Source: Alphaproteobacteria bacterium (GTDB taxonomy: Bacteria; Pseudomonadota; Alphaproteobacteria; UBA6615). Taken from it: a stretch of DNA of 64,000 nucleotides. The stretch is from contig JBDXCV010000003.1 in assembly GCA_039980135.1 (NCBI GenBank), forward strand, positions 186,001-250,000, written 5' to 3'. The position numbers and the translations under genes were made by a program. Below the pieces are notes generated by a model. That model saw nothing but the letters and a program-made list of their open reading frames with translations, made no database searches and was not told the origin of the DNA. Positions 1 through 64,000 of this stretch are shown one piece after another (the first letter of the stretch is position 1; each line of letters begins with the position of its first letter).

Positions 1-773
1 ACGGAAAGGCCGTTCACCTCGGAAGAGGAAACATTCGGTTGCGCGCCGGGCGCCGACAACACCGCCTGGGGCAGCCACTCGTCGGGCGGATGGTCGCCCA
101 GAGCCACGGAGCGCCCATTTACCACCACGCTGCCGCCCAGGGGCGAAAGATAGGTGCTCTCGTCACCGATATCATCGGTGAACAGCAACACCCGATGTAC
201 GCCGTTTTCCATCGGCGTGACGAACTTGTTCACGCCGACAATGCCATTCGACAGCAGGGCCTCGTTGCCCGGACGCTGCAAGGCGCGTGGTTTACCGCCG
301 AGCAGCCGGGAATCTCCCGGTGATACACGATCGAACCCGGCCATCGTGCGCGCATCGGGCGGGCCGAAGTCAAAGCCGCGCGCCGCGGGAGGAAGCGCAA
401 AGCTCTGGTCGACGAAAACCTTCATCACCTTCGGCGGGCACAGGGCCGGTGTCGCCACCTGAGCGATGCGGTCGGCCGCCGCAATCAACGCGGCAGGGTC
501 CGAAAAACCACCCGTTGCCTGCAGCTGATTGATCGCCACGACCGCGCGCGCGGCGATGTCCTGGGGGCGCGGATTGCCGGACAGCAGATAGTTCGAAATC
601 GCCCGCCGCCCTTCGACGGATTGGCCGGACGCGCCCGACAAGACCGCGTCGGGCACCAGCGGGCCATTCTGCTGGGCCTGCGCGGAACCGGCGACCAATG
701 CGGCACACGCCGCACAAACAAGGGCGGCACCACGCAATTTTGATGTTCTGGAGAGTGACAGGGGAGTTTTCAT
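1..773 (-). CDS. Exported protein of unknown function, C-terminus beyond left edge
   Basis: An open frame runs without a stop from an ATG at 773 to the left edge, at least 257 codons. The first 30 residues form a classical Sec signal peptide: basic start (MKTPLSLSRTSKLR), hydrophobic core (GAALVCAACAALVAG) and a cleavage site at SAQAQQ. The mature part has a helical segment rich in Ala and then beta-like stretches (for example RVLLFTDDIGDES around residue 185). I do not recognise the family. It is divergent from a type I secretion pair across a 354-base regulatory gap, so a role at the cell surface or linked to that exporter is possible, but this is only an inference from position. The Sec signal argues against it being the type I substrate itself. 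Confidence 0.75.
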   Translation of the reverse strand, partial: MKTPLSLSRTSKLRGAALVCAACAALVAGSAQAQQNGPLVPDAVLSGASGQSVEGRRAISNYLLSGNPRPQDIAARAVVAINQLQATGGFSDPAALIAAADRIAQVATPALCPPKVMKVFVDQSFALPPAARGFDFGPPDARTMAGFDRVSPGDSRLLGGKPRALQRPGNEALLSNGIVGVNKFVTPMENGVHRVLLFTDDIGDESTYLSPLGGSVVVNGRSVALGDHPPDEWLPQAVLSAPGAQPNVSSSEVNGLS

Positions 774-948
774 GAATTTAAACCCGGTGTTTGAAACAGG
801 CCAACGAACGGAAACCCTCCCCCGAGTGTTCTCGTGTTGTGTCATTACATATAGCAACGCTTGACCCCCGTATCCAGACTAAATCTCGCCACTCAATCTC
901 GCACGCGTAATCAACACACTCATAGAATCAACTTTGCGCCATGATTCG

Positions 949-963
949 TTAAGGGTTTGTTAG
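949..963 (+). promoter_or_regulatory. Candidate CtrA-binding site
   Basis: The sequence TTAAGGGTTTGTTAG fits the alphaproteobacterial CtrA consensus TTAA-N7-TTAA with one mismatch. It lies about 165 bases upstream of the type I exporter start and next to a GANTC methylation site. A 15-base match in an AT-rich gap can arise by chance, so this is tentative. Confidence 0.3.
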
Positions 964-980
964 AACTCGACCCCGGCAAT

Positions 981-1001
981 TGAAATGTTTTGAAACGTTT
1001 C
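981..1001. repeat. Tandem 10-base repeat with perfect palindrome
   Basis: TGAAATGTTT is followed directly by TGAAACGTTT, one mismatch between copies, and GAAACGTTTC at 992-1001 is a perfect 10-base palindrome. Placed in the middle of a divergent promoter region, it looks like an operator for a dimeric regulator whose identity I cannot tell. Confidence 0.35.
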
Positions 1002-1127
1002 TTCCATAGTTATTTCAACATGTTCGAATATGTTTCCTCTTGTTAACCATTGTTTGCTAGGTTCCGCCCACTAAATTCATGATTCAACACATGAATCTAT
1101 TGAATTGCCCATCACGTCCCTGGACGC

Positions 1128-3389
1128 ATGACCGACGCAACTGATTCCCAGGACAACGATCCGGCCGAAGGCACCCCCTCGGGCGAGGTCGTGCGTGTAC
1201 GCCCGGACGACGCACCACCGCCGAAACCGGGGTCGGGCCGCGTGGACACATTGCTGCGTTGCCTGATCCGTCTGACGCTGCACTATGGCCGCCCTGTCGC
1301 CGCACCGGACATCCGCGCGACGGTGCCGATCCCCGACGCCGGCATGCATCCCGAATCCTTCAGCCGTGCGGCAATCCGGCTCGGCTATGCCGTGCGCGAG
1401 GTGCCGTTCGATCTGGCCGCTGCGGGTGAGCTGCCGGTTCCGTTCGTGCTGATCGGGCGCAACGGCGGCCCCTCCACGCTGGTGCTGTCGCGCCAGGGTG
1501 ACGAGCTTATCGTCTTCGACCCGCTGGCCGAACAGACCGTGCGCGTGAAGGCCGGCGGCGCGGTGAACCTTTCCGATCGTGCGATCCTGATCAAACCGGA
1601 AGACACGGTCACGCCACGCACGAACTGGCGATCCCTGATCGGCAAACGGGTCCGGGCCATCGCCTGGGAGCTCGTGCTCGCCTCGACCTTCATCAACCTG
1701 TTCGCGCTCGCCAGCCCGCTGTTCATGATGACCGTTTACAACAAGGTCATCGGCCAGCGCGCCGTCGATACGCTGCAGGTGCTCGTGATCGCCGTCATCA
1801 CGGTCGCCATGTTCGATGTCCTGCTTCGCGCGATCCGGGGGTACGTATCGAGCTACACGGGTGCGCGCCTGGATGCGCTGATCGGCTCGGAAGTGGTGCA
1901 CCATCTGGTGCATCTGCCCTACCAGCATTTCGAGCAGACACCGACCGGCGTCATTACCGAGCGGCTGCGCCAGCTCGATACCGTGCGCGCCTTCTTCTCC
2001 GGCCAGATGCCGATCACGCTCGTGGACATGGCCTTCGTCATCCTGTTTGTCGGCGCGCTGTTCTTCGTCAGCCCGCTCCTCGCCTTCCTCGTCGTTGCGG
2101 TGATGCCCGTCTTCGTCATTCTCTCGATCGTCTTTCACAAGCAACAGAAAGAACTGATCGAGCAGGACTTCGTCGCCCATGCCGCCAAGGCCTCCGCGCT
2201 CAACGAAACCATCAACAACGCCCTGACAATCAAGTCGCTCGGGCTCGAATCGGAAGTCGAGAACCGTTGGAGTCAGCGGCTCGCGCTCGGCGCCTGGACC
2301 GGCTTCAAGACCCAGAACCAATCCAACATCGTATCGGTCGTCGGCTCGCTCATGCAGCAGCTTGTCGGCTACGGCGTCGTCATCATCGGCGTGTTCCTGA
2401 TCCTCGACAACCAGCTGTCGATCGGCGCCCTGATCGCCGCAAATATTCTCGCCAGCCGCGCCATCGCGCCGGTCCGCCAGGTGGTGAGCGCCTGGCATCA
2501 GCTGCAGGAAGTTCGCGCGGCATTCACCCGCCTCGACGAGATCATGGAAGAGCCCCAGGACACCGCGCCCGGCTCCACCAGCCCGCTGCCCCCGATCCGC
2601 GGCAAGATCGACTTCGAGAATGTCAGTTTTCATTTCGCCGAAGGCCAGCCGCCCATCCTCGACCGGGTGAACCTCTCCGTGCCCCAGGGCGCCATCATCG
2701 GCATCGTCGGCCCGTCCGGGTCAGGCAAGTCGACCCTGGTAAAGATCCTGCAGGGGCTCTACACGCCCGATTCCGGCCGCGTGCTGATCGACGACACCGA
2801 CATCGCACACATGTCCCTTTCCGCCCTGCGCCAGCAGCTGGGCGTGGTCCCGCAGGACGTGCAATTGTTCGCCGGCACGGTCCGCGACAACATCTCGATC
2901 GGCATGCCGGTCAAGGATCCCATGCGGGTGGTCGCGGTGGCGCGCTTCGTTGGTGCCCATGACTTCATCCAGCGCCTGCCGAACGGCTACGACACGGTCC
3001 TCGGCGACCGCGGCAACGGCCTGTCCTCCGGCCAGCGCCAGCTCATCGCGCTGGCCCGCGCCCTGATCCGGAACCCGCGGCTGATCATTCTCGATGAGGC
3101 CACAAGTGCGCTCGATCTGGTGTCGGAAGATATGGCGATGCGCAATCTCCGGCGCGCCGCCGGCGACCGGACCATCGTCATGGTGACCCACCGCACCGCG
3201 CCGCTGGCGATCTGCGATCAGGTCACCTTCATGATGAACGGCCGCGTCGAACGCACCGGCACACCGGCCGAGATCATTCCCTATGCGCGCGAACGCATGG
3301 CCGAAGATCGGCGTCCGAACCAGCAGGAATCCCCGGGCAGAGATGCCGACTCCGACGGCCGGGGCACCACATCGGGAGAGACGGCCTGA
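1128..3389 (+). CDS. Type I secretion ABC exporter (LapB/PrtD-like permease/ATPase)
   Basis: Inner-membrane ATPase of a type I secretion system that drives an unfolded substrate through a HlyD adaptor and a TolC-type pore. The 753-residue protein has the usual order. Residues ~39-160 are a C39 peptidase-like domain; I see no catalytic Cys followed by Gly near its start, so it is probably the inactive substrate-docking kind seen in LapB and HlyB. Residues ~180-470 are a membrane domain with the family stretch PLFMMTVYNKVIGQ. The nucleotide-binding domain has Walker A GPSGSGKST (~528), signature LSSGQRQ (~632) and Walker B ILDEATSALD (~652). The stop overlaps the adaptor start by one base (TGATG), so the two are coupled. 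The outer-membrane partner and the substrate are not in the window. The ATG at 1128 has only a weak ribosome-binding site. Confidence 0.9.
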   Translation: MTDATDSQDNDPAEGTPSGEVVRVRPDDAPPPKPGSGRVDTLLRCLIRLTLHYGRPVAAPDIRATVPIPDAGMHPESFSRAAIRLGYAVREVPFDLAAAGELPVPFVLIGRNGGPSTLVLSRQGDELIVFDPLAEQTVRVKAGGAVNLSDRAILIKPEDTVTPRTNWRSLIGKRVRAIAWELVLASTFINLFALASPLFMMTVYNKVIGQRAVDTLQVLVIAVITVAMFDVLLRAIRGYVSSYTGARLDALIGSEVVHHLVHLPYQHFEQTPTGVITERLRQLDTVRAFFSGQMPITLVDMAFVILFVGALFFVSPLLAFLVVAVMPVFVILSIVFHKQQKELIEQDFVAHAAKASALNETINNALTIKSLGLESEVENRWSQRLALGAWTGFKTQNQSNIVSVVGSLMQQLVGYGVVIIGVFLILDNQLSIGALIAANILASRAIAPVRQVVSAWHQLQEVRAAFTRLDEIMEEPQDTAPGSTSPLPPIRGKIDFENVSFHFAEGQPPILDRVNLSVPQGAIIGIVGPSGSGKSTLVKILQGLYTPDSGRVLIDDTDIAHMSLSALRQQLGVVPQDVQLFAGTVRDNISIGMPVKDPMRVVAVARFVGAHDFIQRLPNGYDTVLGDRGNGLSSGQRQLIALARALIRNPRLIILDEATSALDLVSEDMAMRNLRRAAGDRTIVMVTHRTAPLAICDQVTFMMNGRVERTGTPAEIIPYARERMAEDRRPNQQESPGRDADSDGRGTTSGETA

Positions 3390-4807
3390 TGTTCGGGTTC
3401 GCACGACGCAAACGCGGCACCGAAGGCGAAGGCGCCACGACGCGCATGGCGCTCGAGGGGCGCGGACTCTCGGCCGTGATGACCCCGGCGCGCTACGCGG
3501 ACTTCCTGCCCGACGCACAGGCGATCGCGGCGCGCGAGCATTCGCCGCTGGCGCGCATCCTGCTGGTCGCGATTACCCTCCTCGCCGCGCTCGCGATCGG
3601 CTGGGCCGCGTTCGCCGAGGTGGAGAAAGTCACGACGGCGCAGGGCCGTGTCCGGCCCGACAGCCGGGTCAAGATCATCAATCACCCCGAGGGGGGCCGG
3701 ATACAGGAAATCTACGTCGTCGAAGGCCAGCGCGTGGTGGCCGGCGCGCCGCTCGTGGAATTCGATCCGGAGTTTCTCGACGAGGAAGTCGGCCGGTTGC
3801 GTGAGGAGTGGACCACCTTCGCCGCCCAGACCGCGCGGCTCGAAGCCGAATCCGTCCGGTCGAACGTGTTGATTTTCCCCGAAGACCTCGACGCTGCCGC
3901 CCCAAGCATACTCTCCAACCAGCGCGCCCTGTTCGACGCCCGACGCGCCGCTTTCGCCGCCAACCGCAGCGCGGCGGAGGACGCGGCCCGCCGCTTCGAA
4001 CGGGAAGTCGAGTCCCTGCGGGGCCAGCTCGTTTCGCTGAGCCAAACGGCCGAGATTCGCCGTGAGCAGGAATCCAGGACCCGAGATTCGACCGAGCAGG
4101 GATACTTCCCCCGCCTGAGATACCTGACCATCAAGAACGAGTTGGTCGAGGCGGAGAGCCAACTCGCGAGCCGGCAGAAGGAATTGGCGGCGCGCGAGGC
4201 GCAGCTCGCCGAGGCCCGCGGCCGGGTCAACCAGATCGAGGAGGATTACTTCTCGGATGTGCTGGCGCAGCTGGTCGAATCACGCCAGCAGCGCGACAGC
4301 CTGGCCCGGGAACTCGCCCAGACATCCTCCCAACAAAGCCGCCTGATCGTCAGGGCGCCGGTCGACGGCATCGTGCAGAATCTGACCGTTTCCAGCAGCG
4401 GACAATCGGTGAGCGACAACGATCCCCTGATGAATCTGATCCCCACCGGCGACACACTGATCATCGAGACACGGGTCGAGAACGACGATATCGGCTTCAT
4501 CAAGCTCGGCCAGGAGGCCAAGATCCGGGTCAACACCTATGACTTCGTGAAGTTCGGCACCCTTAACGGCACCGTGTCGCAGATCGCCGCCGACGCCACC
4601 GAAGATCCGGGCGGCCAGGGCGAAGTCTTCAACTATGTGGTGCTGGTCAAAACCGATCGCACCCATCTGGGCCCCACCCCGGCCGACCAGCCGGTCGTGC
4701 CCGGCATGCAGGTGACGGCCGATTTCAAGATCGGCGAGCGGACAATCCTCAGTTTCCTGACCGACAGGGTGGCGCAAACCACCAGCACGGCGTTGCGCGA
4801 GCGCTAG
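3389..4807 (+). CDS. Type I secretion membrane-fusion adaptor, HlyD family
   Basis: Periplasmic adaptor that bridges the ABC exporter to an outer-membrane TolC-type channel. The 472 residues show a short cytoplasmic N-terminus, one membrane helix at ~53-75 (ILLVAITLLAALAIGWAAF), a first lipoyl half around IINHPEGGRIQEIYV, a long Glu/Arg/Gln-rich coiled coil at ~130-310, the second lipoyl half (RAPVDGIVQNLTV) and a C-terminal beta-barrel region (LGQEAKIRVNTYDF), which is typical of HlyD/PrtE/LapC proteins. It starts in the stop codon of the exporter gene, so the pair form one operon. It ends 11 bases before the convergent PqqD-like gene, leaving no room for a third secretion gene. Confidence 0.92.
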   Translation: MFGFARRKRGTEGEGATTRMALEGRGLSAVMTPARYADFLPDAQAIAAREHSPLARILLVAITLLAALAIGWAAFAEVEKVTTAQGRVRPDSRVKIINHPEGGRIQEIYVVEGQRVVAGAPLVEFDPEFLDEEVGRLREEWTTFAAQTARLEAESVRSNVLIFPEDLDAAAPSILSNQRALFDARRAAFAANRSAAEDAARRFEREVESLRGQLVSLSQTAEIRREQESRTRDSTEQGYFPRLRYLTIKNELVEAESQLASRQKELAAREAQLAEARGRVNQIEEDYFSDVLAQLVESRQQRDSLARELAQTSSQQSRLIVRAPVDGIVQNLTVSSSGQSVSDNDPLMNLIPTGDTLIIETRVENDDIGFIKLGQEAKIRVNTYDFVKFGTLNGTVSQIAADATEDPGGQGEVFNYVVLVKTDRTHLGPTPADQPVVPGMQVTADFKIGERTILSFLTDRVAQTTSTALRER

Positions 4808-4818
4808 TTTCCGCAAAT

Positions 4819-5103
4819 CTACAAGAGCGCAACGATCAGTTCGCGCGCGCGCATATCCGCGACGGCATCGCGCACATCAGCTGACACCTTGTCCGCCGGC
4901 TCGTCGGGAAACGCCTCGCGATAGGCCGCCGCCGCGTCGGCAACGCCCGTGGGCGTTGCAAACAGGGTCCACAGGCCGCTGGTCACGGCATTCAGATAGA
5001 ACACTTCCCCGGTCCCCGGTTCGACCAGGAAGACATCGTCGTCCAGGGTCGTCTCGGTCACCGCCGGGTTGCGCACATACAAACTCTCGCGGCCACCGGC
5101 CAT
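4819..5103 (-). CDS. PqqD-like protein (possible peptide/protein-binding partner)
   Basis: A 94-residue protein of the PqqD superfamily, small winged-helix-like proteins that bind leader peptides or partner proteins for modifying enzymes. The family pattern is visible: a charged start, then DDDVFLVEPGTGEVFYLNAV followed by a segment with conserved Trp/Leu (TSGLWTLFATP) and a helical C-terminus. It follows the HprK-like kinase by six bases and is the last gene of a minus-strand operon. PqqD-like proteins next to HprK-related kinases are, as far as I recall, described as the HPr-rel-A arrangement of unknown function. No radical-SAM enzyme, PQQ gene or precursor peptide is visible nearby, so a role in PQQ synthesis is unlikely. 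Confidence 0.75.
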   Translation of the reverse strand: MAGGRESLYVRNPAVTETTLDDDVFLVEPGTGEVFYLNAVTSGLWTLFATPTGVADAAAAYREAFPDEPADKVSADVRDAVADMRARELIVALL

Positions 5104-5109
5104 GTCCAG

Positions 5110-6024
5110 TTATCCGTCGTTTCGGTTCGACAGCGCCGCCAGCAGCAGATCAGCTGCGGCGGCCCCGTCTCGGTAGTGCAGAATATAACCCTGACAGGCT
5201 TCTGCAAGCCGGCTCATGGCGGGCACGAGCGTCTCCGGTCCGGCCGGCGAGGTCGCCTCCTCGATCAGGGCGCGGGCGATATCCCCGGCCGGGGCCGACT
5301 CCAGACGGGGGTCGCCATCCAGACCGGGGTCGCGCCGGGGCAGAATCACGCAGCCGAGCGGCCGGATCTCGCCAAAGCCCAGCGCCTCATCATCTTCCAG
5401 ATGCAGATAGGCAATCGATTCATCGGTCAGATACCAGCGCGCCTCCACAAGCGCCGCCAGCTCCGGCCCGGGCGGGAGCGGGGTACGTGCCTTGGCGGCG
5501 AGCCCCAGTCCGGCCACCCGGTAGGGCGCCGCCCCGGTAGACAGCAGAATCCGATCATCGGCCAGGTGGCGGCAGCCGCGCGCGGCGAGGCGCAGGGCCA
5601 GGGTCGATTTTCCGGCCTCGGTCGGCCCGGCGAAAAGGACCGCCGCGCCCTCGAGTTCGACAGCTGACGCATGCAGGCTGCAAAACGCCATCGCGTGGGC
5701 GAGGATGCCGTCGATCAGCAATCCGGCCAGGGCGTTCGCGGCATTGTTGAAATCGGCCGCGACCGAGAAGCCGCCGTCCCAACTGACCGCCATGATGCGG
5801 AACTGCGTGCCCTCACGGGTCACATCTATATCGGCGGCGGGGATATCGACGACGTCCGCGGCCATCCGGGTCCAGAACGCCCAGCGTGGCAGAAAGACCA
5901 GCAGCGCCTCGCGAAACGCATCGGCGTCGACGCCGGGTCCGAGACGCACCGACAGATCGCGCCCGTAGCCCTTGAAGGTCAGGTGGGTATCTTCCGCAAC
6001 GATGGGCGTGTCTCCCGGCGTCAC
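5110..6024 (-). CDS. HprK-related serine kinase-like P-loop protein
   Basis: Related to the P-loop domain of HPr kinase/phosphorylase. With the GTG start at 6024 it has 304 residues. A mixed N-terminal part is followed by a Walker A loop GPTEAGKST at ~131-139 and then HLADDRILL at ~150, matching the paired-Asp motif of HprK enzymes. The substrate is unknown; there is no HPr gene in the window. The start is chosen because GTG at 6024 forms a GTGA overlap with the regA-type stop, indicating coupled translation. An in-frame ATG at 6114 would force a 94-base overlap and is less likely. The PqqD-like gene follows by six bases. The kinase is therefore likely made together with the RegBA pair, an unusual association. 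Confidence 0.75.
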   Translation of the reverse strand: MTPGDTPIVAEDTHLTFKGYGRDLSVRLGPGVDADAFREALLVFLPRWAFWTRMAADVVDIPAADIDVTREGTQFRIMAVSWDGGFSVAADFNNAANALAGLLIDGILAHAMAFCSLHASAVELEGAAVLFAGPTEAGKSTLALRLAARGCRHLADDRILLSTGAAPYRVAGLGLAAKARTPLPPGPELAALVEARWYLTDESIAYLHLEDDEALGFGEIRPLGCVILPRRDPGLDGDPRLESAPAGDIARALIEEATSPAGPETLVPAMSRLAEACQGYILHYRDGAAAADLLLAALSNRNDG

Positions 6025-6584
6025 TCGCGCGGCGCGTGTTTCGCCAGAATGCGCTGCAGCGTTCTTCGGTGCATCTTCAACCGCCGCGCCGTCTCCGAGA
6101 CGTTGCGGTCGCATTGTTCATACACCCTTTGAATATGCTCCCAGCGGACCCGGTCCGCCGACATCGGCCGGTCCGGCGGCGGTGGCAATGTGGCCCCGTC
6201 GGCCAACAGCGCCGCGGCGACCTGGTCCGCATCCGCGGGTTTGGGCAGATAATCCACCGCCCCGGCCTTCACCGCCGCCACCGCGGTCGCGATGTTGCCA
6301 TAGCCGGTCAGCACGATAATCCGGGCATCGGGCCGTACGCGGCGCAGGGCCTCGACCACCTCGAGTCCGCTGCCGTCTTCGAGGCGCAGGTCGATCACGG
6401 CATATTTGGGCGGGCGGGCCTCGACGGCACGAATGCCCTCGGCCACGGACTCCGCCACATCCGCCTGAAAACCGCGCCGGTCCATCGCCTTGGCCAGTTG
6501 CAGGCGGAGATTGACCTCGTCATCGACGATCAGCAGCGATGCATCGTCGGGTATCGGCAGCTCGTTCACATCCGCATCAACCAT
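6021..6584 (-). CDS. regA: RegA/ActR-type redox response regulator
   Basis: DNA-binding response regulator of the RegA/PrrA/ActR group, which controls energy and redox genes in alphaproteobacteria. The 187 residues comprise a receiver domain with acidic pocket D21-D22, phosphorylation site D65 (VIDLRLEDG) and K115 (LPKPAD), then a short Pro-rich linker (PPPPDRP at ~135) and the very conserved Fis-like helix-turn-helix (RWEHIQRVYEQCDRNVSETA, then RRLKMHRRTLQRIL). The HTH is close to invariant across this family, so the assignment is strong. It lies nine bases after the cognate kinase and overlaps the HprK-like gene by four bases. Confidence 0.93.
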   Translation of the reverse strand: MVDADVNELPIPDDASLLIVDDEVNLRLQLAKAMDRRGFQADVAESVAEGIRAVEARPPKYAVIDLRLEDGSGLEVVEALRRVRPDARIIVLTGYGNIATAVAAVKAGAVDYLPKPADADQVAAALLADGATLPPPPDRPMSADRVRWEHIQRVYEQCDRNVSETARRLKMHRRTLQRILAKHAPRE

Positions 6585-6593
6585 GATCGTCGA

Positions 6594-7934
6594 TTAACCC
6601 GTCCCCGCATCAACTTCAAGATCATCGCGCGGCCAAGTGATCGATACTTCCGCGCCATCCGTACGCGCCGCCGCACGCGCATTCGAGAATCGTATCCGGG
6701 CGCCGGTGCGTTCGAGCAGGGACTGGGCAATGAAGATACCAAGCCCCAGATGCCCCTGTCCGCGGTTGGAAATATAGGGCTCGCCGACGCGATCGAGAAC
6801 CGACGGCGGGAATCCCGGTCCGTCGTCACGCACCTCGACCCGTGCCTCACTCTCGTCCCACGAAATATCAACCGAGACATGTCCATCGGCGAACTGCACC
6901 GCGTTCTGGATCACATTGCCGAGCCCGTGCAGCAACTCGGGGCTTCGCGTGACCAACGGCTCGGCGCTGTCGTCGATGCCCGCCGCCACAAGATCGAGCA
7001 CGACATCCTCGTCCCTGTGCCGCGCGGCGGCCGCCGCCACGACATCCGAAAGCAGTATCCTGGCGAACGGATCATTGGTATCCGCCAGCTCGGGCGCGCG
7101 GCCCAGTTCGGCCAGGATGTCACGGCACCGCTCCGCCTCGGCCTGCAGAATACGCACATCGTCGGCATATTCGCTGTCGGGCGGAATTTCGCGGGTCAGT
7201 TCCTTGGCCGTCACCGCGATGGTCGCCAGGGGACTGCCGAGCTCATGGGCGGCGGCCGCCGCCAGCCCGCCCAGTGCCGAGAGCTGCTGTTCACGCGCCA
7301 GCGCCAGCTGGATCGCCGTCAGCGCATCCGACATGCGCCGTCCTTCACCCGCCACGCTGCCGATATAGCCGCCCAGGAAAAGGGTACCCACGATCACGGC
7401 GGTCCACAGCCCGCCGATATAGAACACCGGCAGCTCCAGCCCGCCCCCCGACCAGGGCAGCGGCAGATGATGAAAGGCGAGCATACTCGCGCAGCCGATC
7501 ACCAGGATGCTCAACAGCGCCGTGGCCGCCCGGCTCAGGGTGGTCGCGGAGACCGTCACGGGTCCAAGGAAAAGCAACGAGAACGGGTTGCCGAGCCCGC
7601 CGGTGAGATACAGAAGCACGGCCAGCTGCAGGATATCGAACGCGAGATAGGCAGCCGCTTCCCACTCGTTCAGGCGGCCGCGCACGGGACGGCGAAACGT
7701 CATCGCCACATTCAGCAACACCGACGCACCGATCGCCGCCAGCGCGGCATCGATCGGCAGCGACCAGTCCAGCCCGAACCGAACGATCAGCAAGGCTAAA
7801 AGTTGGCCGGCGATGGCAATCCAGCGAATCAGGACGAGCGTACGCAGGCGGACCTGCGCGGCAGACCGGTTCGGCCGGAGGTCCGCGAACGGCTTGCCGC
7901 CGGACAGCTGTGTGCGATCGTCGGTATGCGTCAT
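6594..7934 (-). CDS. regB: RegB/ActS-type redox sensor histidine kinase
   Basis: Membrane sensor kinase that phosphorylates the RegA-type regulator encoded nine bases downstream. The 446-residue protein has about six membrane helices in residues 30-195. It carries the quinone-sensing heptad GGLGNPF at 112-118, the H-box AAAHELGSPLATI with phospho-accepting His230, and the redox-active Cys270 (AERCRDIL) that forms an intermolecular disulfide in characterised RegB. The C-terminal ATPase domain has N, G1 and G2 boxes (NVIQNAVQFA, DDGPGFP, GHLGLGIFIA). All landmarks of the family are present, so it should sense both quinone pool and thiol redox state. The cupin gene ends 16 bases upstream on the same strand. 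Confidence 0.93.
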   Translation of the reverse strand: MTHTDDRTQLSGGKPFADLRPNRSAAQVRLRTLVLIRWIAIAGQLLALLIVRFGLDWSLPIDAALAAIGASVLLNVAMTFRRPVRGRLNEWEAAAYLAFDILQLAVLLYLTGGLGNPFSLLFLGPVTVSATTLSRAATALLSILVIGCASMLAFHHLPLPWSGGGLELPVFYIGGLWTAVIVGTLFLGGYIGSVAGEGRRMSDALTAIQLALAREQQLSALGGLAAAAAHELGSPLATIAVTAKELTREIPPDSEYADDVRILQAEAERCRDILAELGRAPELADTNDPFARILLSDVVAAAAARHRDEDVVLDLVAAGIDDSAEPLVTRSPELLHGLGNVIQNAVQFADGHVSVDISWDESEARVEVRDDGPGFPPSVLDRVGEPYISNRGQGHLGLGIFIAQSLLERTGARIRFSNARAAARTDGAEVSITWPRDDLEVDAGTG

Positions 7935-7950
7935 CGGAGCCGCAATGCGC

Positions 7951-8532
7951 CTAATCGCCCCGGGGAAACTTCGCCGCGAGCGCCGGGTCGAATTCCCCGT
8001 CGAGCAACACGAACATCACCTCACAGGCAGCACCGCTGCGATTGACCCAGGCATGGTTGGTGCCGCACTGGATCACCACATCGCCTGCCTTCAGTTCCAC
8101 CTCGTCATCGTCGATGACCATCGTGATCTCGCCCGACAGGATCAGCGCATAATCGATGGTCTCGGTGCGATGGCTCGCCGGGTGGTCGCCGCCGCGGCCA
8201 TAGGTCGAGGCTGGCTCGTTGCCCAATGCGCGGAAGGCGGCGCGGGCTTCCTCGACCGTGCGGTTGCGCACGTCTTCGGTCTCGGGTGCGAAATGATTGA
8301 TGCGAAACACGCTACCATTCTTCTGGGGCATCTGGCGGCGCGGCCCCAGGGTGGGTTCCTCGTGCCGCTGGACGATCTTCGCCGGGGTCTCGCCGGTCCG
8401 CCACAAATCCGTCGACCAGTCGTCGTCATTCTTCGGGTTGATGTGGACGAACGGTGCGGGGCCATCCTCGATCACGACCGCCTTGCCGTTGTCATCGTGG
8501 CCCATCACCACGCGCCGGATGGGTGTTGCCAT
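7951..8532 (-). CDS. Cupin-domain protein
   Basis: A 193-residue protein with a C-terminal single cupin fold: the first motif spans about HRTETIDYALILSGEITMVI and the second about GDVVIQCGTNHAWVNRSG, with His/Glu metal ligands in the usual places. The N-terminal ~90 residues are family-specific. Enzyme activity cannot be read from the sequence; related proteins are often annotated simply as cupin-domain proteins. The start at 8532 is preceded by a strong GGGAGGAAGG ribosome-binding site; a longer frame to 8688 lacks one. It is the first gene of a minus-strand run cupin-regB-regA-hprK-like-pqqD-like with gaps of 16, 9, -4 and 6 bases, and is divergent from the acetyltransferase pseudogene. Confidence 0.8.
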   Translation of the reverse strand: MATPIRRVVMGHDDNGKAVVIEDGPAPFVHINPKNDDDWSTDLWRTGETPAKIVQRHEEPTLGPRRQMPQKNGSVFRINHFAPETEDVRNRTVEEARAAFRALGNEPASTYGRGGDHPASHRTETIDYALILSGEITMVIDDDEVELKAGDVVIQCGTNHAWVNRSGAACEVMFVLLDGEFDPALAAKFPRGD

Positions 8533-8632
8533 GGTCCTTCCTCCCCCTGTGCTAGATACTGGGTGTTGGTTTCCGAGTGGTCGTTTGCCGCAACAACCAT
8601 ACGAGGACAGGCGACCCCTGCCCAATACGAAG

Positions 8633-9157
8633 ATGAATGCCATGATCGAGAATATGCAGCGCGGCGACTGGAAAGACGTTCGCGCCATCTATGGCGAGGG
8701 GCTCGCGACAGGGCTCGCTGCGTTCATGACCAGCCCGCCGAAATGGGGTACATGGAATGCGGCGCATCTGCACATCGGCCGCCTCGTCGCGCGCCGCGAC
8801 GACGGGCGTATCACGGGTTTCGCCGCCCTGTCGCCCGTCCCCGACACATGAGGGGCGGCCGGGGTCGCTGAGGTCAGCGTCTATGTCACCGACACCGCCC
8901 GCCGACAGGGTTTCGGCGCGTCCCTGCTCGCGCGGTTGATCGCCGTCTCCGAAGCCGATGGCTACTGGACGCTGCAGGGCCAGGTGATGGCGGCAAACAC
9001 CGCCAGCTGCGCCTTGCTGGCAGGTGCGGGCTTCCGCGAGGTCGGCCGGCGCGAACGCTACGGCCATATCGACGACGACTGGCGCGACGTGATCCTGTTC
9101 GAACGCCGCAGCGCGCGGGCGGGCGGCCCGGGTCTGCCGACGATAGCCTGCGGCTAG
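8633..9157 (+). pseudogene. GNAT acetyltransferase gene interrupted by in-frame TGA
   Basis: The frame from ATG 8633 (or 8642) encodes the first part of a phosphinothricin-acetyltransferase-like GNAT protein (MIENMQRGDWKDVRAIYGEG ... GFAALSPV) and stops at a TGA at 8849-8851. Reading on in the same frame gives the rest of the fold without interruption: GVAEVSVYV, then the acetyl-CoA loop RRQGFGASLLARLI, then the C-terminal part ending at 9157 (FREVGRRERYGHIDDDWRDV). No frameshift is needed, so only this one codon separates a broken gene from a normal ~174-residue protein. From memory of the family, the TGA falls where relatives commonly have Cys (SRCVY-GVAEV). The simplest reading is a recent nonsense mutation or a base-calling error. 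Selenocysteine is a remote alternative, treated in the findings. Confidence 0.75.
8852..8884 (+). other. Hairpin just downstream of in-frame TGA (SECIS-like, tentative)
   Basis: CGCTG (8866-8870) and CAGCG (8875-8879) form a perfect five-pair stem closed by an AGGT loop. The GGT of the loop begins 20 bases after the TGA, within the spacing seen for bacterial SECIS elements, and the loop resembles the AGGTC of E. coli fdhF. The bases also encode the conserved GVAEVSV segment, so the hairpin may be accidental. Confidence 0.2.
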
Positions 9158-10212
9158 TTCGCCTTGCCGCTGACTTCGGCATCCGCAAACGTCGCCATGC
9201 CGGTGTGACAGGCGAGCGCCGCGCGCACGATCTGGATCGCCAGCGCCGCGCCGGAACCTTCGCCCAGCCGCATCGCCAGCGCCAGCAGCGGCACCTTGTC
9301 GAGCTTCTCGCACAGCGCACGGTGGGCCGGCTCGGCCGACAGATGCCCGATCATGCAATGGTCAATCGCATGGTTGTCGATGGCGTGCAGCACCGCCGCG
9401 GCCGCCGTGCAGGTGTAGCCGTCGAGCAGCACCGGCACCCCTGCGAGCCGCGCCGCGATGATCGCGCCGGCGATGGCGGCGATCTCGTGACCGCCCAACG
9501 CGCGCAGCAGCTGCAGGGGGTCGTCCAACAAGTCCCGGTTGGCGGCGACACCGGCCTCGACCACGGCGACCTTCGCCGCCAGCGCATCGCCCGCGACGCC
9601 GGTGCCCGGGCCGGCCCAGTCCTGCGGGTTGCCACCATACAGCGCGTGACAAATTGCGGCCGCAGATGTGGTGTTGGCGATCCCCATCTCGCCGAGCGCG
9701 ATCAGCTCGACCCCGGCCTCGACCGACATCATCCCGTAGGCCAGCGCCTTGGCGCAGTCTTCCTCCGTCAGGGCCGGGCCCTGGGTGAAGTCCGCGGTCG
9801 GGGTGTCGAGCGCCATCTCATAGACCCGCAGATCCGCGTCCGCCAATTCGGTGAGCTGGTTCACGGCCGCGCCGCCGGCGACGAAATTCTGCACCATCTG
9901 CACGGTGACCTCGGCGGGGAACGCCGACACGCCCCGGGCGGCCACGCCATGATTGCCGGCGAACACCGCGACCCGGGCATGGGTCACGTTCGGCGGGTAG
10001 CGGCCCTGCCAGGCGGCGACCCATTCGGTGATCTCCTCCAGCCGCCCGAGCGCCCCGGGCGGCTTGGTCAGCTCGGCCTCGCGCGCGCGGGTCGCCTCGA
10101 CCGCCGCAATATCGGGGGCGGGCATCTCGGCGATCAGCTTGCGGATCTCATTGAAATCCGGGCCGGCGCCCGCGCCAGCGCCGCCCCCGGCGCCGTTACC
10201 TGTTTCGCTCAT
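9154..10212 (-). CDS. cobT: Nicotinate-nucleotide-dimethylbenzimidazole phosphoribosyltransferase
   Basis: Makes alpha-ribazole phosphate from nicotinate mononucleotide and dimethylbenzimidazole for the lower ligand of cobalamin. The 352-residue protein matches CobT throughout: PPGALGRLEEITEWVAAWQG near residue 50, VFAGNHGVAARGVSAFP, the glycine-rich GEMGIANTTSAAAICHALYG around residue 175, and a C-terminal LAMRLGEGSGAALAIQIV. The N-terminal 25 residues are a low-complexity Gly/Ala tail. The start at 10212 is the first ATG before the homology; a longer open frame to 11271 is antisense to cobS. It is divergent from cobS with only 39 bases between, so the two share a promoter region. Confidence 0.95.
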   Translation of the reverse strand: MSETGNGAGGGAGAGAGPDFNEIRKLIAEMPAPDIAAVEATRAREAELTKPPGALGRLEEITEWVAAWQGRYPPNVTHARVAVFAGNHGVAARGVSAFPAEVTVQMVQNFVAGGAAVNQLTELADADLRVYEMALDTPTADFTQGPALTEEDCAKALAYGMMSVEAGVELIALGEMGIANTTSAAAICHALYGGNPQDWAGPGTGVAGDALAAKVAVVEAGVAANRDLLDDPLQLLRALGGHEIAAIAGAIIAARLAGVPVLLDGYTCTAAAAVLHAIDNHAIDHCMIGHLSAEPAHRALCEKLDKVPLLALAMRLGEGSGAALAIQIVRAALACHTGMATFADAEVSGKAN

Positions 10213-10251
10213 ATCGTGTGACCGCAAGTTCCGTTTCGGAAAGGAAAGCGG

Positions 10252-11109
10252 TTGTCCTATAAGTCGGGCATGGATGCAAATGACGAAAATGGCCGCACGC
10301 AACTCGCCGCGCAGCTCCGTCTCGCGGCCACGTTTCTGACGCGGCTGCCGGTTGAGCACATGCCGGGTGAAGACGACACCAGCGATGCCCTCTTCGAGGA
10401 CGCCGAAACACCCCCGACGCTGGCCGACGCCATGTGGCTGTTCCCGCTGGTGGGGTTCGGCATCGGCGGCGTTGGCGCGCTCATACTCGGCGTACTGGCG
10501 TGGGTCGGCGTGCCCGCCCCGGTCGCGGCCACGCTCGCCATCGGGGGCATGATCTGGCTCACCGGCGCGCTGCATGAAGACGGCCTGTCCGACATCGCCG
10601 ACGGCTTCGGCGGCGGCGGCGACCGCGAAAGCAAACTCGAGATCATGCGCGACAGCCGGCTCGGCGCCTACGGCACCGTCACCCTGGCCGTTGTCGTTGT
10701 CACCAAGATCGCCGCGCTGGCGACCATCGCCGCCCATGATGTGGGGGCCGCCGCCGGCGCGCTGATCGCCGCCGCCGTATGGAGCCGGGCACTGATCGCG
10801 CCGACCATGCGCTGGCTCGAACCTGCCCGTGACGACGGGCTGGGTGCCGACGCGGGAAAACCCGGCGAGGGCGACGGCTGGAAGGGGCTCGGCCTTGCCG
10901 TGTTGCTGGTCCTTCTGGTGCTGGTCACCCCGGCGGGCTTCGGCGTAATCACGGTTCTCGTTGCCGGCGGGCTGGGCGCGTTCGTGGTCGGCATGATCGC
11001 GCTTCGTCAGATCGGCGGCTATACGGGCGACGTATTGGGCGCGGGGCAGGCCATCGCCGAAACCGCCGCACTCGTGGCGGCAAGCGCCGTCATCTCCGGG
11101 AGTATTTGA
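10252..11109 (+). CDS. cobS: Adenosylcobinamide-GDP ribazoletransferase (cobalamin synthase)
   Basis: Integral membrane enzyme that joins adenosylcobinamide-GDP with alpha-ribazole (phosphate). Homology starts at LAAQLRLAATFLTRLPV (~residue 22) and includes GALHEDGLSDIADGFGGGGD, the acidic metal-binding motif of the family, and RQIGGYTGDVLGAGQAIAE near the end; five to seven hydrophobic helices are visible. The insertion EHMPGEDDTSDALFEDAETP is acidic. Start choice: a TTG at 10252 lies six bases after AGGA in GGAAAGGAAAGCGG, while the ATG at 10270 has no ribosome-binding site. I prefer TTG but cannot exclude ATG. The stop overlaps the next start by one base. Confidence 0.93.
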   Translation: MSYKSGMDANDENGRTQLAAQLRLAATFLTRLPVEHMPGEDDTSDALFEDAETPPTLADAMWLFPLVGFGIGGVGALILGVLAWVGVPAPVAATLAIGGMIWLTGALHEDGLSDIADGFGGGGDRESKLEIMRDSRLGAYGTVTLAVVVVTKIAALATIAAHDVGAAAGALIAAAVWSRALIAPTMRWLEPARDDGLGADAGKPGEGDGWKGLGLAVLLVLLVLVTPAGFGVITVLVAGGLGAFVVGMIALRQIGGYTGDVLGAGQAIAETAALVAASAVISGSI

Positions 11110-11786
11110 TGACCACGCGCACACGCTGGTGGTGGGTCCGCCACGCCCCGGTTCGTTCGACCGGTGGGCGGATTTACGGCAACACCGATCCTCTTGCGGA
11201 CACAAACGACCCGCCCACCTATGCCGGATTGGCACGGATTCTCCCAAAAAATGCATTGCTTGTGACGTCACACCTGCAACGCACCCATCAGACGGCGGAC
11301 GCCATCAAGGCCGCGGGGCTGGATTTGCCCGACCCGCATATCGAGGAAGGCCTGGCGGAGCAGGATTTCGGCGCCTGGCAGGGCCGCAAGCGCGAGGAAG
11401 TCTATGCCGAACTGGACCCCAAGCACATGTTCTGGCTCGCCCCGGCCAACACCCGGGCCCCCGGCGGCGAGAGCTTCGCCGACCTGATGGTGCGCGTCAC
11501 CGGCGTGATCGAGCGGCTGAACGTCGAACATGCGGGCCGCGACATCGTCGCGGTCACCCATGGCGGTACCATCCGGGCCGCGATCGGGCACGCGCTCAAG
11601 CTCGACCCCGAGGCCGCACTCACCTGCCAGGTGGATAATTGCTCGCTCACCCGGATCGACCATTTCGGACCCAGCGAGAGCCACCCGGACGGCGCATGGG
11701 CAATTTTCCACATCAATCAGATCCCGACCCAGGACTCCACACTGGTTCCCGATCACACCGCCATGCTAGCCTTGGTGCAGCGCTGA
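11109..11786 (+). CDS. Histidine phosphatase, probable alpha-ribazole phosphatase (CobC-like)
   Basis: A 225-residue member of the phosphoglycerate-mutase-like histidine phosphatases. The catalytic motif is RHAPV near residue 12. Further family features are the HLQRTHQTADAI arginine region (~58), the GRKREEVYAEL segment with EQDFGAWQG before it, and the second catalytic His in VAVTHGGTIRAAIGHAL (~153). Placed directly after cobS, its likely job is removing the phosphate of alpha-ribazole 5'-phosphate or adenosylcobalamin phosphate. The ATG at 11109 overlaps the cobS stop by one base; a TTG at 11106 is less likely. Its stop codon lies within the 5' edge of the following cobalamin riboswitch. 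Confidence 0.82.
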   Translation: MTTRTRWWWVRHAPVRSTGGRIYGNTDPLADTNDPPTYAGLARILPKNALLVTSHLQRTHQTADAIKAAGLDLPDPHIEEGLAEQDFGAWQGRKREEVYAELDPKHMFWLAPANTRAPGGESFADLMVRVTGVIERLNVEHAGRDIVAVTHGGTIRAAIGHALKLDPEAALTCQVDNCSLTRIDHFGPSESHPDGAWAIFHINQIPTQDSTLVPDHTAMLALVQR

Positions 11787-11935
11787 AACAGGGAAGTCCG
11801 GTGCGGAGCCATGCGGTTCCAAGACCGGCGCTGCCCCCGCAACTGTAACGGTCAGGCCGTGCGCAACACCCACTGGCGAACGATCCGCCGGGAAGGATGC
11901 GCGCGGGCCGTCGATCCGGAGCCAGGAGACCTCTT
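11771..11935 (+). ncRNA. Cobalamin riboswitch (AdoCbl type)
   Basis: The conserved blocks of the cobalamin riboswitch are all present in order: AGGGAAGTCCGGTG (11791-11804), the core CTGCCCCCGCAACTGTAA (11831-11848), CCACTGG (11869-11875), the GGGAAGGATGCG arm (11890-11901), and the B12 box GCCAGGAGACCT at 11921-11932. It ends about 45 bases before the cobU GTG start. The stretch between holds CCTC after the B12 box and GGAGGAGG ahead of cobU, which could pair and hide the ribosome-binding site, so translational repression by adenosylcobalamin is likely. It should control cobU-cobW-cobN-cobO-cobQ. No other copy is visible in the window. Confidence 0.95.
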
Positions 11936-11980
11936 CGGCGCGCAACATCCGCGCATACCCTCGGGAGGAGGAACCGCGCC

Positions 11981-12595
11981 GTGACCGAAGACATGTCGAA
12001 CGATCGAACCAGACACGGGGCCGCCGTCAACGACGACGACCGGCCCGGCAATTTGTTGCCGGCCCTGACTCTCGTCCTCGGCGGCGCCCGCTCGGGCAAG
12101 AGTCATCACGCCGAAACCCTGATCGCCGCCCATCTGGAAGCCGGCGCCAGCATCACGCGACCGACCTATATCGCCACCGCCGAGGCCGGCGACGGCGAGA
12201 TGGTCAACCGGATCGCGGATCACCGTGCCCGGCGCGGCGATCGATGGCATACGGAAGAAACACTCCTGGCGCTTGCCGACACGATTGTCAGAGCCACCGA
12301 CGATGGCCAGCCGGCGCTGATCGATTGCCTGACCTTGTGGTTGTCAAACGTGATGCACGCCGAGCTCGATCTCAACGCCGAGACTTCGACCCTGCTCGAC
12401 GCCTTCGCCCACGCCAGGGGCCCGGTGGTCTGCGTGTCCAACGAGGTCGGCCTCGGGATCGTCCCGGACAATGCGCTCGCCCGCGCCTTTCGCGACGCGG
12501 CCGGCCACCTCAACCAACAGGTCGCCGCCCAGGCCGACCGGGTCGACTTCATCGCCGCCGGCCTGCCCATCACCCTCAAAAACGAGCTGTCATGA
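11981..12595 (+). CDS. cobU: Bifunctional adenosylcobinamide kinase / guanylyltransferase
   Basis: Phosphorylates adenosylcobinamide and transfers GMP to it (CobU, called CobP in aerobic organisms). The 204 residues include P-loop GGARSGKS at 34-41, TYIATAEAGDGEMVNRIADH with the guanylylation-site region HRARRGDRWHTEE around residue 80, LIDCLTLWLSNVM, and VSNEVGLGIVPDNALARAFR near the end. The GTG at 11981 is chosen because GGAGGAGGAA ends seven bases before it; the next ATG at 11993 is too far away. It is the first gene after the cobalamin riboswitch and overlaps cobW by four bases (ATGA). Confidence 0.95.
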   Translation: MTEDMSNDRTRHGAAVNDDDRPGNLLPALTLVLGGARSGKSHHAETLIAAHLEAGASITRPTYIATAEAGDGEMVNRIADHRARRGDRWHTEETLLALADTIVRATDDGQPALIDCLTLWLSNVMHAELDLNAETSTLLDAFAHARGPVVCVSNEVGLGIVPDNALARAFRDAAGHLNQQVAAQADRVDFIAAGLPITLKNELS

Positions 12596-13617
12596 ACCGC
12601 ATCCCCGCCACCGTCGTCACCGGATTCCTCGGCGCCGGCAAGACCAGCCTGATCCGGCACCTTTTGGAAAATGCCGGCGGTCGCCGCATTGCTTTGGTGA
12701 TCAACGAGTTCGGCGATCTGGGCATCGACCGTGGCATCGTCGAAGGCTGCGCCATTCCCGGCTGCGAGGACGACGACATCGTCGAACTGGCCAATGGCTG
12801 CATCTGCTGCACCGTGGCCGACGATTTCCTGCCGACAATTACGGCGTTGCTCGATCGCGCCGACCCGCCCGACCATATCGTCATCGAGACCTCCGGTCTG
12901 GCCCTGCCCAAGCCGCTGCTCAAGGCCTTCGCCTGGCCCGAGGTGCGCGCGCGCACGACCGTCGACGGGGTGGTCACCGTGATCGATGCCGCCGCCGTCG
13001 CGTCCGGCCGCTTCGCCGACGATCCCGCGGCCATCGCCGCGGCCCGGGCCGAGGACCCGTCGCTGGATCATGACAACCCGCTGGAGGAACTGTTCGTCGA
13101 CCAGGTGAGCTGCGCCGACCTCATCATCGTCAACAAGGCCGACCTGGTGGGCGAGGGCGACGGGTCGGTCGAGGCCGCACTGGCACCCCATCGTCGCGCC
13201 GGCGTGCGCGCCGTATCGGCGACCCATGGGCGTCTCGACCCCGCGGTCCTGCTCGGACTCGACGCGGAGGCCCAGGACGATCTCGACACACGGCCCAGCG
13301 TGCATGACGGCGCGGACGAGCACGACCATGACGATTTCGACAGCTTCATCGTCACGCTCGGCGCGATCGACGACCCCGATGCCCTCGAGCGCCGCCTGAT
13401 CGATGCCGTGAAGCGCCACGATATCTTCCGCATCAAGGGTTTCGCCCATGTGCCCGGCAAACCCCGGCGGCTTGTGGTGCAGGGCGTCGGTCATCGATTC
13501 CAGCGCTATTTCGACCGCGACTGGGCTGACAGCGAGACCCCGCGGACCGAGCTCGTCGTGATCGGGCGTAGCGGCATGGACCGGGCGGGCATTGAAGCGG
13601 TGTTGCAGGGCGGCTGA
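12592..13617 (+). CDS. cobW: CobW-family metal-chaperone GTPase
   Basis: G3E-family GTPase thought to deliver cobalt to the cobalamin pathway. The 341-residue protein has P-loop GFLGAGKTS at 11-19, the metal-binding CxCC motif C70-I-C-C73 in ELANGCICCTV, the Walker B/ETSG region (VIETSGLALPKPLL), the NKAD nucleotide-specificity motif (VNKADLVG), and an acidic/His stretch DEHDHDDFD at ~240 before the CobW C-terminal domain. It starts in the cobU stop (ATGA) and ends in the cobN start (TGATG). Such tight packing with cobN is common in aerobic-type cobalamin operons and supports cobalt rather than zinc as the cargo. Confidence 0.92.
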   Translation: MNRIPATVVTGFLGAGKTSLIRHLLENAGGRRIALVINEFGDLGIDRGIVEGCAIPGCEDDDIVELANGCICCTVADDFLPTITALLDRADPPDHIVIETSGLALPKPLLKAFAWPEVRARTTVDGVVTVIDAAAVASGRFADDPAAIAAARAEDPSLDHDNPLEELFVDQVSCADLIIVNKADLVGEGDGSVEAALAPHRRAGVRAVSATHGRLDPAVLLGLDAEAQDDLDTRPSVHDGADEHDHDDFDSFIVTLGAIDDPDALERRLIDAVKRHDIFRIKGFAHVPGKPRRLVVQGVGHRFQRYFDRDWADSETPRTELVVIGRSGMDRAGIEAVLQGG

Positions 13618-16600
13618 TGCATCTGCTCGCCGCCGTCCCGGGAACTGTCGATGATGGTACTGAAGCGATCGATCTGGGTCAGTCGCCGGGGGATATCGTT
13701 GTCCTTACGGCCGCGGACACGGAAATCGCCGCGCTCGCGATGGCGAACCGGGCGCGTCTCGCAGAAGACCCAGACGCCCCCAGTCTGCGCCTGGCCAACT
13801 ATCTGCGCCTCGCCCACAACATGTCGGTGGATCTGTATGTCGACGACATCGTCCGCCACGCGAAGCTCATCGTCTGCCGCCTGCTGGGCGGGCGCGGCTA
13901 CTGGCCCTACGGCGTCGACGAGATCGTGGCAGCCTGCCGGACGGCGGGTATTCCCGTCGCCTTCCTGCCGGGCGATGATCAACCCGATGCCGCGTTGGCC
14001 GGCCTGACATCCGTCGACGCGGGCGACGCCCACCGCCTCTGGCAGTATCTGGTACATGGCGGCATCGAGAACGCGGGCAACTTCCTCGCCTTCGCCGAGA
14101 GTCTCGTCGGAAAGGAACGAACTTGGCATGAACCCGCGCCCCTGACGCGGGCCGGGCTGTACTGGCCAAGCGCGAATGACCTCACGCTGGAAGGCCTTCG
14201 TGAACACTGGATCGACGGCGCGCCCGTCGCCGGCATCCTGTTTTATCGCGCACTGATGCAGGCCGCGAACCTCGCCCCGGTCGATGCGTTGATCACAGGG
14301 TTGCAAGAAAAGGGCCTCAACCCGCTACCCATCCACGCCGCGAGCCTGAAGGACCCGCTGGCCGCCGCGATGATTGCCGAGACCTTCGCCACGGCACCGC
14401 CCGACGTGATCCTCAACGCCACCGGCTTCGCCCTGTCGGCCCCCGGCGCGACTATCGAACGCGGACCCTTCGCACACACCGATGCGCCGGTGCTGCAGGT
14501 TGTCTTCGCCGGGTCCACCGAAGACGCCTGGCGCGATACCGCGAACGGCCTGTCGGCACGGGACATCGCGATGAATGTCGCCCTGCCCGAGGTCGATGGC
14601 CGGGTTCTGGCCCGGGCCGTGTCCTTCAAGGGTTCGGACGTCCGCGACGATCTCAGCGAGACAGATATCGTGGCCCATGTGCCGGTTCCGGACCGGATCG
14701 ACTTCACCGCCCGGCTCGCGGCCAGCTGGGCCCGACTGCGGAAGACTCCGGTCAACCGGCGCCGGATCGCCATCGTGCTGGCCAACTATCCCAATCGCGA
14801 CGGGCGGATCGGCAACGGTGTCGGCCTCGACACGCCCGCCGGGGTCGTGTGCGCGCTCGAAGCTATGGCCGCCGCCGGATACGACATCGGCGACGCACCG
14901 GCGGACGGCAATGCACTTGTCACCCGCCTGCAGGCCGGCCCGACCAATGCCGGGACGGCGGGGCGCATGATTGAAGAAACACTGCCGCTGCCCGACTACG
15001 AGATGTTCTTCGCGCGCCTGCCGGCGCCCGTCCGCGATGCGGTTATCGATCGCTGGGGGCCACCCGAGGCCGACCCGATGTTCATGGCCGGCCACACCGA
15101 TTGCGGCGCCTTCGCCGTCTCCGTCTTTCGTTGTGGCGAGGTCGCGATCGGGCTGCAGCCGGCGCGCGGTTACAACATCGACCCGGCGGCCAGCTATCAC
15201 GACCCGGACCTTGTGCCGCCCCACGGCTATTTCGCCTTCTATGCCTGGATGCGCGAAAATTTCGCCGCCGATGCCATCGTGCATTTCGGCAAGCACGGCA
15301 ACCTCGAATGGCTGCCCGGCAAGGCCGTCGCCCTGTCCGAGAATTGTTTCCCTGAAGCGGCACTCGGGCCGCTGCCCCACATCTATCCGTTCATCGTCAA
15401 CGACCCGGGCGAAGGCACACAGGCGAAACGCCGGGCGGCCGCCGTGATCATCGACCATCTGACGCCGCCGCTGGCCCGCGCGGAGACCTACGGTCCGCTG
15501 AAGGATCTGGAGGCGCTGGTCGACGAGTATTACGAGGCGGCCAACGTCGATCCGCGGCGCCTGGCCGTGCTCGGCCGTCAGATTGTGGAACTTGTCCGGG
15601 AGACCGGTCTCGACCGCGACCTCGGCTTCGCCGCCGATGCCGACCTGACAGACACCGACGCCCTCAACCGGCTCGACGGCTATCTGTGCGAACTCAAGGA
15701 ACTGCAGATCCGCGACGGGCTGCACGTGTTCGGCGAGGCTCCCAGGGGCGCGTTGCGCACGGGGCTTCTGTCCGCCCTCGTCCGCCTACCGCGCGGCACC
15801 CAATCGCCGGGCGATGCGTCATTGTCGCGCGCGCTGGCAGATGATCTCGGTCTCGGGTTCGACCCGCTGGACTGCGACTTCGCGGCATCCTGGGACGGGC
15901 GGAAACCATCAGAACTGGTCGATGACCAGCCCTGGCGCACGGTCGGCGACACGGTGGAGCAACTGGAGCTTCTCGCCGCCGCGCTGATCGATGGAACGTC
16001 CACGCCCGATCCGGGCTGGGCCGCGACGGCGGCGGTGCTGGAGTCCCTCGCGCAGACCATCGCGCCGGCCATCGATATCTCCGGTGATGCCGAACTGGCG
16101 GGCCTCCTGACCGGCCTCGACGGGCGCTTCGTCGCGCCGGGCCCGTCGGGCGCACCCACCCGCGGACGGCCGGACGTGCTGCCGACCGGACGCAACTTCT
16201 ACTCGGTCGACACGCGCACCGTGCCCACGCCCGCGGCGTGGGAACTGGGCTGGAAGTCCGCGCAGCTGCTGATCGAGACCCACGCCCAGACCCACGGCGA
16301 CTGGCCCCGCGCGGTGGCGCTGTCGGCCTGGGGTACCAGCAACATGCGCACCGGCGGCGACGACATCGCCCAGGCCCTGGCGATGATCGGCGCCCAGCCG
16401 CGCTGGGACAGCGCATCGCGCCGCGTGACAGGCTTCGAGATCATGCCCGTGTCCGTGCTCGACCGCCCACGCGTGGACGTGACCTTGCGGGTTTCGGGTT
16501 TCTTCCGCGACGCGTTTCCGGGCCTGATCGATCTGTTCGACAGCGCCGTGACCGCCATCGCGGACATCACGGACGAGAGCCCCCGTGACAACCCCATCTC

Positions 16601-17411
16601 GGAACGTGTCGCCAATGAAGCCGCAAGACTGACCGTCGCGGGCATGGCCGCAGATGACGCACGACGTCAGGCGGGCTATCGCGTGTTCGGTTCCAAGCCG
16701 GGGGCCTACGGGGCCGGGCTGCAGGCGCTGATCGACGAGCAGGGCTGGGATAGCGCCGACGATCTCGCCGCCGCCTATATCGCCTGGGGCGGCTGGGCCT
16801 ATGGTGCCGGAACAGGGACGGGCCGCGAGGAATCCTATGGTGTTGCGGCGCATGACAGCTTCGCCCACCGTCTCGGGCGGGTCGAGGCCGTGATCCACAA
16901 TCAGGACAATCGCGAGCATGACCTGCTCGACAGCGACGACTATTACCAGTTCGAGGGTGGGCTGGCGGCGGCGGTGACGGCCCAATCGGGCGCAGCACCC
17001 AGCGTTTACCATAACGATCACTCGCGGCCCTTCGCCCCCGCGATCCGGACCCTGGAAGACGAGATCTCGCGCGTGGTGCGCGGCCGCGTGACCAACCCCA
17101 AATGGATCGATGGTGTCATGCGTCACGGCTACAAGGGCGCCTTCGAGATGGCGGCGACCGTCGACTATCTGTTCGCCTTTGCCGCCACCACCAACGCCGT
17201 GCGCGACGATCAATTCGACGCGGTCTACAAGGCGTTCCTCGACGACGACGCGGTGCGCGCATTCCTCGCCGAACATAACCCCGCGGCCCTGGCCGAGATG
17301 GCAGCGCGCTTTCTGGAAGCCGCCGAACGCGGCCTGTGGCAGGCGCGGTCCAACTCGGCCTATGCTCGCCTGAGCGAACTCACCGGCCAGCGACTGGAGA
17401 ACAGCGCATGA
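13617..17411 (+). CDS. cobN: Cobaltochelatase subunit CobN
   Basis: Large subunit of the ATP-dependent cobaltochelatase that inserts cobalt into hydrogenobyrinic acid a,c-diamide in the late-insertion route; related to BchH/ChlH. At 1264 residues it is full length. Recognisable stretches include NYPNRDGRIGNGVGLDTPA (~385), FGKHGNLEWLPGKAVALSEN (~558), GTSNMRTGGDDIAQALAMIG (~905) and the C-terminal NPKWIDGVMRHGYKGAFEMA (~1162). The enzyme also needs CobS and CobT chelatase subunits (AAA+ and von Willebrand types); neither is in the window, and the cobS/cobT named here are unrelated late-pathway genes. It is coupled to cobW and cobO by overlapping stop/start codons. Confidence 0.96.
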   Translation: MHLLAAVPGTVDDGTEAIDLGQSPGDIVVLTAADTEIAALAMANRARLAEDPDAPSLRLANYLRLAHNMSVDLYVDDIVRHAKLIVCRLLGGRGYWPYGVDEIVAACRTAGIPVAFLPGDDQPDAALAGLTSVDAGDAHRLWQYLVHGGIENAGNFLAFAESLVGKERTWHEPAPLTRAGLYWPSANDLTLEGLREHWIDGAPVAGILFYRALMQAANLAPVDALITGLQEKGLNPLPIHAASLKDPLAAAMIAETFATAPPDVILNATGFALSAPGATIERGPFAHTDAPVLQVVFAGSTEDAWRDTANGLSARDIAMNVALPEVDGRVLARAVSFKGSDVRDDLSETDIVAHVPVPDRIDFTARLAASWARLRKTPVNRRRIAIVLANYPNRDGRIGNGVGLDTPAGVVCALEAMAAAGYDIGDAPADGNALVTRLQAGPTNAGTAGRMIEETLPLPDYEMFFARLPAPVRDAVIDRWGPPEADPMFMAGHTDCGAFAVSVFRCGEVAIGLQPARGYNIDPAASYHDPDLVPPHGYFAFYAWMRENFAADAIVHFGKHGNLEWLPGKAVALSENCFPEAALGPLPHIYPFIVNDPGEGTQAKRRAAAVIIDHLTPPLARAETYGPLKDLEALVDEYYEAANVDPRRLAVLGRQIVELVRETGLDRDLGFAADADLTDTDALNRLDGYLCELKELQIRDGLHVFGEAPRGALRTGLLSALVRLPRGTQSPGDASLSRALADDLGLGFDPLDCDFAASWDGRKPSELVDDQPWRTVGDTVEQLELLAAALIDGTSTPDPGWAATAAVLESLAQTIAPAIDISGDAELAGLLTGLDGRFVAPGPSGAPTRGRPDVLPTGRNFYSVDTRTVPTPAAWELGWKSAQLLIETHAQTHGDWPRAVALSAWGTSNMRTGGDDIAQALAMIGAQPRWDSASRRVTGFEIMPVSVLDRPRVDVTLRVSGFFRDAFPGLIDLFDSAVTAIADITDESPRDNPISERVANEAARLTVAGMAADDARRQAGYRVFGSKPGAYGAGLQALIDEQGWDSADDLAAAYIAWGGWAYGAGTGTGREESYGVAAHDSFAHRLGRVEAVIHNQDNREHDLLDSDDYYQFEGGLAAAVTAQSGAAPSVYHNDHSRPFAPAIRTLEDEISRVVRGRVTNPKWIDGVMRHGYKGAFEMAATVDYLFAFAATTNAVRDDQFDAVYKAFLDDDAVRAFLAEHNPAALAEMAARFLEAAERGLWQARSNSAYARLSELTGQRLENSA

Positions 17412-18034
17412 GTGACACAGACAGAAACGAAACCGAGGCCGACGACGCCCGCTGGGCGGAGAAGAAGCGCAAGCAGAAGGCCGCCCGCGACCGCATGCTT
17501 GCAACGAAGACCCGCGAGAAAGGGCTGCTGATGGTCCACACCGGCAAGGGCAAGGGCAAAACCACGGCGGCCATGGGGCTCGCCATGCGCGCGCTCGGCA
17601 ACGGTATGAAAGTGGGCATCGTCCAGTTCGTGAAGGGCAAGTGGGAGACCGGCGAACGGGAAATCTTCGAACATTTCCCGGACCGGGTGACGATCCGGGT
17701 CATGGGCGAGGGGTTCTCGTGGGATTCACAGGACCGGCAACGGGATATCGCCGCCGCCGAGGCCGCCTGGGAGATGGCGAAGGAGATGATCGCCGACCCC
17801 CAATACGGGCTGGTGGTGCTCGATGAGATGAACATCCCGCTCCGCTATGACCATCTGGATATCAACGACGTGGTCGCCGGGCTCCTGGCCAAGCAACCCG
17901 ACATGCATGTCGTCGTGACCGGGAGGAATGCCAAACCCGAACTGATCGAGGCCGCCGACATGGTCACGGACATGACCATGGTGAAGCACCATTTCCGCGA
18001 CGACGTGAAGGCACAAAAGGGCATCGAGTTCTGA
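17408..18034 (+). CDS. cobO: Cob(I)yrinic acid a,c-diamide adenosyltransferase
   Basis: Adds the upper adenosyl ligand to reduced corrinoids (CobA/CobO/BtuR family). The 208-residue protein begins with a Lys/Arg-rich helix typical of CobO, then the P-loop TGKGKGKTTAAMGLAMRALG at 45-64, QFVKGKWETGERE, VLDEMNIPLRYDHLD around residue 138, VVVTGRNAKPELIEAADMVT, and a short C-terminus ending KAQKGIEF. The ATG at 17408 overlaps the cobN stop (ATGA); a longer open frame to 17336 is inside cobN. It is in the riboswitch-led run cobU-cobW-cobN-cobO-cobQ. Confidence 0.95.
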   Translation: MSDTDRNETEADDARWAEKKRKQKAARDRMLATKTREKGLLMVHTGKGKGKTTAAMGLAMRALGNGMKVGIVQFVKGKWETGEREIFEHFPDRVTIRVMGEGFSWDSQDRQRDIAAAEAAWEMAKEMIADPQYGLVVLDEMNIPLRYDHLDINDVVAGLLAKQPDMHVVVTGRNAKPELIEAADMVTDMTMVKHHFRDDVKAQKGIEF

Positions 18035-18047
18035 GAAACACCTGCCC

Positions 18048-19559
18048 ATGACGCCCGCTTCGAAAACACCGGCCATCATGTTCCAGGGCACCGGCTCGGA
18101 CGTCGGCAAATCGCTGATCGTTGCCGGGCTGTCACGGTTATTCGCGCGGCAGGGCCTCGCGGTGCGGCCTTTCAAACCCCAGAACATGTCCAACAACGCG
18201 GCACCGGCCATTTCGCATGAGGCGGGCTGGGGCGAAATCGGCCGCGCCCAGGCGCTGCAGGCGCGCGCCGCCGGACTCACCCCCCATACCGACATGAACC
18301 CGGTCCTGCTCAAGCCGCAAACCGATGTCGGCGCCCAGCTGGTCGTGAACGGCCGCGTCCGGGGCAACGCCGACGCGCGGGCCTACCACGCGCTCAAGCC
18401 GTCGCTGCTGCCCGACGTGCTCGACGCCTATAACCGGCTGGCTGACGGCGCCGATCTGATGCTGATCGAGGGGGCGGGAAGCCCGGCCGAGGTGAACCTG
18501 CGCGCCGGCGACATCGCCAATATGGGTTTCGCGGAAGCCGCCGACGTGCCGGTGGTTCTGGTTGGTGACATCGAACGCGGCGGGGTCATCGCCGCACTCG
18601 TCGGCACCTGCGAGTTGCTGCCGGCCGAAGAACGCGCGCGGCTCGCGGGCTACATCGTCAACCGGTTTCGCGGCGACCCGAGCCTGTTCGACGACGCGTT
18701 GCCGATCATCCACGCCCGGACCGAAATGAATTCGCTCGGAATTCTGCCCTGGCTCGACAGCGCCCGCGACCTGCCGGCGGAAGACACCGCATCGCTGACC
18801 GCGCGGTATGACGGGGCCGGCTGGACGGCCGCCGAAATCCGCATCGCGGTGCCCCGACTGCCGCGGATCTCCAATTTCGACGACCTCGATCCCCTGGCGT
18901 CCGAGCCGGATGTGGCATTACGGCTGGTGGAGCCCGGCGACACGCTGCCGACCGATGCCGATCTCGTCCTGCTCTGCGGTTCGAAATCGACTCGCGCGGA
19001 TATGGCGGCACTGCGCGAAAATGGCTGGGCCGACCAGATCGGTGCGGCTGCCCGGCGCGGCGCACATGTCGTGGGGATCTGCGGCGGCTACCAGATGCTG
19101 GGGCATACCATCGCGGACCCGAAGGGCATCGAGGGCCCGCCCGGCAAGACGGCAGGGCTCGGCCTGCTGGAAATCGAAACGGTCATCGCGGAAGAAAAGG
19201 TACTGGCACCCGTATCCGGGACTTCGTCCATGACGGGCGATGCGGTCACCGGGTTCGAGATGCATATGGGCGCCACGACGGGGCCCGACACGGCGCGGCC
19301 AATGCTGATGATCGACGACCGAAATATCCGCCGCCCCGACGGTGCCGGCAGCGAAGACCAGCGCATCGCCGGGACCTATGTGCATGGTGTTTTCGCTGCG
19401 GACGGCTTCCGCCTGAATTTTCTCAAAAGCCTCTACCCCGCGCGAAACAAGGCATTTTCATCGAACCGGCATATAGACATTGCGCTCGACCGCCTGGCGG
19501 ACCACATAGAAGAGCATATTGATACCGCGCGAATACTGGAGATCGCGCGACGCACCTGA
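18048..19559 (+). CDS. cobQ: Cobyric acid synthase
   Basis: Glutamine-dependent amidation of four peripheral carboxylates of adenosylcobyrinic acid a,c-diamide. The 503-residue protein has an N-terminal dethiobiotin-synthetase-like ATPase domain with GTGSDVGKS at 14-22, RPFKPQNMSNNAAP and EGAGSPAEVNL (~145). Its C-terminal class I-like glutaminase domain has nucleophile Cys in GICGGYQMLG (~344), FEMHMGATTG and the catalytic His in GTYVHGVFAADGF (~445). It follows cobO by 13 bases and is the last cobalamin gene of the riboswitch-led run. Confidence 0.96.
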   Translation: MTPASKTPAIMFQGTGSDVGKSLIVAGLSRLFARQGLAVRPFKPQNMSNNAAPAISHEAGWGEIGRAQALQARAAGLTPHTDMNPVLLKPQTDVGAQLVVNGRVRGNADARAYHALKPSLLPDVLDAYNRLADGADLMLIEGAGSPAEVNLRAGDIANMGFAEAADVPVVLVGDIERGGVIAALVGTCELLPAEERARLAGYIVNRFRGDPSLFDDALPIIHARTEMNSLGILPWLDSARDLPAEDTASLTARYDGAGWTAAEIRIAVPRLPRISNFDDLDPLASEPDVALRLVEPGDTLPTDADLVLLCGSKSTRADMAALRENGWADQIGAAARRGAHVVGICGGYQMLGHTIADPKGIEGPPGKTAGLGLLEIETVIAEEKVLAPVSGTSSMTGDAVTGFEMHMGATTGPDTARPMLMIDDRNIRRPDGAGSEDQRIAGTYVHGVFAADGFRLNFLKSLYPARNKAFSSNRHIDIALDRLADHIEEHIDTARILEIARRT

Positions 19560-19563
19560 TGCC

Positions 19564-20301
19564 ATGAAAGCGATGCGGATTATGCGTCAATTGAAGTCAG
19601 GACTGATGATTGCGGCGACGGCACTCCTGGTCGCAACATTTTCGACGCCGGCCTTCGCAGGCGCCATCCATAAGGATGTGCCCGAGAAGGTCGATCCGGA
19701 TAAACGCTATCTGATCTATCTCCACGGCGCCTGGCTGGAATCCCATGCCCTGTCGGAGCCCCACCCGAAACGCGGGCTCTACCAGTATGAAAAAATTCTC
19801 GCGGAACTGGCCGCACGGGATTTCGAAGTCATCTCGGAACTGCGCGTCGGCAAACCCAACCCGCGCAAATACACGCGAACCCGCGTGATTCCCCAGGTCA
19901 ATGCTCTGCTGGCAAAGGATGTCCCGCCAAACCGCATCACGGTCGTGGGATTTTCCAAGGGTGGGATGATGACCCTGGTTCTTTCGGCACAGGCGAAAAT
20001 GCCCGCACTGAACATCGTGAACCTCGCCGGATGCGGCAAGGGGCGCTTCCGCGCGGCCTATGACAGTTTTCTAAAGAATGATGCTGCAAAAATGCAGGGC
20101 CGCATGTTGTCCCTTTATGACCCGGCCGATCTTATCGCCGGCACATGCGCCGAAGCGGCCATGCTGGGCACGCGGCTGAAGATGACCGAAGAAGCGCTCA
20201 AGCCCGGCAAGGGGCATGGAACTTTCTACAGCCCGAATCCCGCCTGGCTCGACCGAATCGCCAGCTGGTCGGCTGCCGCCGGTAAGCCGAAAACGAACTA
20301 G
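19564..20301 (+). CDS. Exported alpha/beta-hydrolase-like protein
   Basis: A 245-residue protein with a signal peptide (basic start MKAMRIMRQLKSG, hydrophobic core LMIAATALLVATF, cleavage near TPAFAGA). The mature part looks like a small alpha/beta hydrolase: YLIYLHGAWLE gives the first strand and oxyanion region (~45), VVGFSKGGMMTLVL the G-x-S-x-G nucleophile elbow (~125), DPADLIAGTC a possible acid region (~190), and GHGTFYSP a possible catalytic His (~215). The substrate is unknown. The ATG at 19564 lies four bases after the cobQ stop; an upstream in-frame start at 19519 would overlap cobQ and lacks the signal-peptide logic. It probably shares the cobQ transcript, though nothing ties it chemically to cobalamin. 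Confidence 0.78.
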   Translation: MKAMRIMRQLKSGLMIAATALLVATFSTPAFAGAIHKDVPEKVDPDKRYLIYLHGAWLESHALSEPHPKRGLYQYEKILAELAARDFEVISELRVGKPNPRKYTRTRVIPQVNALLAKDVPPNRITVVGFSKGGMMTLVLSAQAKMPALNIVNLAGCGKGRFRAAYDSFLKNDAAKMQGRMLSLYDPADLIAGTCAEAAMLGTRLKMTEEALKPGKGHGTFYSPNPAWLDRIASWSAAAGKPKTN

Positions 20302-20314
20302 CCCGAGTGCTTCG

Positions 20315-21310
20315 TCACCGCAGAACCGCGGTGGCCAGCAGGGCGACAATCGCCGCCTCGAACAGGCACACCACGACAAACAGGTAAAGCGCGCGACGGA
20401 TCTCGGTGCTGCCGATCCGCGCGCCGAATTCCCCGCCGACCCAGGGCTCGTCCTCAACCACGCCGTCATAGCTGCGCGGCCCCGCCAGCGCGACCCCGAT
20501 GCCGCCCGCCATGGCCGCTTCGGGCCAACCCGCATTGGGTGAACGGTGCTTGCCGCCGTCGCGCGCCATCACCCGCAACGCCGAAACCGGACGGCCGCGG
20601 GGCACGAACAGGCTGGCGACCACGATCATCGCCGCCGCGATTCGCGCCGGCACATAGTTCATGACATCGTCGAGCCGCGCCGCGACCATGCCGAAGGCGC
20701 GATGACGGGGGGTGCGGTAGCCGATCATCGAATCCATCGTGTTGACGGTCTTGTAGACCAGCAGGCCCGGCAACCCGAGAAGCAGGTACCAGAAGACCGG
20801 CGCGACAACCCCGTCGGCAAAGTTCTCGGCCAGACTTTCGATAGATGCCCGGGCCACGGCGTGGGAATCAAGGTTTTTGGGGTCGCGGCCGACGATGCGC
20901 GCCACCGCTATCCGGGCACCTTCCAGCCCGTCACGGTCGAGCGCACGGGCGACGGCACGCACATGATCGAACAGACTCCGTTGCGCGATCAGAAGCGTGA
21001 TCGCGGCCAGCTCGATCACCCAACCATAGGCAAGCATGCGGGCGACGTCGGACAGGCCCCAGCCAATCGCGGCCGCGAGCACGACCATCAGCAACACGAC
21101 GAAGGCGCCCCGCCCGCGGCGCGCGGATTCGCTGCGCCGTTCGCGGTTAAGCCGCCGGTCCAACCAGCCGACCAGCCCACCGATGAGCGCGACCGGGTGG
21201 GGAATCACGCGAAATAACGGCCCGAACTCCCCGAAAACGGCATCGATCACGAGCGCCGCAAACAGGATGGCGGCGATCGAAAGACCCGCAATTTCTGGGT
21301 TCAGCAACAT
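20315..21310 (-). CDS. cbiB: Adenosylcobinamide-phosphate synthase
   Basis: Membrane enzyme (CbiB, CobD in aerobic nomenclature) that attaches (R)-1-amino-2-propanol or its phosphate to adenosylcobyric acid. The 331-residue protein shows the family stretches VIDAVFGEFGPLFRVIPHPV (~15), ARIVGRDPKNLDSHAVARAS (~137), SLAENFADGVVAPVFWYLL (~158), NTMDSMIGYRTPRHRAFG (~188), DDVMNYVPARIAA and KHRSPNAGWPEAAMAG (~250), with several membrane helices. The ATG at 21310 is preferred over an in-frame TTG at 21346. It is on the opposite strand to its neighbours: convergent with the exported hydrolase and divergent from cbiX, about 130 bases away. Confidence 0.95.
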   Translation of the reverse strand: MLLNPEIAGLSIAAILFAALVIDAVFGEFGPLFRVIPHPVALIGGLVGWLDRRLNRERRSESARRGRGAFVVLLMVVLAAAIGWGLSDVARMLAYGWVIELAAITLLIAQRSLFDHVRAVARALDRDGLEGARIAVARIVGRDPKNLDSHAVARASIESLAENFADGVVAPVFWYLLLGLPGLLVYKTVNTMDSMIGYRTPRHRAFGMVAARLDDVMNYVPARIAAAMIVVASLFVPRGRPVSALRVMARDGGKHRSPNAGWPEAAMAGGIGVALAGPRSYDGVVEDEPWVGGEFGARIGSTEIRRALYLFVVVCLFEAAIVALLATAVLR

Positions 21311-21439
21311 CGCGGCATCCTGCGAGCGCCGGCCGCGCCGGGTCAATCACGCGCCCGCCGCCACACCGGTTCGACAATTGCGGTTGTCCCCTTGGCCGGG
21401 CGGGGTCGGCATGGTCTATTGCGCATTCAGGAGCGATAT

Positions 21440-22459
21440 ATGTCCGATGATTTTGGAATAATGGTGTGCGGCCATGGCAGCCGCGACGAAGGTGCGGTGC
21501 GGGAGTTCGCCGTCGTCGCGGCGGCGCTGCGCGAACGCTTTTCCGACCGCGAGGTCGAACACGGTTTCCTCGAATTCGCGACACCTATCATCCGCGAGGG
21601 ACTCGACAAGCTGGTCGCGCGCGGGGTCACCCGCATCTTCGCGCTGCCCGGCATGCTGTTCGCCGCCGGCCATGCCAAGAACGACATCCCCTCGGTGCTG
21701 AACACCTACGCGGCGCAGAACCCGAATGTCGAAATCATCTACGGTCGCGAACTGGGCATCGACCTGAAGATGATCCGCGCCGCCGGGGACCGGGTGCAGG
21801 AAGCCATCGCACGGGCCGACGCCGAATTCGGTGAGGTGCCCATGGAAGAGACCATGCTCCTGACCGTCGGGCGCGGCGCCTCGGACCCGGACGCGAACTC
21901 GAATGTGGCAAAAGTCGCACGCATGCTGTGGGAGGGCCTGGGATTCGGCTGGGGCGAGACAGCCTATTCCGGGGTGACCTTCCCGCTCGTGCAACCGGGC
22001 CTGGAACACGCGGTGAAGCTGGGATACCGGCGGATCGTGATTTTTCCGTATTTCCTGTTCACCGGAATACTGGTCAACCGTATCTACGACCATACGGACA
22101 TGGTTGCCGCCAACCACCCCGACATCCAGTTCGTCAAGGCGCCCTATCTGAACGACCATCCCAAGGTACTCGAGACCTTCGCAGACCGGGTCGATGAGAT
22201 TCTCAACGGCGCAAACCTGATGAACTGCCAGATGTGCAAATACCGCGAACAGGTGCTGGGCTTCGAAGCCGAGGTGGGCCTGCCTCAGGAGAGCCACCAC
22301 CACCATGTCGAGGGGATCGGCACGGGGTCAGGCACGGCGCACACACATAATCACGGCCACGACCACGCAGATGGTCACGACCATACACACGCGCACCATC
22401 CCTATCCCCACGCCGACCATCCGCACGGACCGCGTACGCTGCCGCCGGAAGGCGACTGA
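21440..22459 (+). CDS. cbiX: Sirohydrochlorin cobaltochelatase, long CbiX type with His-rich tail
   Basis: Inserts cobalt into (siro)hydrochlorin at the start of the early-cobalt cobalamin route. The 339-residue protein has two CbiX repeats: VCGHGSRDEGAVREFAVVA at the N-terminus with active-site His, GMLFAAGHAKNDIPSVLN (second His, ~77), LLTVGRGASDPDANSNVAK (~140) and FPYFLFTGILVNRIYDH (~200). After these comes M261-N-C-Q-M-C266, the MxCxxC motif that binds a [4Fe-4S] cluster in long CbiX/SirB proteins, then a tail of about 45 residues with some 17 His, suited to metal storage or delivery. The ATG at 21440 follows AGGAG by six bases. It opens the plus-strand run cbiX-cobH-cobL-cobI-cbiG/cobJ. 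Confidence 0.92.
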   Translation: MSDDFGIMVCGHGSRDEGAVREFAVVAAALRERFSDREVEHGFLEFATPIIREGLDKLVARGVTRIFALPGMLFAAGHAKNDIPSVLNTYAAQNPNVEIIYGRELGIDLKMIRAAGDRVQEAIARADAEFGEVPMEETMLLTVGRGASDPDANSNVAKVARMLWEGLGFGWGETAYSGVTFPLVQPGLEHAVKLGYRRIVIFPYFLFTGILVNRIYDHTDMVAANHPDIQFVKAPYLNDHPKVLETFADRVDEILNGANLMNCQMCKYREQVLGFEAEVGLPQESHHHHVEGIGTGSGTAHTHNHGHDHADGHDHTHAHHPYPHADHPHGPRTLPPEGD

Positions 22460-22480
22460 CCTCAACCCCGTCATGCGCCG

Positions 22481-23119
22481 ATGAGCAACTCCGACTTCGA
22501 CTATCTGCGCGACCCCGACGCGATCTACGCGGCGTCGTTCGCCGCCATCGAACACACGGTCAACCTGACCGAAGTGGCGACGGGCCTGCACGACGTGGCG
22601 CTGCGGCTGGTTCACGCCGTCGGCGACCCGGACCTGATCGACGCGTTCACCGCCTCCGACGGCGCGGGTCAGGCCGGTCGGGCGGCCCTGCAAGCCGGCG
22701 CGCCGGTGCTGACGGATTCACGAATGCTCGCGGACGGGATCATCCGTTCCAGGCTTCCCGCGCAGAATCGCGTGATTTGCACGCTCGGTCTGGGCAGCGT
22801 CGCCGGCAACGCCAAACGCGCTGGCACAACCCGGTCCGCCGCTGCGGTCGAGCTCTGGGCACCCTTTCTCGGCGGCGCCGTCGTGGCCATCGGCAATGCG
22901 CCCACCGCGCTGTTCCGGCTCCTGGAGGGGCTCGCGCTCGGCTGGCCGAAACCGGCGCTGATCATCGGCCTGCCGGTCGGTTATATAGGCGCTGCCGAAT
23001 CCAAAGAGGCCCTCGTCGCGGCCGCACCCGCGCCGTTCATCACCCTGCGCGGCCGGCGCGGCGGAAGCCCCCTGGCGGCCGCGGCCGTCAACGCGTTGGC
23101 GAAAAGCATGAAACCATGA
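22481..23119 (+). CDS. cobH: Precorrin-8X methylmutase
   Basis: Moves the C11 methyl group to C12, turning (cobalt-)precorrin-8 into hydrogenobyrinic acid or cobyrinic acid. CobH and CbiC are the same family, so cobalt state cannot be told. The 212 residues show LRLVHAVGDPDLIDAF with the catalytic-region His (~45), GAPVLTDSRMLADGI, RSAAAVELWAPFLGGAVVAI, NAPTALFRLLEGL and GLPVGYIGAAESKEAL (~165), all conserved in the family. It starts 21 bases after cbiX and overlaps cobL by four bases (ATGA). Confidence 0.95.
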   Translation: MSNSDFDYLRDPDAIYAASFAAIEHTVNLTEVATGLHDVALRLVHAVGDPDLIDAFTASDGAGQAGRAALQAGAPVLTDSRMLADGIIRSRLPAQNRVICTLGLGSVAGNAKRAGTTRSAAAVELWAPFLGGAVVAIGNAPTALFRLLEGLALGWPKPALIIGLPVGYIGAAESKEALVAAAPAPFITLRGRRGGSPLAAAAVNALAKSMKP

Positions 23120-24339
23120 CTGCCTGGCTCAACATCGTGGGGGTCGGTGCGGATGGCCTGTCCGGTCTGCCCGCCGCATCACAAACCCTGGTCGATACCG
23201 CCGAGCTGATCGTCGGCGGCGATCGCCATCTCGGGATGGTGGGAAACAGTTCGGCGCGAAAAATCGCCTGGGAGTTTCCCCTCGACGGGCTGGTGCAGGA
23301 GATCACCTCGGCGCGGGATAGCCGGGTGGTGGTTCTCGCGACAGGCGACCCCATGGCATTCGGGATCGGGTCCACACTGGCGCGGCATTTCAGCCCCGAC
23401 GACATGACCATCCTGCCCGCGCCCGGGGCATTCAGTCTCGCCGCCGCCCGCATGGCCTGGCCGCTACATGGTTGCACCTGCCTGACCCTGCACGGCCGGC
23501 CGCTGGACCTTCTGAACTATCATCTGCATCCGGGGCGCCGTCTCCTGGTCCTCAGCCACGACGGCACGACGCCCCGGAACATCGCCGGCCTGCTGCGCGC
23601 GGCCGGGTTCGGGGCGAGCCGCATGACGGTGCTCGAGAATATGGGCGGCGACAACGAGAACCGCCTCGATTCCAACGCCGATGACTGGGCCGTGGCGCAG
23701 GTACAGGATCTCAACACCGTGGCCATCGCCTGCGTCGCCGCAGCGGACGCGCGCATTTCCCCGCACGTCCCGGGCTTGCCCGACGAGGCCTTCGTCCATG
23801 ACGGCCAGCTCACCAAGCGGGTCGTCCGCGCCGCAACCGTCGCGGCCCTCGCGCCCTTGCCGGGCCAGACCCTTTGGGACCTTGGGGCGGGATGCGCCTC
23901 CGTCGCCATCGAGTGGCTGCGCGCCGCCCAGGATGTCCAGGGCCAGGGTGCCAAAGCCATCGCCGTCGAGCGCGACGCGGGACGCCGTGCCATGGCGGCG
24001 CAGAATGCCGCGCAGCTCGGCACGCCTTTCCTCGAGATTGTCGATGGCGATTGGGCAACGGCGATACCGGCGCTGGCCGACCCGGACTCGGTCTTCATCG
24101 GCGGCGGCCTGTCGGGCGACAAAGATCTGGTCGACACGATCTGGAGTCGCCTGCGGTCCGGCGGCAACCTTGTGGCCAACGTGGTGACGCTCGAAGGCGA
24201 ACGCGCGGTCCTCGAGGCGCAGGCGAAATATGGCGGTGAGCTGACGCGGATCGCGATCAGCCATGCCGACCCGGTCGGCGGCCGGACCGGCTGGCGCCCG
24301 GCGATGCCGGTCACCCAGTGGAGCGTCGTAAAACCATGA
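23116..24339 (+). CDS. cobL: Precorrin-6Y C5,15-methyltransferase (decarboxylating), CbiE-CbiT fusion
   Basis: Methylates C5 and C15 and removes the acetate carboxyl at C12. The 407-residue protein is the usual fusion: an N-terminal CbiE-like tetrapyrrole methylase (~1-200; IVGVGADGLSGLPAASQTLV, VVVLATGDPMAFGIGSTLA, PAPGAFSLAAARMAWPL) and a C-terminal CbiT-like Rossmann methyltransferase (~215-407; LTKRVVRAATVAAL, SAM-binding DLGAGCASVAIEWL at ~254, FIGGGLSGDKDLVDTIW). The start ATG 23116 overlaps the cobH stop (ATGA), and its end overlaps cobI (ATGA). A longer frame to 22777 is inside cobH. Confidence 0.95.
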   Translation: MTAWLNIVGVGADGLSGLPAASQTLVDTAELIVGGDRHLGMVGNSSARKIAWEFPLDGLVQEITSARDSRVVVLATGDPMAFGIGSTLARHFSPDDMTILPAPGAFSLAAARMAWPLHGCTCLTLHGRPLDLLNYHLHPGRRLLVLSHDGTTPRNIAGLLRAAGFGASRMTVLENMGGDNENRLDSNADDWAVAQVQDLNTVAIACVAAADARISPHVPGLPDEAFVHDGQLTKRVVRAATVAALAPLPGQTLWDLGAGCASVAIEWLRAAQDVQGQGAKAIAVERDAGRRAMAAQNAAQLGTPFLEIVDGDWATAIPALADPDSVFIGGGLSGDKDLVDTIWSRLRSGGNLVANVVTLEGERAVLEAQAKYGGELTRIAISHADPVGGRTGWRPAMPVTQWSVVKP

Positions 24340-25061
24340 CCGTGACGCGCACGGCGCCGACCGGTACCGTCATCGGCATCGGCGTCGGCCCCGGCGACCC
24401 CGAACTGATTACCGTCAAGGGCGCCCGTCTGCTTTCCGAGACGATGGTCGTTGCCTATCCCGCACCGGAAACAGGCGACAGCCTGGCCCGCGCCATCGCC
24501 GCACCCCATCTGCACCACGGCGCGACGGAGATTGCGATCCGGATGCCGCTGTCCGCCAACCGTTTCCCGGTGGAGGCCGTCTATGACCGGGCGGCGGAAG
24601 AGATCGGGGGCCACCTCGCCCGCGGCGAAAATGTCGCGGTCCTGTGCGAGGGTGACCCCTTCTTCTATGGTTCCTTCATGTATTTGTTCGCGCGGCTGGC
24701 CGAGGACTGGCCGGTCGATGTGGTACCCGGCGTGTCGTCCCTGACGGCATGCGCCGCGGTCACCGGCACGCCGCTCGCGGCCCTGACCGACGTGCTCACC
24801 GTCCTGCCGGCTCCCCTGCCCGACGACACGCTACGTGTAAGGCTGGCCGATACGGATGCGGCGGCGATCATCAAGGTCGGACGGCATCTGCCTCGTATTC
24901 GTGCCCTCCTCGACGAACTCGGCCTCGCGAACCGCGCGCAGTATGTCGAGCACGCGACGATGGACCGCCAGGTCATCAGTTCTCTCGAGGCCGTTCCGAG
25001 GACCGCCGCGCCCTATTTCTCGATGATCCTGGTCCACAAGCGCGGTACGGCCTGGTCATGA
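24336..25061 (+). CDS. cobI: Precorrin-2 C20-methyltransferase
   Basis: SAM-dependent tetrapyrrole methylase of the CobI/CbiL group. The 241 residues contain the first-loop motif GIGVGPGDPELITVKGARLL (~12-31), the product-family stretch VAVLCEGDPFFYGSFMYLF (~103), VPGVSSLTACAA (~130) and AIIKVGRHLPRIRALLDELG (~177). CobI and CbiL differ in whether cobalt is already present and cannot be separated by eye. It overlaps cobL at its start and the cbiG-cobJ fusion at its end, both by ATGA, so the run is one transcript. Confidence 0.94.
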   Translation: MTVTRTAPTGTVIGIGVGPGDPELITVKGARLLSETMVVAYPAPETGDSLARAIAAPHLHHGATEIAIRMPLSANRFPVEAVYDRAAEEIGGHLARGENVAVLCEGDPFFYGSFMYLFARLAEDWPVDVVPGVSSLTACAAVTGTPLAALTDVLTVLPAPLPDDTLRVRLADTDAAAIIKVGRHLPRIRALLDELGLANRAQYVEHATMDRQVISSLEAVPRTAAPYFSMILVHKRGTAWS

Positions 25062-26884
25062 GCAAGGATCGTGACATCGCGATTGTCGCGCTCACCCGGG
25101 GCGGCGCGCGCCTCGCCCGGAAACTTCAGGCCGACATGCCGCAATCAAGGGTTCATGGCCTCGCGGGCCGGGTCGATGATTGCGACACCCCGTTCACGGA
25201 AGCGACCGCCCATCTCGCCGCCCTTTTCGCCACCGGACAGGCGATCGTCGGCATCTGTGCTGCGGGCATCCTGATCCGCGCACTGGCGACCGGGCTCGAC
25301 GACAAACGAAACGAACCGCCGGTCATCGCCGTATCTCCGGACGGCCAGCATGTCGTGCCTCTCCTGGGCGGCCATCACGGCGCCAACCGGCTCGCCACGC
25401 GGGTCGCCGATATCACGGGCGGGTCAGCCGCGGTCACCACCGCGGGAGAGGCGCTGCACGGCATCGCCCTCGACGACCCGCCGCCCGGCTGGGCGCTCGC
25501 CAACCCCGAATCCGCAAAGCCGGTGATGGCGGCCCTGCTGGCCGGCGACCATCCGACCATGGTCATCGAGGCCGGGGACCCGGCCTGGCTCGCCGACCTG
25601 CCGATCGGGCGCGACGGCGCATGGATGATCCGGATCAGCGATCGGGCGATCACACCGGCGGCCGACGAGTTTCTGATCCATCCCCCGACCCTCGCGCTGG
25701 GGGTCGGTTGCGAGCGGGACTGCGATCCCGACGAACTGATCGCACTCGTCGACGACACACTCGCCGGCGCCGGGCTGTCGCCGGCATCGGTGGCGGCGGT
25801 CACCAGCATCGATGTCAAAATGGACGAGGCCGCAGTGCATGCGGTCGCCGCGCATCTGGAGGCTCCGATACGGTATTTCGAGGCCGCGCGCCTCGAAGCC
25901 GAAACCCCACGACTGGAAAATCCGTCGGAGATCGTCTTCCGCGAGGTTGGCGCTCACGGCGTGGCCGAAGCCGCGGCGCTCGCCGCTGTCGGCAGCGAAG
26001 GCAAATTGGTCGTCGCCAAGCGGAAATCCGTGCGGGCGACCTGCGCGGTGGCGCGTGGCACCCATATCGACCCGGCAAACGTCGGAACCGCACGGGGAAC
26101 ATTGTCGATCGTGGGCACCGGGCCCGGCGACGCGGCCCATCGCATACCCGCCACCGACACGGCCGTCGCCGCCGCCACGGATCTCGTGGGTTACGGGCCT
26201 TATCTGGACCTGCTGGGCGTCGCGGCGCATGGCAGGCAACGACATGATTTCGGGCTCGGCGCCGAGGAAGAGCGCTGCCGTCATGCGCTCGAACTCGCGG
26301 CGGCCGGCCGCAACGTGGCGCTGGTTTCCAGCGGCGACCCGGGCATCTTCGCGATGGCGAGCCTGGTCTTCGAACTTCTGGACCGAGACGCAAATCCCGC
26401 CTGGCAACGCATTGCGATTTCGGTCCACCCGGGAGTCTCGGCCATGCAGCTCGCCGCCGCGCGGGCGGGCGCGCCGCTCGGTCATGATTTCTGCGCGATT
26501 TCGCTGTCGGACCTGCTGACCCCCTGGCCGGCGATCGAGGCGCGGCTGCGCGCGGCGGCCCAGGCGGATTTCGTGGTCGCACTCTACAATCCCGCCAGCC
26601 GCCGCCGGCGTCAGCAGTTCGAGACCGCCCGCGACATTCTCCTGGCACACCGGCCGGACGACACGCCCGTCGTCGTGGCCCGAAACCTCGCGCGCCCGGG
26701 CGAGCAGGTGAGCATCGTTCCCCTGGCAGAACTCTCGCTCGATGCCATCGATATGTTGACCATCGTGATCATCGGCAACAGCCAGTCGCAATCCATCGCC
26801 GGCGGCGCGTCGCGCTGGACCTACACGCCGCGCGGTTACGCGGCCAAGGCGCAAGACAAGATGCGGACGAAGACGCGCAGCTAG
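25058..26884 (+). CDS. cobJ: CbiG-CobJ fusion: cobalt-precorrin-5A hydrolase / precorrin-3B C17-methyltransferase
   Basis: A 608-residue two-enzyme protein. Residues ~1-210 are the CbiG N-terminal and middle domains, with GICAAGILIRALA (~67) and PLLGGHHGANRLATRVA (~103), the family's most conserved segments. Residues ~220-335 are the CbiG C-terminal (CobE-like) domain (LALGVGCERDCDPDELIAL, VTSIDVKMDEAAVHAVA). Residues ~350-600 are CobJ/CbiH (IVGTGPGDAAHRIPATDTAV, YGPYLDLL, VSSGDPGIFAMASLVFELL, HPGVSAMQLAAARAGAPLGH, ALYNPASRRR). CbiG opens the ring-A lactone with cobalt bound and belongs to the early-cobalt route; CobJ contracts the ring. Having both on one chain suits the consecutive steps. 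The start overlaps cobI (ATGA). Confidence 0.92.
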   Translation: MSKDRDIAIVALTRGGARLARKLQADMPQSRVHGLAGRVDDCDTPFTEATAHLAALFATGQAIVGICAAGILIRALATGLDDKRNEPPVIAVSPDGQHVVPLLGGHHGANRLATRVADITGGSAAVTTAGEALHGIALDDPPPGWALANPESAKPVMAALLAGDHPTMVIEAGDPAWLADLPIGRDGAWMIRISDRAITPAADEFLIHPPTLALGVGCERDCDPDELIALVDDTLAGAGLSPASVAAVTSIDVKMDEAAVHAVAAHLEAPIRYFEAARLEAETPRLENPSEIVFREVGAHGVAEAAALAAVGSEGKLVVAKRKSVRATCAVARGTHIDPANVGTARGTLSIVGTGPGDAAHRIPATDTAVAAATDLVGYGPYLDLLGVAAHGRQRHDFGLGAEEERCRHALELAAAGRNVALVSSGDPGIFAMASLVFELLDRDANPAWQRIAISVHPGVSAMQLAAARAGAPLGHDFCAISLSDLLTPWPAIEARLRAAAQADFVVALYNPASRRRRQQFETARDILLAHRPDDTPVVVARNLARPGEQVSIVPLAELSLDAIDMLTIVIIGNSQSQSIAGGASRWTYTPRGYAAKAQDKMRTKTRS

Positions 26885-26916
26885 GCAGGACCCGATGCCG
26901 CGCCGGAATATTGAGA

Positions 26917-27522
26917 TCAGATACTGTGCCGCCGCCCGATCCGGGCGGCCTCGGCGGGGCTCATGAAACCGAAACTGGCCACGAAGCTCGCGGCGTTCTC
27001 GCCGCATGTGAAGCCGACGATGAAGGTGTCGGGGTTTTGCATATCATTGTCGAAGCCGGTGGCGCCCTTGATACGTTTGAAGAAATGAAACGCGATGCAA
27101 TCCCCGTCCATGGCGACGAAGCCGCGTCCCTGGCCGCGCGGAACCTTCGAAATGACCGGCTTGCCCGTGCGCATGATTGTGCGTCCCAGAAAATCGCGAA
27201 AGGCGGTCTCGTCGATCGCGTTCGCGAGAGTCAGATCGCTGAACCAGGCCTCGCTCGCATGCTCCACCACGACGATCGGTGCCTCACCGATGAAATAGGT
27301 CTCGACCACCACCGACCCGTTGTCGCGCAACGTGCGCCGCACATGATCGACTTCGGGCAGAAGCGACGGGATATTGAACCGGGCATCCACGATATCGACG
27401 ACGACGGGGTCGGCGAAAACCGTACGGGCACCCCCGACAGTCGTTCCCTCGCGGCCGGATGCGCACGCCGCGAGCAACAGCGCCACCGCGACAACGGCAA
27501 TCCGGGACCTCAGGCGCCACAT
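26917..27522 (-). CDS. Lipoprotein of unknown function
   Basis: A 201-residue protein with a lipoprotein signal: WRLRSRIAVVAVALLLAACA, where LAAC is the lipobox, so the mature protein should be anchored by Cys at about residue 20. The ATG at 27522 is preceded by AAGGAGGCGG with ideal spacing; the longer open frame to 27645 has no such site. The mature part has alternating strands (VVVETYFIGEAPIVVVEH; GFVAMDGDCIAFHFF; DTFIVGFTCGE) and two further Cys. I do not recognise the family. It is antisense to its cobalamin neighbours, between cbiG-cobJ and cobM, and has no obvious link to the pathway. Confidence 0.78.
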   Translation of the reverse strand: MWRLRSRIAVVAVALLLAACASGREGTTVGGARTVFADPVVVDIVDARFNIPSLLPEVDHVRRTLRDNGSVVVETYFIGEAPIVVVEHASEAWFSDLTLANAIDETAFRDFLGRTIMRTGKPVISKVPRGQGRGFVAMDGDCIAFHFFKRIKGATGFDNDMQNPDTFIVGFTCGENAASFVASFGFMSPAEAARIGRRHSI

Positions 27523-27643
27523 GGTCCGCCTCCTTCCAAATCGATCATAGGTCGATCCACTGACCACTGTAAGTGGGCCATGCCAAGCATTGCACCGGGA
27601 ATTCGCGGTACACTTCCGGCCGGCCCGGGGGTATGACACCTGC

Positions 27644-28435
27644 ATGACCGTCTACTTCATCGGCGCCGGCCCCGGCGCGCCGGACCTGATCACACTTCGC
27701 GGCCGAGACCTCATCGCGCGCTGCCCGGTTTGCCTGTATGCGGGCTCGCTGGTGCCCCGTGAAATTCTGGCACACGCACCGGCGAATGCCGAGATCACCG
27801 ACACCGCGCCGCTGCATCTGGATGAGATCATCGACCGGATCGCCGCGGCGCATTCGGCCGGGGACGACATTGCCCGGGTGCATTCGGGCGATCCGTCGCT
27901 GTATGGCGCGATCGGCGAACAGATGCGCCGCCTCGACGCGCTCGCAATTCCCTATGAGATCGTCCCCGGCGTCCCGGCCTTTGCAGCGGCTTCCGCGGCG
28001 CTGCGCCGCGAGCTCACCCTCCCCGGCGTCAGCCAGAGCGTGATCCTGACCCGCACCTCCGTTCGCGCCAGCGACATGCCGGCGGGCGAAGAGCTGGCCA
28101 GTCTCGCCACGTCCGGTGCCACGCTGGCCGTCCATCTGTCGATCAACAATCTGGCCAATGTGGTGCGCGATCTGACGCCCCATTATGGCGGCGATTGCCC
28201 CGTCGTCGTCGGCTATCGCGTAAGCTGGCCCGACGAACGGTTCATCCGCGGCACGCTGGAAACCATCCGGGACCTCGTCAAGGGATCGGGAATCACCCGC
28301 ACCGCGTTGATCCTGGTCGGGCCGGTCCTGGCCGAGGATCTCGCCGAAGAATTCGGGTTCGAGGACAGCCGCCTGTATGCAGCCAGTCACCATCATGTGT
28401 TGCGGCCGGCGAAGAAATCGGCCGACCGCAGCTAG
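27644..28435 (+). CDS. cobM: Precorrin-4 C11-methyltransferase
   Basis: Tetrapyrrole methylase of the CobM/CbiF group. The 263-residue protein begins [20 protein letters not shown], the SAM-binding first loop, followed by [36 protein letters not shown] with the conserved [29 protein letters not shown] and [17 protein letters not shown] (~188), all characteristic. The start at 27644 is the first Met of the homology; the open frame upstream to 27590 is not conserved. It is alone on the plus strand between two minus-strand genes, so it must have its own promoter in the ~120 bases shared with the divergent lipoprotein gene. Confidence 0.95.
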
Positions 28436-28444
28436 ACAGGGCCG

Positions 28445-29050
28445 CTAGCGCGCGCCGGCATTCTCGAGAATCTGGACAACGCGCCTCGAACGGCCATCGT
28501 GGGCAAGATCGAGCGCCGTGCGACCGGTGAAGTCCGAAATCGTCACGTCGGCGCCCGCGCCGATCAGCAATTGCACGATTTGCGGATGGCCCGCACGGAC
28601 CGCCGCCATGAGAGGCGTTCGTCCGTCACGGTTCTCCTGGTTTATCAAGGCGTTATAGGTCAGCAGCAGGTCCACGAGTTCGGTATGGCCGTTCTCCGCC
28701 GCATGATAAAGCGCGCCGTTGCCCACATCGTCGACCTGGTTCACCAGCACCTTGTCCTCGAGCAGGAGTTCGACCGATTCATAGCTGCCCTGGATCGAGC
28801 CCCAGATCAGCGCCGTGCGCCCATCGGTGTCGGCGCGGGATTTGGGGTGTTGGCGCACCAGCAACTCGCGCACCTTTTCCACCCGGTCCTCATAGACCGC
28901 CACGATCAGCGCATCGTCGGCCAGAATATTGGTCTGGGCCGCCGCCGGCCCCATCATTCCCGCCGGCGTCAACGCGACAACCGCAAATATCAAAGCGCCG
29001 CGCACGAAGGCGCGCCGAGACGCGAGAGCAGTATTTCTGAACATCAGCAT
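28445..29050 (-). CDS. Exported ankyrin-repeat protein
   Basis: A 201-residue protein with a signal sequence containing a twin-arginine motif (SRRAFVRGALIFAVVAL), so export through Tat is likely. The mature part is three to four ankyrin repeats, for example DGRTALIWGSIQGSYESVEL, VGNGALYHAAENGHTELVDL, DGRTPLMAAVRAGHPQIVQL and TGRTALDLAHDGRSRRVVQI. Ankyrin repeats bind partner proteins; none is evident. The start at 29050 has GGTGAC nearby, and the frame upstream to 29110 begins with TTG and is not credible. It lies 31 bases after cobK on the same strand and is probably on the cbiD-cobK transcript. Confidence 0.82.
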   Translation of the reverse strand: MLMFRNTALASRRAFVRGALIFAVVALTPAGMMGPAAAQTNILADDALIVAVYEDRVEKVRELLVRQHPKSRADTDGRTALIWGSIQGSYESVELLLEDKVLVNQVDDVGNGALYHAAENGHTELVDLLLTYNALINQENRDGRTPLMAAVRAGHPQIVQLLIGAGADVTISDFTGRTALDLAHDGRSRRVVQILENAGAR

Positions 29051-29081
29051 GTCACCTATTTCGCGTTCCAACCCGGGCGCG

Positions 29082-29843
29082 TCAAGTCGCCTGTTCGGCA
29101 AACCACGCAACGACCGTATCCAAACTGTCGGCGAGAGGGCCTCCCGGAGCCGGTGGTCGTTCCACCATCAGTACCGGAATTCCAGACCGCCGGGCGGCAA
29201 CCAGCTTCGCACGGGTCGCCTCTCCACCCGATGCCTTGCACACGAGTACGTCGATTTTATGTTCTTCCATCAACCGCATCTCGGTATCCACATCGAACGG
29301 CCCGCGTCCGGAGATCGCCTGATATGCCGGCAGCGGCAATGGCGTGTCGGGAATCTCGATCATCCGGACGAGAAACCAGATGTCCGCACAGGGCGTAAAA
29401 GCGTCCAGATCGGTGCGCCCCACCGTCAGGAACGCACGTTTTCCGACACCCGGCAGCGCGGCCGCAGCCGCGGCGAGATCGGACTGCATGCGCCAATCAT
29501 CGCCGGGGGCGCGTTCCCATGGAGGCCGGACCAGCGCGATACGCGCCACGCCGGCGGCCGTACAGGCCGCGCGCGCATTCTCGGAGATCCGGGCCGCGAA
29601 GGGATGCGTGGCATCCAGCACCGCGGCAACACCGCGCTTTTCCAGATACTGCGTCATCGGGGCCACCCCGCCGAACCCGCCAACCCGAACCTCACCCGCC
29701 ACGCCCACCGGCGCCCGGGTCCGTCCGGCCAGCGAGGTCACAATATCGAAACGGTCTCCCCACCCGGCTGCCAGTCGGTCGGCCAGCCTCACCGCCTCCG
29801 TGGTCCCGCCCAGGATCAGCACGGTCTTTCGTTCCGGGGACAT
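29082..29843 (-). CDS. cobK: Precorrin-6A reductase
   Basis: NADPH-dependent reductase of the corrin pathway (CobK/CbiJ). The 253 residues start with KTVLILGGTTEAVRLADRL, the nucleotide-binding opening, and contain DATHPFAARISENARAAC (~77), the strongest family motif, plus RAFLTVGRTDLDAF (~138), FLVRMIEIPDTPLPLP and DVLVCKASGGEATRAKLVAA (~203). The start at 29843 lies one base after the cbiD stop, so translation is coupled. Typical length and no missing part. Confidence 0.94.
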   Translation of the reverse strand: MSPERKTVLILGGTTEAVRLADRLAAGWGDRFDIVTSLAGRTRAPVGVAGEVRVGGFGGVAPMTQYLEKRGVAAVLDATHPFAARISENARAACTAAGVARIALVRPPWERAPGDDWRMQSDLAAAAAALPGVGKRAFLTVGRTDLDAFTPCADIWFLVRMIEIPDTPLPLPAYQAISGRGPFDVDTEMRLMEEHKIDVLVCKASGGEATRAKLVAARRSGIPVLMVERPPAPGGPLADSLDTVVAWFAEQAT

Positions 29844-29844
29844 C

Positions 29845-30966
29845 TCAGGGACCGACATGTGCCAGAACCCGCCCGTCCCGCGCCACGACCAGGACATCGA
29901 TATCCGTGGCACCCGCCACCGACGCGCGGCAGACCTCGCGCGCGCCCCGCGCAACCGCCTCGGCCAGTGGCGCCTCAAGCCCCGCATCGGCCGCAATCGC
30001 CAGAACCGCGCCGGCCGAGACCGCCGCATGTGCGCGTGCCTGCAATTCGGCGGGCGCCCCCAGGTCCGCAAGCCGCGAGGCGAGTGCCGCGACATCGACG
30101 GACGAGCGGCTCGAATGCAGGTCCATGCACCCGTCCGCGAGCTTTGAAAGCTTGCCGAAACCGCCGGCCACGGACAGGCGCGGCAACGGGTGAGCGCGGA
30201 CATATTTCAGCAGGGCGCCGGCGAAATCTCCCATATCGATCAGCGCGCGCTCGGGAAGCGCATAATGCGCCTGGACCGCCGCCTCGGACGTGCGGCCGGT
30301 GGCACCGGCGACATGCCCGATTCCCGTGGCGCGCGCGACATCGACCCCGCGATGGATGGAGTGAATCCACGACGCGCATGAATACGGTATCACCACGCCG
30401 GTCGTGCCCAGCACACTGAGCCCCCCGACGATTCCGAGGCGCGCATTCGCCGTTCTCTCCGCCAGTGCCAGGCCGCCGGGAATGGAGATCGTGACCAGCA
30501 CATCCGGCGTGACCCCATAGTCTGCGGCAACATCGTGCAGCGCCGCCGCGATCATCTCGCGGGGTTTGGGGTTGATCGCGGGTTCACCCGGCGGGATCGG
30601 CAATCCCGGCAACGTCACGGTGCCCACGCCTTCCCCGGCCGCAAAACAAACACCCGATCCCGGCAGCCCCGGTGTCACCTCGCAACAGATGCGCGCGCCA
30701 TGGGTGACATCCGGGTCGTCGCCCGCATCCTTGATCACGGCTGCATAGGCCCCGGTGTCCGACAAGCGGGTTTCGGCGAGATCGAAGGTCGCACGCAAGC
30801 CGCGCGGCAGCCGCACCGCGACCGGATCGGGGAACCGCCGGCTCAGCACGGCTTCATAGGCCGCCTTCGCGGCCGCCGTGGCACAGGCGCCGGTGGTCCA
30901 GCCGCGTCGCAACGTCCCCGACGGCGGACGGGCCGAATCTTCCTGGGTGTCGGGCGCATCGCTCAT
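29845..30966 (-). CDS. cbiD: Cobalt-precorrin-5B C1-methyltransferase
   Basis: CbiD methylates C1 in the early-cobalt pathway and replaces CobF, which is not in this window. The 373-residue protein has the diagnostic N-terminal motif LRRGWTTGACATAAAKAAY (~18), then VIKDAGDDPDVTHGA (~78), GEGVGTVTLPGLPIPPGEPA (~114), GLSVLGTTGVVIPYS (~190), and VAGGFGKLSKLADGCMDLHS (~280). The ATG at 30966 is the first Met before the homology; the open frame continues to 32172 only because it is antisense to cobA. It is divergent from cobA with 60 bases between and is followed directly by cobK. Confidence 0.95.
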   Translation of the reverse strand: MSDAPDTQEDSARPPSGTLRRGWTTGACATAAAKAAYEAVLSRRFPDPVAVRLPRGLRATFDLAETRLSDTGAYAAVIKDAGDDPDVTHGARICCEVTPGLPGSGVCFAAGEGVGTVTLPGLPIPPGEPAINPKPREMIAAALHDVAADYGVTPDVLVTISIPGGLALAERTANARLGIVGGLSVLGTTGVVIPYSCASWIHSIHRGVDVARATGIGHVAGATGRTSEAAVQAHYALPERALIDMGDFAGALLKYVRAHPLPRLSVAGGFGKLSKLADGCMDLHSSRSSVDVAALASRLADLGAPAELQARAHAAVSAGAVLAIAADAGLEAPLAEAVARGAREVCRASVAGATDIDVLVVARDGRVLAHVGP

Positions 30967-31026
30967 GACCCCATCGTAGCGCCCCGCGAGGTTGCCGGGC
31001 CAGCGGTCCGGCGCTAGCTTCGCTGT

Positions 31027-31860
31027 ATGAATATCGACGAACTGAATCTCCCGACGTTTCAGGCCGGCTGGGTCTGGCTGGTCGGCGCCGGGCCGGGCGA
31101 CCCGGCCCTGCTGACCGTGGGCGCATTGCACGCCCTGCAATCGGCAGACGTCGTGGTCCATGACGCCCTGGTCGACGACCGCATTCTGGCGCTCGCGGCG
31201 GCGGACGCCGAGTTGATCTATGCGGGCAAGCGCGGCGGCAAGCCATCGCCGAAGCAGCCCGATATTTCCGCGCGCCTCGTCGCCCTGGCGCGTGAAGGAA
31301 AGCGCGTTCTGCGCCTGAAGGGCGGTGACCCCTTCCTGTTCGGACGGGGCGGCGAAGAAGCGCTCGCACTCGTCGCGGCCGAGATTCCGTTCCGCATCGT
31401 GCCCGGGGTAACCGCCGCGATCGGCGGCCTGGCCTATGCCGGCATTCCCATGACCCACCGCGCGACCGCGACAGCCGTGACCTTCGTGACCGGGCATAAT
31501 CTTTCGGGCAAGGTACCCGATGATCTGGATTGGGGTGCGCTGGCCAACGGGGCCCAGGTCCTCGTCTTTTATATGGCGTTGAAACATATTGACGAAATCG
31601 TCGCCCGGCTGATCGCCGCCGGACGCGCAGCCGACAGCCCGGCCGCACTCGTGGCCCACGCGACGACGGACGCACAGCAGGTCGTCGAGACCACGCTCGC
31701 CGGGGCCGGTCAGGCCGCCGCCGATGTCTCGCCGCCCGCACTTTTCGTCGTTGGCGATGTCGTCCGCCTGCGCCAGGGCCTCGACTGGCTCGGCGCGCTT
31801 TCCGGCCGAATTCTTGACCCCGACCCGCTGGGGCATTCGGATATTCGCGATGCGGTCTGA
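31027..31860 (+). CDS. cobA: Uroporphyrinogen-III C-methyltransferase (SUMT)
   Basis: Makes precorrin-2 from uroporphyrinogen III, the branch point into cobalamin and siroheme. The 277-residue single-domain protein (no CysG dehydrogenase domain) has VWLVGAGPGDPALLTVGALH (~16-35), VHDALVDDRILALA, IYAGKRGGKPSPKQPDI (~67), VLRLKGGDPFLFGRGGEEAL (~97) and VPGVTAAIGGLAYAGIPMTH (~122). A separate precorrin-2 dehydrogenase must exist elsewhere if sirohydrochlorin is the CbiX substrate. The last 11 bases overlap the small downstream membrane-protein gene. Confidence 0.95.
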   Translation: MNIDELNLPTFQAGWVWLVGAGPGDPALLTVGALHALQSADVVVHDALVDDRILALAAADAELIYAGKRGGKPSPKQPDISARLVALAREGKRVLRLKGGDPFLFGRGGEEALALVAAEIPFRIVPGVTAAIGGLAYAGIPMTHRATATAVTFVTGHNLSGKVPDDLDWGALANGAQVLVFYMALKHIDEIVARLIAAGRAADSPAALVAHATTDAQQVVETTLAGAGQAAADVSPPALFVVGDVVRLRQGLDWLGALSGRILDPDPLGHSDIRDAV

Positions 31861-32149
31861 CCGCCTTCGCAAAGCCGGGCCAGAGACGCCATCGAGGGTA
31901 CCGAGGCTTGTCTCGGCGCTTCTCGTGATCGCCTCGGCGATTACGGTCTTTGCGTACCCGGAAATCGTGGACCGGCCGCTCGGACTGCCCGAAAAACTCA
32001 ACGCCGCGATCATCGGGCTGGGAGCGTTGGCGGGGGTCATCCATATGCTGGGGATCGTGCCGCAACAACGCCAGCTACGCGCATTTGCCGGCCCTGCGGT
32101 TGCCTGGCCGGTGATGGCGGCGGGCATCGTGTCGCTGATCACGTCATGA
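31850..32149 (+). CDS. Small membrane protein, YbgE-like
   Basis: A 99-residue protein with three hydrophobic helices (LVSALLVIASAITVFAY; LNAAIIGLGALAGVIHML; FAGPAVAWPVMAAGIVSLI). The stretch GVIHMLGIVPQ and the following hydrophobic helix resemble YbgE, the small protein of the cytochrome bd (cyd) operon, where GVIHGVGFRPQ occupies the same place; this is from memory. Here it sits between cobA and cobB, overlapping cobA by 11 bases and ending 10 bases before cobB, with no cyd genes in the window. A role in corrinoid or cobalt handling is therefore possible but unproven. Confidence 0.6.
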   Translation: MRSDRLRKAGPETPSRVPRLVSALLVIASAITVFAYPEIVDRPLGLPEKLNAAIIGLGALAGVIHMLGIVPQQRQLRAFAGPAVAWPVMAAGIVSLITS

Positions 32150-32159
32150 ACCAAGCACG

Positions 32160-33509
32160 ATGAACACCCCACATGGCCTGATCATCGCCGCGCCCGCGTC
32201 GGGCAGCGGCAAGACCGTACTCACCCTGGGTTTGCTGCGGGCGCTTCGGAATGCAGGGCACGACGTGACCGGCGCGAAGGCGGGACCGGATTACATCGAC
32301 CCGGCGTTTCACACTGCCGCCTGTGGCCGACCCGCTTTCAATCTGGACTCCTGGGCGATGCGGCCGGAGACGCTGGCAGGTCTCGTCGCAGGCCGCGCCC
32401 GTTCGGCGGAGACCCCGTCGACCATCATCGTCGAAGGCGTTATGGGCCTGTTCGACGGGGTCCATCTGCCCGATCGGCCCGACGCGGGCTCTACCGCCGA
32501 CCTCGCCGCCTTGACCGGCTGGCCGGTGGTGTTGGTGATCGATGCGGCAAAGCAGGCCGCAAGCATCGGCGCGCTGGTCAGCGGCTTTGCGCGCCACCGG
32601 GCCGATGTGCGGGTCGCCGGGGTGATCTTCAACCGGGTGGCCAGCCCCGCCCACGAAGCCGTGCTGCGTGACGCCACACGCGCCGCCGCGCCGGAGGTTC
32701 AACTGCTCGGCAGCGTCGGTCGCGATCCCGCGCTGACCACGCCCGAACGGCATCTCGGGCTGGTTCAGGCCGGCGAGCATGACGACCTGGAGCGGTTCAT
32801 CGAAGCGGCCGCCCGCACGGTGTCGGAGACGGTCGATATCGGCGCGCTCCTGGAACTGGCCGGCCCCTGCGAGATTTCACATCCCGGCACGGCGGCGCCC
32901 GCGCCGTTACCACCCCTCGATCAGCGGGTCGCCGTGGCGCACGATGCGGCGTTCGCCTTTTCCTATCCCGCGACCCTCAACGGCTGGCAGGCGGCCGGCG
33001 CGGAAATACTGCCGTTTTCTCCCTTGGCGGATGACGCACCGGACCCGTCCGCCGGCGCCATCTACCTGCCGGGTGGCTATCCGGAACTCCATGCCGGCAC
33101 CCTCGCCGCGGCTGACCGTTTCTTGGGCGGCCTGCGCAGCGCGGCAAACCAAAGCGTGGAAATATTCGGCGAGTGCGGCGGCTACATGGTGCTCGGCCGG
33201 GGCCTCGTCGATGCGGATGGGGGACGTCACGCGATGGCGGGCCTGCTCCCGGTCGAGACGAGTTTTGCCGTGCGCCGCCTCCATCTGGGATATCGTGTCG
33301 CGCGCCTTCAATCCGACGGACCGCTCGGGCCTGCCGGCAGCAACTTTCGCGGCCATGAGTTCCACTATGCCTCCATCGTGAATGAAGCGACCGGGACGCC
33401 GTTGTTCACCACGACAAACGCACGCGGCGAGACGTTGGGTCCGGCGGGGGCGACGGCGGGATCCGTGTGCGGATCATTCATTCACCTGATCGACCGGGCG
33501 GCCCCATGA
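32160..33509 (+). CDS. cobB: Cobyrinic (hydrogenobyrinic) acid a,c-diamide synthase
   Basis: Glutamine-dependent amidation of the a and c acetates (CobB/CbiA). The 449-residue protein has P-loop APASGSGKTV at 11-20, GAKAGPDYIDPAFHTAACGR (~37), VEGVMGLFDGV (~91), a linker, then the glutaminase domain with LPGGYPELHAGTLA (~303), nucleophile Cys in GECGGYMVLGRGL (~339) and FRGHEFHYAS (~398). Whether the natural substrate carries cobalt cannot be seen. It follows the YbgE-like gene by 10 bases and overlaps the YcgN-like gene by four (ATGA). Confidence 0.95.
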   Translation: MNTPHGLIIAAPASGSGKTVLTLGLLRALRNAGHDVTGAKAGPDYIDPAFHTAACGRPAFNLDSWAMRPETLAGLVAGRARSAETPSTIIVEGVMGLFDGVHLPDRPDAGSTADLAALTGWPVVLVIDAAKQAASIGALVSGFARHRADVRVAGVIFNRVASPAHEAVLRDATRAAAPEVQLLGSVGRDPALTTPERHLGLVQAGEHDDLERFIEAAARTVSETVDIGALLELAGPCEISHPGTAAPAPLPPLDQRVAVAHDAAFAFSYPATLNGWQAAGAEILPFSPLADDAPDPSAGAIYLPGGYPELHAGTLAAADRFLGGLRSAANQSVEIFGECGGYMVLGRGLVDADGGRHAMAGLLPVETSFAVRRLHLGYRVARLQSDGPLGPAGSNFRGHEFHYASIVNEATGTPLFTTTNARGETLGPAGATAGSVCGSFIHLIDRAAP

Positions 33510-34018
33510 CCGAGAGCAAACCATTCTGGAAGACCAAGGCGCTCGCCGACATGGACGAGGCGGAATGGGAATCTCTGTGCGACGGCTGCGGCCAATGCTG
33601 TCTCTACAAGCTCGAAGACGCCGACACCGGCGAGTTCGCGCTGACCGACGTGGCGTGCCGCTATCTCGATCACGACACATGCCGTTGTACCGACTACGCG
33701 AACCGCAGCCGCAACGTGCCCGACTGCGTCAAGGTGAAGCCCGACAACATCGCCGCGCTGCGCTGGATGCCGGCGACCTGCGCCTACCGGCTCCTCGCCG
33801 AGGGGAAGGAACTATTCTGGTGGCACCCGCTGGTGTCGGGCGATCCGGACAGCGTGCATGATTCCGGCGCGTCCATTCGCGGCAAGGCGATCAACGAGGA
33901 TACGGTGGACGATCTGGAAGATCATGTGGTCCAGCAACTCAATGCGCAGTTGGAGAACGGAGTCCCGCCATTGGGCGAAACGCCGAACGACCCGTCGAAA
34001 GACCAAGAGACAGACTGA
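33506..34018 (+). CDS. YcgN-family cysteine-cluster protein
   Basis: A 170-residue member of the UPF0260/YcgN family, a group defined by a Cys-rich pattern expected to bind a metal or iron-sulfur centre. Visible here: PFWKTKALADMDEAEWESLC, then CDGCGQCC (~26-33), CRYLDHDTCRCTDYANR (~54), VPDC (~75) and PATCAYRLL (~91), followed by the family's WHPLVSGDPDSVH and an acidic C-terminal extension. Function is not established for the family. It starts in the cobB stop codon (ATGA), so it is on the cobalamin transcript. Confidence 0.9.
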   Translation: MTESKPFWKTKALADMDEAEWESLCDGCGQCCLYKLEDADTGEFALTDVACRYLDHDTCRCTDYANRSRNVPDCVKVKPDNIAALRWMPATCAYRLLAEGKELFWWHPLVSGDPDSVHDSGASIRGKAINEDTVDDLEDHVVQQLNAQLENGVPPLGETPNDPSKDQETD

Positions 34019-34080
34019 GCCACGCCGGTGTAGAACCAACGGCAAAAATACAGTCGCCTGAGATACGAGGGAGAGAAACG

Positions 34081-34986
34081 ATGACAACCCAACCCGCCGG
34101 CGTGTTCGCCGCCTCGCTGACGCCGATGACCGCCGATCTCGAGATCGATGTGCCCCGCGCGGTCGCGCATAATCAGTGGCTGCTCGCGAATGGGTGCAAC
34201 GGGGTTGCCCCGCTGGGCACCACGGGTGAGGCAAACTCCCTTTCTCTCGATGAACGTCTGGCCCTTCTCGACGCGCTGGCGGACGCCGGCATCACCGGAC
34301 CGCAACTGATCGCCGGGGTCGGCTGCACCGCGATTCCCGACACGGTTACCCTGACCCGCAAGGCCCTGGCGAACGGGGCGGGCGGCGTGCTCATGCTACC
34401 GCCTTTCTATTACAAGGCGCCGAGCGAGGACGGCCTGTTTGCCGCCTATGCCGAGGTGATCGAGCGGGTCGGCGATTCCGCGCTGGAAATCTACCTCTAC
34501 AATTTCCCCCAGCAGGTCGGTTTCGAACTGCCCCTGAGCCTGATCGCCAGGCTGGTCGAGGCCTTTCCCGATACCGTCGTCGGGTCGAAGGATTCATCCG
34601 GCGACTGGCCGCGTATGGAACGCACCTTGGCTGAACTGCCGGGATTCCGGCTGTTCCCGGGTTCGGAAGAATTCCTGCTGGCCGGCCTTCGCCAGGGCGG
34701 CGTTGGCTGCATCTCGGCAACCGTCAACGTCACGGCGCCCCAATCGCAGGACGTCTATGCCAACTGGCGCGGCGACAATGCCGACGATCTGCAGAATTAC
34801 CTGACCGAGCTGCGCATGGCCTTCAAGGGCCTGCCGGCGATTCCGGTGATGAAGGCCTATCACGCCCGCGAGCGGAACGATCCCGGTTTCGCCAATCTGC
34901 GCCCGCCATTTACGCCGGCGAGTGACGCCGATCTGGCGACGGTCAGCGAGCGTCTCGCCGCGGCATCTTTCAAACTGGCTGCCTAG
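34081..34986 (+). CDS. DapA-family aldolase/synthase
   Basis: Class I aldolase of the dihydrodipicolinate synthase/N-acetylneuraminate lyase superfamily, 301 residues. Family signposts are GVFAASLTPMTADLEIDVPR at the start, APLGTTGEANSLSLDERLAL (~42) with the TTGE motif, IYLYNFPQQVGFELP with the catalytic Tyr (~139), and VVGSKDSSGDW with the Schiff-base Lys (~170). The short C-terminus and gene context do not fit a lysine operon, so it may act on another 2-oxo acid; the substrate cannot be fixed. The ATG at 34081 follows GAGGGAGAG. Its stop overlaps that of the convergent transporter gene by three bases. Confidence 0.88.
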   Translation: MTTQPAGVFAASLTPMTADLEIDVPRAVAHNQWLLANGCNGVAPLGTTGEANSLSLDERLALLDALADAGITGPQLIAGVGCTAIPDTVTLTRKALANGAGGVLMLPPFYYKAPSEDGLFAAYAEVIERVGDSALEIYLYNFPQQVGFELPLSLIARLVEAFPDTVVGSKDSSGDWPRMERTLAELPGFRLFPGSEEFLLAGLRQGGVGCISATVNVTAPQSQDVYANWRGDNADDLQNYLTELRMAFKGLPAIPVMKAYHARERNDPGFANLRPPFTPASDADLATVSERLAAASFKLAA

Positions 34987-35909
34987 CTTGATTTCTTGGG
35001 TTCAGGCTTCTTACCCAGATTGACCAGCGCGACGCCGGCGAAAACCAGCGCCATGGCAAGCCAAAGCCAGACGGTCGGTTCCTCGCCATAGAACCAGGCA
35101 CCCCAGCCGACCCCCATGATCGGCACCAGATAGCCGACCTGCGCGAGGTAGACCGCGCCGGCCAGCTTGACGATCGTATAGAACAGGGCGAACGCACAGA
35201 CCGTGATCCCGGCATAGGCGATAATCACCCAGTCGCTCGGGCCGAAGTCGATCCATATCGGATGGAACGTCCCCGAAGCCGCCGCCACAATGAGCGCGCC
35301 GATTGCGGCCGTGAACATCGTCCCCATCGCCAGCGCAAACGTATCACTCTCCTGGGGTCGCCAGACCTCGGCGATGACATTGCTCGTCGCCCACAACGCC
35401 GGTGTCACGAACGCGAGCAACGCGATCGGCAGAAGTTCAGGCGAAGGCAGGCTGCCGTCCGGCAGGACGAGAACCGCCGCGCCGGCGAAGCCCAGCACCA
35501 CGCCGGCCGCACGCATCGGCGTGAATGTTTCCAGCCGGATGGTTAACGCCACCAAATAGGTGATCACCGGCGACGTGATGATGATGACCCCCATCAACGC
35601 AACCGGAATTTCCCGCATGACGAACACGAGATTGGCGTTCGGCAATGCAAGTCCGACCCATCCCATCGCCAGATAGTAGCGGATATGCCTTCCGTTGAAG
35701 ATCAGCGGCACACGGCGAATGAGGCAGATGCCCAGCAGGATAAATCCCGCCAGGCCGGTCTGCCACACCACCATTCCCAGCGGCGGCACGCCATCGAGCG
35801 CGACGAACTTCACGATCGACGGGCCGAGACCCCAGAACAGGCTCAGGGTCACCAGCAGGATGAGCGGCAGCATACGGACGTTCACCATACGCGTATCGGA
35901 TGCGCTCAT
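34983..35909 (-). CDS. DMT-superfamily (EamA) transporter, copy 1
   Basis: A 308-residue drug/metabolite transporter with about ten membrane helices in two EamA repeats, beginning RMLPLILLVTLSLFWGLGPS and continuing with LPNANLVFVMREIPVALMGV and GFAGAAVLVLPDGSLPSPEL. It resembles the gene directly upstream on the same strand (both end in VNLGKK and share GFAGAAVLV-P-GSLPSP and LAGAVYL-QVGY), so the two are tandem paralogues. The ATG at 35909 overlaps the upstream copy's stop (ATGA). Transported compound unknown. Confidence 0.9.
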   Translation of the reverse strand: MSASDTRMVNVRMLPLILLVTLSLFWGLGPSIVKFVALDGVPPLGMVVWQTGLAGFILLGICLIRRVPLIFNGRHIRYYLAMGWVGLALPNANLVFVMREIPVALMGVIIITSPVITYLVALTIRLETFTPMRAAGVVLGFAGAAVLVLPDGSLPSPELLPIALLAFVTPALWATSNVIAEVWRPQESDTFALAMGTMFTAAIGALIVAAASGTFHPIWIDFGPSDWVIIAYAGITVCAFALFYTIVKLAGAVYLAQVGYLVPIMGVGWGAWFYGEEPTVWLWLAMALVFAGVALVNLGKKPEPKKSS

Positions 35910-36823
35910 TTAGCGGGTCTCTTCTTGCCGAGATTGACCATACCGACACCCAGCGCGACGATCGCAATCGCAACCCACAACCAAACGGGCACGGTCTCGC
36001 CGAAGAACAGCACTCCCCAACCGACCCCGGCCAGGGTGACAATGTAGCCGACCTGCCCGAGATAAACGGCTCCGGCCAGCGCAACGATCGCATAGAAAAT
36101 CAGAAACGCCACCGCCGTCGCGAGCGCGAAGCCGAACAGAATCACCTCGCGCTGGCCGAAGTCAGCCCAGACCGGATGAAAGTTGCCGGCGATGAGCGTG
36201 ACGATCAGCGCACCACCCGCAGCCGCGAACATGGTGCCGGCGGCCAGCGCCACATTGTCCGCGTCAGCCGGACGGCCCCATTCGGCAAATATGTTCGCCG
36301 TCGCATAACCCGCCGGCACGACGAAGGCGAGAAGCGCTACCCCCAGCAGGTCCGGCGACGGCAGGCTGCCCTCCGGTACAACGAGGACCGCGGCGCCCGC
36401 AAATCCGACGGCAATACCCAGACCGCGCAGAAGATTGATCCGCTCGAGCCGCAAAAGGATGGCGAAAACATAGGTCAGCAGCGGCGAGAACAGCACCAGC
36501 ACGGACACATAACCGACCGTCAGATGGCGCACGGAAAAGACCAGCATGATGTAGGCGAGGTCGATGCCGATCACGCCGATCACCAGATAGTAGATGATCG
36601 CACGGCGGCCGAGCCTGATCGGCGTACGCCGGACAATACACACGATCGACAGCAGGATGCCGGCGCCGAGGGTTTGCCAGAACACGACCGCCGCAGGCGA
36701 AATTCCGTTTGTCACGAGGGCCTTGGAGAAGGACGGATTGCCACCCCAGATCGCGCCAAGCACCAGCAACAGGAACAAGGGCAGCCACCTGACGGCGCCT
36801 CCGGCTTCGGCCCAATCTTTCAT
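35906..36823 (-). CDS. DMT-superfamily (EamA) transporter, copy 2
   Basis: A 305-residue paralogue of the adjacent transporter, with the same helix pattern: RWLPLFLLLVLGAIWGGNPS, GFAGAAVLVVPEGSLPSPDL (~160), NFHPVWADFG, LAGAVYLGQVGYIVTLAGVG and a Lys-rich end. The ATG at 36823 has GGGGGAAAG upstream and starts the homology; the longer frame to 37174 crosses the divergent ABC gene. It is the first gene of the two-transporter operon, and the pair may work as a heterodimer or as recent duplicates. The ~190 bases to the divergent ABC ATPase hold both promoters. Confidence 0.88.
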   Translation of the reverse strand: MKDWAEAGGAVRWLPLFLLLVLGAIWGGNPSFSKALVTNGISPAAVVFWQTLGAGILLSIVCIVRRTPIRLGRRAIIYYLVIGVIGIDLAYIMLVFSVRHLTVGYVSVLVLFSPLLTYVFAILLRLERINLLRGLGIAVGFAGAAVLVVPEGSLPSPDLLGVALLAFVVPAGYATANIFAEWGRPADADNVALAAGTMFAAAGGALIVTLIAGNFHPVWADFGQREVILFGFALATAVAFLIFYAIVALAGAVYLGQVGYIVTLAGVGWGVLFFGETVPVWLWVAIAIVALGVGMVNLGKKRPAK

Positions 36824-37015
36824 CGCTTTCCCCCAGAGTTCCCGGAAACCTTCGACGCCCGGGCCCGTCCCTCTTATCGTGTGCATCCGGGTCCGTAAAG
36901 GCACCGGACACGCAGCTGCCATTCTCACAAAACATGCAGCGGGGCTGTTCCGGTTCGGATTCGCCGGTATTCTGATAATCCACCGCGCAACGTGCCCCGA
37001 CCGGACCCACCCCAG

Positions 37016-37666
37016 ATGACACCCAACGCAGACGGTTCCCTGGAACTGCACGATGTGTCGCTGACGCTGAAAGGCGCACAGCTGTTTGCGCCGATCGAGC
37101 TGATCGTCCCGGTCGGCGAGGCCGCGACGGTGATGGGACCGAGCGGGTGCGGCAAGTCCTCCCTGCTCGCCCATATCTGCGGCACCCTGGCACCCGCCTT
37201 TACGCCCCGGGGTAGCGTCAGTCTTGCCGGAAACCCGCTCGACGCATTACCGCCGGAGCAACGCCATATCGGCATCCTGTTCCAGGACGATTTGCTGTTC
37301 CCGCATCTTTCGGTCGGCGACAACCTCGCCTTCGGGTTACCGCCCGAGGTCCGCGGACGAGAGCGCCGCCGCACAGAGATCGACACCGCGCTCGCGGATG
37401 CCGGGCTCGCCGGCATGGCCGACCGTGACCCCGCAACCCTGTCCGGCGGTCAGCGCACGCGTGTGGCCCTGATGCGCACCCTGCTGTCGCATCCCCGCGC
37501 CCTGTTGCTGGATGAACCTTTCTCGAAGCTCGATGTCGAACTGCGTGATCGCATTCGCGGTTTCGTCTTCGAACACGCCCGCGCCAACGGCATCCCGACA
37601 TTGCTGGTCACCCATGACCCGGCGGACGCGGACGCGGCCGGCGGCACCACGATCGAGCTTCAATGA
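37016..37666 (+). CDS. ABC transporter ATP-binding protein without permease (YnjD-like)
   Basis: A 216-residue stand-alone ATPase. It has Walker A GPSGCGKSS (~41), Q-loop ILFQDDLLFPHLSVGDNLAF (~87), signature LSGGQRTRVALMRTLL (~143), Walker B ALLLDEPFSKLD (~163) and the H-loop LLVTHDPADADAAG (~197). It resembles YnjD-type ATPases, but no permease or binding protein is next to it. Instead its stop overlaps the start of an MFS efflux gene (ATGA). The ATG at 37016 is preferred to an upstream in-frame GTG at 36992. Partner proteins are unknown. Confidence 0.88.
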   Translation: MTPNADGSLELHDVSLTLKGAQLFAPIELIVPVGEAATVMGPSGCGKSSLLAHICGTLAPAFTPRGSVSLAGNPLDALPPEQRHIGILFQDDLLFPHLSVGDNLAFGLPPEVRGRERRRTEIDTALADAGLAGMADRDPATLSGGQRTRVALMRTLLSHPRALLLDEPFSKLDVELRDRIRGFVFEHARANGIPTLLVTHDPADADAAGGTTIELQ

Positions 37667-38889
37667 GCTTCGCCATGAAACCCGACGCGCCGATGCCGGG
37701 GCGACTGGCCATGACCTTGCTGATGGGGCTGCTCGTCTCGTTCGCACCGATGACGATCGACCTGTATCTGCCGGCCATGCCGCTCATGGCGCGCGAGCTG
37801 AAGACGGACGCGGAATCGATACAGCTTACCCTGAGCGTCTACATGCTCGGTTTCGCCGTCGCACAGACCATCTTCGGGCCCATTTCGGACCGGTACGGAC
37901 GGAAACCGGTCATCATGTTCGGCACCTCCATCTACCTCGTTGCCAGCGTCGCTTGCGCCCTGGCAACCAGCGTCGAACAACTCATCGTTTTCCGCCTGTT
38001 CCAGGCCATCGGAGCCGCCGCGGGTCCGGTCGTGGCCCGCGCGGTGGTGCGCGACATGTTCACCCGCGAAGAAGCCGCGCGCATGTATGCGGTGGTGATG
38101 ACGGTGGTGGCCATCGCGCCGGTCATAGCACCGGTGCTCGGCGGATTCATCGTCGTCTGGTTCGGCTGGCGGGCGAATTTCTGGATACTCACGGGCTTCG
38201 GCGCATCGGCGATGCTTCTTATCATCGTGATGTTGCCGGAAACCAACAAGGCCCTCGATCCCGGCGCGACCCGGATCGGTCAGATGCTCCGCAATTTCGG
38301 GTCCATGCTTTCCAACCGGGCCTATGCCGGATATGTGCTGACAATCATGGGCAATTTCAGCGGGCTGTTCGCCTATCTGCTCGGCGCGTCTTTCGTGCTG
38401 GTCGATCAACTCGGCATGTCCCCCACCGCATTCGGCCTATCGTTCGGCTTCGCCTCGGTCGGTTTCATGTCCGGCGCCTTCCTTGGCAGCCGCATCGTCC
38501 GCCACATGGGGGTGGAGAGGATGTGCCTGATGGGGACCTTCTGCTCTGCGACGGGTGGCGCGCTTGTCTTCGGCCTCATCTGGTCGGATGTGATCTCCAT
38601 CTGGTCGATCATCCTGCCCACGGTCGTCTACTTCTTCGGCATGGGTGTGTCCCAACCCAACATCCAGGCCGGGGCCGTCTCCCCCTATCCCCAAATGGCC
38701 GGGGCCGCCGCGTCACTGCTGGGTCTCGCACAATATGTATCGGCCGGCCTGCTCTCGACGGCGCTGGCGATCTTCGCCTTCGATCAGACACTCCTGCTTG
38801 CCACCGTCATGGGGGTCTCGGGTGTCTTCGCCTTTGTGGCCTTCTTCGCAATGATATGGCGGCCGATGAAGCGCGCCGGCACGGTGTAA
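37663..38889 (+). CDS. Bcr/CflA-type MFS drug efflux transporter
   Basis: A 408-residue major-facilitator protein with 12 predicted membrane helices. Bcr/CflA features: TIDLYLPAMPLMARELKTDA near residue 29 (the acidic residue in helix 1 is characteristic), the motif A region GPISDRYGRKPVIMFG (~66), RLFQAIGAAAGPVVARAVVR (~108) and APVIAPVLGGFIV (~147). Family members export chloramphenicol, bicyclomycin or other small compounds; the substrate here cannot be inferred. It starts in the stop of the ABC ATPase gene and ends 19 bases before the convergent penicillin-binding protein gene. Confidence 0.9.
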   Translation: MSFAMKPDAPMPGRLAMTLLMGLLVSFAPMTIDLYLPAMPLMARELKTDAESIQLTLSVYMLGFAVAQTIFGPISDRYGRKPVIMFGTSIYLVASVACALATSVEQLIVFRLFQAIGAAAGPVVARAVVRDMFTREEAARMYAVVMTVVAIAPVIAPVLGGFIVVWFGWRANFWILTGFGASAMLLIIVMLPETNKALDPGATRIGQMLRNFGSMLSNRAYAGYVLTIMGNFSGLFAYLLGASFVLVDQLGMSPTAFGLSFGFASVGFMSGAFLGSRIVRHMGVERMCLMGTFCSATGGALVFGLIWSDVISIWSIILPTVVYFFGMGVSQPNIQAGAVSPYPQMAGAAASLLGLAQYVSAGLLSTALAIFAFDQTLLLATVMGVSGVFAFVAFFAMIWRPMKRAGTV

Positions 38890-38908
38890 CCGGCCGGACC
38901 GCTCCGGC

Positions 38909-40864
38909 CTAGTCCGTTTGCCGCTCGATGAATGTCGGGTCGAGCCGTTCGCGCGCCGGGCGCGCGGCTTGCGGTAAGGGCGCTTGGGCACGGGCCGGGG
39001 CCGCCACCGATGCGGCGAGCGGTGTCGACATGAAATCCTTCCAGACCGCCGCGGGAACACTCGAGCCGGTGATGCGCCGGGTCGGCGTGTTGTCATCATT
39101 GCCCACCCAGACGGTCACGACAAGATCACCGGCATATCCGACGAACCAGGCATCCCGAAAATCCTGGCTGGTCCCGGATTTTCCCGCTGCGGGTCGGTCG
39201 ATTTTCGCCTGCCGTCCGGTCCCCCACTCAATAACGGCGCGCAACATTTCCGTCGTATGCGCCGCGGCTTCGGCCGTGATCACCCGACGCGGCGCGCGGC
39301 TGGACCGGCGGAACACCACCTCCCCGCCCTGGCGCACTTCGGAGATACCATAGGGCGCCACCGCGAAGCCGCCATTGGCAAACACGGCATAGGCGGCTGT
39401 CAGTTCAAGCGGCGTTACCTCGCCCGCACCCAGCGCGATCGACGGATGGGGCGTCAGCGGCGTCGTGATCCCCAACCGCCGGGCGGACTGAATGACACGG
39501 CCACGGCCGATATCCTCGGCCACGCGCACGGCAACCGTGTTCAGGGAGCGCGCGACGGCTTCGCGCAGGGTCACCTCGCCGCGAAACCCGCCGGAGAAAT
39601 TCTTCGGGGTCCAGCCATCGACGGTAATTGGGGCATCGATTACCGGGCTATCCGGGGTCATGCCGGATTCGAGCGCCGGGAGATAGACAATCGGCTTGAA
39701 GGCGGACCCGGGCTGGCGCAACGCCCGGGTTACCCGGTTGAACTGGCTTTCGCCGTAGCGCCGCCCGCCAACCATCGCGAGCACCGCGCCGTCGGTCCGC
39801 ATGGCGACCAGCGCCACCTGGGACCCCTTGGTGTCCGCACGCGCGATCGCCGCCTCCGCGCGCGCCTGAAGCTCCGGGTCGAGTGTCGTCTCAACGGCGA
39901 GATCGGTGCCGGTCGCCCCGGCATATCCCGCGGCACGCTCGAGCACCCAGTCCGCAAAATAGCGCCGCGTCTCGCCCGTCACGCGTGGGCGTGGCAGCGC
40001 TGTGTCGCCGCGACCGGGACGACGTGTCCCGGCGGCTTTCTCGGCGACGTCGGGCCGCAGGAATCCCGCCGCGACCATCGCCTGCAACACTGTCTGCGCC
40101 CGCACGTGTGCCGCAGCCTCGCTGTTATCGGGGTTCAAACGCGACGGCGCGCGCAGCAGCCCGGCCAGCACCGCCGCCTGATAGATGTCCACATCACGCG
40201 CGGATGTGCCGAAATAGCGCTGCGCCGCCGCCTCGACGCCATAGGTACCGGCCCCAAGATAGACCCGGTTGAGATAGATGGTGAGCAACTCGTCCTTCTC
40301 GAACCGACGTTCCAGCTGAAGGGCCAGAATCAGCTCGCGAATCTTTCGGTCGAACGATCGTTCGGGGGTCAGGAACAGGTTTTTCGCGAGTTGCTGGGTC
40401 AGGGTCGAACCGCCCTGCACCACACCGCCCGCGCGCAGATTGGCGACGGCCGCACGCAGCACACCGCGCACGTCGACACCGGGATGTTCGAAAAAGCGGC
40501 GATCCTCGATGGCGACGACCGCCTGCACCAGTTGGGGCGGCAACTCGTTGACCGTCAGCCGCGCGCCGTAGAGATCCCCATAGCCGCCGACCAGCGATCC
40601 GTCCGCCGCGACGATCGTGACGCCGGGCCGCCGCGCCTTGTCAGCGCTCGGACCCAGCGCATCGACGGCAGGCAGGTTCCAGGCAAACCAGACCAGCACC
40701 CCCGCCAGCGCAATACCGCCCCAGATGCCAAGCACCAATGTCCATTTGGTCACGCGCCATGCCAGGCTGGAACGCGCCTGTGGCGTCGTGTCCGCCTTCG
40801 GCGTCCGCTTCTGCGGGGACGTCTTCCCCGGCTTTCCGGTTTTCTTTTTGGGCGACTTGCTCAT
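38909..40864 (-). CDS. mrcA: Penicillin-binding protein 1A-type transglycosylase/transpeptidase
   Basis: Bifunctional class A penicillin-binding protein for peptidoglycan polymerisation and cross-linking. The 651 residues start with a Lys/Pro-rich cytoplasmic tail and one membrane helix at ~37-62. The glycosyltransferase domain has AIEDRRFFEHPGVDVRG (catalytic Glu ~120), GGSTLTQQLAKNLFL (~150) and LNRVYLGAGTYGVEAAAQRY. The transpeptidase domain has the active Ser in RQPGSAFKPIVYLPAL (SxxK, ~382), the SLN motif in ARSLNTVAV (~442) and KSG in AAGKSGTSQDFRDAWFVGYA (~569). It lacks the extra OB-like insert of the largest PBP1A proteins, so it may equally be called a PBP1C/1A-like enzyme. Confidence 0.92.
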   Translation of the reverse strand: MSKSPKKKTGKPGKTSPQKRTPKADTTPQARSSLAWRVTKWTLVLGIWGGIALAGVLVWFAWNLPAVDALGPSADKARRPGVTIVAADGSLVGGYGDLYGARLTVNELPPQLVQAVVAIEDRRFFEHPGVDVRGVLRAAVANLRAGGVVQGGSTLTQQLAKNLFLTPERSFDRKIRELILALQLERRFEKDELLTIYLNRVYLGAGTYGVEAAAQRYFGTSARDVDIYQAAVLAGLLRAPSRLNPDNSEAAAHVRAQTVLQAMVAAGFLRPDVAEKAAGTRRPGRGDTALPRPRVTGETRRYFADWVLERAAGYAGATGTDLAVETTLDPELQARAEAAIARADTKGSQVALVAMRTDGAVLAMVGGRRYGESQFNRVTRALRQPGSAFKPIVYLPALESGMTPDSPVIDAPITVDGWTPKNFSGGFRGEVTLREAVARSLNTVAVRVAEDIGRGRVIQSARRLGITTPLTPHPSIALGAGEVTPLELTAAYAVFANGGFAVAPYGISEVRQGGEVVFRRSSRAPRRVITAEAAAHTTEMLRAVIEWGTGRQAKIDRPAAGKSGTSQDFRDAWFVGYAGDLVVTVWVGNDDNTPTRRITGSSVPAAVWKDFMSTPLAASVAAPARAQAPLPQAARPARERLDPTFIERQTD

Positions 40865-40921
40865 GGACGCAGACAGTGACGCACGGGATTGGCCGAATTA
40901 TGGCAAAACACGCGTGGCGCG

Positions 40922-44628
<3,707 letters not shown>

Positions 44629-44643
44629 TGTCACCACGCGCGG

Positions 44644-45762
44644 CTAGACGCGCATCGGCATCAGGACATAAAGCGCGCTCTCGTCTCCGCCGTCGCGAAC
44701 GATCGTCGGTGACGACGCATCCGCCAATACGAATTCCGCATTGTCGTTTTCGATCTGGGCGGTGATATCGAGCAGGTAGCGCGAATTGAAACCGATTTCG
44801 ATCTCGGTCTCGTCATATGCCACCTCAAGCTCTTCCGACGCGCTGCCATTTTCCGCACTCGTGGCCGACAGGGTCAGTTGCCCCGGGCCGACCGCCAGCT
44901 TGATGGCACGGCTTTTCTCGGACGAGATCGTCGAAACGCGATCCACGGCCTGGGCGAAGACGCCGCGGTCTACCGTGAGAATCTTGTCATTGTCCTTCGG
45001 GATCACCCGCTCATAGTCCGGGAAGGTCCCGTCGATCAGCTTCGACGTCAGCACCGCATCATCGAAGGTCATGCGAATACGCGTATCGGACAGCGCGATC
45101 TCAATCGGGTCGGTGGTTTCCTCGATCAGCTTGCGCAATTCGCCGATGGCCTTGCGCGGCACGATGACGCCGGGAATGCCATCGCCGCCATCGGGCATCG
45201 GCAACTGGACCCGGGCCAGGCGATGCCCGTCGGTCGCCACAGCGCGCAAGACGTTGGTCCCGTCCTGATCGGCGGCATGCAGGAAAATGCCGTTGAGGTA
45301 ATAGCGGGTTTCCTCGGTCGAAACCGCGAAACGCGTACGATCGACCAGGGCGCGCAACTCTTCGGCCTCAAGGGTGAAGGTGTGGGGCATGTCGCCACCG
45401 CTCATGGTCGGGAAATCCTCGACCGGGAGCGTCGCGAGATTGAACTTCGAACGTCCGGCCCGGATCAGCATCTGGCCGGCGGCCGCATCGGTCTCGATCT
45501 CGACCTGGGCGCCATCCGGCAACTTGCGCACGATATCGTAGAGCGTGTGCGCCGGGGCGGTGGTCGAACCCTCCTGGGCGGTTTCGGCCGGCACGGTCTC
45601 GTTGATCGCGAGATCCATGTCGGTCGCGCTGAGCGTCAAGCTGCCATTCTTCCCGTCCAGCAGGACATTGGCGAGAATCGGGATCGTATTGCGTCGCTCA
45701 ACAACGCTTTGGACATGTGCCAATGCCTTCAGGAACGTCGCGCGCTCGATGGTGAGTTTCAT
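44644..45762 (-). CDS. dnaN: DNA polymerase III beta subunit (sliding clamp)
   Basis: Ring-shaped processivity clamp. The 372 residues start MKLTIERATFLKALAHVQSV and include VERRNTIPILANVLLDG, ATDMDLAINETVPAETAQEG, VLRAVATDGHRLARVQLPMP (~166) and the C-terminal VLADASSPTIV and ALYVLMPMRV, all characteristic. The ATG at 45762 is where family homology begins; the open frame upstream to 45927 is not conserved. The 249 bases to dnaA presumably hold its promoter and show nothing else I can name. Confidence 0.97.
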   Translation of the reverse strand: MKLTIERATFLKALAHVQSVVERRNTIPILANVLLDGKNGSLTLSATDMDLAINETVPAETAQEGSTTAPAHTLYDIVRKLPDGAQVEIETDAAAGQMLIRAGRSKFNLATLPVEDFPTMSGGDMPHTFTLEAEELRALVDRTRFAVSTEETRYYLNGIFLHAADQDGTNVLRAVATDGHRLARVQLPMPDGGDGIPGVIVPRKAIGELRKLIEETTDPIEIALSDTRIRMTFDDAVLTSKLIDGTFPDYERVIPKDNDKILTVDRGVFAQAVDRVSTISSEKSRAIKLAVGPGQLTLSATSAENGSASEELEVAYDETEIEIGFNSRYLLDITAQIENDNAEFVLADASSPTIVRDGGDESALYVLMPMRV

Positions 45763-46011
45763 TCTTCGTCGGTCCTTTTTGGCTCCGGATGCGGCGCCCC
45801 GGAATGGGGTGTAACGCACGATGCGACGCGGTTTGCCTGACTTGTCGCGAGCGCCGGAAATCCGGGAAATCTGAGCAAAATCTAAAGTGGGGAAAGTATA
45901 GCAAATACGGCCTGATTCGTCAGGCAAATCAGCCGCCGAACGCTTACGCGTACAGCCTGAATAATGGTTCTATTTCAATACGTTGCCAAAAGGCCCGGAA
46001 TGCGGAGGCGC
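45763..46011 (-). promoter_or_regulatory. dnaA-dnaN intergenic region
   Basis: This 249-base gap holds no gene. I looked for DnaA boxes close to TTATCCACA on both strands and found none, and saw no strong intrinsic terminator. It should contain the dnaN promoter, whose elements I cannot place with confidence. Confidence 0.4.
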
Positions 46012-47439
46012 TCAGATTTCCAGCATCCGGCGCAGCAGTTCGACATCTTCGTTGAATCCGACGTCGGCCGAGCGTAACTCCTCGACCTTGCGAACCGCGT
46101 GCATGACCGTCGTGTGATCACGCCCGCCGAACTTCCGGCCAATCTCCGGCAGCGAACGCGACGTCAGTTGCTTGGCCAGATACATCGCCACCTGCCGTGG
46201 CCGCGCAACGGCGCGCGCGCGTCGGGCCGAGTGCATGTCCGCGAGGCGGATGTTGAAATGTTCGGCCACCCGCTTCTGGATTTCCTCGATCGTCACGCGC
46301 CGGTCGTTGGCCCGCAGCAGGTCGTGCAGGACATCCTGGGTGGTCTCGAGGGTCACCGGCCGGCCGACGAGCGTGGTGTGGGCGACGATGCGGTTCAGCG
46401 CACCTTCGAGCTCCCGCACGTTCGAGGTGATCTTGTGCGCGAGGAATTCGAGTACCTTGTCGGGAATTTCGGCGCCGATATGCTCGGCCTTGGCCTGCAA
46501 TATGCCCAGCCGCAGCTCGTAATCCGTCGGATGGATATCGGCGACAAGGCCGCAGCCAAGGCGGGATTTGAGCCGCTCTTCCATGCCTTCGAGATCTGAC
46601 GGCGACTTGTCGGCCGAGACGATAATCTGCCGGTTCTGATCCACCAGCGCATTGAAGGTATGGAAGAACTCTTCCTGGGTTGAGTCCTTGCCGGCGATAA
46701 ACTGGATATCATCGATCATCAGCACATCGACAGAGCGAAACTGCTCCTTGAAATCCATGATCGTGCGGTAGCGCAGCGCCCGGATGAACTGATACATGAA
46801 CTTTTCGGCGGACATATACAGGACCCGGCGCTGCGGCTCGCGTTCGGTCAGGTGCCAGGCGATCGCATGCATGAGATGGGTCTTGCCCAGGCCAACACCG
46901 CCATACAGGAAGAGCGGGTTGAACGGGACCGTCTTTGCCTCGCCGACCCGGCGCGCGGCCGCGTGGGCCAGCTCGTTGGAGCGGCCGACCACGAAATTGC
47001 CGAACTTGAACCGGTCGTCGAGAAACCCGCGAATGTCGCCGAAGCCGTTTTCCGCGGCGCCGGACCCGGCGTCGGCGGACGCCTCGGAATCCCGGGGCGC
47101 AGCCTCGGATTCGATGCGCTGAGCCAGCGGCTGGCGCGGCGGTGCGCCGGCCTGAACGATGGCCTGCGCCGGCTCGACGATGATCTCGACCGACTGGACC
47201 GCATCGTTCTCGTCCGTCCACAACTCGGCCAGGCGCGTGCCGTAATTCTGGTCAATCCAATCGCGCATGAAGCGCGTCGGCACGGCCACCCGGATGCGGC
47301 CGCCATTGAAATCCCCGAGCGTCAGTGGCTTCAGCCAGCTGTTGAACGCTGCTTCCCCGACATCGGTGCGCAGCTTCGCGCGCACCCGGGTCCATTGCTC
47401 GGTCAGAGTTCCGTCGTTCTGCCCCCACTGCTCACTCAT
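46012..47439 (-). CDS. dnaA: Chromosomal replication initiator DnaA
   Basis: Initiator ATPase that binds DnaA boxes at the origin. The 475-residue protein has domain I (WTRVRAKLRTDVGEAAFNSW), an Ala/Glu-rich linker (~105-130), the AAA+ domain with NPLFLYGGVGLGKTHLMHAI (Walker A, ~178), VLMIDDIQFIAGKDSTQEEF (Walker B, ~235) and arginine-finger segment RLKSRLGCGLVADI, and domain IV with the signature GRDHTTVMHAVRKVEELR (~440). It is contiguous with dnaN-recF-gyrB on the same strand, with a long AT-rich leader upstream. Confidence 0.97.
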   Translation of the reverse strand: MSEQWGQNDGTLTEQWTRVRAKLRTDVGEAAFNSWLKPLTLGDFNGGRIRVAVPTRFMRDWIDQNYGTRLAELWTDENDAVQSVEIIVEPAQAIVQAGAPPRQPLAQRIESEAAPRDSEASADAGSGAAENGFGDIRGFLDDRFKFGNFVVGRSNELAHAAARRVGEAKTVPFNPLFLYGGVGLGKTHLMHAIAWHLTEREPQRRVLYMSAEKFMYQFIRALRYRTIMDFKEQFRSVDVLMIDDIQFIAGKDSTQEEFFHTFNALVDQNRQIIVSADKSPSDLEGMEERLKSRLGCGLVADIHPTDYELRLGILQAKAEHIGAEIPDKVLEFLAHKITSNVRELEGALNRIVAHTTLVGRPVTLETTQDVLHDLLRANDRRVTIEEIQKRVAEHFNIRLADMHSARRARAVARPRQVAMYLAKQLTSRSLPEIGRKFGGRDHTTVMHAVRKVEELRSADVGFNEDVELLRRMLEI

Positions 47440-48062
47440 CTGGCGTTACTCTCCGCAAACTCGACCAACCAAATATTCACCGCACGCCCTCCGCCAGGAT
47501 CAGTCACACGGCACCAAATTCATTGCCCCTCAACAGCGCCAACACACACCATCCGCAGCAACTCGACGGACCAAACAATGTCATGGGAGACCCCCACACA
47601 CACGCCAACGTCCACCCCGGGCCGCACGAGCATCAGTGAAGGAACCGGATAGAAGCGTCGAAACGACGACAGGATCGAGAAAGAATTCGCGGTGACGACG
47701 AAACCGTCAAACCCCAAACCAAAAGCCAATTTTACTTGTATTTATTACTTATAATCGGCTTTTTACTACTCCCAGACACGATCTTCCTGCGTGAGACTTA
47801 GTTGTATTAGTTCCAACCTAGTCTCCCGAAATCCTCTTCTGTATTTATCCGATGATCCACTGGCCGAGTCTTTATATTTACTGCGTCCTCGGTCCCGTGA
47901 GGCAAGATGGAACATAGCGTGAGAGGCCGGGACTAGCAACTGGTCAAAAGGTCGAATGCGTAAAAAAACACGAAAATTTCGCGCGCCGGTCAGCGACCGA
48001 GCACGCAAACAAAAACCGCGCCTCGTGGGCGCGGTCGACAAAAATGCTGACAGGTTCGTTGG
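47440..48062. promoter_or_regulatory. Long leader between dnaA and rpsT
   Basis: These 623 bases contain no credible gene on either strand. About 47720-47770 is strongly AT-rich for this genome (runs such as TTTATTACTTATAATC) and a second AT-rich patch lies near 47865-47880, so the dnaA promoter is probably there. No canonical DnaA-box cluster is visible, so an origin of replication is not supported. The rpsT terminator occupies the right end. Confidence 0.45.
48009..48036 (-). terminator. Rho-independent terminator of rpsT
   Basis: On the minus strand CCGCGCC and GGCGCGG pair as a seven-base stem (48016-48022 with 48028-48034) around a five-base loop, followed directly by TTTTTG. It lies about 27 bases after the rpsT stop and fits an intrinsic terminator. 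Confidence 0.85.
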
Positions 48063-48326
48063 TTACGCCAAGGCCTTTATACGAGCCGACAAGCGAGACA
48101 GCTTTCGCGACACCGTGTTGGCGTGCATCACACCTTTTTGAGCCCCGCGCTGCATTTCCGGCTGCGCTGCGCGCAACGCGGCCGTCGCGGCCGGCTTGTC
48201 ACCCGCGGCAATCGCGGCTTCGACCAGTTTCACATGCGTGCGGATACGCCCGATCCGGTTTCCATTGATCGTGGTGCGGCGCTCGTTGCGACGAATGCGT
48301 ACTTTTGCCGAATGATGATTGGCCAT
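48063..48326 (-). CDS. rpsT: 30S ribosomal protein S20
   Basis: Small primary rRNA-binding protein of the 30S subunit. The 87-residue sequence starts [20 protein letters not shown] and ends [11 protein letters not shown], with the usual Lys/Arg-rich helices ([15 protein letters not shown]). Single gene with its own intrinsic terminator downstream; located between enoyl-CoA hydratase and dnaA, a conserved position in many alphaproteobacteria. Confidence 0.97.
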
Positions 48327-48422
48327 ATTGGTTCTCGAGATCGATTGCGGGTTTGGGCGCGGTGTATAGACGGGGTCTGGAGGCCCGTCAAGGCCGCAAC
48401 GGCCTGAAAATGGAAGGAATTT

Positions 48423-48441
48423 GGCCGCGTCTGGCGCGGCC
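48423..48441 (-). terminator. GC-rich hairpin after enoyl-CoA hydratase gene
   Basis: GGCCGCG and CGCGGCC form a perfect seven-base stem with a five-base loop, about 25 bases after the enoyl-CoA hydratase stop on the minus strand. No U-run follows, so it is at best a weak or Rho-assisted terminator. Confidence 0.35.
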
Positions 48442-48466
48442 TCATCCCACCGGGCTATTCAGGTCG

Positions 48467-49243
48467 CTACTTATTCCTGAAGTTGGGTTGCCGCTTTTCT
48501 GAAAACGCCGCCATGCCTTCCTTCTGATCCTCGGTCGCGAAGGTCGAATGGAACAGGCGACGCTCGAAACGCACCCCCTCGGCAAGGGTAGTCTCATAGG
48601 CTCGGTTGACCGCCTCTTTCGCCATCATGACGACCGGCCGCGACAGGCCGCTGATGGTGTTCGCGGCCTGCATCGCCTCGTCCATCAGTGATTCCGCCGG
48701 TACCACGCGACTGACAAGCCCCGCCCGCTCCGCTTCCTCGGCATCCATCATGCGTCCGGTCAAAACCATTTCCATCGCCTTCGACTTGCCGACGAATCGC
48801 GTCAGGCGCTGGGTGCCACCCGCCCCGGGAATGGTGCCGATCGTGATCTCGGGCTGGCCGAACTTCGCATTGTCGGCCGCAATGACGAAATCACACATCA
48901 TCGCCAGCTCGCAGCCGCCACCCAGGGCATAACCGGCCACCGCCGCGACGACCGGTTTGCGACAGGTGGTCACGCGCTCCCATCCCTCGGTGATGAAATC
49001 GGCGAGATAGGCATCCATGTATGATTTCTCCGCCATCTCCTTGATGTCGGCGCCGGCCGCGAAGGCCTTCTCGGAACCCGTAAGCACGATGCAGCCGATA
49101 TTCTCGTCGGCCTCGAAAGCGTCGAGCGCCTGGCCAAGCTCACCGATCAGCGCATCGCACAGCGCGTTCAGCGCCTTGGGCCGGTTCAATCGGACGACGC
49201 CGACATGGCCCTGGGTTTCAACTTCTATATTTTCATAGGCCAT
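48467..49243 (-). CDS. Enoyl-CoA hydratase
   Basis: Crotonase-family enzyme that hydrates trans-2-enoyl-CoA in fatty-acid or amino-acid catabolism. The 258 residues include [20 protein letters not shown] (~60, oxyanion-hole segment), [20 protein letters not shown] (~105, first catalytic Glu) and [20 protein letters not shown] (~132, second catalytic Glu), the complete catalytic pattern of true hydratases. It ends [19 protein letters not shown], as in short-chain enoyl-CoA hydratases. Conserved neighbour of rpsT in this bacterial group. Confidence 0.94.
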
Positions 49244-49329
49244 GATGGGCCTCCTCGGTCTGACAAATGGTTTGAGTTTCGATATCCGTGATTCCGGCGC
49301 CCGGTGCGCGCATTTCGTCGGACGCCCGC

Positions 49330-49722
49330 TTATGGCGTTCCCGGTGCGATGGCGTAGCGGACGACGGCGCCGCCGTCCTTGGTTTCCACATTCACGCGCA
49401 ACACCTCCGCGCCGCGTGCCCAGGTTCCGTCGGCCCCGGGCTGCCAGCCCAGCGCCGGCAGTGTCTCGGCATAGAACGCACGCACCCCTGCCGGGTCCAC
49501 ACGCCCGCTCGCCACCGCCTGCACGATGCGACCTTCGGGTTTGTCGAACGCAACCCCGGCGTCCATATCCTCGATCAGCCCGGGCGCCAGGGGCAAATCA
49601 TCGACATCCGCGAGATAGGACGGCCCTTGTGCTGCAACCGGGCCGGCCGGCATGGCCAGCACGAGCAACGCCGACATCAGCGCCGCCGCAACACGCGGGA
49701 GGGTTATTGTGCAAAGCAACAT
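49330..49722 (-). CDS. Small exported protein of unknown function
   Basis: A 130-residue protein with a clear signal peptide ([20 protein letters not shown], cleavage near GPVAAQG). The mature part, about 97 residues, contains [40 protein letters not shown] and [18 protein letters not shown], then two strands, which could be a small alpha/beta domain for a periplasmic location. I recall similar small proteins next to mutM and enoyl-CoA hydratase in related genomes but no known function. It lies 15 bases after mutM on the same strand. Confidence 0.8.
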
Positions 49723-49737
49723 AAAGCCGCTCTTAGC

Positions 49738-50616
49738 TCACCGTTGCTGCCGAGAGCAATAGAAAGTGGACCGACCGGATTGAACGATTCGGGCGATGCG
49801 GCAGTCCTCAAACCCCGCATCGGCGCATTTGGCGCAAGTCTCACCGGCCCGGTCATAGACCGCCCAGCGATGCTGGAAGTATCCGAGCTCCCCATCCGTG
49901 TGGACATAATCGCGCAACGACGACCCGCCGGCCTCGATCGCCTCGGCCAGCACATCACGGACCGCGCCGACAAGGCGTTCGGCACGGCCGCCCGCGACCG
50001 TGTGTGCGCTGCGCCGGGGACTGATTCCGGCGCGCCAAAGGGCTTCGCAGGCATAGATATTGCCGATCCCGGCAACGACCCGCTGATCGAGCAATGCCGC
50101 CTTGATCGGGGTCCGTTTGCCGCGCAGCATCCCGGCCAGATAACCGCTGGAGAACGCCTCCGACAGGGGCTCCGGGCCGAGTGTGCGCAGATGCGGGCTC
50201 GCCGCCTCGCCGCCGGGGGCGATCAGGTCCATGAAACCGAACCGGCGCGTGTCGTTATAAACGACCCGCCCGCCATCCTCGGCCTCAACCAGAACATGGT
50301 CGTGTTTCTCCGCCAGTGCCCAGCCGGAATTGTGCCCGGCCTGCCCCGACGAGGCAGCCGCACCGGGTGTCACCGTGAAACGACCGGACATGCCGAGATG
50401 GGCGAGCCACGTCTCACCACTGTCGAGCCGGATCAGAATGTATTTCGCCCGCCGCACGACTTCGGTCACTTTCCGGCCGGTCAACCGGTCGGAAAAGCCT
50501 TCGGGAAAGGGGAATCGCAGGTCGGGCCGGCGCAGCTCGACCCGTGTGAGGCGCTTGCCCTCGAGCGCGGGACGCAGGCCGCGAACGACAGTTTCGACTT
50601 CGGGCAATTCAGGCAT
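49738..50616 (-). CDS. mutM: Formamidopyrimidine-DNA glycosylase
   Basis: Base-excision glycosylase/AP lyase for 8-oxoguanine and formamidopyrimidines. The 292-residue protein begins [13 protein letters not shown] with catalytic Pro2 and Glu3, has the catalytic-loop Lys in [20 protein letters not shown] (~155) followed by the helix-two-turn-helix [15 protein letters not shown], and ends in a zinc finger. The finger is unusual: CAKC is followed by an eight-residue stretch with another Cys (FEDC) and the end reads YCSRQQR, where most relatives have a second Cys two residues after the last one. The fourth zinc ligand is thus replaced or relocated. It is divergent from ubiE. Confidence 0.94.
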
Positions 50617-50725
50617 ATCGGCATCCGGCGGCGGATCTCAGGCGTGCCTGTCTTATCACGCAGATGGTCGCAGGGCGGCTTTTCTTTTGCCGCCCGAGGC
50701 CCTCGTCCGATATGTTCGCCCGGCT

Positions 50726-51502
50726 ATGCGCGAACCTGGCCCCAAATCGCCGCACGACACCACGCATTTTGGCTTCGAAGACGTCCCCGTCTCGGAGAAG
50801 AGCGGACGTGTGCGCGATGTCTTCTCCTCCGTCGCCGGCAGCTACGACCTGATGAACGACCTGATGAGCATGGGGGTCCACAGGCTCTGGAAATCGGTCT
50901 TCGTCGGCATGGTCGCCCGGCGGCCCGATCTGCGGACCGTCGATGTAGCGGGCGGCACGGGCGACATCGCATTCCGAATCCGCGAAAAGGCGCGCCCGGG
51001 CACGCGTATCACGGTCTGCGATATCAACGCCGACATGCTGGCGGTCGGCCGGGACCGCGCGATCGATCGCGGGATTCTCGATCGTGACGACGGCATCCGC
51101 TGGGTCTGCGGGGACGCAGAAGCGCTGCCCGCACCGGATTCGAGCTTCGACGTCTATACGATCGCCTTCGGCATGCGCAACGTCACCGACATTCCGGCCG
51201 CTCTGGCCGAGGCGCGCCGCGTCCTGCGCCCCGGCGGCCAGTTCCTGTGTCTCGAATTCAGCCAGGTTGTCCTGCCCGTGCTGGACGAAGTCTACGACCG
51301 CTACTCCTTTTCGGTCCTTCCCTGGCTCGGCAAAAGGGTCGCGCGCGACGAGGCCGCCTACCGCTATCTCGCCGAAAGCATTCGCCAATTCCCCAATCAG
51401 GATGCCTATCGCGAGTTGATCCGCGAGGCGGGGCTGGAATCCGTCCGGGTCCGAAACCTGTCGGGCGGTATCGCGGCCATTCACACAGCCCGCCGGATCT
51501 GA
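50726..51502 (+). CDS. ubiE: Ubiquinone/menaquinone C-methyltransferase
   Basis: SAM-dependent C-methylation in quinone synthesis. The 258-residue protein has the UbiE N-terminus FGFEDVPVSEKSGRVRDVFS, YDLMNDLMSMGVHRLWK (~42), the SAM motif VDVAGGTGDIAFRI (~73), GDAEALPAPDSSFDVYTIAF (~128) with GMRNVTDIPAALAEARRVL and the C-terminal FPNQDAYRELIREAGLESV. The ATG at 50726 is the first Met of the homology. It is divergent from mutM and seven bases ahead of ubiB. Confidence 0.96.
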   Translation: MREPGPKSPHDTTHFGFEDVPVSEKSGRVRDVFSSVAGSYDLMNDLMSMGVHRLWKSVFVGMVARRPDLRTVDVAGGTGDIAFRIREKARPGTRITVCDINADMLAVGRDRAIDRGILDRDDGIRWVCGDAEALPAPDSSFDVYTIAFGMRNVTDIPAALAEARRVLRPGGQFLCLEFSQVVLPVLDEVYDRYSFSVLPWLGKRVARDEAAYRYLAESIRQFPNQDAYRELIREAGLESVRVRNLSGGIAAIHTARRI

Positions 51503-51508
51503 ACGGCG

Positions 51509-53083
51509 ATGCTGCGGGCTCTGCGAAACATCTTCAGGCTGATCGCGATCGCGCGCACCCTGGCGCGCTATGACGCGCTGTTCCCCGCCGACTGGCTGCC
51601 CGCCACAGGCGGCCTTGTGTTTGCCGCGCGTGTCCTGTCGGGTTTCCGCACCGCCCCGGGCATCCGCGACCTGCGGCCCGGCGAACGCCTGGCCCGCGCG
51701 CTGCAGGATCTCGGCCCCAGTTTCATCAAGTTCGGCCAGATGCTCTCCACACGCCCCGACCTGGTCGGCGAGAGCATCGCCAATGATCTTTCGAGCCTGC
51801 AGGACAGGCTGCCGCCCTTCTCGAGTGCCGCGGCACGCGCCGCCATCGAGGCCGAGTTCGATCGGCCGGTCGCCGACATGTTCGAACATTTCGAGGACAC
51901 GCCCGTGGCAGCGGCCTCGATCGCGCAGGTTCACGCGGCCCGTGTTCGCCTGCCGGCGTCCGATGAGGACACAAACGCCGCCGAGGACCGCCCGGAAACC
52001 AGGGACGTCGCGGTCAAGGTCCTGCGACCGGGCATCGAGCGCGCCGTTGAGCGCGATCTCGACCTGTTCCGCTGGATCGCCGACATCGCCGAGACGACCC
52101 AGCCGCGCCTGCGCCGGCTGAAACCGGTGGTCGCGGTCGAGACCTTCGCCGAAAGCCTGCGCTGGGAAATGGATCTGCGCATGGAAGGCGCGGCCGCGTC
52201 GGAGCTGCACGGCAATTTCGAGGACGACCCGATGTATGTCGTCCCCATGATCGACTGGGAGCGGACCGGGCGCCGGGTCCTGACGACCGAGTGGATATCC
52301 GGCATCCCGGTGAATGACGTGGACGATCTGGTCGCGGCCGGACACGACCGCGAAGCGATCGTGCGCAAGGCATCGGAATCCTTTTTCCTGCAAGTCTTCC
52401 GCGACGGCTTCTTCCACGCCGACATGCACCCGGGCAACGCCTTCGTGCGCGACGATGGGGCGCTGTGCGTCGTCGATTTCGGGATCATGGGCCGGATCGA
52501 CCGGCGCACGCGCTATTTCCTGGCCGACATGCTGCTCGGCTTCGTCACCGGTGACTATGAACGCGTCGCGGATGTTCACTTCCAGGCGAACTACGTCCCG
52601 GCCGGCACGGACCGTCAGGTGTTCCACCAGGCGATCCGCGCGATCGGAGAGCCGATCTTCGACCGCCCGCCGAGCGAGATATCCATTGCCCGGCTGCTGG
52701 CGCAGCTGTTCCAGGTCTCCGAGCGGTTCGACATGGAAGCGCAGCCCGAACTCCTGCTGCTGCAGAAGACCATGTTGCTGGCCGAAGGGGTCGGCAGGCG
52801 CCTCGCGCCGGAACTGAACATGTGGCAACTGGCCTTGCCCCTGGTCGAGGAATGGATGCGCGAACATCGCGGGCCCGAGGCGCGGCTGGCCGAGATAACC
52901 GCCGATGTGATCCATGCCGCCACCCGGTTGCCGAAGGCCGTCGAGGCCGTCGAGCAGGCCGCCACGCGCATTGCCGATGGCGAGGTCAAACTCGACCTTG
53001 GGCGCAGCGGTGCGCCCCAATGGCCACTATGGGTGGCGGTGGCCGTGCTCGCGGGCCTGATTCTCGCGGAGCTCCTGACATAG
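51509..53083 (+). CDS. ubiB: UbiB, atypical kinase for ubiquinone biosynthesis
   Basis: ABC1/ADCK-family protein required for ubiquinone synthesis, membrane-attached. The 524 residues include the KxGQ motif in GPSFIKFGQMLSTRPDLVGE (~70), AAASIAQVHAARV (Ala-rich loop, ~133), the ATP-site Lys region RDVAVKVLRPGIERAV (~167), HADMHPGNAFVRDDGALCVV with the metal-binding Asp residues (~307) and DFGIMGRIDRRTRYFL. A C-terminal membrane helix (WPLWVAVAVLAGLILAELL) ends the protein. It follows ubiE by seven bases; the two form a quinone operon. Confidence 0.96.
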   Translation: MLRALRNIFRLIAIARTLARYDALFPADWLPATGGLVFAARVLSGFRTAPGIRDLRPGERLARALQDLGPSFIKFGQMLSTRPDLVGESIANDLSSLQDRLPPFSSAAARAAIEAEFDRPVADMFEHFEDTPVAAASIAQVHAARVRLPASDEDTNAAEDRPETRDVAVKVLRPGIERAVERDLDLFRWIADIAETTQPRLRRLKPVVAVETFAESLRWEMDLRMEGAAASELHGNFEDDPMYVVPMIDWERTGRRVLTTEWISGIPVNDVDDLVAAGHDREAIVRKASESFFLQVFRDGFFHADMHPGNAFVRDDGALCVVDFGIMGRIDRRTRYFLADMLLGFVTGDYERVADVHFQANYVPAGTDRQVFHQAIRAIGEPIFDRPPSEISIARLLAQLFQVSERFDMEAQPELLLLQKTMLLAEGVGRRLAPELNMWQLALPLVEEWMREHRGPEARLAEITADVIHAATRLPKAVEAVEQAATRIADGEVKLDLGRSGAPQWPLWVAVAVLAGLILAELLT

Positions 53084-53163
53084 GTCCGAGCCATAAACCG
53101 CGCTCACGCCGTTATTGCCGCGATCTTGCAGCGGACTTGCTGCGATGCGGGAAAAACCTATCT

Positions 53164-53186
53164 ATCTACATACAATCTTCGTAGAT
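53164..53186. repeat. Inverted repeat upstream of coaBC
   Basis: ATCTAC and GTAGAT form perfect six-base arms separated by 11 bases in an AT-rich stretch about 45 bases upstream of the coaBC start. It could be an operator or part of the promoter; no known regulator is implied. Confidence 0.3.
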
Positions 53187-53231
53187 TAATCGCTCGCCCC
53201 CCGGTCGGGGCTGTATGTGGAGATTCTCCCG

Positions 53232-54437
53232 ATGTTGCATGGCAAACGTATCCTGCTGATCGTCAGCGGTGGCATTGCCGCCTACAAGGCGCTGGAGCTT
53301 GTACGCCGCCTGCGCGAGCGCGGCGCAGCCGTACGCTGCGTCCTGACCCGCGGTGGTGCACAGTTCGTGACGCCGCTGTCGCTCGCGGCGCTGAGCGAGG
53401 ACAAGGTCTATACCGAGCTGTTCTCTCTCACCGACGAGGCCGAGATGGGCCATATCCAGCTTTCCCGCGATGCGGATTTGCTGGTCGTGGCCCCCGCCAC
53501 CGCCGATCTGCTGGCCAAGATGACCCACGGACAGGCCGACGATCTGGCCTCGACCGTGCTGCTCGCCACCGACAAGGACGTCATGGTCGCGCCGGCGATG
53601 AATGTACGGATGTGGGAACATGCCGCCACCCAGGCCAATCTCGAAACCCTGCGCGCACGCGGCGTCCATGTGGTCGGCCCGACGGAAGGCGACATGGCCT
53701 GCGGCGAGTATGGCCTCGGGCGGCTTTCGGAACCCGATGACATCGCCGCGGCGGTATCGGATTTTTTTCAAACTAGCGCACCGCTCTCGGGCCGGCGTGC
53801 GCTCGTCACCAGCGGCCCGACCCATGAGCCGATCGACCCGGTGCGCTACATCGCCAATCGCTCGTCGGGCCGCCAGGGCCATGCGATCGCCGCGGCGCTG
53901 GCCGGCCGGGGCGCGGAGACGACACTCGTATCCGGCCCGACCAGCCTGCCCGACCCGCCCGGCGTGACCGTTGTCCGCGTCGAGAGCGCGCGCGACATGC
54001 TGGCCGCCTGTGAGGCCGCCCTGCCTGCCGATGTTGCCGTATGTGCCGCCGCCGTCGCCGACTGGCGGGTCGCCAGGATGGCCAACGAGAAACTCAAGAA
54101 GAACGGCGCCGGCCCGCCGGCGCTCGAGATGGCGGAGAATCCCGACATTCTCGCGAGCCTCGCGGCAGCGGCCAACACCCGGCCCGGTCTCGTCATCGGT
54201 TTCGCGGCCGAGACCGAGCAGGTGGTCGAGCACGCCCGCGCCAAGCGCGAACGCAAGGGCTGCGACTGGATCCTCGCCAATGACGTATCGCCCGAGACGG
54301 GCACATTCGGCGGCGCCGACAACACGATCCATCTGGTCAGCGCCGAAGGGGTCGAGGACTGGCCGCGCATGTCAAAGACCGATGTCGCCAACCGCCTGGC
54401 TGATCGCATTGCAGAGAAACTGGAGACAAGCGAATGA
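53232..54437 (+). CDS. coaBC: Phosphopantothenoylcysteine synthetase/decarboxylase
   Basis: Bifunctional coenzyme A enzyme. The 401 residues have an N-terminal CoaC flavoprotein domain ([40 protein letters not shown] with active His, and [17 protein letters not shown] around residue 122). The C-terminal CoaB domain has [20 protein letters not shown] (~194), [18 protein letters not shown] (~273, CTP/substrate lysines) and [12 protein letters not shown]. The ATG at 53232 has GGAG nine bases upstream; a GTG at 53217 is a weaker alternative. It overlaps dut by four bases. Confidence 0.95.
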
Positions 54438-54916
54438 GCGGACCGGTCAACGTTGCGGTCACGCGCCTGCCCCACGGGGCCGATCTCGAACTGCCCTCCT
54501 ATGAAACCGCCGACGCCGCCGGCATGGATCTGCGCGCCGCGGTGACGGAAGATGTGGTGCTCGCGCCCGGCGAACGCGCGCTGATCCCGACCGGCGTGGC
54601 GATCGCGCTGCCATCCGGCCATGAGGCCCAGGTGCGGCCGCGCTCGGGCCTGGCGCTGCGCAACGGCATCTCGCTGGTGAACGCGCCGGGGACCATCGAT
54701 GCCGATTATCGCGGCGAGGTCGGTGTGATTTTGATCAATCACGGCACCGAAGCCTTCACCGTGGACCGGGGCATGCGGGTCGCCCAGATGGTGATCGCGC
54801 CCGTGACCCAGGCCCGTTGGGTCGAGACCGACAATCTGTCCGACACCGCGCGCGGCGCGGCCGGCTTCGGCTCGACAGGTACGACGGGCGCCGCCGACAA
54901 GAACAAGAAGAGCTGA
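54434..54916 (+). CDS. dut: Deoxyuridine 5'-triphosphate nucleotidohydrolase
   Basis: Trimeric dUTPase. The 160-residue protein shows all five motifs: [48 protein letters not shown] with the catalytic Asp, [10 protein letters not shown], and the flexible C-terminal FGSTGT. The order coaBC-dut is a conserved bacterial pairing. The start overlaps the coaBC stop (ATGA). Confidence 0.97.
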
Positions 54917-54919
54917 TCG

Positions 54920-55375
54920 ATGTTCCGTTTGTCGCGAAAGACCCTGTTTGCCATCGAGGCCGTGCTCGACATCGCCTATCACGCCGGGCCGGCACCGGTG
55001 CAGAGCCGCGAGATCACACGTCGCCAGGGCATTCCGCGGCGCTATCTCGAGCAGGTGCTGCAGAACCTCGTCCGCGCCGGCGTGCTGACCGGCGTGCGTG
55101 GCCCGCGCGGCGGCTACCGGCTGGCCCGCGAACGCCGCCGCATCACATTGGCCGACATCGTCCGGGTCATCCTCGAAATGGAGGCCCGCGACGACCCGAC
55201 CGACGCGGACGATGGCTCACCACTCGGCCTCAAGGTCGTGCGGCCCCTGTGGCGCGAGATGGCCGACGATTGCATGGAACAGCTTGAGAAAATTACCATC
55301 CAGGATCTCTGCAACCGCGCCCGCGACGCGGGGGTCGAGAGCGAAGAACCGGATCGGATCGATTACACGATATAG
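54920..55375 (+). CDS. Rrf2-family transcriptional regulator
   Basis: A 151-residue Rrf2-type repressor: FRLSRKTLFAIEAVLDIAYH, then the recognition helix region RQGIPRRYLEQVLQNLVRAG (~38) and wing GVRGPRGGYRLARERRRITL. The IscR three-Cys cluster is absent; only two Cys, in DDCMEQL (~115) and DLCNRA (~128), are visible, so it does not look like a [2Fe-2S] IscR. Located 36 bases upstream of cysK, it is more like the CymR/CysR-type regulators that control cysteine synthesis. It starts four bases after dut. Confidence 0.88.
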   Translation: MFRLSRKTLFAIEAVLDIAYHAGPAPVQSREITRRQGIPRRYLEQVLQNLVRAGVLTGVRGPRGGYRLARERRRITLADIVRVILEMEARDDPTDADDGSPLGLKVVRPLWREMADDCMEQLEKITIQDLCNRARDAGVESEEPDRIDYTI

Positions 55376-55411
55376 TCGCCAGCCAAACCCGAATTCACGG
55401 AATCCAGCTTC

Positions 55412-56383
55412 ATGTCCACTGCCAACCAGAACCCGCCCGCCGAATTCCGCGGCCGCATCTATGATTCGGTCGTCGACACGATCGGCGCCACCCCGCTCGT
55501 CCGCATTCCCCGCTTCGCGGCGGACGCCGGCTGCAAGGCCGATCTCGTCGCCAAGCTCGAATTCTTCAACCCGCTTGCCTCGGTCAAGGACCGGATCGGC
55601 AATGCGATGATTTCCGCCGCCGAGGCCGAAGGAAAAATCGGCCCCGGTTCGGTGATCGTCGAGCCCACCTCGGGCAACACGGGCATCGCGCTGGCGTTTG
55701 TCTGTGCGGCGCGCGGCTATCGCTGCATTCTTGTCATGCCCGATTCCATGTCCCAGGAGCGTCGCAAGATGCTGGCCCTGCTCGGCGCCGAGCTGGTCCT
55801 GACCCCGGCCGCCGACCGCATGCCCGGCGCCATCGAAAAGGCCCAGGAGATCGTCGACACGACCGACAACGCGGTCATGCTGCAGCAGTTCCAGAACCCG
55901 GCGAACCCGGAGGTTCACCGGCACACCACGGCGGAGGAAATCTGGAAAGACACCGGCGGTGCGGTCGACGTGTTCGTGGCCGGCGTGGGCACCGGCGGCA
56001 CCATCACCGGCACCGCCGAGGTGCTGAAGGAACGCAACCCGAACCTGCATGTGATCGCCGTGGAGCCCGAGGACAGCGCGGTCCTGTCGGGCGGCCCGGC
56101 GGGTCCCCACATGCTCCAGGGGATCGGTACCGGCTTCGTGCCGGACATCCTCAACACGAAGATCTACGACGAGGTGCTGCCGATCGCCAACGAGACGGCC
56201 TTCGTGACGGCGCGCAAACTGGCGAGCATTGAGGGCATCCCGGTGGGCATCTCGTCGGGGGCCGCACTGGCCGCCGCGATCGAGGTGGGTGCGCGCGACG
56301 AGATGGCGGGCAAGCTGATGGTCGTGATCCTGCCGTCCTTCGCCGAGCGTTATCTTTCGACCGCGCTGTTCGAGGGGCTTTGA
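55412..56383 (+). CDS. cysK: Cysteine synthase A (O-acetylserine sulfhydrylase)
   Basis: PLP enzyme forming cysteine from O-acetylserine and sulfide. The 323-residue protein has [16 protein letters not shown], the Schiff-base Lys in [16 protein letters not shown] (~57), the substrate loop [20 protein letters not shown] (~87) and the phosphate-binding loop [19 protein letters not shown] (~190), then [14 protein letters not shown] (~289). Fits CysK rather than cystathionine synthase by length. It follows an Rrf2 regulator and precedes moeB by nine bases. Confidence 0.95.
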
Positions 56384-56392
56384 GCACGGCTT

Positions 56393-57160
56393 ATGGAGTT
56401 AAACGACGAGCAGTTTCACCGCTACGCCCGCCACCTGATCCTCGACGAGGTCGGTGAGGAGGGGCAGGAGAAGCTGCTCGAGTCCCGTGTGCTGGTGGTC
56501 GGCGCGGGCGGACTGGGGGCGCCCCTGCTCATGTATCTCGCGGCCGCCGGTGTTGGCACATTGGGCATCGTCGATGACGACGAGGTCGACCTGACCAATC
56601 TGCAGCGCCAGATCGTCCACGCCACCGGCTCTGTGGGCCGGCAGAAGACCGACTCCGCCAAGCAAACGATCGCGGCCCTCAACCCGGGCATAAATGTGAT
56701 CACCCATGATGTACGCCTCGATGCGGACAACGCCGCCGACATCCTCGCCGGGTATGATCTGGTCGCCGACGGGTCGGATAATTTCGACACGCGTTACCTG
56801 CTGAACGAACTTTGCTACCGGGCAGGCATACCGCTGGTCGCCGCCGCGATGCTGCGCTTCGAGGGCCAGCTCTTCACCTTCCGGCGCAACGACGACAGCC
56901 CCACGGCATGCTACCGCTGTATCTTCCCCGAAGCGCCGCCCGAAGATTTGGTGCCGCGCTGTGAGGAGGCGGGGATTCTCGGCGCGCTGGCGGGCGTCAT
57001 GGGCTCACTGCAGACGACCGAGGTGCTCAAGGAACTGCTCGGGCTGGGCGAGAGCCTGGCCGGGCGGATGCTGATCTACGACGCGCTCAACACGGGCTTT
57101 CACACGATCAACGTGCCGCAAGACCCGGCCTGTAAGGTCTGCGGCACCCCGCGCGCCTAG
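56393..57160 (+). CDS. moeB: Molybdopterin-synthase adenylyltransferase (MoeB/ThiF family)
   Basis: E1-like enzyme that adenylates the C-terminus of a sulfur-carrier protein (MoaD or ThiS). The 255 residues have RYARHLILDEVGEEGQEKLL, the ATP-binding VVGAGGLGAPLLMYLAAAGV (~36), DDDEVDLTNLQRQIVH, ADGSDNFDTRYLLNELCYRA (~119) and two zinc-binding pairs, CYRC (~180) and CKVC near the end. No rhodanese domain. Pairing with cysK makes sense because cysteine supplies the sulfur. Whether it serves molybdopterin or thiamine cannot be decided here. Confidence 0.9.
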   Translation: MELNDEQFHRYARHLILDEVGEEGQEKLLESRVLVVGAGGLGAPLLMYLAAAGVGTLGIVDDDEVDLTNLQRQIVHATGSVGRQKTDSAKQTIAALNPGINVITHDVRLDADNAADILAGYDLVADGSDNFDTRYLLNELCYRAGIPLVAAAMLRFEGQLFTFRRNDDSPTACYRCIFPEAPPEDLVPRCEEAGILGALAGVMGSLQTTEVLKELLGLGESLAGRMLIYDALNTGFHTINVPQDPACKVCGTPRA

Positions 57161-57166
57161 TACGCC

Positions 57167-58153
57167 CTAGAACATCGTCTCCAGCACCCGGTCGGGCGGC
57201 GTGTGGCCGTCGACGAAGGTGCGGATGTTGATCACCACCTTCTCGCCCATCTCCTGGCGGCCCTCGATCGTGGCGGAGCTGAGATGGGGCAGCAGCAAGA
57301 CGTTGTCGGCGGCCATCAGGCGCGGGTCGACGGCAGGTTCATGCTCGAACACATCCAGGCCCGCGCCGGCGATCTGACCGGCTTCGATCATGTCACCCAG
57401 CGCGCGCTCGTCGATCACCTCGCCGCGCGACGTGTTGACGATAAAGCTGTGCGGCTGAAGCAGGCCGAGCCGGCGGCGCGACAGCAGGTGATAGGTCGCC
57501 GGGGTACGCGGGCAGTTGACCGACACGATATCGACCCGCGCCAGCATCTGGTCGAGAGATTCCCAATAGGTCGCGTCGAGCTCGTCCACGACATCCGGAT
57601 GGGCCGGCCGGCGATTGTGATAGTGGATCTTGAGGCCGAAGCCCCGGGCCCGGCGGGCCAGCGCGGTCCCGATCCGGCCCATGCCGATGATCCCCAGGCG
57701 CTTGCCCCAGATCCGGCTGCCCGGCAGCAGGGTCGGCGACCAGCCCTGCCAGTCGCCCGAGCGGATCAGCTGGGCGCCCTCATGGAGCCGGCGCGGCACC
57801 GCCAGGATCAGCGCCATGGTCATGTCGGCCGTATCCTCCGTCAGAACACCGGGCGTGTTGGTGACGGTGATGCCCCGTTCGCGCGCGGCGGGCAGGTCGA
57901 TATTGTCGATGCCGTTGCCATAGTTGGCGATCAGCTTCAGGCGCTCACCCGCCTCGCCGATGACCCGCGCGTTGATATGGTCGGTCACGGTCGGCACGAG
58001 CACGTCGGCATCGCGCATTGCGTCCACCAGTGCGGCCTCGCTCATTGGCGTGTCGCTGTCGTTCAGGCGCGTGTCGAACAGCTCCTTCATCCGCGCTTCC
58101 GCGGTCTCCGGAAGCCGGCGCGTGACGATGACGATGGGCTTGTTGTCCGACAT
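57167..58153 (-). CDS. D-2-hydroxyacid dehydrogenase, probable glyoxylate/hydroxypyruvate reductase
   Basis: NAD(P)-dependent D-isomer dehydrogenase, 328 residues. It has LIANYGNGIDNIDLPAARER (~76), the nucleotide-binding GIIGMGRIGTALARRARGFG (~156), catalytic Arg in FIVNTSRGEVIDERAL (~240), Glu in LDVFEHEPAVDPRL (~268) and His in LLPHLSSATIEGRQEM (~290). HNRRP after the second strand, with Arg instead of acidic residues, points to NADPH. Most like the D-glycerate dehydrogenases. Its stop is seven bases from that of convergent moeB, and it is divergent from the SH3 protein gene about 180 bases away. Confidence 0.9.
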   Translation of the reverse strand: MSDNKPIVIVTRRLPETAEARMKELFDTRLNDSDTPMSEAALVDAMRDADVLVPTVTDHINARVIGEAGERLKLIANYGNGIDNIDLPAARERGITVTNTPGVLTEDTADMTMALILAVPRRLHEGAQLIRSGDWQGWSPTLLPGSRIWGKRLGIIGMGRIGTALARRARGFGLKIHYHNRRPAHPDVVDELDATYWESLDQMLARVDIVSVNCPRTPATYHLLSRRRLGLLQPHSFIVNTSRGEVIDERALGDMIEAGQIAGAGLDVFEHEPAVDPRLMAADNVLLLPHLSSATIEGRQEMGEKVVINIRTFVDGHTPPDRVLETMF

Positions 58154-58334
58154 GTCCCCCCTGACAGGCGCCCGCCGGTCCCGGTCTCCCGTTCACCCGC
58201 CGACGCCTTCTCTCCTCAACCTCGATTATCGCGGAAGGCACGACCTGCGCAAGGGGCAGCGCAAGCGCACCGGTATTTTACACCGCCATTTCGCGCGCTT
58301 GACCGCCGCGCGCGCCTCGGATAGACGGCTAGGC

Positions 58335-58880
58335 ATGCTGTTTCGGTCCCTCTCCGTCCCGCTGGGCATCTTCGTGATCATGGTCTTCGTCATGTCCGCG
58401 CCCCGACCCGTGACGGCGCAGCAGGCGGCGAATCCGACCGCCAGGACGGAAAATCCGTCCGGGCTGCCGATCCCGCGCTGGGTCAGCATCCGCGCAAAAG
58501 AGGCCAACCTGCGCACCGGACCCGGTGCGCGATATCCGATCGACTGGGTGCTGCAGCGCCGCTCCCTGCCGGCCGAAGTCGTCGGCGAGTTCGAGAACTG
58601 GCGCCAGATCAAGGTCCAGGACGGCACCGTGGGCTGGGTCCACAAGTCGATGCTTTCGGGCAAGCGGATGGCCACGGTAACCGCCGCACGGGTGCGGGTC
58701 CTGCAGGCACCGGGGGGCGACGCGCCGGTGGCGGCATTCGTGGAGGATGGCGTGATCGTCGCGCTCGACGGATGCGAGGCGACCTGGTGCCGAATCGCGA
58801 TCGCGAGCCACGGGGTCGAAGGCTGGATCGCCCGGTCCGCACTCTGGGGCATCTACGACGGCGAAACCGTCAAGCGCTGA
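58335..58880 (+). CDS. Exported protein with bacterial SH3 domains
   Basis: A 181-residue protein with a signal peptide (LFRSLSVPLGIFVIMVFVMS, cleavage near PVTAQQ) and two SH3b-like repeats. The first, ~50-110, contains VSIRAKEANLRTGPGARYPI (typical NLRTGPG motif), WRQIKVQDGTVGWVHKSML; the second, ~115-175, contains RVRVLQAPGGDAPVAAFVED and WCRIAIASHGVEGWIARSAL. Such domains bind peptidoglycan or partner proteins in the periplasm. The ATG at 58335 starts the signal peptide; upstream frame to 57924 is antisense to the dehydrogenase. Confidence 0.88.
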   Translation: MLFRSLSVPLGIFVIMVFVMSAPRPVTAQQAANPTARTENPSGLPIPRWVSIRAKEANLRTGPGARYPIDWVLQRRSLPAEVVGEFENWRQIKVQDGTVGWVHKSMLSGKRMATVTAARVRVLQAPGGDAPVAAFVEDGVIVALDGCEATWCRIAIASHGVEGWIARSALWGIYDGETVKR

Positions 58881-58881
58881 A

Positions 58882-58900
58882 CGTCGGCCGTAAACCGACG
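58882..58900. terminator. Hairpin between convergent genes
   Basis: CGTCGG and CCGACG form a six-base stem around a seven-base loop in the 26-base gap between the convergent SH3 and DUF3501 genes. No U-run follows on either strand, so it is a possible bidirectional, non-canonical terminator. Confidence 0.35.
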
Positions 58901-58906
58901 ACACAA

Positions 58907-59515
58907 TCAGCCGTCGAAGTCGCCCGCCAGTTCGGTACGGACGTCATCGGTCAGGATCGTCATATGGGCATAGTCGGGATGGGTGAAGCCCAGCGTCACC
59001 TCCGCGCCTGACTGCCGGAACGCGGCGATCTGGGCGTCGGTAAACGGGAAGTGTATGAACTGCACCGAGCTCGCCTTGCCGTCTGCGTTGGTGCGGTCCA
59101 CATCGGCCTCGGGCACGCCCTCGATCGTCTCGCCGGCGAATTTCAGGAAGGCGGTCTCTTCCACGCCACCCAGCTTCGACAGCACCATCTTGCGCCGCAC
59201 CTCGTCATCGATCTCGAACATGACCGTGGCGACCAGCTCATGGCCGTTGGGAATAAGCGGGTTGTAGGCCGTCAGCTCATCGTCGATCTGTTCCTCGCCA
59301 CCGCGCTCGATGAAAAGCATCTCATGGACCTGGTGCCACATGGTCGCGTAGCACTCGAAATAGGCCGTCGCATACGGCCCCAGTCCGACGCGCCGGTTTT
59401 TCTTGCGAGCCACGAGCGCGGCACGCCGTTCCTTCCGGGTCCGGCCATATTCTTCGATATCGATGAGGTCGGCGCGCGTGATCGCGCGCGGCGTCGCTGA
59501 TGCGGTGGCGGACAT
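58907..59515 (-). CDS. DUF3501-family protein
   Basis: A 202-residue protein resembling the DUF3501 family: ITRADLIDIEEYGRTRKERR near the start, RVGLGPYATAYFECYATMWH (~42), QVHEMLFIERGGEEQIDDEL, AYNPLIPNGHELVATVMFEI (~85) and GETIEGVPEADVDRT. Function unknown; the gene is repeatedly seen with GlpC-like iron-sulfur proteins and rubrerythrins, as here, according to my recollection. The start at 59515 is the first Met of the conserved part. It follows the iron-sulfur gene by 14 bases and is the last gene of this unit. Confidence 0.82.
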   Translation of the reverse strand: MSATASATPRAITRADLIDIEEYGRTRKERRAALVARKKNRRVGLGPYATAYFECYATMWHQVHEMLFIERGGEEQIDDELTAYNPLIPNGHELVATVMFEIDDEVRRKMVLSKLGGVEETAFLKFAGETIEGVPEADVDRTNADGKASSVQFIHFPFTDAQIAAFRQSGAEVTLGFTHPDYAHMTILTDDVRTELAGDFDG

Positions 59516-59529
59516 TGTTCGTCTCCGGC

Positions 59530-60915
59530 TTAGGAACTGAGCTCGGGCGCAAGCCCATAGGCGAGCGCGAGCAATTCGACGGGGTGATAGCTGCGCGCCG
59601 GGGCGGTCTGGCCTTCGTCGAGCTGGCGCTCGATGCCCTGCAGGATGTGATCCGCCGCCAGCGGGCATTCCGACACGATGTAGCGGCTCTCTTTTGCCTG
59701 TCGCACGACGGGGCGACCGACCTTGAGCGCGGTCTCGAAATTCTCCTTCATGATTCCCCATGACCCGCCATGGCCGGAGCAGCGCTCGATCACCTTGAGG
59801 TCGGCATCGGGGATAAATCGCAGCATTTCCGCGGCTTTCTGGCCCATATTCTGGGCCCGCGCATGGCAGGCCAGATGCAGCGCCACCGGTTCGGGCAGGG
59901 CCGAAAGCCCGTCGACCAGCCCTTCGTTCTTTGCGATATCGACGATGTATTCGGTGATGTCCCGCGTCGCCGCCGACAGCGCCTTCACGTCCGCGTCGTC
60001 GGGTAGCATCAACGGCCATTCGAATTTCATCATCAATGCGCAGGACGGGGTCAGCGCGATGATGTTCTTTCCGGCATCCACATGAGGCCTGAACGCCGCC
60101 GCCACGGTCTTCGCCATGGCGGAGACCTCGTCGAGTTGCCCCTGTTCGAGCTGGGGCATGCCGCAGCAACTCGGATGCAGGGCGCTGGTCGCTACGCCGT
60201 TATGGGCGAGAATCCGCTGGGCCAGGACGCCCGTGTCGGGCTTGTTGTAGTTCACGAAACAGGTGGCATAGAGCACCGCCTCGCGACCGTAGGCAGGCGC
60301 CGCCGTATTGACCTCGGGCGGTGTGTTGTCGGCCTGGCGGACGAAGGTCTTGGAAGCCGGGGCATATTTCGGCAGGTCGGCGTCGCGATGTACGCCCGCG
60401 ATCTTCTCAATGAGCGGTCGGGTCAGCTTGTTCTTCCGGTCCAAGCCCCAGTTGGCGAGGCCCGACACCTTGCCGGCGAGCCGGCCATTCCGGTCGGTCT
60501 GGATCAGCTGCTTCTCGTTCCATCCGACACCGCCCTTTTTCGCCTCGATGGCGCGGGCGCGCAGCATCAGATGGGGGAAATCCAGGTTGAACTCGTGGGG
60601 CGGCACGTAGGGGCACTTGGTCATGTAACACATGTCGCACAGCGTGCAGGCGTCCACGACGGGCGTGAAGTCGGCGCTGTCCACGCTGTCGAGTTCGCCC
60701 GTTTCCGACTCGTCGATCAGGTCGAACAGGCGCGGGAAGGAATCGCAGAGATTGAAGCAGCGCCGGCAGCCGTGACAGATATCGAAGACCCGGCGCAGCT
60801 CCGCGTCGAGCTTCGCCTCGTCGAAGAAATCCACTTCCTGCCAGCCGAGCGGGTGACGGGTGGGTGCATCGAGACTGCCTTCGCGTGGCGTGGAACCGGT
60901 GCTCTCGTCCGTCAT
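59530..60915 (-). CDS. GlpC/HdrD-like iron-sulfur oxidoreductase subunit
   Basis: A 461-residue soluble or peripheral protein with two ferredoxin-type clusters, CHGCRRCFNLC (~47) and CTLCDMCYMTKCP (~90), and two cysteine-rich CCG domains, one with PSCCGMPQLEQG (~250) and one with ERCSGHGGSWGIMKENFETA (~380). This is the layout of GlpC and heterodisulfide-reductase D subunits, which pass electrons between a dehydrogenase and quinone or thiol acceptors. No GlpA/GlpB or HdrA partner is present; instead rubrerythrin and DUF3501 flank it. The start at 60915 has GGAG in GGAGATGAAACG upstream; an in-frame ATG at 60933 lacks a ribosome-binding site. Confidence 0.87.
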   Translation of the reverse strand: MTDESTGSTPREGSLDAPTRHPLGWQEVDFFDEAKLDAELRRVFDICHGCRRCFNLCDSFPRLFDLIDESETGELDSVDSADFTPVVDACTLCDMCYMTKCPYVPPHEFNLDFPHLMLRARAIEAKKGGVGWNEKQLIQTDRNGRLAGKVSGLANWGLDRKNKLTRPLIEKIAGVHRDADLPKYAPASKTFVRQADNTPPEVNTAAPAYGREAVLYATCFVNYNKPDTGVLAQRILAHNGVATSALHPSCCGMPQLEQGQLDEVSAMAKTVAAAFRPHVDAGKNIIALTPSCALMMKFEWPLMLPDDADVKALSAATRDITEYIVDIAKNEGLVDGLSALPEPVALHLACHARAQNMGQKAAEMLRFIPDADLKVIERCSGHGGSWGIMKENFETALKVGRPVVRQAKESRYIVSECPLAADHILQGIERQLDEGQTAPARSYHPVELLALAYGLAPELSS

Positions 60916-61011
60916 CGTTTCATCTCCGCGCATGTGCCGGGGCGCAACTTCCCCGCATCCCGCCCGCCATGTTCGCGCGGCAGGTCATCAAATCCACCCA
61001 AAACGTGAAAG

Positions 61012-61042
61012 CCGGGGCCACCGCAGTCTTCCGCGGCCCCGG
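61012..61042 (-). terminator. Hairpin between rubrerythrin and iron-sulfur protein genes
   Basis: CCGGGGCC (61012-61019) and GGCCCCGG (61035-61042) are perfect inverted arms, lying seven bases after the rubrerythrin stop. On the minus strand the stem is followed by CTTTCACGTTTTG, a poor U-run. It probably acts as a partial terminator or mRNA stabiliser that lets rubrerythrin be made in excess over the downstream genes. Confidence 0.55.
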
Positions 61043-61048
61043 AATTAA

Positions 61049-61465
61049 TCAGTCGAGCTCGTCGAGCGCCTTCTGGAAGCGGCCCGCATGGCTCTTCTCG
61101 GCCTTGGCGAGGGTCTCGAACCAGTCGGCGATCTCGTCATGACCCTCTTCGCGCGCGGTGCGCGCCATGCCCGGGTACATGTCGGTATACTCGTGGGTCT
61201 CGCCGGCAACCGCGGCCTTGAGGTTGTCCGAGGTCGGGCCGATCGGCTCACCCGTGGCCGGGTCACCCGTCTCTTCGAGGAATTCGAGATGACCATGGGC
61301 ATGGCCGGTCTCACCCTCGGCGGTCGAGCGGAACACCGCGGCGACATCGTTGTAGCCCTCGACGTCCGCCTTCTGGGCGAAATAGAGATAACGGCGGTTC
61401 GCCTGGCTTTCGCCCGCGAACGCTTCCTTGAGATTGTCTTCGGTCTTGGAACCCTTGAGCGACAT
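61049..61465 (-). CDS. Rubrerythrin (diiron domain only)
   Basis: Ferritin-like diiron protein that reduces peroxide. The 138 residues contain the two helix-pair iron motifs: [20 protein letters not shown] with [20 protein letters not shown], then [20 protein letters not shown] with [19 protein letters not shown]. The usual C-terminal rubredoxin domain with CxxC pairs is missing, as in short rubrerythrins, so electrons must come from another protein, possibly the GlpC-like product encoded next. The start at 61465 has an ideal AAGGAGG site; a frame upstream to 61573 does not. Confidence 0.92.
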
Positions 61466-61571
61466 CACGCGCCTCCTTGAAGTTGGTTTGTCCATCCACC
61501 CGTTTGCGCCGGATGGTTTTTCTGTACGGGACGACGGATAAACCACCGCCCGGGAAAATTCATACGCCGCC

Positions 61572-61600
61572 AATATGACAAGGTTTCAGGTGTGAGTCAA
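61572..61600 (-). promoter_or_regulatory. Probable sigma-70 promoter of rubrerythrin unit
   Basis: On the minus strand TTGACT (61600-61595) and CATATT (61577-61572) are separated by exactly 17 bases. The -35 box is near perfect and the -10 matches four of six. It lies about 110 bases upstream of the rubrerythrin start. Confidence 0.55.
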
Positions 61601-61628
61601 TATATTGGAATATTTCCAAACTATATTT
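61598..61628. promoter_or_regulatory. Palindromic operator, candidate Irr/Fur box
   Basis: The core at 61605-61619 is TTGGAA-TAT-TTCCAA, a perfect 6-3-6 inverted repeat, extended by flanking AATATA and TATATT arms (the latter offset by two bases). The layout resembles the iron-control element bound by Irr (TTAGAA-N3-TTCTAA) with one symmetric change. It abuts the -35 box of the rubrerythrin promoter on its upstream side, and the irr gene is the next gene upstream. Confidence 0.5.
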
Positions 61629-61650
61629 CATCACACTGGGAACATGCAAT

Positions 61651-62103
61651 TTATTGTGAACGAGTATCGTTTGCGCGGCGCAGCCGGACGATCACATCGA
61701 CCCGGGACACTTCCGCGTTGGCAGGCGCTTGCGGCATCGCGGCGAGCGCGATCTGGTCGCCCGGAATATCCTGCAGCGCGCCGTCGTCTTCATAGAAGAA
61801 ATGATGGTGATCGGACACGTTCGTGTCGAAGTAGGAGCGGCCCGGCGCCACCACGACCTCCCGCAGCAGGCCGGAGTCCGTGAACTGGTTGAGGGTGTTG
61901 TAAATCGTCGCGAGGGAAACCTTGATGCCCTGAGCGCCCACCTCGCCATGGAGCTGCTCCGCGGTCACATGACGATCGCCGGCGTCGAACAGCAGCTTGC
62001 CCAGCGCGAGCCGCTGCCGGGTCGGGCGCAGGCCCGCCGCCTTCAACCGCCGCAGCGCATCGGCATAGGGCCGCTCTTGGGTATCATCATGTGCGTCACT
62101 CAT
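61651..62103 (-). CDS. irr: Fur-family iron response regulator Irr
   Basis: A 150-residue Fur-superfamily regulator of the Irr type. The N-terminal winged helix reads KAAGLRPTRQRLALGKLLFD, GDRHVTAEQLHGEVGAQGIK and VSLATIYNTLNQFTDSGLLR, and the dimerisation part has RSYFDTNVSDHHHFFYEDDG with the triple-His stretch characteristic of Irr. The structural-zinc Cys of classical Fur and an N-terminal heme motif with Cys-Pro are absent, as in many non-rhizobial Irr. Irr senses heme and controls iron and peroxide genes, which fits the rubrerythrin unit directly downstream. Confidence 0.9.
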   Translation of the reverse strand: MSDAHDDTQERPYADALRRLKAAGLRPTRQRLALGKLLFDAGDRHVTAEQLHGEVGAQGIKVSLATIYNTLNQFTDSGLLREVVVAPGRSYFDTNVSDHHHFFYEDDGALQDIPGDQIALAAMPQAPANAEVSRVDVIVRLRRANDTRSQ

Positions 62104-62223
62104 GGACCCAATATGGGTTTTTCACGTGATATGTAAAGAGGAATGTTTCGAAGAAAACGTATAACGCACTATAAATCATGGATGTTTCACTAAACCGATT
62201 TGTCTGCCGAAAGATAGTCCGGC

Positions 62224-63564
62224 CTAGTACGCCAGTAGGTTTTCCCGGAGAGTGGAGCCCGTGTACTGGGTTCGATAGCGGCCCCGCCGCTGAAGTTCCG
62301 GAACGACATAGTCGGCAAATTCTTCGAAACAGCCCGGCGTATAGGTTGCAGCCAGCATGAAGCCGTCCGCGCCTCCTTCATCGAGATAGTACTCCATCTG
62401 ATCGGCAATATCCTTTGCCGTCCCGACCGCCACAGGCATCCCCATCCCCTGCGCATATATCAACGCGGCCTCTTTTACCGTCACGGGCACCTTCCCGGCA
62501 GGATCCTTCGCATAAAGGATCGATTCAAAAAGGCCCTGAATACCCGGCACTTCGATATTCTGAACATGGTCGTCCAAATCAAAGGAGGAGAAATCGAGTC
62601 CAAAGTGACCCGAAATCCATGCCAGGGCACCTTCGAGGGGAACGCAGGACTTGATCCTGTCGTACTTTTCTTCCGCTTCGGATTTCGTATCGGCAACGAC
62701 CGTCTGCATGCCGTAGATGAGCTTCACGCTGCCTTCGGGGCGCTCGAATTTTGATTCCAGTCGATTGTTGATATCGTCAGCATAGGCACGCATCCGTTCC
62801 ACACCAGGGTGAACTGCAAAAATGGCCTCCGCGTGCTTCGCGGCGAAGTCCCGTCCGCGGTCCGAAGAACCCGCCTGCCAGACCACCGGACGTTTTTGCG
62901 GCGACGGCGCACAGAAGTGTCGGCCGCGACATTTGAAGTACTGCCCATCGTGATCGACGATCCGCACCTTGTCGGGATCCGCATAGATACCGGATTCCTT
63001 GTCGGCGAGAATTGCGTCATCGTCCCACGAATCCCAGAGTTCGTAGCAAACCTCCATATACTCTTCCATGCGCTCATAACGTTCCGCGCGCGGCACCATA
63101 TCTTCATATCCGTAGGCTTCCCACTCGCTCTTGGAATAGGAACTGACCACGTTCCAGGCGACCCTGCCATCGGAGAGATGATCGAGACTGGAAAGCAGAC
63201 GACACATTGAATAGGGATGTACGAACATCGTCGAAAGCGTCACGCCAACCCCGAGATGCTTCGTTGCACCGGTGATAATCGGAACGATTGTCGACGGCTC
63301 GTGCGTCGGACACTGAACAGCGTACCGGACGATGGCATCCGAAGTGTTCTTATGGGTCGTGTAGGGCGCGAGTTCATCCGCGATGAACATCGCGTCGAAC
63401 AATCCGCGCTCCATGGTCCGCGCCATATGTTGCCAGTATTCCGGCCGTGAAAAGTGATAGCCGATCTTGTCGCGCGTATTGCGCCACATGCCGGTGGCAT
63501 GACTATTGACTCCGTGCTGGATGAATCCGAGCAAATGCGCTTTCTTCTTCTGGGACGAGGGCAT
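62224..63564 (-). CDS. Luciferase-like FMN-dependent monooxygenase (NtaA/SnaA/DszA group)
   Basis: A 446-residue class C flavin-dependent monooxygenase large component. Group features: KAHLLGFIQHGVNSHATGMW at the start, EYWQHMARTMERGLFDAMFI (~38), VGVTLSTMFVHPYSMCRLLS (~101), GRVAWNVVSSYSKSEWEAYG (~133), KCRGRHFCAPSPQKRPVVWQ and AGSSDRGRDFAAKHAEAIFA (~232). Members oxidise nitrilotriacetate, pristinamycin, sulfur heterocycles and similar compounds with FMNH2 from a separate reductase, which is not in view. It starts directly after the stop of another luciferase-like gene (TGAATG). Confidence 0.9.
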   Translation of the reverse strand: MPSSQKKKAHLLGFIQHGVNSHATGMWRNTRDKIGYHFSRPEYWQHMARTMERGLFDAMFIADELAPYTTHKNTSDAIVRYAVQCPTHEPSTIVPIITGATKHLGVGVTLSTMFVHPYSMCRLLSSLDHLSDGRVAWNVVSSYSKSEWEAYGYEDMVPRAERYERMEEYMEVCYELWDSWDDDAILADKESGIYADPDKVRIVDHDGQYFKCRGRHFCAPSPQKRPVVWQAGSSDRGRDFAAKHAEAIFAVHPGVERMRAYADDINNRLESKFERPEGSVKLIYGMQTVVADTKSEAEEKYDRIKSCVPLEGALAWISGHFGLDFSSFDLDDHVQNIEVPGIQGLFESILYAKDPAGKVPVTVKEAALIYAQGMGMPVAVGTAKDIADQMEYYLDEGGADGFMLAATYTPGCFEEFADYVVPELQRRGRYRTQYTGSTLRENLLAY

Positions 63565-64000
63565 TCATGTCTCCTTAGTGGGACGGGACTTTGTGTCAGG
63601 GGATAAATTCGACCTTCCGGGCATGGGATCGCGGCCCGCAACATGCCGGAAGGCGTCCACGCGTTCCGCGAGTTCAACGCGAAGCGGACGTATGACCTGT
63701 TTCATGAATGGCCCGGCATCGCGCATCGGGTCGTCAAACTGGCAAACGATGGTGTCCACACCGAGTTCGGCAAGCTCGACCAGGCGTTCACGTACATCTT
63801 CAAAACTGCCGATCAGGCCGGCATCGAAACCCGAGTTGGAATCGACCATCTGGAGATCGTTCAAGCCCGCCCAGGCCGAAGAATCCGATTCCTCCATGAC
63901 GTCCCGAAAAAAGGCGATTTTCTCTATATCTCTGTTTTCAATCACCATTTCGCGGCGCCGAAGCGCCTGGTCACGTGTCTCGGCGGCAATCACGTAGGCG
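63565..64000 (-). CDS. Luciferase-like flavin monooxygenase, N-terminus beyond right edge
   Basis: The frame is open from the right edge to a stop at 63565, giving the last ~144 codons. AYVIAAETRDQALRRREMVI runs into a C-terminal part with DAGLIGSFEDVRERLVELAE and LGVDTIVCQFDDPMRDAG, the end of the TIM barrel in luciferase-like (LLM) oxidoreductases, where a phosphate-binding Gly and an acidic loop follow this pattern. The start lies outside the window. Its stop abuts the ATG of the next monooxygenase gene, so the two are probably one operon acting on the same or related substrates. Confidence 0.8.
   Translation of the reverse strand, partial: AYVIAAETRDQALRRREMVIENRDIEKIAFFRDVMEESDSSAWAGLNDLQMVDSNSGFDAGLIGSFEDVRERLVELAELGVDTIVCQFDDPMRDAGPFMKQVIRPLRVELAERVDAFRHVAGRDPMPGRSNLSPDTKSRPTKET

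Follow-up and report, generated by a model that had tools for sequence, protein, structure and literature searches.

The window, a stretch of 64,000 nucleotides from contig JBDXCV010000003.1 of an alphaproteobacterial genome (here G000, with the contig as C3), contains five consecutive minus-strand genes and a convergent type I secretion pair:

7951..8532, minus strand: cupin-domain protein, encoded by the first gene of the operon (PF07883, 39.5 bits, cut-off 27.2)
6594..7934, minus strand: redox histidine kinase of the RegB/PrrB/ActS type (NF033792, 521.9 bits, cut-off 350)
6021..6584, minus strand: redox response regulator of the RegA/ActR/PrrA type (NF033791, 296.9 bits, cut-off 250)
5110..6024, minus strand: HprK-like kinase, here K, 304 aa, GTG start, PEPCK/HprK fold
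4819..5103, minus strand: PqqD-like RiPP recognition element, here B1, 94 aa (PF05402, 39.5 bits, cut-off 23.4)
3389..4807, plus strand: HlyD-type adaptor of the type I secretion pair (TIGR01843, 346.7 bits, cut-off 208.65)
1128..3389, plus strand: LssB-like type I secretion ABC transporter (TIGR03375, 579.7 bits, below the subfamily cut-off of 693.1)

The spacing given by the first-pass annotation for the five genes is exact, with gaps of 16, 9, -4 and 6 bases, the GTG start of K lying inside the regA stop (GTGA) and the HlyD-type gene ending at 4807, 11 bases from the stop of B1. An upstream in-frame ATG is also available for K (334 aa); the GTG start within the regA stop is common to genomes G002 and G004. 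Both partners of the redox pair score above the curated equivalog cut-offs of RegBA/ActSR/PrrBA, and the RegB sequence displays the GGLGNPF stretch and the cysteine in AERCRDIL, both of which have roles in RegB. The arrangement is not strain-specific, so that the first of the refutations named in the first-pass annotation fails: with gene calls for the relatives taken from a simple in-house script rather than from annotation, 16 of 45 loci have RegA immediately 5' of K and in the same orientation, which is more than chance. The HlyD-type gene is convergent 3' of B1 in 11 of these loci. Only in G000 and its close relatives G002, G004, G006 and G020 was a cupin gene recognised in the neighbourhood of regB, with intervening genes in G004, and this gene is peripheral to the unit.

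The P-loop (GPTEAGKS) and the paired Asp (ADDR) first noted in K are present and intact, and residues His118, Lys139, Asp156 and Asp157 are invariant among 13 sequences. The sequence of K retains the His-Lys-Asp-Asp set known from peptide-tailoring kinases, which mutation has shown to be essential in lasso-tailoring kinases (PMC9266682). The AlphaFold model of K (mean pLDDT 90.3) matched PEPCK (Z 15.0, 268 residues, 4.7 A) and the HprK structure 1ko7 (Z 14.1, 133 residues, 2.4 A). The score against PF07475 was 27.5 bits, under the cut-off of 33.3. K does not belong to the curated HPr kinase/phosphorylase family (TIGR00679, 27.3 against a cut-off of 240), nor to the NCBIfam HprK-related kinases A (TIGR04352, 36.1 against 200) and B (TIGR04355, 33.8 against 200), of which kinase A is a component of the HPr-rel-A system. 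Like K, these families have a PEPCK-like P-loop fold with an HprK core, but K lies far under their cut-offs. The HPr-rel-A and SynChlorMet systems were set aside at scores far under the cut-offs. As first reported, there is no HPr gene near K; the sole HPr match (C3:111237) and a probable canonical HprK (C3:113166) sit together some 78-80 kb away, and HPr was set aside as the substrate of K.

By its PF05402 score and RRE fold, B1 is a PqqD-type RRE, and it is fused to K as one protein in four genomes (G038, G181, G249 and G338). A profile search of the PDB returned TbiB1 (4.2e-7) and 9x8z (8.6e-4), the latter being LppB of the linear polyphosphorylated peptides (LPP), and Foldseek returned 5v1v (TM 0.76/0.81), 5v1u and 6jx3. 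The nearest solved structures are those of lasso-peptide B1 proteins, which bind YxxP leaders. By residue spacing, N38 and D76 of B1 align with the YxxP-binding N33 and D70 of LppB; D76 is kept in 12 of 12 rows, and position 38, Asn in the window, is Asn in 5, Asp in 6 and Glu in 1 of them. B1 was not seen in 8 of the 45 loci (those of G120, G228, G317, G394, G320, G126 and G208, and the second K locus of G039). It is the only PqqD-family gene in the window's genome and is closest to the lasso B1 proteins, and a role in PQQ synthesis was set aside. The K-B1 unit has its nearest relatives in RiPP tailoring systems.

No precursor gene was seen within the packed operon of the window. In other genomes of the class, however, a short peptide gene, here A, adjoins K-B1, and a model built from 12 such peptides of 10 genomes, all found near K, was then searched independently of K. 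The window's genome has one copy, 37.6 kb from K and outside the window:

G000:C3:153542-153739: putative precursor A (A-model search)

Its leader displays RR..L..LG, a YxxPx[hydrophobic] motif and an AxA site, followed by a short, Ser-containing tail that begins directly after ANA (KVLPSPCPPPGQGQGKGKGC) and has no C-terminal Ser. RR, YxxPx[LIVAFY] and AxA or AxS occur in 44 of 44 A peptides including this one, although the universality of RR and YxxP is partly by construction, since both motifs are in the search model; the tails are very diverse. The A peptides matched no NCBIfam or Pfam family above cut-off, the weak matches being to HxsA4 (23.1 bits, cut-off 55) and to a formate-dehydrogenase TAT-target model (15.5, cut-off 48.45). 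A 62-aa reading frame behind the PqqD-like gene in G051 (L032) was rejected as a precursor, having no A-like leader by eye.

Among 385 genomes of the class, K was found in 35 and A in 35, with 33 carrying both (Fisher p 6e-43, treating genomes as independent and ignoring relatedness). Without the 10 source genomes of the A model, 25 K genomes were left, and 23 of these still had A. K is spread over 17 family codes, K and A together over 16. The cultured species Tistlia consotensis carries K, B1 and RegBA (L058), and a 20-kb stretch scanned there showed no A. K was counted at E 1e-20 and A where the best E of a genome was below 1e-8, both cut-offs being set after seeing the matches; the weakest counted A match was 8.3e-10 (G144) and the strongest dropped one 1.4e-5 (G254). 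Six genomes were dropped from the A count in this way (G116, G149, G211, G222, G254 and G368). Three of the dropped matches lie in frames of 395-492 aa and three in frames of 74-87 aa, and the latter could be real distant members. The discordant genomes are G126 and G208 (K without A) and G011 and G136 (A without K), and B1 is absent from all four; with 6 candidates scored per genome in the K search and 15 in the A search, such absences are not proof.

Between A and K in the window's genome lies a third gene, here N:

G000:C3:172338-172952: nucleotidyltransferase N, outside the window (PF14907, 92.9 bits, cut-off 31.2)

N was found in 31 of the 35 K genomes as compared to 44 of the 350 others, and in 20 of the 30 genomes with K, A and N it lies no more than 21 kb from K. 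Taken alone it points as much to lasso systems, since 20 of the 44 N genomes without K have PF13471. A, N and K-B1 are spread over approximately 38 kb around an exopolysaccharide cluster. The region also holds a gene for a LapG-like protease, which hints at an adhesin as cargo of the type I secretion pair, and this pair was set aside as the exporter of A, though conserved nearby. No selenium-containing acetyltransferase appeared by title among the matches listed in a search of the selenoprotein literature.

We propose, with a probability of roughly 0.72, that K and B1 belong to a cyclase-free peptide system resembling the LPPs, in which K is the kinase that modifies A and B1 the recognition protein that binds its leader. 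B1 would grip the YxxP motif of the A leader and present A to K, and K would phosphorylate a core Ser, most probably that of PSPC, with a nucleotide as phosphate donor. This phosphate may in turn receive a sugar or nucleotide from N. Export of A, possibly via Tat in view of the RR motif, would go with cleavage of the leader at AxA. The overlap of K with regA points to joint expression of the modification step and the redox regulators. The first-pass annotation had suggested an uncharacterised redox-linked modification or signalling unit; the conserved grouping of RegBA with an HprK-like kinase and a PqqD-like, peptide-binding protein stands, as does the idea of a modification system, whereas no evidence of signalling was found. 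What had been missed is the substrate, probably the leader-bearing small peptide A, 37.6 kb away, and not HPr or a signalling protein.

The LPPs, linear polyphosphorylated peptides described in 2026, are encoded by the genes LppA, K, B, S, D and N and are restricted to Bacillota according to the authors, who left their biological role open (PMC13381572). There, LppK phosphorylates core Ser3, several phosphates being carried by a core Ser, and LppB binds a YxxP leader with the motif YxxPxVLxHQxIxFETxxS (PMC13381572). The genes studied here share with them a YxxP precursor with a variable tail, a discrete RRE in which Asn and Asp make the contacts that fix Tyr and Pro, an HprK-like kinase with intact catalytic residues, an NTP transferase gene, a polysaccharide-locus setting and, probably, the lack of a macrolactam cyclase. 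They differ in phylum, in having K-B1 in a RegBA operon 37.6 kb from A, and in a leader that looks Tat-like with AxA and is without HQxIxFETxxS; A of the window's genome (YAAPTIVHLDRSANA) does not contain the full LPP leader motif. The LPP exporter LppD is MsbA-like and LppS is an SpI-like (archaeal-type) signal peptidase; a type I secretion ABC gene is found next to B1. In our reading this is an LPP-like system from outside Bacillota, its genes divided around the exopolysaccharide cluster and K and B1 belonging to the RegBA operon.

The phosphorylated lasso peptides paeninodin, pseudomycoidin and SyanA of Sphingobium yanoikuyae have the same B1, K and N enzyme types, a YxxP-like leader and the same kinase residues. 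As a precedent for N, PsmN attaches hexoses to phosphorylated Ser (PMC8498205, PMC9266682). However, the lasso B2 family (PF13471, a transglutaminase-like leader protease) was not matched in the window's genome at E 1e-6 and is present in only 4 of the 35 K genomes, and in the region examined the lasso cyclase model was not passed by any gene: the asparagine-synthase-like gene of the A region, the only gene tested, scored 148.6 against a cut-off of 525 for NF033535 and passed TIGR01536 (355.3, cut-off 267.1). Two HprK matches from clusters that we labelled lasso-like by eye scored 44.7 and 54.0 bits against the K model, as compared to at least 142 for the members of that model, 13 of which score so by construction; the label canonical is likewise ours. 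Lasso kinases act on a C-terminal Ser, which A of the window's genome lacks. This counts against our proposal, as do the position of A outside the K-B1 operon in that genome, the missing remainder of the LPP leader motif, the diversity of the tails and the 8 loci in which B1 was not seen.

Alternatively, A may be an unmodified small exported protein, and K, B1, N and A may co-occur only through one inherited exopolysaccharide superlocus. Such an origin would suit the 8 of 33 genomes with K and A in which the two lie 25-43 kb apart, including that of the window, where polysaccharide genes lie between them, and it would suit the retention of A in G011, G020 and G021, where K was not found, truncated or chimeric, so that A may have another use. 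We nevertheless consider it quite unlikely: K and A are at most 1.5 kb apart in 18 of the 33 genomes, 12 of the 41 genomes with an A match carry two or three, and the YxxP leader is what B1-type proteins bind. A role of K-B1 in redox signalling, with K phosphorylating RegA, RegB or another operon product and B1 as an adaptor, is very improbable in our view. The four-base overlap, the recurrent position of RegA directly 5' of K and the presence of RegBA-K in G126 without A or B1 agree with such a role, whereas the co-occurrence of K with A and N and the resemblance of B1 to leader-peptide binders argue against it, as does a 14-row clade of K in a quick tree with no bootstrap and three long branches, in which RegBA is absent from the stretches examined (one cut by a contig edge) and all 14 have A at most 1.5 kb from K. 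Because of this clade, RegBA is more likely a regulator than part of the chemistry, and K and B1 are probably regulated by RegA. A lasso-peptide cluster, whether incomplete or cryptic, is hardly credible: the B2 results and the score of the one gene tested as a cyclase outweigh the YxxP leader and the B1-, K- and N-type genes shared with the paeninodin and pseudomycoidin clusters.

With K-B1 and A read as an LPP-like system, orphan HprK-like/PqqD-like pairs gain a probable role, candidate precursors can be named, and RegBA becomes a candidate cue for when the peptide is modified. The window's genome has LPP-like genes again among polysaccharide genes, and its gene logic, which recurs across 16 family codes of the class (33 of the 385 genomes), suggests a broader tie of HprK-like peptide phosphorylation to surface polysaccharides. 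An unlikely extension, which we offer tentatively, is a class-wide family of secreted phospho- or phosphoglyco-peptides, modified only in a particular redox state sensed by RegBA, that become covalently built into the exopolysaccharide matrix or serve as its anchor. In this scheme a Ser or Thr would be primed by K and given its first sugar or nucleotide by N, to be extended or captured by the polysaccharide machinery encoded nearby. If true, a ribosomal peptide would be the redox-gated primer of a bacterial polysaccharide.

The five minus-strand genes that the first-pass annotation had placed in one operon, encoding a cupin, RegB, RegA, an HprK-like kinase (K) and a PqqD-like protein (B1), were all confirmed on the window sequence, as were the gaps between them (16, 9, -4 and 6 bases). 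RegA and RegB exceeded curated NCBIfam cut-offs, and the small protein B1 passed as PqqD-like in Pfam. K scored far below all HprK-type cut-offs in NCBIfam and below the HPr kinase cut-off in Pfam. The genome holding the window (G000:C3:186001-250000) is 3.76 Mb and contains one PqqD-family gene and one HPr gene, the latter with a probable canonical HprK nearby. Taken together with the results below, K and B1 are best read as parts of a probably cyclase-free peptide-modifying system resembling the linear polyphosphorylated peptides (LPPs) of Bacillota.

The AlphaFold model of K (mean pLDDT 90.3) matched the folds of PEPCK (Z 15.0, 268 residues, 4.7 A) and HprK 1ko7 (Z 14.1, 133 residues, 2.4 A) in VIA-align. 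Residues His118, Lys139, Asp156 and Asp157 were invariant in 13 sequences, and K thus shares the His-Lys-Asp-Asp set that is reported as essential in lasso-tailoring kinases in passages of PMC9266682. The K profile separated 46 family members at 142 bits or more (13 of them included in the profile) from four probable canonical HprK proteins at 31-48 bits and from two HprK matches, at 45 and 54 bits, that lie in clusters judged by eye to be lasso-like. In four genomes K and B1 are fused as one protein (coordinates in the extracted locus stretches):

L033 8550-9812, natural K-B1 fusion, genome G038
L102 9721-10926, natural K-B1 fusion, genome G181
L112 9230-10534, natural K-B1 fusion, genome G338
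L104 10051-11244, natural K-B1 fusion, genome G249

For B1 (model mean pLDDT 85.4), the best folds were TbiB1 with leader peptides (5v1v, 5v1u) and another lasso B1 with leader (6jx3), and the sequence matches were TbiB1 (4.2e-7) and 9x8z (8.6e-4). The latter is LppB together with its leader, in which, according to sections of PMC13381572, D70 and N33 fix the Tyr and Pro of the leader; these residues align with D76 and N38 of B1.

A small gene adjoins K in many loci. Alignment of 12 K-adjacent peptides revealed the common columns RR, L, LG, Y and P, and no Pfam or NCBIfam model reached its cut-off for the seven of them that were compared. A profile of this candidate substrate, peptide A, was searched independently of the position of K. 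It gave a single match in the window's genome (C3:153542-153739, E 1.1e-16). Across the 385 class genomes, 41 had a match at E 0.001, and for 35 of these 41 the best E was below 1e-8. K is also present in 33 of the 35 A genomes, as compared to approximately 3 expected under independence in a test that ignores kinship between genomes; in terms of family codes, K is found in 17 and the combination of K and A in 16. Ten of the 33 genomes had supplied training peptides, and without them A was found in 23 of 25 K genomes. All four discordant genomes (K only in G126 and G208, A only in G011 and G136) lack B1, and in this respect the exceptions fit the reading.

The distance between A and K was within 1.5 kb in 18 of the 33 genomes, 25-43 kb in eight (G238, G002, G109, G231, G000, G320, G051, G397) and 119 kb in G219, and the two were on different contigs in six. 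The interval in the window's genome contains polysaccharide genes (Wzz/tyrosine kinase, polysaccharide export, BBP2 barrel) and a PF14907 nucleotidyltransferase gene, N. Against A as the substrate of K stands the retention of the A gene in G011, G020 and G021, where K is not found, truncated or chimeric; the last Cys of A is lost in G021 and G011 and retained in G020. In relatives from another genus, the 5' part of the K gene continues in frame into a stretch that by eye resembles the end of an FkbM methyltransferase (G021 L036 7297-8211; G020 L038), as though half of K had been lost by deletion along with B1 and the exopolysaccharide region, most clearly in G021.

All 44 A sequences inspected display RR..L..LG, YxxPx[LIVAFY] and an AxA or AxS site, with one or more Ser or Thr residues in the part after that site, although the universality of RR and YxxP is partly by construction, as both were in the search model. 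Tails with Cys were seen in 29 of 44, and 25 of these 29, read by eye from the table, carry [ST]-x ahead of the first Cys, including the peptide of the window's genome (ANA|KVLPSPCPPPGQGQGKGKGC). The remaining tails have a high content of Ser, Gly, Arg, Lys or Pro. Judged by motif, RR together with AxA would point to a signal of the Tat type.

A TPR + methyltransferase gene lies immediately after the A gene, outside the window (L153 9431-10510, G000:C3), with relatives under 10 genome labels in the neighbourhood set, and G039 encodes a TPR protein that by eye is prolyl hydroxylase-like (L035 1677-2765). Both are possible further tailoring enzymes.

N was identified in 31 of 35 K genomes as compared to 44 of 350 others, and at most 21 kb from K in 20 of the 30 genomes having K, A and N. 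The lasso B2 family PF13471 is present in 20 of the 44 N genomes without K, and N alone is thus no mark of the K/A system. For the LPPs, parts of PMC13381572 describe binding of the YxxP leader by LppB, addition of several phosphates to core Ser3 by LppK, cleavage by an SpI-like protease and an NTP transferase within the conserved gene set. For pseudomycoidin, passages of PMC8498205 and PMC9266682 state that PsmN is required for the attachment of one or two hexoses to the phosphorylated Ser, although true nucleotidyl transfer by PsmN was not excluded. By these precedents, B1 would present A to K, K would phosphorylate a core Ser, and N would decorate the phosphate prior to export; each of these chemical steps is inferred from the LPP and PsmN precedents.

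The system works like an LPP but is not classed as one, since the extended leader motif of the Bacillota LPPs was tested for and A differs from it. PF13471, the only lasso feature tested genome-wide, was not detected in the window's genome, and it occurs in 4 of 35 K genomes versus 28 of 350 others. The comparison with a lasso cyclase model covered one gene, an asparagine-synthase-like gene of the A region, which scored 148.6 against a cut-off of 525 and passed the asparagine synthase model TIGR01536 (355.3, cut-off 267.1). LPPs and paeninodins are stated by the authors to be restricted to Bacillota (PMC13381572), and searches of a library of openly licensed papers, assessed from listings and passages, revealed no description of such a system in Alphaproteobacteria. 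Lasso-type peptide kinases are known beyond Bacillota from SyanK of the proteobacterium Sphingobium yanoikuyae.

Other features were noted in and beside the window. A phosphinothricin-acetyltransferase-like GNAT gene (8633-9157, plus strand; identity by PDB relatives) has an in-frame TGA at 8849-8851, in the context SPVPDT*GAAGVAEVSVYV. The TGA interrupts the gene at the same codon in 8 of 8 genomes compared, and selA exceeded its cut-off in each of the 9 family genomes that were searched; both sets include the window's genome. Third codon positions are unusually conserved right after the TGA, where 6 of 14 sites are identical, as compared to 2 of 20 ahead of it and 0 of 20 farther downstream; the G021 gene has a second stop. 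The product is likely a selenocysteine protein, as predicted from these patterns. A cobalamin riboswitch (RF00174, 76.9 bits, gathering 31.5) lies at 11751-11949 (plus strand) among cob-like genes. Left of the window, in the same region as the type I secretion pair, a LapG-like cysteine protease gene (L045 1646-2062, G000:C3; PF06035 64.1 bits, cut-off 27; NF045674 92.8, under the cut-off of 320) hints at an adhesin substrate. HlyD, the adaptor of this pair, is convergent on B1 in 11 of the 45 K loci described below (with two ORFs between in G051), and partially so by tblastn in G002 and G006.

Among 60 genomes, own included, strong K matches were found in three other members of the genus (G002, G004 and G006) and in two members of the family (G022 and G020), and a profile of 8 kinases identified K in 35 of 385 class genomes, in 24 of 276 genera. 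From these carriers and a scan for named records, 45 loci were examined, with K, B1, A, RegA and RegB placed by profile. No B1 was seen in eight of them (the loci of G120, G228, G317, G394, G320, G126 and G208, and one of two in G039, its second K locus), which counts against the peptide-modification reading. The regA-K step of the gene order for which a survey had been proposed is not confined to the window's genome: RegA is immediately ahead of K and in the same orientation in 16 of the 45 loci (G000, G002, G004, G006, G022, G051, G231, G320, G397, G126 and six named records including Tistlia consotensis) and at most 10 kb from K in 8 more. The four-base overlap and common strand suggest that RegBA would control K-B1; alternatively, RegBA may be an old neighbour of K and not its regulator. 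In a tree of 46 K proteins (quick search, SH-aLRT only), one side, of 14 rows, lacks RegBA (one of these rows is at a contig edge). The other side, of 32 rows, comprises all 24 rows linked to RegBA, six that lack it and two at contig edges. Thus, based on this split, the RegBA-K linkage is old within one part of the K family and dispensable for the family as a whole.
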